Shown here piece by piece: positions 1-14,868 of a stretch of DNA of 14,868 nucleotides. The notes under the pieces were generated by a model that ran no database searches, was not told the DNA's origin, and saw only the letters and a program-made list of their open reading frames with translations. Positions within the stretch are counted from its first letter, which is position 1; every line of letters starts with the position of its first letter. Source of the DNA: Halomonas halophila (GTDB taxonomy: Bacteria; Pseudomonadota; Gammaproteobacteria; Pseudomonadales; Halomonadaceae); contig DJIP01000215.1 in NCBI GenBank assembly GCA_002433675.1, positions 17,601 to 32,468 on the forward strand, given 5' to 3'. Made by a program: the position numbers and the translations under genes.

Positions 1-1745
1 TCCTCGAGGTTCTCGGCCAGCGCCTCGAACTCGTTGATACCGGTCAGGTCGGTGCCCATGGCGATATTGGTGACCCGCTCGAGGATCACCTCGACCACCA
101 CCGGCACGCGGTGCTGACGGGCCATCTCGCGGGCCTGCTCCAGCGCCGGCGCAATGTCATCGGGTCGGCTGACCCTGAGCGCCTTGCAGCCCAGCCCCTC
201 CACCACCGACACATGGTCGACGCCGTAGCCGTCGATCTCATCGCAGTTGATGTTCTCGAAGGCGAGCTGCACGCAGTAATCCATGTCGAAGCCGCGCTGG
301 GCCTGGCGAATCAGGCCCAGATAGGCGTTGTTCACCAGCACGTGGACGTAGGGCAGCTTGAACTGCGCGCCCACCGCCAGCTCCTCGATCATGAACTGGA
401 AGTCATAGTCACCCGACAGCGCCACCACCTCGGCCTCGGGATCCGCCCGGCAGACACCCAGGGCAGCAGGGATGGTCCAGCCCAGGGGGCCGGCCTGACC
501 GCAGTTGATCCAGTGGCGTGGCCGATAGACGTGCAGGAACTGGGCGCCGGCGATCTGTGACAGTCCAATGGTGCTGATGTAGCGGGCGTTGCGGCCGAAG
601 ACCTTGTTCATCTCCTCGTAGACCCGCTGGGGCTTCACCGGCACATCGTCGAAGTGGGTCTTGCGCAGCATGCTGCGCTTGCGCTCCTGGCAGGACGCTA
701 CCCAGCCGCTGCGATCCCTGAGCCGTCCTTGTTCACGCCACTCGCGGGCCACCTCGACCATCGTCTCGAGCGCCGCCTTGGCGTCGGAAACGATGCCGTA
801 GTCGGGGCCAAAGATACGGCCGATCTGGGTCGGCTCGATATCGATATGCACGAAGGTGCGGCCTTCGGTGTAGGTCTCGAGATTGCCGGTGTGACGGTTG
901 GCCCAGCGATTGCCGATGCCCATCACGAAGTCCGACTCGAGCAGGGTCGCGTTGCCGTAACGATGGGAAGTCTGAAGCCCCACCATGCCCGCCATCAGCG
1001 GGTGATCGTCCGGTACCACGCCCCAGCCCATCAGGGTCGGGATCACCGGCACCCCGAGCAGCTCGGCCAGGGTCTGAAGTTCGCCGGCGGCGTCGGCGTT
1101 GATGATGCCCCCACCCGCCACCAGCAAGGGCCGATCGGCCTCGTTGAGCATGCCCAGGGCCTTTTCGCACTGGGCACGACTGGCCCGCGGCTTGTAGGCC
1201 ACCAAGGGTTCGTAGGCGTCCGGATCGAACTCGATTTCGGTCATCTGGACGTCGATGGGCAGATCGATCAGCACCGGCCCCGGACGCGAGGAACGCATGA
1301 TCTGGAAGGCCTGCTGGAAGGCGTGGGGCACCTGGGCCGCCTCCCGCACGGTGATCGCCCACTTGGTCACGGGCCCGGCGATGGCCTGAATATCCACCGC
1401 CTGGAAGTCTTCCTTGTGCAGCTTGCTGACCGGAGCCTGGCCGGTGATGCAGAGGATCGGTATGGAGTCGGCGCTGGCGGAGTAGAGCCCGGTGATCATG
1501 TCGGTCCCGGCGGGGCCCGAGGTGCCGATGCAGACCCCGATATTACCGGCCTTGGTGCGGGTAAAGCCCTCGGCCATGTGGGAGGCACCCTCGACATGGC
1601 GCGCCAGCACATGATCGATGCCGCCGAGGCGTCGCATCGACGAATAGAAAGGGTTGATCGCGGCCCCGGGCACGCCGAAGGCCACCTCGATGCCTTCCTT
1701 GATAAGCACGTGAACAGCGGCGTCGGCAGCAGTCATGCGAGTCAT
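1..1745 (-). CDS. gcl: Glyoxylate carboligase (tartronate-semialdehyde synthase), 3' end cut by window edge
   Basis: Thiamine-diphosphate enzyme that condenses two glyoxylates to tartronate semialdehyde plus CO2, the exit route for the glyoxylate made from allantoin. The leftward frame has 581 complete codons with no stop; from memory E. coli Gcl has about 593 residues, so only around a dozen are missing. The translation follows E. coli Gcl closely almost throughout: [14 protein letters not shown] near residue 22, [18 protein letters not shown] text near 48-58, [18 protein letters not shown] near 107, and [20 protein letters not shown] with the cofactor-binding GDYDFQF in the C-terminal half. 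Residue 51 is valine (RHVEGAS), where most ThDP enzymes have the catalytic glutamate; this is a known hallmark of Gcl. Start chosen at the ATG with GAGGAG (1753-1758) seven bases upstream; an ATG nearer the ribosome-binding site is out of frame. The promoter carries GntR- and IclR-type palindromes. Identification is very secure. Confidence 0.97.
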
Positions 1746-1770
1746 GATGCATCTCCTCAGTTATCTATTA

Positions 1771-1780
1771 TTGTATACAT
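1771..1780. promoter_or_regulatory. TGTATACA palindrome, probable GntR/FCD-family operator at gcl
   Basis: The core TGTATACA (1772-1779) is a perfect 8-bp palindrome in an AT-rich setting, 26 bp upstream of the gcl start and just downstream of the proposed transcription start. The same 8-mer occurs at 7382-7389 and 7551-7558, and I saw no other copy in the window. Palindromes of the TTGTATACAA type are typical for FadR-subgroup GntR regulators with an FCD domain, and such a regulator is encoded at the right end of this window. The position suggests repression by roadblock. Confidence 0.6.
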
Positions 1781-1794
1781 TTTTGCACTGCAAC

Positions 1795-1800
1795 ATTATA
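1795..1800 (-). promoter_or_regulatory. gcl: Putative -10 element of the gcl promoter
   Basis: On the minus strand this reads TATAAT, a perfect sigma70 -10 hexamer, 50 bases before the gcl start codon. No good -35 hexamer sits 16-18 bp upstream; that place is occupied by the first IclR-type palindrome. A transcript would start near 1788, so the TGTATACA palindrome would lie at about +10 to +17. The assignment is by inspection only. Confidence 0.5.
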
Positions 1801-1814
1801 CGAAACTGTGTTTT

Positions 1815-1829
1815 TGGAATTTCTTTCCA
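1815..1829. promoter_or_regulatory. IclR-type palindrome 1 upstream of gcl
   Basis: Reads TGGAATTTCTTTCCA: TGGAA and TTCCA half-sites separated by 5 bp. IclR-family operators have this architecture (the E. coli IclR consensus is of the form TGGAAATNATTTCCA), and AllR, the IclR-family repressor of gcl and allantoin genes in E. coli, recognises a similar palindrome as far as I recall. The site covers the position where the -35 element of the proposed gcl promoter should be. Confidence 0.6.
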
Positions 1830-1868
1830 TTATTTTTAGCAGCCACCCGAGAAGCCCGCAAACTTTTT

Positions 1869-1883
1869 TGGAAATTTTTTCCA
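1869..1883. promoter_or_regulatory. IclR-type palindrome 2 upstream of gcl
   Basis: Reads TGGAAATTTTTTCCA, with the same half-sites and 5-bp spacer as the copy at 1815-1829. The two centres are 54 bp apart, close to five helical turns, so both sites would face the same side of the DNA. This fits cooperative binding of an IclR-family regulator such as AllR. No IclR-family gene lies in the window. Confidence 0.6.
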
Positions 1884-2366
1884 TTTAAGTGATGCCATCG
1901 GCAGACTTGCGCCGGCAAGTCTCTGAAACAACGAGTGATCGGTGATGTGTGCCGGAATCGGCGTCGCCCATCGGGGCGCATCGTGCGGCCACGAGGCCCC
2001 TGTCGTTCAGACCAACGAGAGGACCAACGAGAGGACCAACAAGGAAGGGATCGAAAGCAAGGAAGGGATTGAACGCAAGGAGCCGTGCTGGCGACAGGAA
2101 ATGGCAAAAACAGAGAGGAAAACGGGAACACTCACCCGAACAGCAACGGGCTATACTCGATAAACTGTGCGGTCCAAAGCACATAAGGGACAGGCCGCCG
2201 GATTGGCGGACGCCCGCCCCGAATCGCCCCTCACGCGCAGACTGACAGGCAACCTTGCCCAGCGCTTTACAGTGCGCCAGCCAATGACGCTCTGCGCTCC
2301 CGCCCTGCTCTCCTGCGCGTAAACGTCACCGGGCGCTCGAGATCGACTGCCACGCTGATCGACACG
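1884..2366. other. Non-coding stretch between gcl operators and the EIIC-EAL gene
   Basis: No convincing gene. Small open frames on both strands (for example 1942-2163 on plus and 1885-2184 on minus) overlap one another, lack ribosome-binding sites and resemble no family I know. The stretch contains the short tandem repeats at 2010-2076. It must also contain the promoter of the downstream gene; TATACT at 2152-2157 is a weak -10 candidate without a matching -35. Confidence 0.5.
2010..2076. repeat. Two adjoining short tandem repeats (3 x 12 bp, 2 x 18 bp)
   Basis: GACCAACGAGAG begins at 2010 and 2022, with a diverged third copy at 2034. From 2041 an 18-bp unit starting AAGGAAGGGAT occurs twice (2041-2058 and 2059-2076, two mismatches: C/T and A/C), and a third start AAGGAGC follows. 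Both periods are multiples of three, yet no credible gene covers them. Confidence 0.8.
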
Positions 2367-4421
2367 ATGACCAACTTCCGCGATATCGATGAGCGCTTGT
2401 CCAGCCTGTCGGCGCATCGCACCCTGCTGGCCATTCGCAACGCCTATCTGTCGATCCTGCCCTACGTCATCGTAGTGGCGGCGGTGACCGTCGCCACCAA
2501 CCTGTTTCACTTCACTGGCATCGACACCGGCATCGCCGTCTATGTCAGCCACCTGGCCCGCTATCTCGCAGAGCTGTTTCCCGAAGTGATCCTGCTGTCG
2601 TTGAGCTGGTCACTGAACAGCCACCACCGTATCCGTGCACCGGCCGTCATGCTGGTGTCACTGCCGGTGTTCTGGATCCTGTGCGGCTGGGACCAGCTCT
2701 ACGCTGAAGTCGGCCAGCAGACCCGCAGCCTGGGCTCGACCATCGCCATCTACCCCGCGATCCTGCTGACCCACACCGCCTTCAGGCTGTTCGCCCGGGA
2801 AAACACTCGGAGCGACCCCCAGCGCGTGGTCATGAGCCAGATGATCACCTTCAACCTGCGCTACGTGCTGCCTGGCGTCATCGCGGTGGGGCTGGCCATT
2901 GTGCTGCGCCTTGTCTTCGTTGCCCTCGCCGACCGCTACGCCCAGGACGTCTATGCGCTGCTGGTGGACCGTATTCCCTATCACCTGGAGATCATCCTGT
3001 TCGTGATGTTTCTGCAGGTGCTGTCGCTGTTCGCCATCCACGGCTACGCCACCATGCTGGGGGTGTTCGAATACCTGCAGAACAAGAGCGACGTGCTGGG
3101 GCTGCCCTCGCCGGAATTCTTCACCCTCTACGCGACCCCGGGCGGGGCGGGCTCGGTGTTGTGCCTGATGCTGGTGATGCTGGTGGTGAGTTCGCGCCGG
3201 GAGTACAAGTCACTGGCGCGCATCTCCGCCCCGCTGACCTTGTTCAATATCAGCGAGACCCTGGTTTTTGGCATACCGCTGGTGTTCAACCTGCGCATGG
3301 CCTGGGCCTTTATCTCGGTGCCGACGATCAATGCCAGCCTGGCCTACGCCGCCATGTCCATGGGCTGGGTGGCGCCACCACCCAACAGCGTACACTGGGC
3401 GGTGCCTTATCTGATCTCGAGCTACCTGGCCTTCGACGGCGTCTACCTGCCATCGATGCTGCTGCAATTGACCTGTATCGGCTGCGGGGTACTGATCTAC
3501 AGCGTGGCGTGGCGCCGCTATGTCCACCGCGAGCGCTCCAGCAAGGATGAATACCCGGTCTTTCCCTCGCGCCATGCCAGCGACTCGGCGTTTGGTGATG
3601 ACGCCCTGGATATCGTGCTGATGGAAGAGAACGTCAGCCGCTGGAGTCGTATCAAGCAGGCAGACCGAACCCTGAAATGGCTGGCCGAAGGCCAGCTCGA
3701 ACTGGTCTTCCAGCCCATCGTCGACGTCAGCACTCACCGCATCAAGCACGTCGAGGCCCTGCTGCGATATCGCGATGCCCGGGGTGAGTTGCATCCTCCG
3801 CAGTTTCTGGACGTGCTACGCCATCACCCCGGCGTCATGGAGGGCATCGAATGCTGGGTGATACGGACTGCCGCGCACCATGTGCGGCATTGGAATGAGG
3901 CGGGGTTTTCCAAGCGTCTGTTCATCAATGTGACGCCGCTGTTCTTTTCCAGCGAAAACGTCCGGCGGTGCTTCTTCAATGCGCTCAACGATTGCCCGAT
4001 CAACTCGCTGGGCATCGAGATCACCGAACAGGCCCTGCTCGAGGACCTTCCCCGAACGCTTTCCGATATCAAGCTGTTTCAGTCCATGGACGTCCAGTTC
4101 GCACTGGATGACTTCGGCAGCGGTTACTCTTCCTTCAACTACCTGAGCCAGCTTGGCGTGGACTATATCAAGCTGGACAAGACGCTGATCGACAATATCC
4201 ACCTGCCCCGCCAGGCCAGTGTCGTCGAATCGGTGTATCAATTGTGCCGGGACCTGAGCCTGCAGGTCATCTGTGAAGGCGTGGACAAGGACGCCAAGGA
4301 GGCTCGCCTCGAGCGAATCGGTGTCACCCTGATGCAGGGCTTCCTGCTCTATCGCCCGATGGAGGCCCCCGCACTGGAAACCCTGCTGCGCCAGGAGCAG
4401 CACGCAGCAGGATCCCTATAA
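2367..4421 (+). CDS. Membrane c-di-GMP phosphodiesterase with PTS EIIC-like sensor region and EAL domain
   Basis: A 684-residue two-part protein. Residues about 20-395 are strongly hydrophobic with many membrane spans and resemble the EIIC permease of lactose/cellobiose-type PTS systems; NISETLVFGIPLVFN matches the conserved NIGEP-type sugar-site motif. Residues about 435-680 form an EAL domain that hydrolyses cyclic di-GMP in the cytoplasm. The expected catalytic residues are all visible: E463 in EALLR, N521 in FINVTP, E551 in EITE, D581 and D582 in DDFGSGYSS, K602 in IKLDK, E637 in CEGV and Q657 in QGFLLYRP, so activity is likely. No GGDEF, EIIA or EIIB domain is present, so the membrane part probably senses rather than transports. 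The ATG at 2367 has no clear Shine-Dalgarno sequence, so the start is less certain than the family. The gene stands alone, converging on puuE-allA-allE. Confidence 0.9.
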   Translation: MTNFRDIDERLSSLSAHRTLLAIRNAYLSILPYVIVVAAVTVATNLFHFTGIDTGIAVYVSHLARYLAELFPEVILLSLSWSLNSHHRIRAPAVMLVSLPVFWILCGWDQLYAEVGQQTRSLGSTIAIYPAILLTHTAFRLFARENTRSDPQRVVMSQMITFNLRYVLPGVIAVGLAIVLRLVFVALADRYAQDVYALLVDRIPYHLEIILFVMFLQVLSLFAIHGYATMLGVFEYLQNKSDVLGLPSPEFFTLYATPGGAGSVLCLMLVMLVVSSRREYKSLARISAPLTLFNISETLVFGIPLVFNLRMAWAFISVPTINASLAYAAMSMGWVAPPPNSVHWAVPYLISSYLAFDGVYLPSMLLQLTCIGCGVLIYSVAWRRYVHRERSSKDEYPVFPSRHASDSAFGDDALDIVLMEENVSRWSRIKQADRTLKWLAEGQLELVFQPIVDVSTHRIKHVEALLRYRDARGELHPPQFLDVLRHHPGVMEGIECWVIRTAAHHVRHWNEAGFSKRLFINVTPLFFSSENVRRCFFNALNDCPINSLGIEITEQALLEDLPRTLSDIKLFQSMDVQFALDDFGSGYSSFNYLSQLGVDYIKLDKTLIDNIHLPRQASVVESVYQLCRDLSLQVICEGVDKDAKEARLERIGVTLMQGFLLYRPMEAPALETLLRQEQHAAGSL

Positions 4422-4446
4422 GGGGTGAGAGGGGGCGGGGCCAGGA

Positions 4447-4476
4447 CCTCGATCGAGTTCGCGTTCCGGATCGAGG
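4447..4476. terminator. Hairpin between EIIC-EAL gene and allE tail copy
   Basis: Arms CCTCGATC (4447-4454) and GATCGAGG (4469-4476) enclose a 14-base loop, 26 bp past the stop of the EIIC-EAL gene and between converging genes. No run of T follows on either strand, so termination is only suggested. The sequence also belongs to the diverged part of the tandem duplication described for 4448-4775. Confidence 0.4.
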
Positions 4477-4493
4477 CCTTGGTCGGTCATCGC

Positions 4494-4607
4494 TCAGTCC
4501 AGCGTCGGCAGCTTCATATGCCGATTGACGTCCTTGTACAGCAGGTAGCGGAACGGACCGGAACCACCGGCGTAGCATGCCTGCGGGGAGAAGGCGCGCA
4601 GCACCAT
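4494..4607 (-). pseudogene. Duplicated C-terminal fragment of allE (37 codons plus stop)
   Basis: This leftward stretch encodes 37 residues ending in the same sequence as the intact neighbour (DVNRHMKLPTLD and stop). It differs from residues 244-280 of AllE at three places: MVLR for MWLR, FSPQ for FCPQ, and GGSGPF for GGPGPF. It begins at an ATG aligned with Met244, but there is no ribosome-binding site and nothing resembling the rest of the bicupin, so a product is unlikely. It would contain only the last strand or two of the second cupin. I read it as the remnant of a tandem duplication. Confidence 0.85.
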
Positions 4608-4612
4608 GAAAC

Positions 4613-4653
4613 GGCCCCGCGTTCGAACTCGCATTCCGGGTCGAGGCGGGGCC
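4613..4653 (-). terminator. Hairpin downstream of allE, possible weak terminator
   Basis: Eight-base arms GGCCCCGC (4613-4620) and GCGGGGCC (4646-4653) sit 9 bases past the allE stop codon. Read on the minus strand, the stem is followed by GTTTC, only a token U tract, so any intrinsic termination would be weak. The hairpin lies between the true gene end and the duplicated tail fragment. Confidence 0.45.
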
Positions 4654-4661
4654 GAGACCGC

Positions 4662-5504
4662 TCAGTCCAGCGTCGGCAGCTTCATATGCCGATTGACGTC
4701 CTTGTACAGCAGGTAGCGGAACGGACCGGGACCACCGGCGTAGCATGCCTGCGGGCAGAAGGCGCGCAGCCACATGTAGTCTCCCGCCTCGACCTCGACC
4801 CATTGCTGGTTGAGGTGATACACCGCCTTGCCCTCGAGCACGTAGAGGCCGTGCTCCATGACATGGGTCTCGTCGAAGGGAATCACTCCGCCGGGCTGGA
4901 AGGTCACCACCGTCACATGCATGTCGTGACGCATGTCGTCAGGATCGACAAAGCGGGTGGTCGCCCACACCTCGTTGCAATCCGGCATCACCGTCGGCGC
5001 GATATCGTTCTCGTTGGTGACGATGGGCTCGGGCAGATCGATACCGTCGACGCGTTCGTAGGCCTTGCGTATCCAGTGGAAACGCACGGCTTCCTTGCTG
5101 CGATTGCGCACCTGCCAGTCGCTGCCAGGGGGGATAAAGGCGTAGCCGCCGGGCACCATCACATGCACCTGGCCCGCCAGGGTCAGCTCAAGCTCCCCCT
5201 CGACGACAAACAGCACGCCTTCCGCCTGAGGGTTGGGCTCCGGACGTTCACTGCCGCCCTCCGGGCCGACTTCCATGATGTACTGGGAAAAGGTCTCGGC
5301 GAACCCCGACAACGGCCGTGACAGCACCCATAGCCGGGTGTTGTGCCAATGGGGCAGCTTGCTGGTGACGATGTCCCGATAGACGCCCTTGGGGATCACC
5401 GCGAAGGCCTCGGTAAACATCGCCCTGTCGGTGGTCATCACCTTCTGGCTCGGGTGCCCGCCGTGGGGCGCATAGTAGTGTCGTGTCGGTTGGGAAGCGC
5501 TCAT
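4662..5504 (-). CDS. allE: (S)-ureidoglycine aminohydrolase (bicupin)
   Basis: Hydrolyses (S)-ureidoglycine to (S)-ureidoglycolate and ammonia in the cytoplasm, the step after allantoate amidohydrolase. The 280-residue protein has two cupin domains (roughly residues 60-150 and 185-275) and matches E. coli AllE (YlbA), most clearly in ETHVMEHGLYVLEGKAVYHL. The manganese ligands of the family are visible in the second cupin: E212, H214, H218 and Q252. Their spacing of 2, 4 and 34 residues equals that of the characterised plant enzyme as I remember it (E235, H237, H241, Q275). The start is supported by AAGGAT (5511-5516) six bases upstream. It is the last gene of the puuE-allA-allE operon, 79 bases after allA. 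Its 3' end has been tandemly copied downstream. Presence of this enzyme implies an AllC-type allantoate amidohydrolase elsewhere. Confidence 0.95.
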   Translation of the reverse strand: MSASQPTRHYYAPHGGHPSQKVMTTDRAMFTEAFAVIPKGVYRDIVTSKLPHWHNTRLWVLSRPLSGFAETFSQYIMEVGPEGGSERPEPNPQAEGVLFVVEGELELTLAGQVHVMVPGGYAFIPPGSDWQVRNRSKEAVRFHWIRKAYERVDGIDLPEPIVTNENDIAPTVMPDCNEVWATTRFVDPDDMRHDMHVTVVTFQPGGVIPFDETHVMEHGLYVLEGKAVYHLNQQWVEVEAGDYMWLRAFCPQACYAGGPGPFRYLLYKDVNRHMKLPTLD

Positions 5505-5583
5505 TGAAAAATCCTTGTTGTTGGCCCGTATGCCATGCAGCAGTACCGCTCAGCCGTGTCTTTCGCCCGGACGGCGAGGCTCG

Positions 5584-6075
5584 TCACTCACCCAGGGTGA
5601 CGCGAACCTCGAGGGGATATTCATCGCAATTGTTGCCGTCACCGCCGCGATCGACGACGAGAAATTCGCCTTCGCGCTCCAGCACAGACTGGATGGCGTG
5701 CCAGGTACCCGCGCGGTAGTTGACGCCCTGTCGGCCGTCGGTGACGAAGGCCCGCACCTCGGCAGGATCGATGCTATCGCCTGCCGGAGCCACCACGATG
5801 ATAAAGCGCTCCTCGTGCAGCGGCATGAACGCCTGACTGCCGAGGGGGTGGCGCTCCAGGAAGGACAGCGTCAACGGCAACTCGATGGGCTGGCTGACGA
5901 ACAGACTGATCATCGGCCGCGCGTTGTCGCCCAGGGTCTCGATCGGCACCAGATCATGGTGGCGCTGGGTGCGTCCAGCGTTGATCGAAAAGGAAGCGGA
6001 GTTGCGGGCGTCGATAACCTCGCCAAAGGGGACGAAGGCCTCAGCCGTCAGGGGATGTGCAGTCAATTCGAGCAT
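5584..6075 (-). CDS. allA: Ureidoglycolate lyase
   Basis: Splits (S)-ureidoglycolate into glyoxylate and urea, feeding Gcl. The 163-residue product is the length of E. coli AllA (about 160) and follows it nearly throughout: PLTAEAFVPFGEVID at the N-terminus, LERHPLGSQAFMPL in the middle, RAFVTDGRQGVNYRAGTWH around residues 110-130, and the signature VDRGGDGNNCDEY near the C-terminus. The start has AGGAA (6081-6085) five bases upstream. Middle gene of the leftward operon, with gaps of 77 bases to puuE and 79 to allE. The family was once misnamed ureidoglycolate hydrolase; the lyase activity releasing urea is the established one. Nothing looks broken. Confidence 0.95.
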   Translation of the reverse strand: MLELTAHPLTAEAFVPFGEVIDARNSASFSINAGRTQRHHDLVPIETLGDNARPMISLFVSQPIELPLTLSFLERHPLGSQAFMPLHEERFIIVVAPAGDSIDPAEVRAFVTDGRQGVNYRAGTWHAIQSVLEREGEFLVVDRGGDGNNCDEYPLEVRVTLGE

Positions 6076-6152
6076 GGTGATTCCTGAAGTACGGGCGAGA
6101 AAGGGCTCCCCGAGGCGATCACCACTAGGGGAGGCCTGGGCGGTGGCTTACG

Positions 6153-7094
6153 TCAGCCGATCGGCGCCGGCGTCGGCGCGGGGAACTGCTCCGCCCAGTG
6201 GCGAGCAATATCGATCCGACGGGTGACCCAGACCCGATCGTGGGCCTCGATATGGTCGAGAAAACGCTGCAGGGCGCGAAAACGCCCCGGACGGCCGATC
6301 AAGCGACAGTGCAGGCCCACCGACAGCATCTTCGGAGAGTCCTCGCCCTCGGCGTAGAGCACATCGAAAGCATCACGCAGGTAGGTGAAGAAGTGATCGG
6401 CGGTGTTGAAGCCCTGGGGCGCGGCGAAGCGCATGTCATTGCTGTCCAGGGTATAGGGCACCACCAGATGCGGATGATGCTGGCCCTGGCTGTCGGCCTC
6501 ACAGGTCCAGAACGGCAGGTCGTCGCCGTAGTAGTCGCTGTCGTAGAGAAAGCCACCTTCGTCCAGTATCAAGCGCCGGGTATTGGGGCTGTCTCGGCCG
6601 GTGTACCAGCCCTGAGGACGCTCGCCGTAGAGCCGCTCGAAGATCTCGATGGCCTTGCGCATGTGCTCCCGCTCGACCTTCTCCGAGACCTGCTGGTAGT
6701 GGATCCAGCGATAGCCATGACAGGCGATCTCGTGCCCCAGCTCCTTGAAGGCGTGGGCCAGTTCAGGGTGGCGTTCCAGCGCCATGGCGACCCCGAACAC
6801 CGTCAACGGCAGCCCCCGTCGCTCGAATTCCCGCAGCACTCGCCAGACCCCGGCACGGGAGCCGTACTCGTAGATCGACTCCATGCTCAGATGGCGATCG
6901 GGATAGCTGTCGGCACCGATGATCTCGGACAGGAACTGCTCGGAGCCCGCGTCACCATGGAGCACACAGTTCTCTCCGCCCTCTTCGTAGTTGAGCACGA
7001 ACTGTACGGCGATCCTCGCCTTGCCTGGCCAGTTGGCATGGGGAGGCGTGCGTCCGTAGCCGATCAGATCACGCGGATAGGATGTTGTTGTCAT
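6153..7094 (-). CDS. puuE: Metal-independent allantoinase of the polysaccharide deacetylase fold
   Basis: Opens the hydantoin ring of allantoin to give allantoate. The 313-residue protein belongs to the NodB-like fold group and resembles PuuE of Pseudomonas (about 308 residues): YPRDLIGYGRTPPHANWPG at the N-terminus, FVLNYEEGGENC (residues 32-43) in place of the metal-binding TFDDG motif, YEYGSRAGVWR, ELGHEIACHGYRWIHYQ, GWYTGRDSPNTRRL and LHCRLIGRPGR. Loss of the aspartate pair is the hallmark of the metal-independent allantoinases, unlike the amidohydrolase-type AllB. Start supported by AGGAGA (7103-7108) eight bases upstream. First gene of the leftward operon; a candidate promoter at 7395-7423 overlaps a TGTATACA operator, implying control by a GntR regulator and a leader of nearly 300 bases. 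In Pseudomonas, puuE also neighbours allA and a GntR gene. Confidence 0.94.
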   Translation of the reverse strand: MTTTSYPRDLIGYGRTPPHANWPGKARIAVQFVLNYEEGGENCVLHGDAGSEQFLSEIIGADSYPDRHLSMESIYEYGSRAGVWRVLREFERRGLPLTVFGVAMALERHPELAHAFKELGHEIACHGYRWIHYQQVSEKVEREHMRKAIEIFERLYGERPQGWYTGRDSPNTRRLILDEGGFLYDSDYYGDDLPFWTCEADSQGQHHPHLVVPYTLDSNDMRFAAPQGFNTADHFFTYLRDAFDVLYAEGEDSPKMLSVGLHCRLIGRPGRFRALQRFLDHIEAHDRVWVTRRIDIARHWAEQFPAPTPAPIG

Positions 7095-7380
7095 GGATGG
7101 CTTCTCCTGAAAGTCGGGCGATGGCAGGGGCCACCACTACCGTGCGAGCGTGCAAGTGCATTAGCGAGAGCGCAAGGTGGCGTACCTACGAGACTTGGGC
7201 GCCTGCCATTGAAGGATCACCTGAAACACAGCACCTGGAATCTGGCACTCGGGGTAGCAACGCCAGGCGGGGCCCGCCTGAGCTGGCCGCTTCAACAACG
7301 CACTTGTCATGAGCACTTCAAGCGAACACGACAGGTGACCACTGCCCCGCGTGCCGTACCAGGCGTCACTGCACGCCTTT

Positions 7381-7390
7381 ATGTATACAA
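7381..7390. promoter_or_regulatory. TGTATACA palindrome, probable operator of the puuE operon
   Basis: Core TGTATACA at 7382-7389, context TTTATGTATACAAAC. It falls at the expected transcription start of the candidate leftward promoter (7395-7423), the position of a classic repressor site. The extended sequence agrees with the reverse complement of the 7551 site over TTTATGTATACAA, so the two are near-identical but face opposite ways. Confidence 0.65.
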
Positions 7391-7394
7391 ACTC

Positions 7395-7423
7395 AAAATA
7401 GACTGTACTCACTTTCTTGGCAA
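7395..7423 (-). promoter_or_regulatory. puuE: Candidate sigma70 promoter of puuE-allA-allE
   Basis: On the minus strand, TTGCCA (7418-7423, one mismatch to TTGACA) is followed after exactly 17 bp by TATTTT (7395-7400, two mismatches to TATAAT). Transcription would begin near 7388, inside the TGTATACA operator, leaving a leader of about 295 bases before puuE. Assigned by eye. Confidence 0.45.
7401..7413 (+). promoter_or_regulatory. Satellite motif GACTGTACTCACT beside operator 7382
   Basis: Lies 19 bp (start to start) from the TGTATACA palindrome and inside the spacer of the candidate puuE promoter. A one-mismatch copy lies 21 bp from the palindrome at 7551, in the same orientation. TTGTAC/CTGTAC resembles half of the palindrome, so it may be a weaker second binding site about two helical turns away. 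Confidence 0.4.
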
Positions 7424-7549
7424 TACCGTCATCGACCAACGTTCACAAGGGAAAGCTCGTCGAATGTCACTGCACAGCTGCCTCCAGGGCCCTGCTGGCG
7501 ATCCATCCATTCTGTGATGACATTCGCAACGGGGCTGGAAGCGAACGTA

Positions 7550-7559
7550 TTGTATACAT
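7550..7559. promoter_or_regulatory. TGTATACA palindrome, probable operator of the racemase-NCS1 operon
   Basis: Core TGTATACA at 7551-7558, context ATTGTATACATAAAT, 225 bp upstream of the first rightward gene. It is the third exact copy of the 8-mer, and all three lie in intergenic regions next to allantoin-pathway operons. No convincing -35/-10 pair for the rightward operon could be placed exactly over it. Confidence 0.6.
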
Positions 7560-7571
7560 AAATTCCCGAAT

Positions 7572-7584
7572 GATTGTACTCACT
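7572..7584 (+). promoter_or_regulatory. Satellite motif GATTGTACTCACT beside operator 7551
   Basis: One base different from the motif at 7401-7413 and in the same orientation relative to its palindrome, starting 21 bp after it instead of 19. The shared arrangement suggests that palindrome plus satellite is the functional unit or that the segment was duplicated. Confidence 0.4.
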
Positions 7585-7738
7585 AGATAACAAGAACGGT
7601 ACTCATGATCGGAGCACTATCCTTCCAGATACCACCATCTCGCCAAAAACACCCTATAAACAGATGTTTTATAGACTATTTTTTCATCATTTCCGATCAG
7701 CGGACGCAACCCTTGATGCGTATCCGATATCGATCTAT

Positions 7739-7750
7739 TTTGTGTACAAA
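7739..7750. promoter_or_regulatory. TGTGTACA variant palindrome upstream of the racemase gene
   Basis: TTGTGTACAA with core TGTGTACA at 7741-7748 differs from the exact sites by one base. It sits 35 bp before the racemase start codon, between AT-rich DNA and the ribosome-binding site. It could be an auxiliary operator; chance is also possible. Confidence 0.35.
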
Positions 7751-7783
7751 GACATTTATTCCTCGTCCACGAAGGCAACAGGC

Positions 7784-8542
7784 ATGCATCTCCACCTGAT
7801 CAACCCCAACACCACCGCCGGCATGACCGAGACGATTCGCCTCGCCGGCAGTGCCATCGCCTCGCCAGGCACGCGCATCACCGCCTCCCAGCCGGCCAGT
7901 GGCCCGGTATCCATCGAGGGCCATTTCGACGAAGCGATCAGCGCCGTCGGTGTGGTCGAAGAGGTCCTGCGCATGGACAGGGAAGCCCAGGTCGATGCCT
8001 ACGTGGTGGCCTGCTTCGGTGACCCGGGCCTGTTGGCAGCGCGGGAAGCCACCCGAGCCCCGGTGATCGGCATCGCCGAGGCGGCCTTCCATATGGCCAG
8101 CCTGATCAGCACGCGCTTCTCGGTGGTGACCACCCTGGGACGCACTGTGATCATCGCTGAGCACCTGCTCGACCAGTACGGTTTTCGTCACCAGTGTCGT
8201 CGGGTGCGCGCCGCCGAGATCCCGGTGCTGGACCTGGAAGACGATAGCGACTGCGCGCTCGACAAGATCATTGAGGAGAGCCGTCGTGCCAGGGACGAAG
8301 ATGGCATCGGCGCCATCGTGCTGGGCTGCGGCGGCATGGCTGACCTGACCGAGACCATCAGTCGCGAGGTGGGCCTGCCGGTGGTGGAAGGGGTGACGGC
8401 GGCGGTGAAGCTGAGCGAGGCGCTGGTAGGACTGGGCCTTGGCACCTGCAAGACCGGCGACCTCGCCTTCCCCCGCCCCAAGGCCTTCAGCGGCGCCTTC
8501 CAGCACCTGTCGAACTTGGATCTGGAGACCACAGAACGCTGA
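7784..8542 (+). CDS. Hydantoin/allantoin racemase of the Asp/Glu racemase superfamily
   Basis: Cytoplasmic cofactor-independent racemase, expected to interconvert (R)- and (S)-allantoin or related 5-substituted hydantoins so that the stereospecific allantoinase can use both. The 252-residue protein starts with the family hallmark LHLINPNTTAGMTETI. The two cysteines that act as the acid/base pair are present: C77 in VVACFGDPG and C182 in VLGCGGMADL, 105 residues apart as in characterised hydantoin racemases. The start at 7784 is preferred over an in-frame TTG at 7574: GAAGG (7771-7775) lies eight bases upstream, and family similarity begins at residue 2. First gene of a rightward operon with an NCS1 permease 57 bases downstream. 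The context with puuE favours allantoin racemase (HpxA type), but hydantoin specificity cannot be excluded from sequence. Confidence 0.9.
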   Translation: MHLHLINPNTTAGMTETIRLAGSAIASPGTRITASQPASGPVSIEGHFDEAISAVGVVEEVLRMDREAQVDAYVVACFGDPGLLAAREATRAPVIGIAEAAFHMASLISTRFSVVTTLGRTVIIAEHLLDQYGFRHQCRRVRAAEIPVLDLEDDSDCALDKIIEESRRARDEDGIGAIVLGCGGMADLTETISREVGLPVVEGVTAAVKLSEALVGLGLGTCKTGDLAFPRPKAFSGAFQHLSNLDLETTER

Positions 8543-8599
8543 TCCCCGACGACCCGACAAGACCTGACCCATAATAATCCACAACGAGCGAGGTCCAAG

Positions 8600-9961
8600 A
8601 TGACCACTTCCACTTCCCGGCCAGACGCGCCCCAGGGTGTCGCCGAGGCCACCACCAAGAGTGTCGGCGACGAATCGCTGGCCCCCCAGAAGACCCGTAT
8701 CATGGGGCGCACCTCCTACCTGCTGGCCTGGTTCGGCGGCTGCGTCTCGATCGGCACCTTCACCATGGGCTCCAGCGTGGTCGGCACCCTCAACCTGATC
8801 CAGGCCACGGTGGCTATTGCTATCGGCTGTTTCGTCATTGGCATCGCCCTGGCCATCAACGGCGCCGCGGGCTACAAGTACGGCATCCCCTTCATGGTCC
8901 AGGCGCGCAGCGCCTTCGGCTTCCAGGGCACTCGTCTGCCTGGGCTGGTCAGGGCGGTGCCGGCCATCGTCTGGTATGGCTTTCAGAGCTGGATCGGTGC
9001 GGGCGCCCTGAACCTGGTGTCGGCCACCCTGTTCGGCTACGACAACCTGATCGTGTTCTTCATCGGCTTTCAGTTCCTGCAGATCGGCCTGTCGGTGCTC
9101 GGCTTCCAGGGCATCAAGTGGCTGGAGAACGTGGGCAGCGCCTTCATCCTGGCCTCGCTGGTCTATATGTTCTACAGCACCGTGGTCCGCTACGGCGATG
9201 CCCTCTCGGCCAACCTGTTGACCATGGAAGGCTCCTGGGGGCTGCCTTTCTGGGGCGCTACCATGCTGTTTCTGGGCATCTACTCGACCATGATGCTCAA
9301 TGTCAGCGACTACTCCCGCGAGCACGTCAAGGGCACCGGGCCGGGTCTGTTGACCACCATCTACGCCATGTCGATCCTGCCGTGCACGCTGTTCATGGGA
9401 TTGATCGGCTACATGGTGTCCGAGGCCACCGGTGTGGCCGATCCGATCAAGGTCTTCGCCAACGCCGTGGACAATACGCCGCTGCTGATGACGACGCTGC
9501 TGTTCATCGCCTTCGCCCAGGTCACCACCAACGTGCTCAACAACGTGGTGCCGCCTACCTACGTGCTGATGGACACCTTCAAGATGAGCTTCCGCAAGGC
9601 GACGGTGATCGTCGGCCTGCTGGCCTTCGCGACCTTCCCCTGGGAGCTGGTAAAGGACGAGTCCGCCGCCGGCCTGCAGGTGTTCGTGCAGACCTACTCC
9701 TCCTTCCTCGGCCCGATCTTCGCGGTGCTGGTGGTGGACTACTACCTGATTCGCCGCCGCACCCTGGATCTGGACAAGCTGTACGACGAGAACGGCCCTT
9801 ACCGTGGCGTCAATCTGGCCGCCTTCATCGCTACAGGAGTGGGCGTCATCGCGGCCTTCAGCATGCCCACGGTGTCCTGGTACGCAAGCCTGATCCCGGC
9901 GGGCCTCACCTACCTGCTGCTGATGCGCTACTGGAAGGGCTGCCAGCGCTTTACCCAGTGA
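8600..9961 (+). CDS. NCS1-family permease, probably for allantoin, hydantoins or nucleobases (first copy)
   Basis: Inner-membrane cation symporter of the nucleobase:cation symporter-1 family (CodB, PucI and Mhp1 relatives). The 453 residues begin with a hydrophilic tail of about 35 and then form about 12 membrane segments. Family features seen include NGAAGYKYGIPFMVQARSAF near residues 88-107, WYGFQSWIGAGALN near 124-137, a central SDYSRE motif, NVLNNVVPPTYVL, and VDYYLIRRRTLDL before the last two helices. Start supported by GAGG (8590-8593) six bases upstream. It sits 57 bases after the racemase gene and 66 before the next gene, so it is probably cotranscribed. The NCS1-B product of this operon belongs to the same family but is clearly different in sequence. 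Substrate is inferred from context; cytosine or uracil permeases share the fold. Confidence 0.88.
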   Translation: MTTSTSRPDAPQGVAEATTKSVGDESLAPQKTRIMGRTSYLLAWFGGCVSIGTFTMGSSVVGTLNLIQATVAIAIGCFVIGIALAINGAAGYKYGIPFMVQARSAFGFQGTRLPGLVRAVPAIVWYGFQSWIGAGALNLVSATLFGYDNLIVFFIGFQFLQIGLSVLGFQGIKWLENVGSAFILASLVYMFYSTVVRYGDALSANLLTMEGSWGLPFWGATMLFLGIYSTMMLNVSDYSREHVKGTGPGLLTTIYAMSILPCTLFMGLIGYMVSEATGVADPIKVFANAVDNTPLLMTTLLFIAFAQVTTNVLNNVVPPTYVLMDTFKMSFRKATVIVGLLAFATFPWELVKDESAAGLQVFVQTYSSFLGPIFAVLVVDYYLIRRRTLDLDKLYDENGPYRGVNLAAFIATGVGVIAAFSMPTVSWYASLIPAGLTYLLLMRYWKGCQRFTQ

Positions 9962-10027
9962 GCACGGCGAGGCCCCGCTTCCTGACGAACGGGCGCCTCG
10001 CACCCGCCAAACCCCGAGGACAACACG

Positions 10028-10801
10028 ATGACACTCTCTCTTCCTTCCCTGCTCCAGGCAGTCGCCATTCCCGGGCTCGCCCTGATGATGGCCGTTGCGC
10101 CGATGGCCAGCGCCGAAAAACCAGCATCGGCCCCCCTGGGCACCATTGTGCTCATCAACCCCAACTCCAGTGATACCGCCACCCAGGCCATGGCGGCGCT
10201 GGCCGAGCGAGAAACCCGGGGGCAGGCGCGGGTCGTCGGGGTCAGCAACGCCTCGGCACCTCGCCTCTTGACCACCCCCGAGGACATGGTCGCGGCCAGC
10301 CAAGGCGTGGTTGAACTGGGACGCCAGGCCGCCGAGGACCCGTCCACCGGCGCCATCATCGTTTCGGCCTTCAGCGACCCCGGGCTTGATCAACTGCGCG
10401 AGGCCGTCGACATTCCGGTATTCGGCATCGGCGAAGAGGTCTTCCACGAGGCAGCGCGCGATGGCCGCCCCTTCGGTATCGCCACCATCACTCCCGACCC
10501 GGCCCTGATCGAGTCCTTCGCCGCCAAGGCCGAGGCTCTGGGCTACCTGGATCAGTACCGAGGCACCCGCGTCACCCCCGGCGATCCGGTGGAATTGCTC
10601 GACTCGCCACAGGTACTCGATGCCGCCCTGGCTGACGCCATCGAGGCCTCGGTCAGCGAAGACGGCGCCGAAGCCGTGATCATGGGCGGAGGGCCCTTGT
10701 CAGATGCCGCCCTTCGCCTTCAGGACAGCACCGAAGTGCCCTTGGTGATAGCCGTCAGTGCAGCGGCCAAGGCGGCGATCGCGGCCCTGGGCCGCAACTG
10801 A
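10028..10801 (+). CDS. Exported-looking, cysteine-free racemase-fold protein
   Basis: A 257-residue homologue of the Asp/Glu/hydantoin racemases: GTIVLINPNSSDTATQAM (residues 39-56), FSDPGLDQLREAVDIPVFGIGEE and a C-terminal VPLVIAVSAAAKAAIAAL align with the racemase at 7784. Both catalytic cysteines are replaced: VSAFSDPG has A115 where VACFGDPG has C77, and IMGGGPLSD has G222 where VLGCGGMAD has C182. There is no cysteine anywhere in the protein. Residues 1-29 look like a Sec signal peptide ending in ASA before E30, though without a positively charged N-terminus. Start supported by GAGGA (10016-10020) seven bases upstream; later ATGs lack such a site. It lies between two NCS1 permease genes with 66-base gaps on each side. 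A racemase activity looks impossible by the known mechanism. A ureide-binding or regulatory role at the periplasmic face is my inference. Confidence 0.82.
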   Translation: MTLSLPSLLQAVAIPGLALMMAVAPMASAEKPASAPLGTIVLINPNSSDTATQAMAALAERETRGQARVVGVSNASAPRLLTTPEDMVAASQGVVELGRQAAEDPSTGAIIVSAFSDPGLDQLREAVDIPVFGIGEEVFHEAARDGRPFGIATITPDPALIESFAAKAEALGYLDQYRGTRVTPGDPVELLDSPQVLDAALADAIEASVSEDGAEAVIMGGGPLSDAALRLQDSTEVPLVIAVSAAAKAAIAALGRN

Positions 10802-10867
10802 GCCACGCGCTTCGCACCGACAGGCACGACGACTGACACAACAACAGAAACAACAAGAGACACCTTC

Positions 10868-12322
10868 ATGTCCCATGACGATCTAAGCCTCGATACTTCC
10901 CGGGTCGACCCGAGCCTGTACAACGAGGACCTGGCCCCGCTGCCCCACGCCCAGCGCAACTGGGGCGCCTTCGAGATCTTCAACGTCTGGTCCAACGACA
11001 TCCAGAGCCTGTTCGGCTACACCCTGGCCGCATCGCTGTTCCTGTCCTACAACCTGAGCGGCTGGGCAGTGATGGCGGCGATCATCCTGGCCGGGGTGAT
11101 CGTGATGTTTCTGGTCAACCTGACCGGCGCCCCCAGCGTGCGCTACGGCATCCCCTTCCCGGTCATGGTGCGAGCGAGCCTGGGCGTGCGCGGCTCCAAC
11201 CTGCCGGCGCTGTTACGCGCCCTGGTCGGGATCTTCTGGTACGGCGTGCAGACCTACTTCGCTTCCACCGCCGTCACCCTGATGATCACCGCCCTGATCG
11301 GCACCGACGGCGGGGCCGGCATGCTCGGCCTGTCACCTGTCGCCTGGCTGTCCTTCGTGCTGGTGTGGCTGTTTCAGATCGCGATCTTCTGGTCGGGGAT
11401 CGAGCGCATCAAGCACTTCCTCAACTGGGCGGGGCCGCTGGTCTACGTGGTCATGGTGGCGCTGATGGTGGTGGTCTGGTGGCAGGCCGGCAGTGAACTG
11501 CTGCCAGCGATCGGCTCCATCTTCTCGGCCAGCGGGGAAGGCGGCGGTGGCATCGGCGCCTTCGCTGCCGTGGTCGGCACCATGGTGGCCTACTTCGCCG
11601 CCGTGGTGATCAACTTCGGCGACTTCACCCGTTTCGTCCGAACCGAGCGCCAGATGAGGCTCGGCAACCTGCTGGGGCTTCCCCTCAACGTCGCCTTCTT
11701 CTCCTTTATTGCGCTGATCATCACCGCCGGCACCCTGGTGCTGTTTGGCGAGGCCCTGACCAACCCCACCGATATCGTCGACCGGGTCGACGCCTTGCCG
11801 TTGACACTGCTGGCGGCGGTCACCTTCTTCGCCGCCACCGTGGGCATCAACCTGGTGGCCAACTTCATCCCCCCGGCCTACGACCTGGCCAACCTCTTCC
11901 CCCGGGCGATCAGCTTCAAGATCGGCGGCCTGATCACTGCCTGCGTGGCCTTCTTCGTCGGCGCGCTGTGGGTCTCGGTGATCAGCCAGATCGGCGTACC
12001 CGGCTTCGTCAACGCCGTGGGGGCCATCGTCGCTCCGTTCTACGGCATCATCGTGGTCGACTACTATCTGATCAAGGGCCGCCGGCTCGACGTCCAGGCG
12101 CTGTTCTCCTCCCGTGAAGGCGACGCCTACACCTACACCAACGGCTGGAACCTGCGCGCCGTGGCGGCCTTTGCGCTGGCCGCGATCTTTTCGCTGGCGA
12201 CGGTGGTGGTGCCTGCCCTGCAGGGGCTGGCCGGCTTCGGCTGGATGATGGGGGCAGCACTCGGTGGCGCCATCTACTACGCGCTGATGCGCCAGCACAA
12301 GCAGGCAGTGGCAGCCAGCTAA
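10868..12322 (+). CDS. NCS1-family permease, probably for allantoin, hydantoins or nucleobases (second copy)
   Basis: Inner-membrane cation symporter, 484 residues with about 12 hydrophobic segments. The N-terminal YNEDLAPLPHAQRNWGAFE (from about residue 18) is the conserved entry of the allantoin/hydantoin branch (AllP, PucI and Mhp1 have a similar stretch), followed by NVWSNDIQSLFGYTLAASL, SVRYGIPFPVMVRASLGVRG, FWYGVQTYF, INFGDFTRFVR, NLVANFIPPAYDLANLFP and VDYYLIKGRRLDV. Start supported by AAGAGA (10855-10860) seven bases upstream. Last gene of the rightward operon, 66 bases after the cysteine-free racemase homologue, and followed by hairpins. Only modest resemblance to the permease at 8600 is visible, so the two genes are more likely paralogues with different substrates than a recent duplication. 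Substrate remains inferred. Confidence 0.9.
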   Translation: MSHDDLSLDTSRVDPSLYNEDLAPLPHAQRNWGAFEIFNVWSNDIQSLFGYTLAASLFLSYNLSGWAVMAAIILAGVIVMFLVNLTGAPSVRYGIPFPVMVRASLGVRGSNLPALLRALVGIFWYGVQTYFASTAVTLMITALIGTDGGAGMLGLSPVAWLSFVLVWLFQIAIFWSGIERIKHFLNWAGPLVYVVMVALMVVVWWQAGSELLPAIGSIFSASGEGGGGIGAFAAVVGTMVAYFAAVVINFGDFTRFVRTERQMRLGNLLGLPLNVAFFSFIALIITAGTLVLFGEALTNPTDIVDRVDALPLTLLAAVTFFAATVGINLVANFIPPAYDLANLFPRAISFKIGGLITACVAFFVGALWVSVISQIGVPGFVNAVGAIVAPFYGIIVVDYYLIKGRRLDVQALFSSREGDAYTYTNGWNLRAVAAFALAAIFSLATVVVPALQGLAGFGWMMGAALGGAIYYALMRQHKQAVAAS

Positions 12323-12341
12323 GCGCCAGGACAACAAAACG

Positions 12342-12370
12342 GCAAGGGGCCTGGGGGCCCTCTGTCTTGC
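12342..12370. terminator. Imperfect hairpin just after the second permease gene
   Basis: Outer arms GCAAG (12342-12346) and CTTGC (12366-12370), inner arms GGGCC (12347-12351) and GGCCC (12356-12360), with five unpaired bases on the 3' side. It begins 20 bases after the stop codon. There is no U tract, so it may protect or process the 3' end instead of terminating. Confidence 0.4.
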
Positions 12371-12393
12371 GACAACGCCACACTAAAGGGCCA

Positions 12394-12429
12394 CACCTGG
12401 CCTACCGCCTGACGGCGGTCGGCCAGGTG
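12394..12429. terminator. Strong hairpin after the racemase-permease operon
   Basis: A 36-base near-perfect inverted repeat: CACCTGGCC pairs with GGCCAGGTG, then one T/C mismatch, then ACCGCC with GGCGGT around the loop TGAC. No T run follows on either strand. The position 71 bases past the permease stop suggests a transcript end, possibly factor-dependent. Confidence 0.5.
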
Positions 12430-12628
12430 CGAAAGACGGGTACGAAAAGTCTTTCAAGTCTCGCGCTCACGCTTACACCTTCACCCCATTTGCGCGCAAA
12501 GCGGCGCAAAATGCGCGATATGGTGTAACACTCCCCCGCATTGCAACAAATCCGTAAAGCGCCCCCTCCATCGTCGTCCTCTTCCTGCCGTCCCCCTTTT
12601 CGGGCCGGCGCCAACATGAGGACATCCA
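12430..12628. promoter_or_regulatory. Upstream region of the broken PiT gene with palindromes
   Basis: Contains the 12-bp perfect palindrome TTTGCGCGCAAA (12489-12500), bracketed by an outer inverted repeat TTACACC (12473-12479) and GGTGTAA (12522-12528). GCGCAAAA and ATGCGCG follow as partial repeats of the palindrome. The symmetrical nesting suggests an operator. I could not place a sigma70 promoter or a convincing Pho box here. Confidence 0.4.
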
Positions 12629-14136
12629 ATGACAACACCCAGTCATACCGTCCCGACATCATCGGGAATCCGCCCTTCTGGCCTCAGTCTGGCCTTCGCC
12701 GTACTGCTGTTTGCCACCGTCGGCTACTTTCTGTTCTGGGGGTTTGGCTACACCCAGGGCCATTTTCCCCTGGTCTTCGGCCTGGCCACCCTGTTCGGGG
12801 TGTTCATGGCCTTCAATATTGGTGGCAATGATGTCGCCAACTCCTTTGGCACCAGCGTCGGCGCCGGCACCCTGACCATCAAGCAGGCACTGCTGGTGGC
12901 AGCGGTGTTCGAGGTCAGCGGTGCGGTGATCGCCGGCGGCCAGGTCACCGACACCATTCGCAAGGGTATCGTCGACCTGTCCGGCTTTACCATCGCGCCG
13001 ATGGACTTCGTCTACATCATGATGTCGGCTCCTCTCTGGTGCTCGGCGCCTTGACTCCGGGCGTCCACAGCATGGAACTGGTGCAATGGGGCCAGATCTG
13101 GCAGATCGCGGTGTCCTGGGTGCTGTCGCCGGTACTGGGCGGTCTGGTCTCCTACGCCCTGTTCGGCCTGATCAAGAAGCACATCCTCAGCTACAACGAT
13201 GAAGCCGAGAATCGCCTCAAGGAGATCAAGCGCCAGAAGTACGAGAACGACCGCCGCCACAAGGAGGCCTTCGAGCGACTCTCGGAAATCCAGAAGATCT
13301 CCTATACCCACGCCATGACACGTGATGTCCAGGCTTACCACGACCAGGACTACGAGAGCGCCGAGTTCGAGTCGGACTACTTCAAGGAGCTTGCGCGCAT
13401 CGAGAAGCAGCGCGAAGATGTCGACGCCCACCGAGCCCTGCAGAACTGGGTTCCGATGGTCGCCGCCGGTGGTGCCATGATCATTTCCGCCATGCTCCTG
13501 TTCAAGGGCTTCAAGCACCTGGAGCTGGGTCTGACCACCCTCAACAACTACATGATCATGGGCATGATCGGGGCCGTCGTGTGGATGGCGACCTTCATCT
13601 TTGCCAAGACCCTCAAGGGCAACTCGCTGTCACGCTCCACCTTCCTGATGTTCAGCTGGATGCAGGTCTTCACCGCTGCCGGCTTCGCCTTCAGTCATGG
13701 TTCCAACGACATCGCCAACGCCATCGGTCCCTTCGCGGCCATCCTCGACGTACTGCGCAATGGTGCCATCGGCAGCGAGGCGGCGATTCCTCCGGTAGCC
13801 ATGATCACCTTCGGGGTAGCGCTGATCGTCGGGCTCTGGTTTATCGGCAAGGAGGTGATCCAGACGGTGGGCCACAATCTGACGGCCATGCATCCGGCCT
13901 CGGGATTCGCCGCCGAGCTGGCGGCTGCCGGAGTGGTCATGCTGGCTACGATCATGGGTCTTCCGGTCTCCAGCACGCATATTCTGATCGGTGCAGTGCT
14001 GGGGATTGGTCTGGTCAACCACCAGACCAACTGGACCCTGATGAAGCCGATCGGCCTTGCCTGGATCATCACACTGCCGGCAGCAGGAGCCATCAGTGCG
14101 GTGTCCTTTGTGACGTTGCGCACGATCTTTGGCTAG
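12629..14136 (+). pseudogene. pit: PiT-family low-affinity phosphate transporter, broken by an internal deletion and frameshift
   Basis: Two frames together encode one inorganic phosphate:cation symporter. The first (12629-13054) starts at an ATG with GAGGA (12618-12622) six bases upstream and has the N-terminal signature [14 protein letters not shown] (residues 63-76), then FVYIMMSA. The frame is lost near 13024-13032 and ends within ten codons. The second frame resumes as [13 protein letters not shown] and runs to 14136 with the charged cytoplasmic linker (about 13190-13450), [14 protein letters not shown] and [13 protein letters not shown]. In intact relatives about 30 residues separate MMSA from VGSS and contain the first PVSTTH signature; here they are missing. 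About 90-100 bases have thus been lost, and the number is not a multiple of three. Reinitiation at the GTG at 13039 lacks a ribosome-binding site. Transport is very probably abolished unless the deletion is an assembly artefact. Confidence 0.85.
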
Positions 14137-14205
14137 GACGAGCGCTGGGTCGGGCGGTTGCGGTTAAAGAAAGCGAGCTGTGAAAGGCCACGGCCATACG
14201 CAAGA

Positions 14206-14239
14206 CGGCCCCGCTGACGCCATGGCGTCAGCGGGGCCG
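14206..14239. terminator. Perfect 34-bp palindrome between converging pit and GntR genes
   Basis: The left half CGGCCCCGCTGACGCCA is followed directly by its exact reverse complement, giving a very stable hairpin in RNA from either strand. It lies 70 bp past the pit stop and 72 bp past the GntR stop. U tracts are absent on both sides. A bidirectional terminator is the simplest reading. Confidence 0.65.
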
Positions 14240-14310
14240 AAACATGTCGCATCCAGGCATTCACCAGCGGTCGAGTGGCCATGCTCTCGCCGCTTGATCG
14301 CCTGTCGCCG

Positions 14311-14868
14311 TCAGGGTGCAAAGATATCGAACAGGTTGGGCGCCTCGTCCTCTTCCTCGACGATCGACAACGAGGCCTCGATGGCCTTGAGGTGGCGGCC
14401 CATAAAGGCGGCGGCGCGCTCGCCCTTGCCGTCTTCCAGGTACTGGATCAGATCCTGATGATCGTGTGACTCGCAGCCCAGGTGCCCGGCGTTGCCGTAG
14501 ACGGCCAGAATCAGCGAACTGCGCGAACACAGGCGTTCGACGAAATCCGCCAGGGTGCGGTTGCCGGAGACCCGGGCCAGATAGGTGTGGAAATCGGCGG
14601 ACAGGCGAATCGCGACGCTCTGCTCACCACTTCGCAACGCTTCCCGCTCGCGCCGGGCCATGTCCTTGAGAGTGACGATGTCATCCTGGGTAATGCGCCT
14701 GGCGATGTCTGACATCAGCCCGCACTCGACCATCTGGCGGGCGTCGAATACGTCCTTGGCTTCGTCAGCGGTAGGACGCGTCACGCTGGCGCCACGGCGT
14801 GGCGTTAGGGTGACGAGCTGCTCCAGTGCCAGGCGCTGCAGGATCTTGCGAATGCCGGTACGACTGAC
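14311..14868 (-). CDS. GntR-family transcriptional regulator with FCD domain, 5' end outside the window
   Basis: The visible 185 residues begin in frame at the window edge inside the winged-helix DNA-binding domain: VSRTGIRKILQRLALEQLV is the recognition helix region and TPRRGASVTRP the wing. The rest is an all-helical FCD ligand-binding domain: DVFDARQMVECGL, the metal-site helix SADFHTYLARVSGNRTL, and later HDHQDLIQYLEDG and MGRHLKAIEASL with the other histidines. The acidic C-terminus ends in NLFDIFAP. Roughly 40-60 N-terminal residues are missing. In Pseudomonas a GntR regulator neighbours the same purine-catabolic genes. FCD-type GntR proteins bind TTGTATACAA-like palindromes, so this is the prime candidate for the sites at 1772, 7382 and 7551. 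Its effector may be an allantoin-pathway metabolite; that is inference. Confidence 0.92.
   Translation of the reverse strand, partial: VSRTGIRKILQRLALEQLVTLTPRRGASVTRPTADEAKDVFDARQMVECGLMSDIARRITQDDIVTLKDMARREREALRSGEQSVAIRLSADFHTYLARVSGNRTLADFVERLCSRSSLILAVYGNAGHLGCESHDHQDLIQYLEDGKGERAAAFMGRHLKAIEASLSIVEEEDEAPNLFDIFAP

Follow-up and report, generated by a model that had tools for sequence, protein, structure and literature searches.

The stretch of DNA that was analysed (the window) comprises 14,868 nucleotides of a contig from Halomonas halophila and is part of a urate/allantoin catabolic locus (Table 1); in relatives, a profile check of two loci (L102 and L113) placed genes for urate oxidase (PF06181), HIU hydrolase and OHCU decarboxylase downstream. 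The gene considered here begins at position 10028, 66 bases past one NCS1 permease gene (NCS1a) and 66 bases ahead of a second (NCS1b), all three on the plus strand, and this setting between two NCS1 permeases is as described in an earlier note on the window. Against NCBIfam models NCS1a scores 184 bits (ncs1) and 139 bits (allantoin permease), both under their cut-offs, and NCS1b scores 257 bits against the allantoin permease model PRK11375 (cut-off 620). The likely start of the racemase is the ATG at 7784 and not the TTG at 7574, the ORF of the orthologue at locus L009 beginning MHLHLINPN. A promoter scan returned 0 sites. Eight terminator-like sites were found in 7400-12700, where 2.6 were expected, and the same scan gave none on the plus strand between 9961 and 10801.

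Two further genes of the window are recorded here in their own right. Inside the allantoin locus, 2367-4421 (plus strand) encodes a PTS EIIC-like membrane domain (residues 14-379) joined to an EAL c-di-GMP phosphodiesterase domain (about residues 426-680). A PHO4/PiT phosphate transporter is apparently split into overlapping plus-strand ORFs at 12629-13054 and 13039-14136; the second covers positions 105-350 only of the profile and the first was assigned by eye.

Table 1. Features of the window, with positions counted from its first nucleotide
Feature	Position	Strand	Evidence
Glyoxylate carboligase, runs off window	3..1745	-	TIGR01504 1147.7 bits, cut-off 711.2
(S)-ureidoglycine aminohydrolase	4662..5504	-	NF008376 526.8 bits, cut-off 338
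Ureidoglycolate lyase	5584..6075	-	PF04115 186 bits; PRK13395 195.6 bits, cut-off 160
Allantoinase PuuE	6153..7094	-	TIGR03212 534 bits, cut-off 424.6
Two-cysteine allantoin/hydantoin racemase	7784..8542	+	PF01177 182.7 bits
NCS1 permease a (NCS1a), directly upstream of 10028-10801	8600..9961	+	PF02133 189 bits
Exported-looking cysteine-less racemase-fold protein	10028..10801	+	ATG to stop, 257 aa
Signal-peptide-like N-terminus, residues 1-29, no Lys/Arg	10028..10114	+	Sequence; crude rule on homologues; pLDDT
A114 codon, first catalytic-cysteine position (C79 of KpAllR)	10367..10369	+	Alignment; A in 120/120 listed homologues
G221 codon, second catalytic-cysteine position (C184 of KpAllR)	10688..10690	+	Alignment; G in 120/120 listed homologues
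NCS1 permease b (NCS1b), nearer allantoin permease models	10868..12322	+	PF02133 283 bits
FCD-domain regulator, runs off window	14311..14868	-	PF07729 76.5 bits

The protein encoded at 10028-10801 had been taken for a relative of the hydantoin racemase encoded two genes upstream, and this was borne out. The PF01177 (Asp_Glu_race) profile matches residues 40-250 over its full length (1-211 of 211) at 138.3 bits against a cut-off of 31, which places the protein in the racemase fold of that superfamily, and alignment with the 7784-8542 racemase gives 30% identity over 220 columns (BLASTP E 9e-18). PF01177 is the sole Pfam-A match, no binding-protein family being matched, and a search of NCBIfam at E 0.001 gave no match of any kind. 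The translated sequence contains no cysteine, as had been claimed. The replacement of the two catalytic cysteines by Ala and Gly likewise stands, the residues being numbered A114 and G221 and not A115 and G222, and the protein therefore lacks the cysteine pair of an allantoin/hydantoin racemase. Residues 1-29 (MTLSLPSLLQAVAIPGLALMMAVAPMASA) had been likened to a signal peptide, and this holds for the hydrophobic stretch and the A-S-A at its end but not for charge: the n-region is atypical because it contains neither Lys nor Arg. No in-frame ATG, GTG or TTG was found upstream of the start at 10028. A crude N-terminal rule scores the protein as signal-like despite the missing positive charge, and in the predicted structure the pLDDT is 52-65 over the first three blocks of ten residues.

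A search gave 337 homologues of the protein, and in all of the 120 that were listed and examined the first site is Ala and the second Gly. The crude rule, applied to the residues before the first strand, finds a signal- or lipobox-like N-terminus in 111 of these 120. The other nine have short N-termini, at least one of which, that of P0046, resembles a late start, since the same residues follow a full hydrophobic stretch in the ORF at L005. The control consisted of the best 120 of 7,419 two-cysteine racemases, close to the window's racemase; both cysteines are present in 120/120 and the rule finds a signal-like extension in 0/120, so that in its N-terminus the family departs from the signal-less allantoin/hydantoin racemases. 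A signal-bearing homologue retaining both cysteines, which the earlier note had named as evidence against its reading, was thus not seen in this set. Further relatives (P0121-P0240; 120 listed of 1,111) have Ala (111) or Gly (9) at the first site and Gly at the second (119, with one gap), with a signal-like extension in 0/120 listed. The strict coupling of cysteine loss to export that had been proposed does not survive this, as the nearest relatives of the family are cysteine-less and carry no signal.

Genomic loci were also taken (52), of which 45 have an ORF scoring above 250 bits as a family member; the seven dropped comprise five signal-less relatives, a broken gene and a fragment, and L045 and L050 come from the same genome. 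A hydrophobic N-terminal stretch is present at 38/45 loci. At L016 signal-like residues lie upstream but that frame has no start codon, at L045 and L050 the N-terminal piece with the signal sits in a separate ORF, and no signal was seen upstream of the family ORFs of L024, L031, L048 and L049, the last of which begins MINPN. The members at L024 (9968-10660, overlapping the NCS1a stop), L031 (10082-10696) and L048 (9890-10657) sit downstream of NCS1a, contrary to the expectation that signal and NCS1a adjacency always go together; these three have either lost export or represent a cytoplasmic form. Nine loci lie outside Pseudomonadota, six of them from Tsukamurella and one each from Natribacillus, Nesterenkonia and a bin labelled Acidobacteriaceae; in all nine a lipobox-like motif immediately precedes the mature domain and nothing strongly hydrophobic follows the motif, under a loose pattern that accepts TVAC in L043 and Ser before Cys in three. 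A broader lipobox rule (38/120 listed homologues) is too loose, because a Cys within the hydrophobic stretch of a Gram-negative signal also fits. With the exception of L024, L031, L048 and L049, the family thus shows an N-terminus like the signal peptide (Gram-negative) or lipobox (Gram-positive) expected of an extracytoplasmic binding protein. These results confirm that the cysteine-less racemase-fold protein is a real family recurring across several phyla. The family is rare and patchy: among 398 genomes sampled across the phylum, a family-like score was reached by that of the window alone (396 bits; next 196).

The pocket of KpAllR is given as N12, M17, C79, T118, T119 and C184, and the oxyanion hole as backbone nitrogens, which in OpaE belong to the residue following each cysteine (PMC12661438). 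These positions were mapped through an alignment with the 3qvj chain, which the search output numbers two lower. The equivalents in the 10028-10801 protein are N46, A51, A114, T153, I154 and G221, and for the oxyanion hole F115 and G222. N46, F115 and T153 are invariant in 120/120 listed homologues and G222 in 119/120; position 154 (T119 of KpAllR) is Val or Ile and position 51 (M17) is Ala or Ser. The INPN and SDPG segments (residues 43-46 and 116-119), said earlier to be retained, are so, with N44, P45, N46 and S116-G119 found in 120/120 and I43 in 118/120. Ten polar positions that differ in the listed racemases are fixed in 116-120 of the 120 listed members: N74, T82, S116, R147, T155, S163, T183, D186, S225 and R230. 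By this alignment, the ureide-binding cleft is partly kept and partly remodelled, with the remodelled positions largely fixed, and fixed remodelling of this kind would be compatible with one specific ligand.

In a tree of 71 rows rooted at the midpoint, the 20 family members form one group (support 100/100) nested in a group of 37 rows (100/100), the remaining members of which lack both cysteines and any signal. The 19 two-cysteine racemases form a separate group (100/100), and the racemase side of the tree holds two more groups, one without either cysteine and one with the first cysteine only. The signal-less sisters are presumably cytoplasmic as they have no signal, and because the rest of the larger cysteine-less clade is of this kind the simplest order is that the cysteines were lost in a cytoplasmic ancestor and export was gained later; this order is subject to the midpoint root, to long branches joining close to the family's base and to the early-branching L048 and L049, which have no visible signal. 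Since signal-less proteins cannot be periplasmic binding proteins, the original role of the clade would have been something else. An AU test did not reject a single clade of the family, the GGGPL relatives and L058 (p 0.37), the other cysteine-poor groups lying outside the test. Over six locus pairs the family gene gives dN/dS of 0.13-0.31 and is therefore under purifying selection.

The signal-less GGGPL relatives (P0121-P0240; L053, L054, L056, L062-L068) resemble the family in having Ala or Gly at site 1 and Gly at site 2, in the GGGPL motif, and in R147, T155, G179, D186 and P187, which are mostly common to both, and the joint group has the support given above. They differ in being about 217 aa long with no N-terminal extension. 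We know of no characterisation of these relatives. At L053, L054 and L056 the sister gene lies directly 3' of two PuuE-like hydrolase genes, which look like an uncharacterised catabolic pair; those of L056 score 254 and 305 bits against TIGR03212, under the cut-off of 424.6. A second A/G group, with an AGAPLAG-type motif, was noted at L003 (genome G000, contig C299), L027, L035, L065, L073, L074, L076, L083 and L088; as it falls on the racemase side, cysteine loss may have occurred repeatedly in this fold. Five loci (L071, L072, L077, L078 and L079) keep the first cysteine only, in C-F-G-D-P-G-L, with GGAALAG or GGAGLAG. This is the reverse of arylmalonate decarboxylase (AMDase), which keeps the second.

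Neighbouring genes at the 45 loci were called by match to the window's own genes. Within 4 kb of the family gene, NCS1a is found at 27/45 loci, a two-cysteine racemase at 29/45 and either NCS1 at 28/45; a racemase without NCS1 nearby occurs at 2/45 and neither at 15/45, two of these (L041 and L049) being cut by contig ends. For 16 loci without adjacent NCS1a (13 of the 15, with L043, L046 and L051) the genomes were searched. Six have NCS1a elsewhere, always beside a racemase, and ten, six Tsukamurella among them, lack it at E 1e-40. At L043 (Tsukamurella) an NCS1b-like gene adjoins the family gene. A racemase-like match is present in 15/16, although in Natribacillus the match, at 29%, could be to the family protein. 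At L046 (Paracoccus versutus) and at L051 (Paracoccus sp. DMF-8) the genes of an entire LIV-type ABC importer, a Peripla_BP_6 binding protein included, precede a racemase gene (apparently broken over two frames at L051), after which comes the family gene. By eye, the lipobox-bearing members of Tsukamurella L018, L040 and L055 lie near an apparent sodium:solute symporter and a DeoR-type regulator, judged from first residues, with a GalT-like gene nearby at L040 and L055; ureide genes are not the neighbours there. A 947-aa ORF in L018 was considered as a fusion and rejected, as it resembles a GC-rich upstream extension.

In the bacterial family to which the window belongs (151 genomes), the protein is found in 6 genomes (E 1e-20), NCS1a in 81 (E 1e-100) and the racemase in 109 (E 1e-40). 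NCS1a lies directly upstream in 6/6 genomes with the protein (by coordinates), Fisher's test giving p 0.022 for the protein with NCS1a and, without significance, p 0.14 for the protein with the racemase. Among 121 Paracoccus genomes the protein is found in 12 (E 1e-40), NCS1a in 36 (E 1e-150) and both in 10 (p 8e-5), the genes being, by coordinates, adjacent in 7 of the 10 and unlinked in 3; the two with the protein and without NCS1a are the ABC-linked ones. The p-values overstate independence because the species are related. With that proviso on kinship, the gene belongs to a family associated with ureide uptake genes above chance and is not a broken gene. NCS1a as a dedicated client is another matter: NCS1a occurs without the protein in 75/81 genomes of the window's bacterial family and in 26/36 of Paracoccus, which rules out an obligate partnership, and the two ABC-linked Paracoccus loci likewise speak against it. 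In 12 of 16 sampled genomes of the window's bacterial family that have NCS1a without the protein, NCS1b directly follows NCS1a, and in the other four FCD or other ORFs do (those of L108 being ambiguous); in four sampled genomes with the protein (L115-L118) its gene lies between the two. The family gene therefore looks either to have been inserted into a working uptake operon or to have been lost from it frequently. A 42-row tree of NCS1a mixes loci that have the protein with loci that lack it inside the window's bacterial family, and the label changes five times overall. Over 24 loci (the L031 row being untrimmed at the motif) the divergence of the protein tracks that of NCS1a weakly (r 0.26, reached by 8/2000 shuffles); r is 0.33 for protein and racemase and 0.79 for NCS1a and racemase, each reached by 0/2000.

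Taken with these associations, the N-termini and the cleft support an accessory extracytoplasmic role in ureide acquisition. The earlier interpretation was half right: a reused, exported-looking and probably non-racemising fold in ureide uptake is upheld, and a dedicated NCS1 carrier is not. As we read the sequences, a protein of the allantoin/hydantoin-racemase fold would lie outside the cytoplasm, in the periplasm or, in Gram-positive members, on a lipid anchor; racemisation would have been lost, and allantoin or a close cyclic ureide would most likely be bound in the old active-site cleft. Such a protein would capture the ureide ahead of uptake by NCS1 symporters, or by the LIV-type ABC importer in the two Paracoccus, perhaps in contact with the transporter, and would be an accessory, non-essential component of uptake. 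The protein probably binds or handles allantoin-type compounds outside the cell membrane. The chances that it is specifically an extracytoplasmic accessory ligand-binding protein for ureide capture appear evenly balanced. Lipid anchoring in Gram-positive members, the lack of a catalytic cysteine and the partly conserved cleft favour binding; the frequency of NCS1a without the protein, the Peripla_BP_6 that each ABC-linked locus already owns, the ten searched genomes without NCS1a, the cysteine-less sisters without a signal, the signal-less L024, L031 and L048, the low r with NCS1a as against that between NCS1a and racemase, the equivalents of T119 and M17 that are not kept, and the uncharged signal of the window's protein all count against it.

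Several of the same observations would suit the main rival reading, an exported enzyme acting on a periplasmic ureide or hydantoin-like compound by a mechanism without the cysteine pair; a lyase, hydrolase or decarboxylase reaction might, for instance, yield something transportable. The ten fixed polar positions speak for this, the sisters beside PuuE-like hydrolases stand in a catabolic setting in which a binding protein is unneeded, and the association spans two unrelated transporter types as well as unlinked genes. By a hand alignment on the LMGTSLSF motif, S116 falls two residues past the position of Gly74 of AMDase, which stands in place of the second cysteine (PMC4996985). AMDase retains Cys188, whereas the window's protein, with Ala at the first site and no cysteine at all, does not share the AMDase arrangement of Gly at site 1 and Cys at site 2, and no alternative catalytic pair can be named from its sequence. 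To our knowledge every characterised enzyme of the racemase fold uses at least one cysteine, and we regard catalysis as possible but somewhat unlikely. A pseudoenzyme that serves structure, sensing or regulation and not uptake, for instance by presenting a ligand to a membrane sensor, would account for the accessory distribution, for the loci with neither NCS1 nor racemase nearby and for the independence from any one transporter. It is nonetheless improbable: no recurring adjacent membrane sensor gene was noticed in passing, the FCD regulators that lie close to many of the loci belong to a cytoplasmic type, and the association with NCS1a in Paracoccus exceeds expectation. Patchiness (6/151 genomes) and the members without a signal might instead indicate a decaying duplicate of the neighbouring racemase with an incidentally signal-like N-terminus. 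A recent degenerate copy was rejected given the separate groups of protein and racemase, each at full support, the dN/dS range and the many positions identical in 120/120 listed homologues, and decay of this kind is very improbable indeed.

The structures of allantoin racemase HpxA/AllR are 3qvj, 3qvk and 3qvl from K. pneumoniae and 5lfd and 5lg5 from P. fluorescens, the KpAllR structure reportedly being the work of French et al. in 2011. The family differs from HpxA/AllR in having Ala and Gly for the catalytic cysteines, in its signal- or lipobox-like N-terminus and, in the pocket, in keeping N12 and T118 but not T119 and M17; the two-cysteine racemases sampled fall in a separate clade. Like ABC, TRAP and TTT extracytoplasmic binding proteins it has an export-like N-terminus and often lies close to transporter genes, whereas it has no binding-protein Pfam-A match and its main partner is an NCS1 symporter. 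We know of no use of binding proteins by NCS1 symporters. The suggestion that the role is undescribed for this fold agrees with the titles and abstract openings listed from open-access PubMed Central, which gave no description of an exported or cysteine-free racemase-fold protein. It is tempting, if rather doubtful, to propose a new class of binding protein of racemase fold in which the cysteines were lost in the cytoplasm and a signal or lipid anchor was acquired later in the service of NCS1 symporters. Source annotations call family members allantoin racemase, hydantoin racemase or Asp/Glu racemase family protein, and for the exported members racemase is probably wrong as a function. Allantoin cross-feeding via symporters has been proposed for ocean microbes (PMC11698098). 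Ureide binding outside the cell would make the family proteins a novel type of solute receptor and, as far as we know, the first such partner of NCS1 symporters; catalysis would make them the first cysteine-free enzymes known for the racemase fold.
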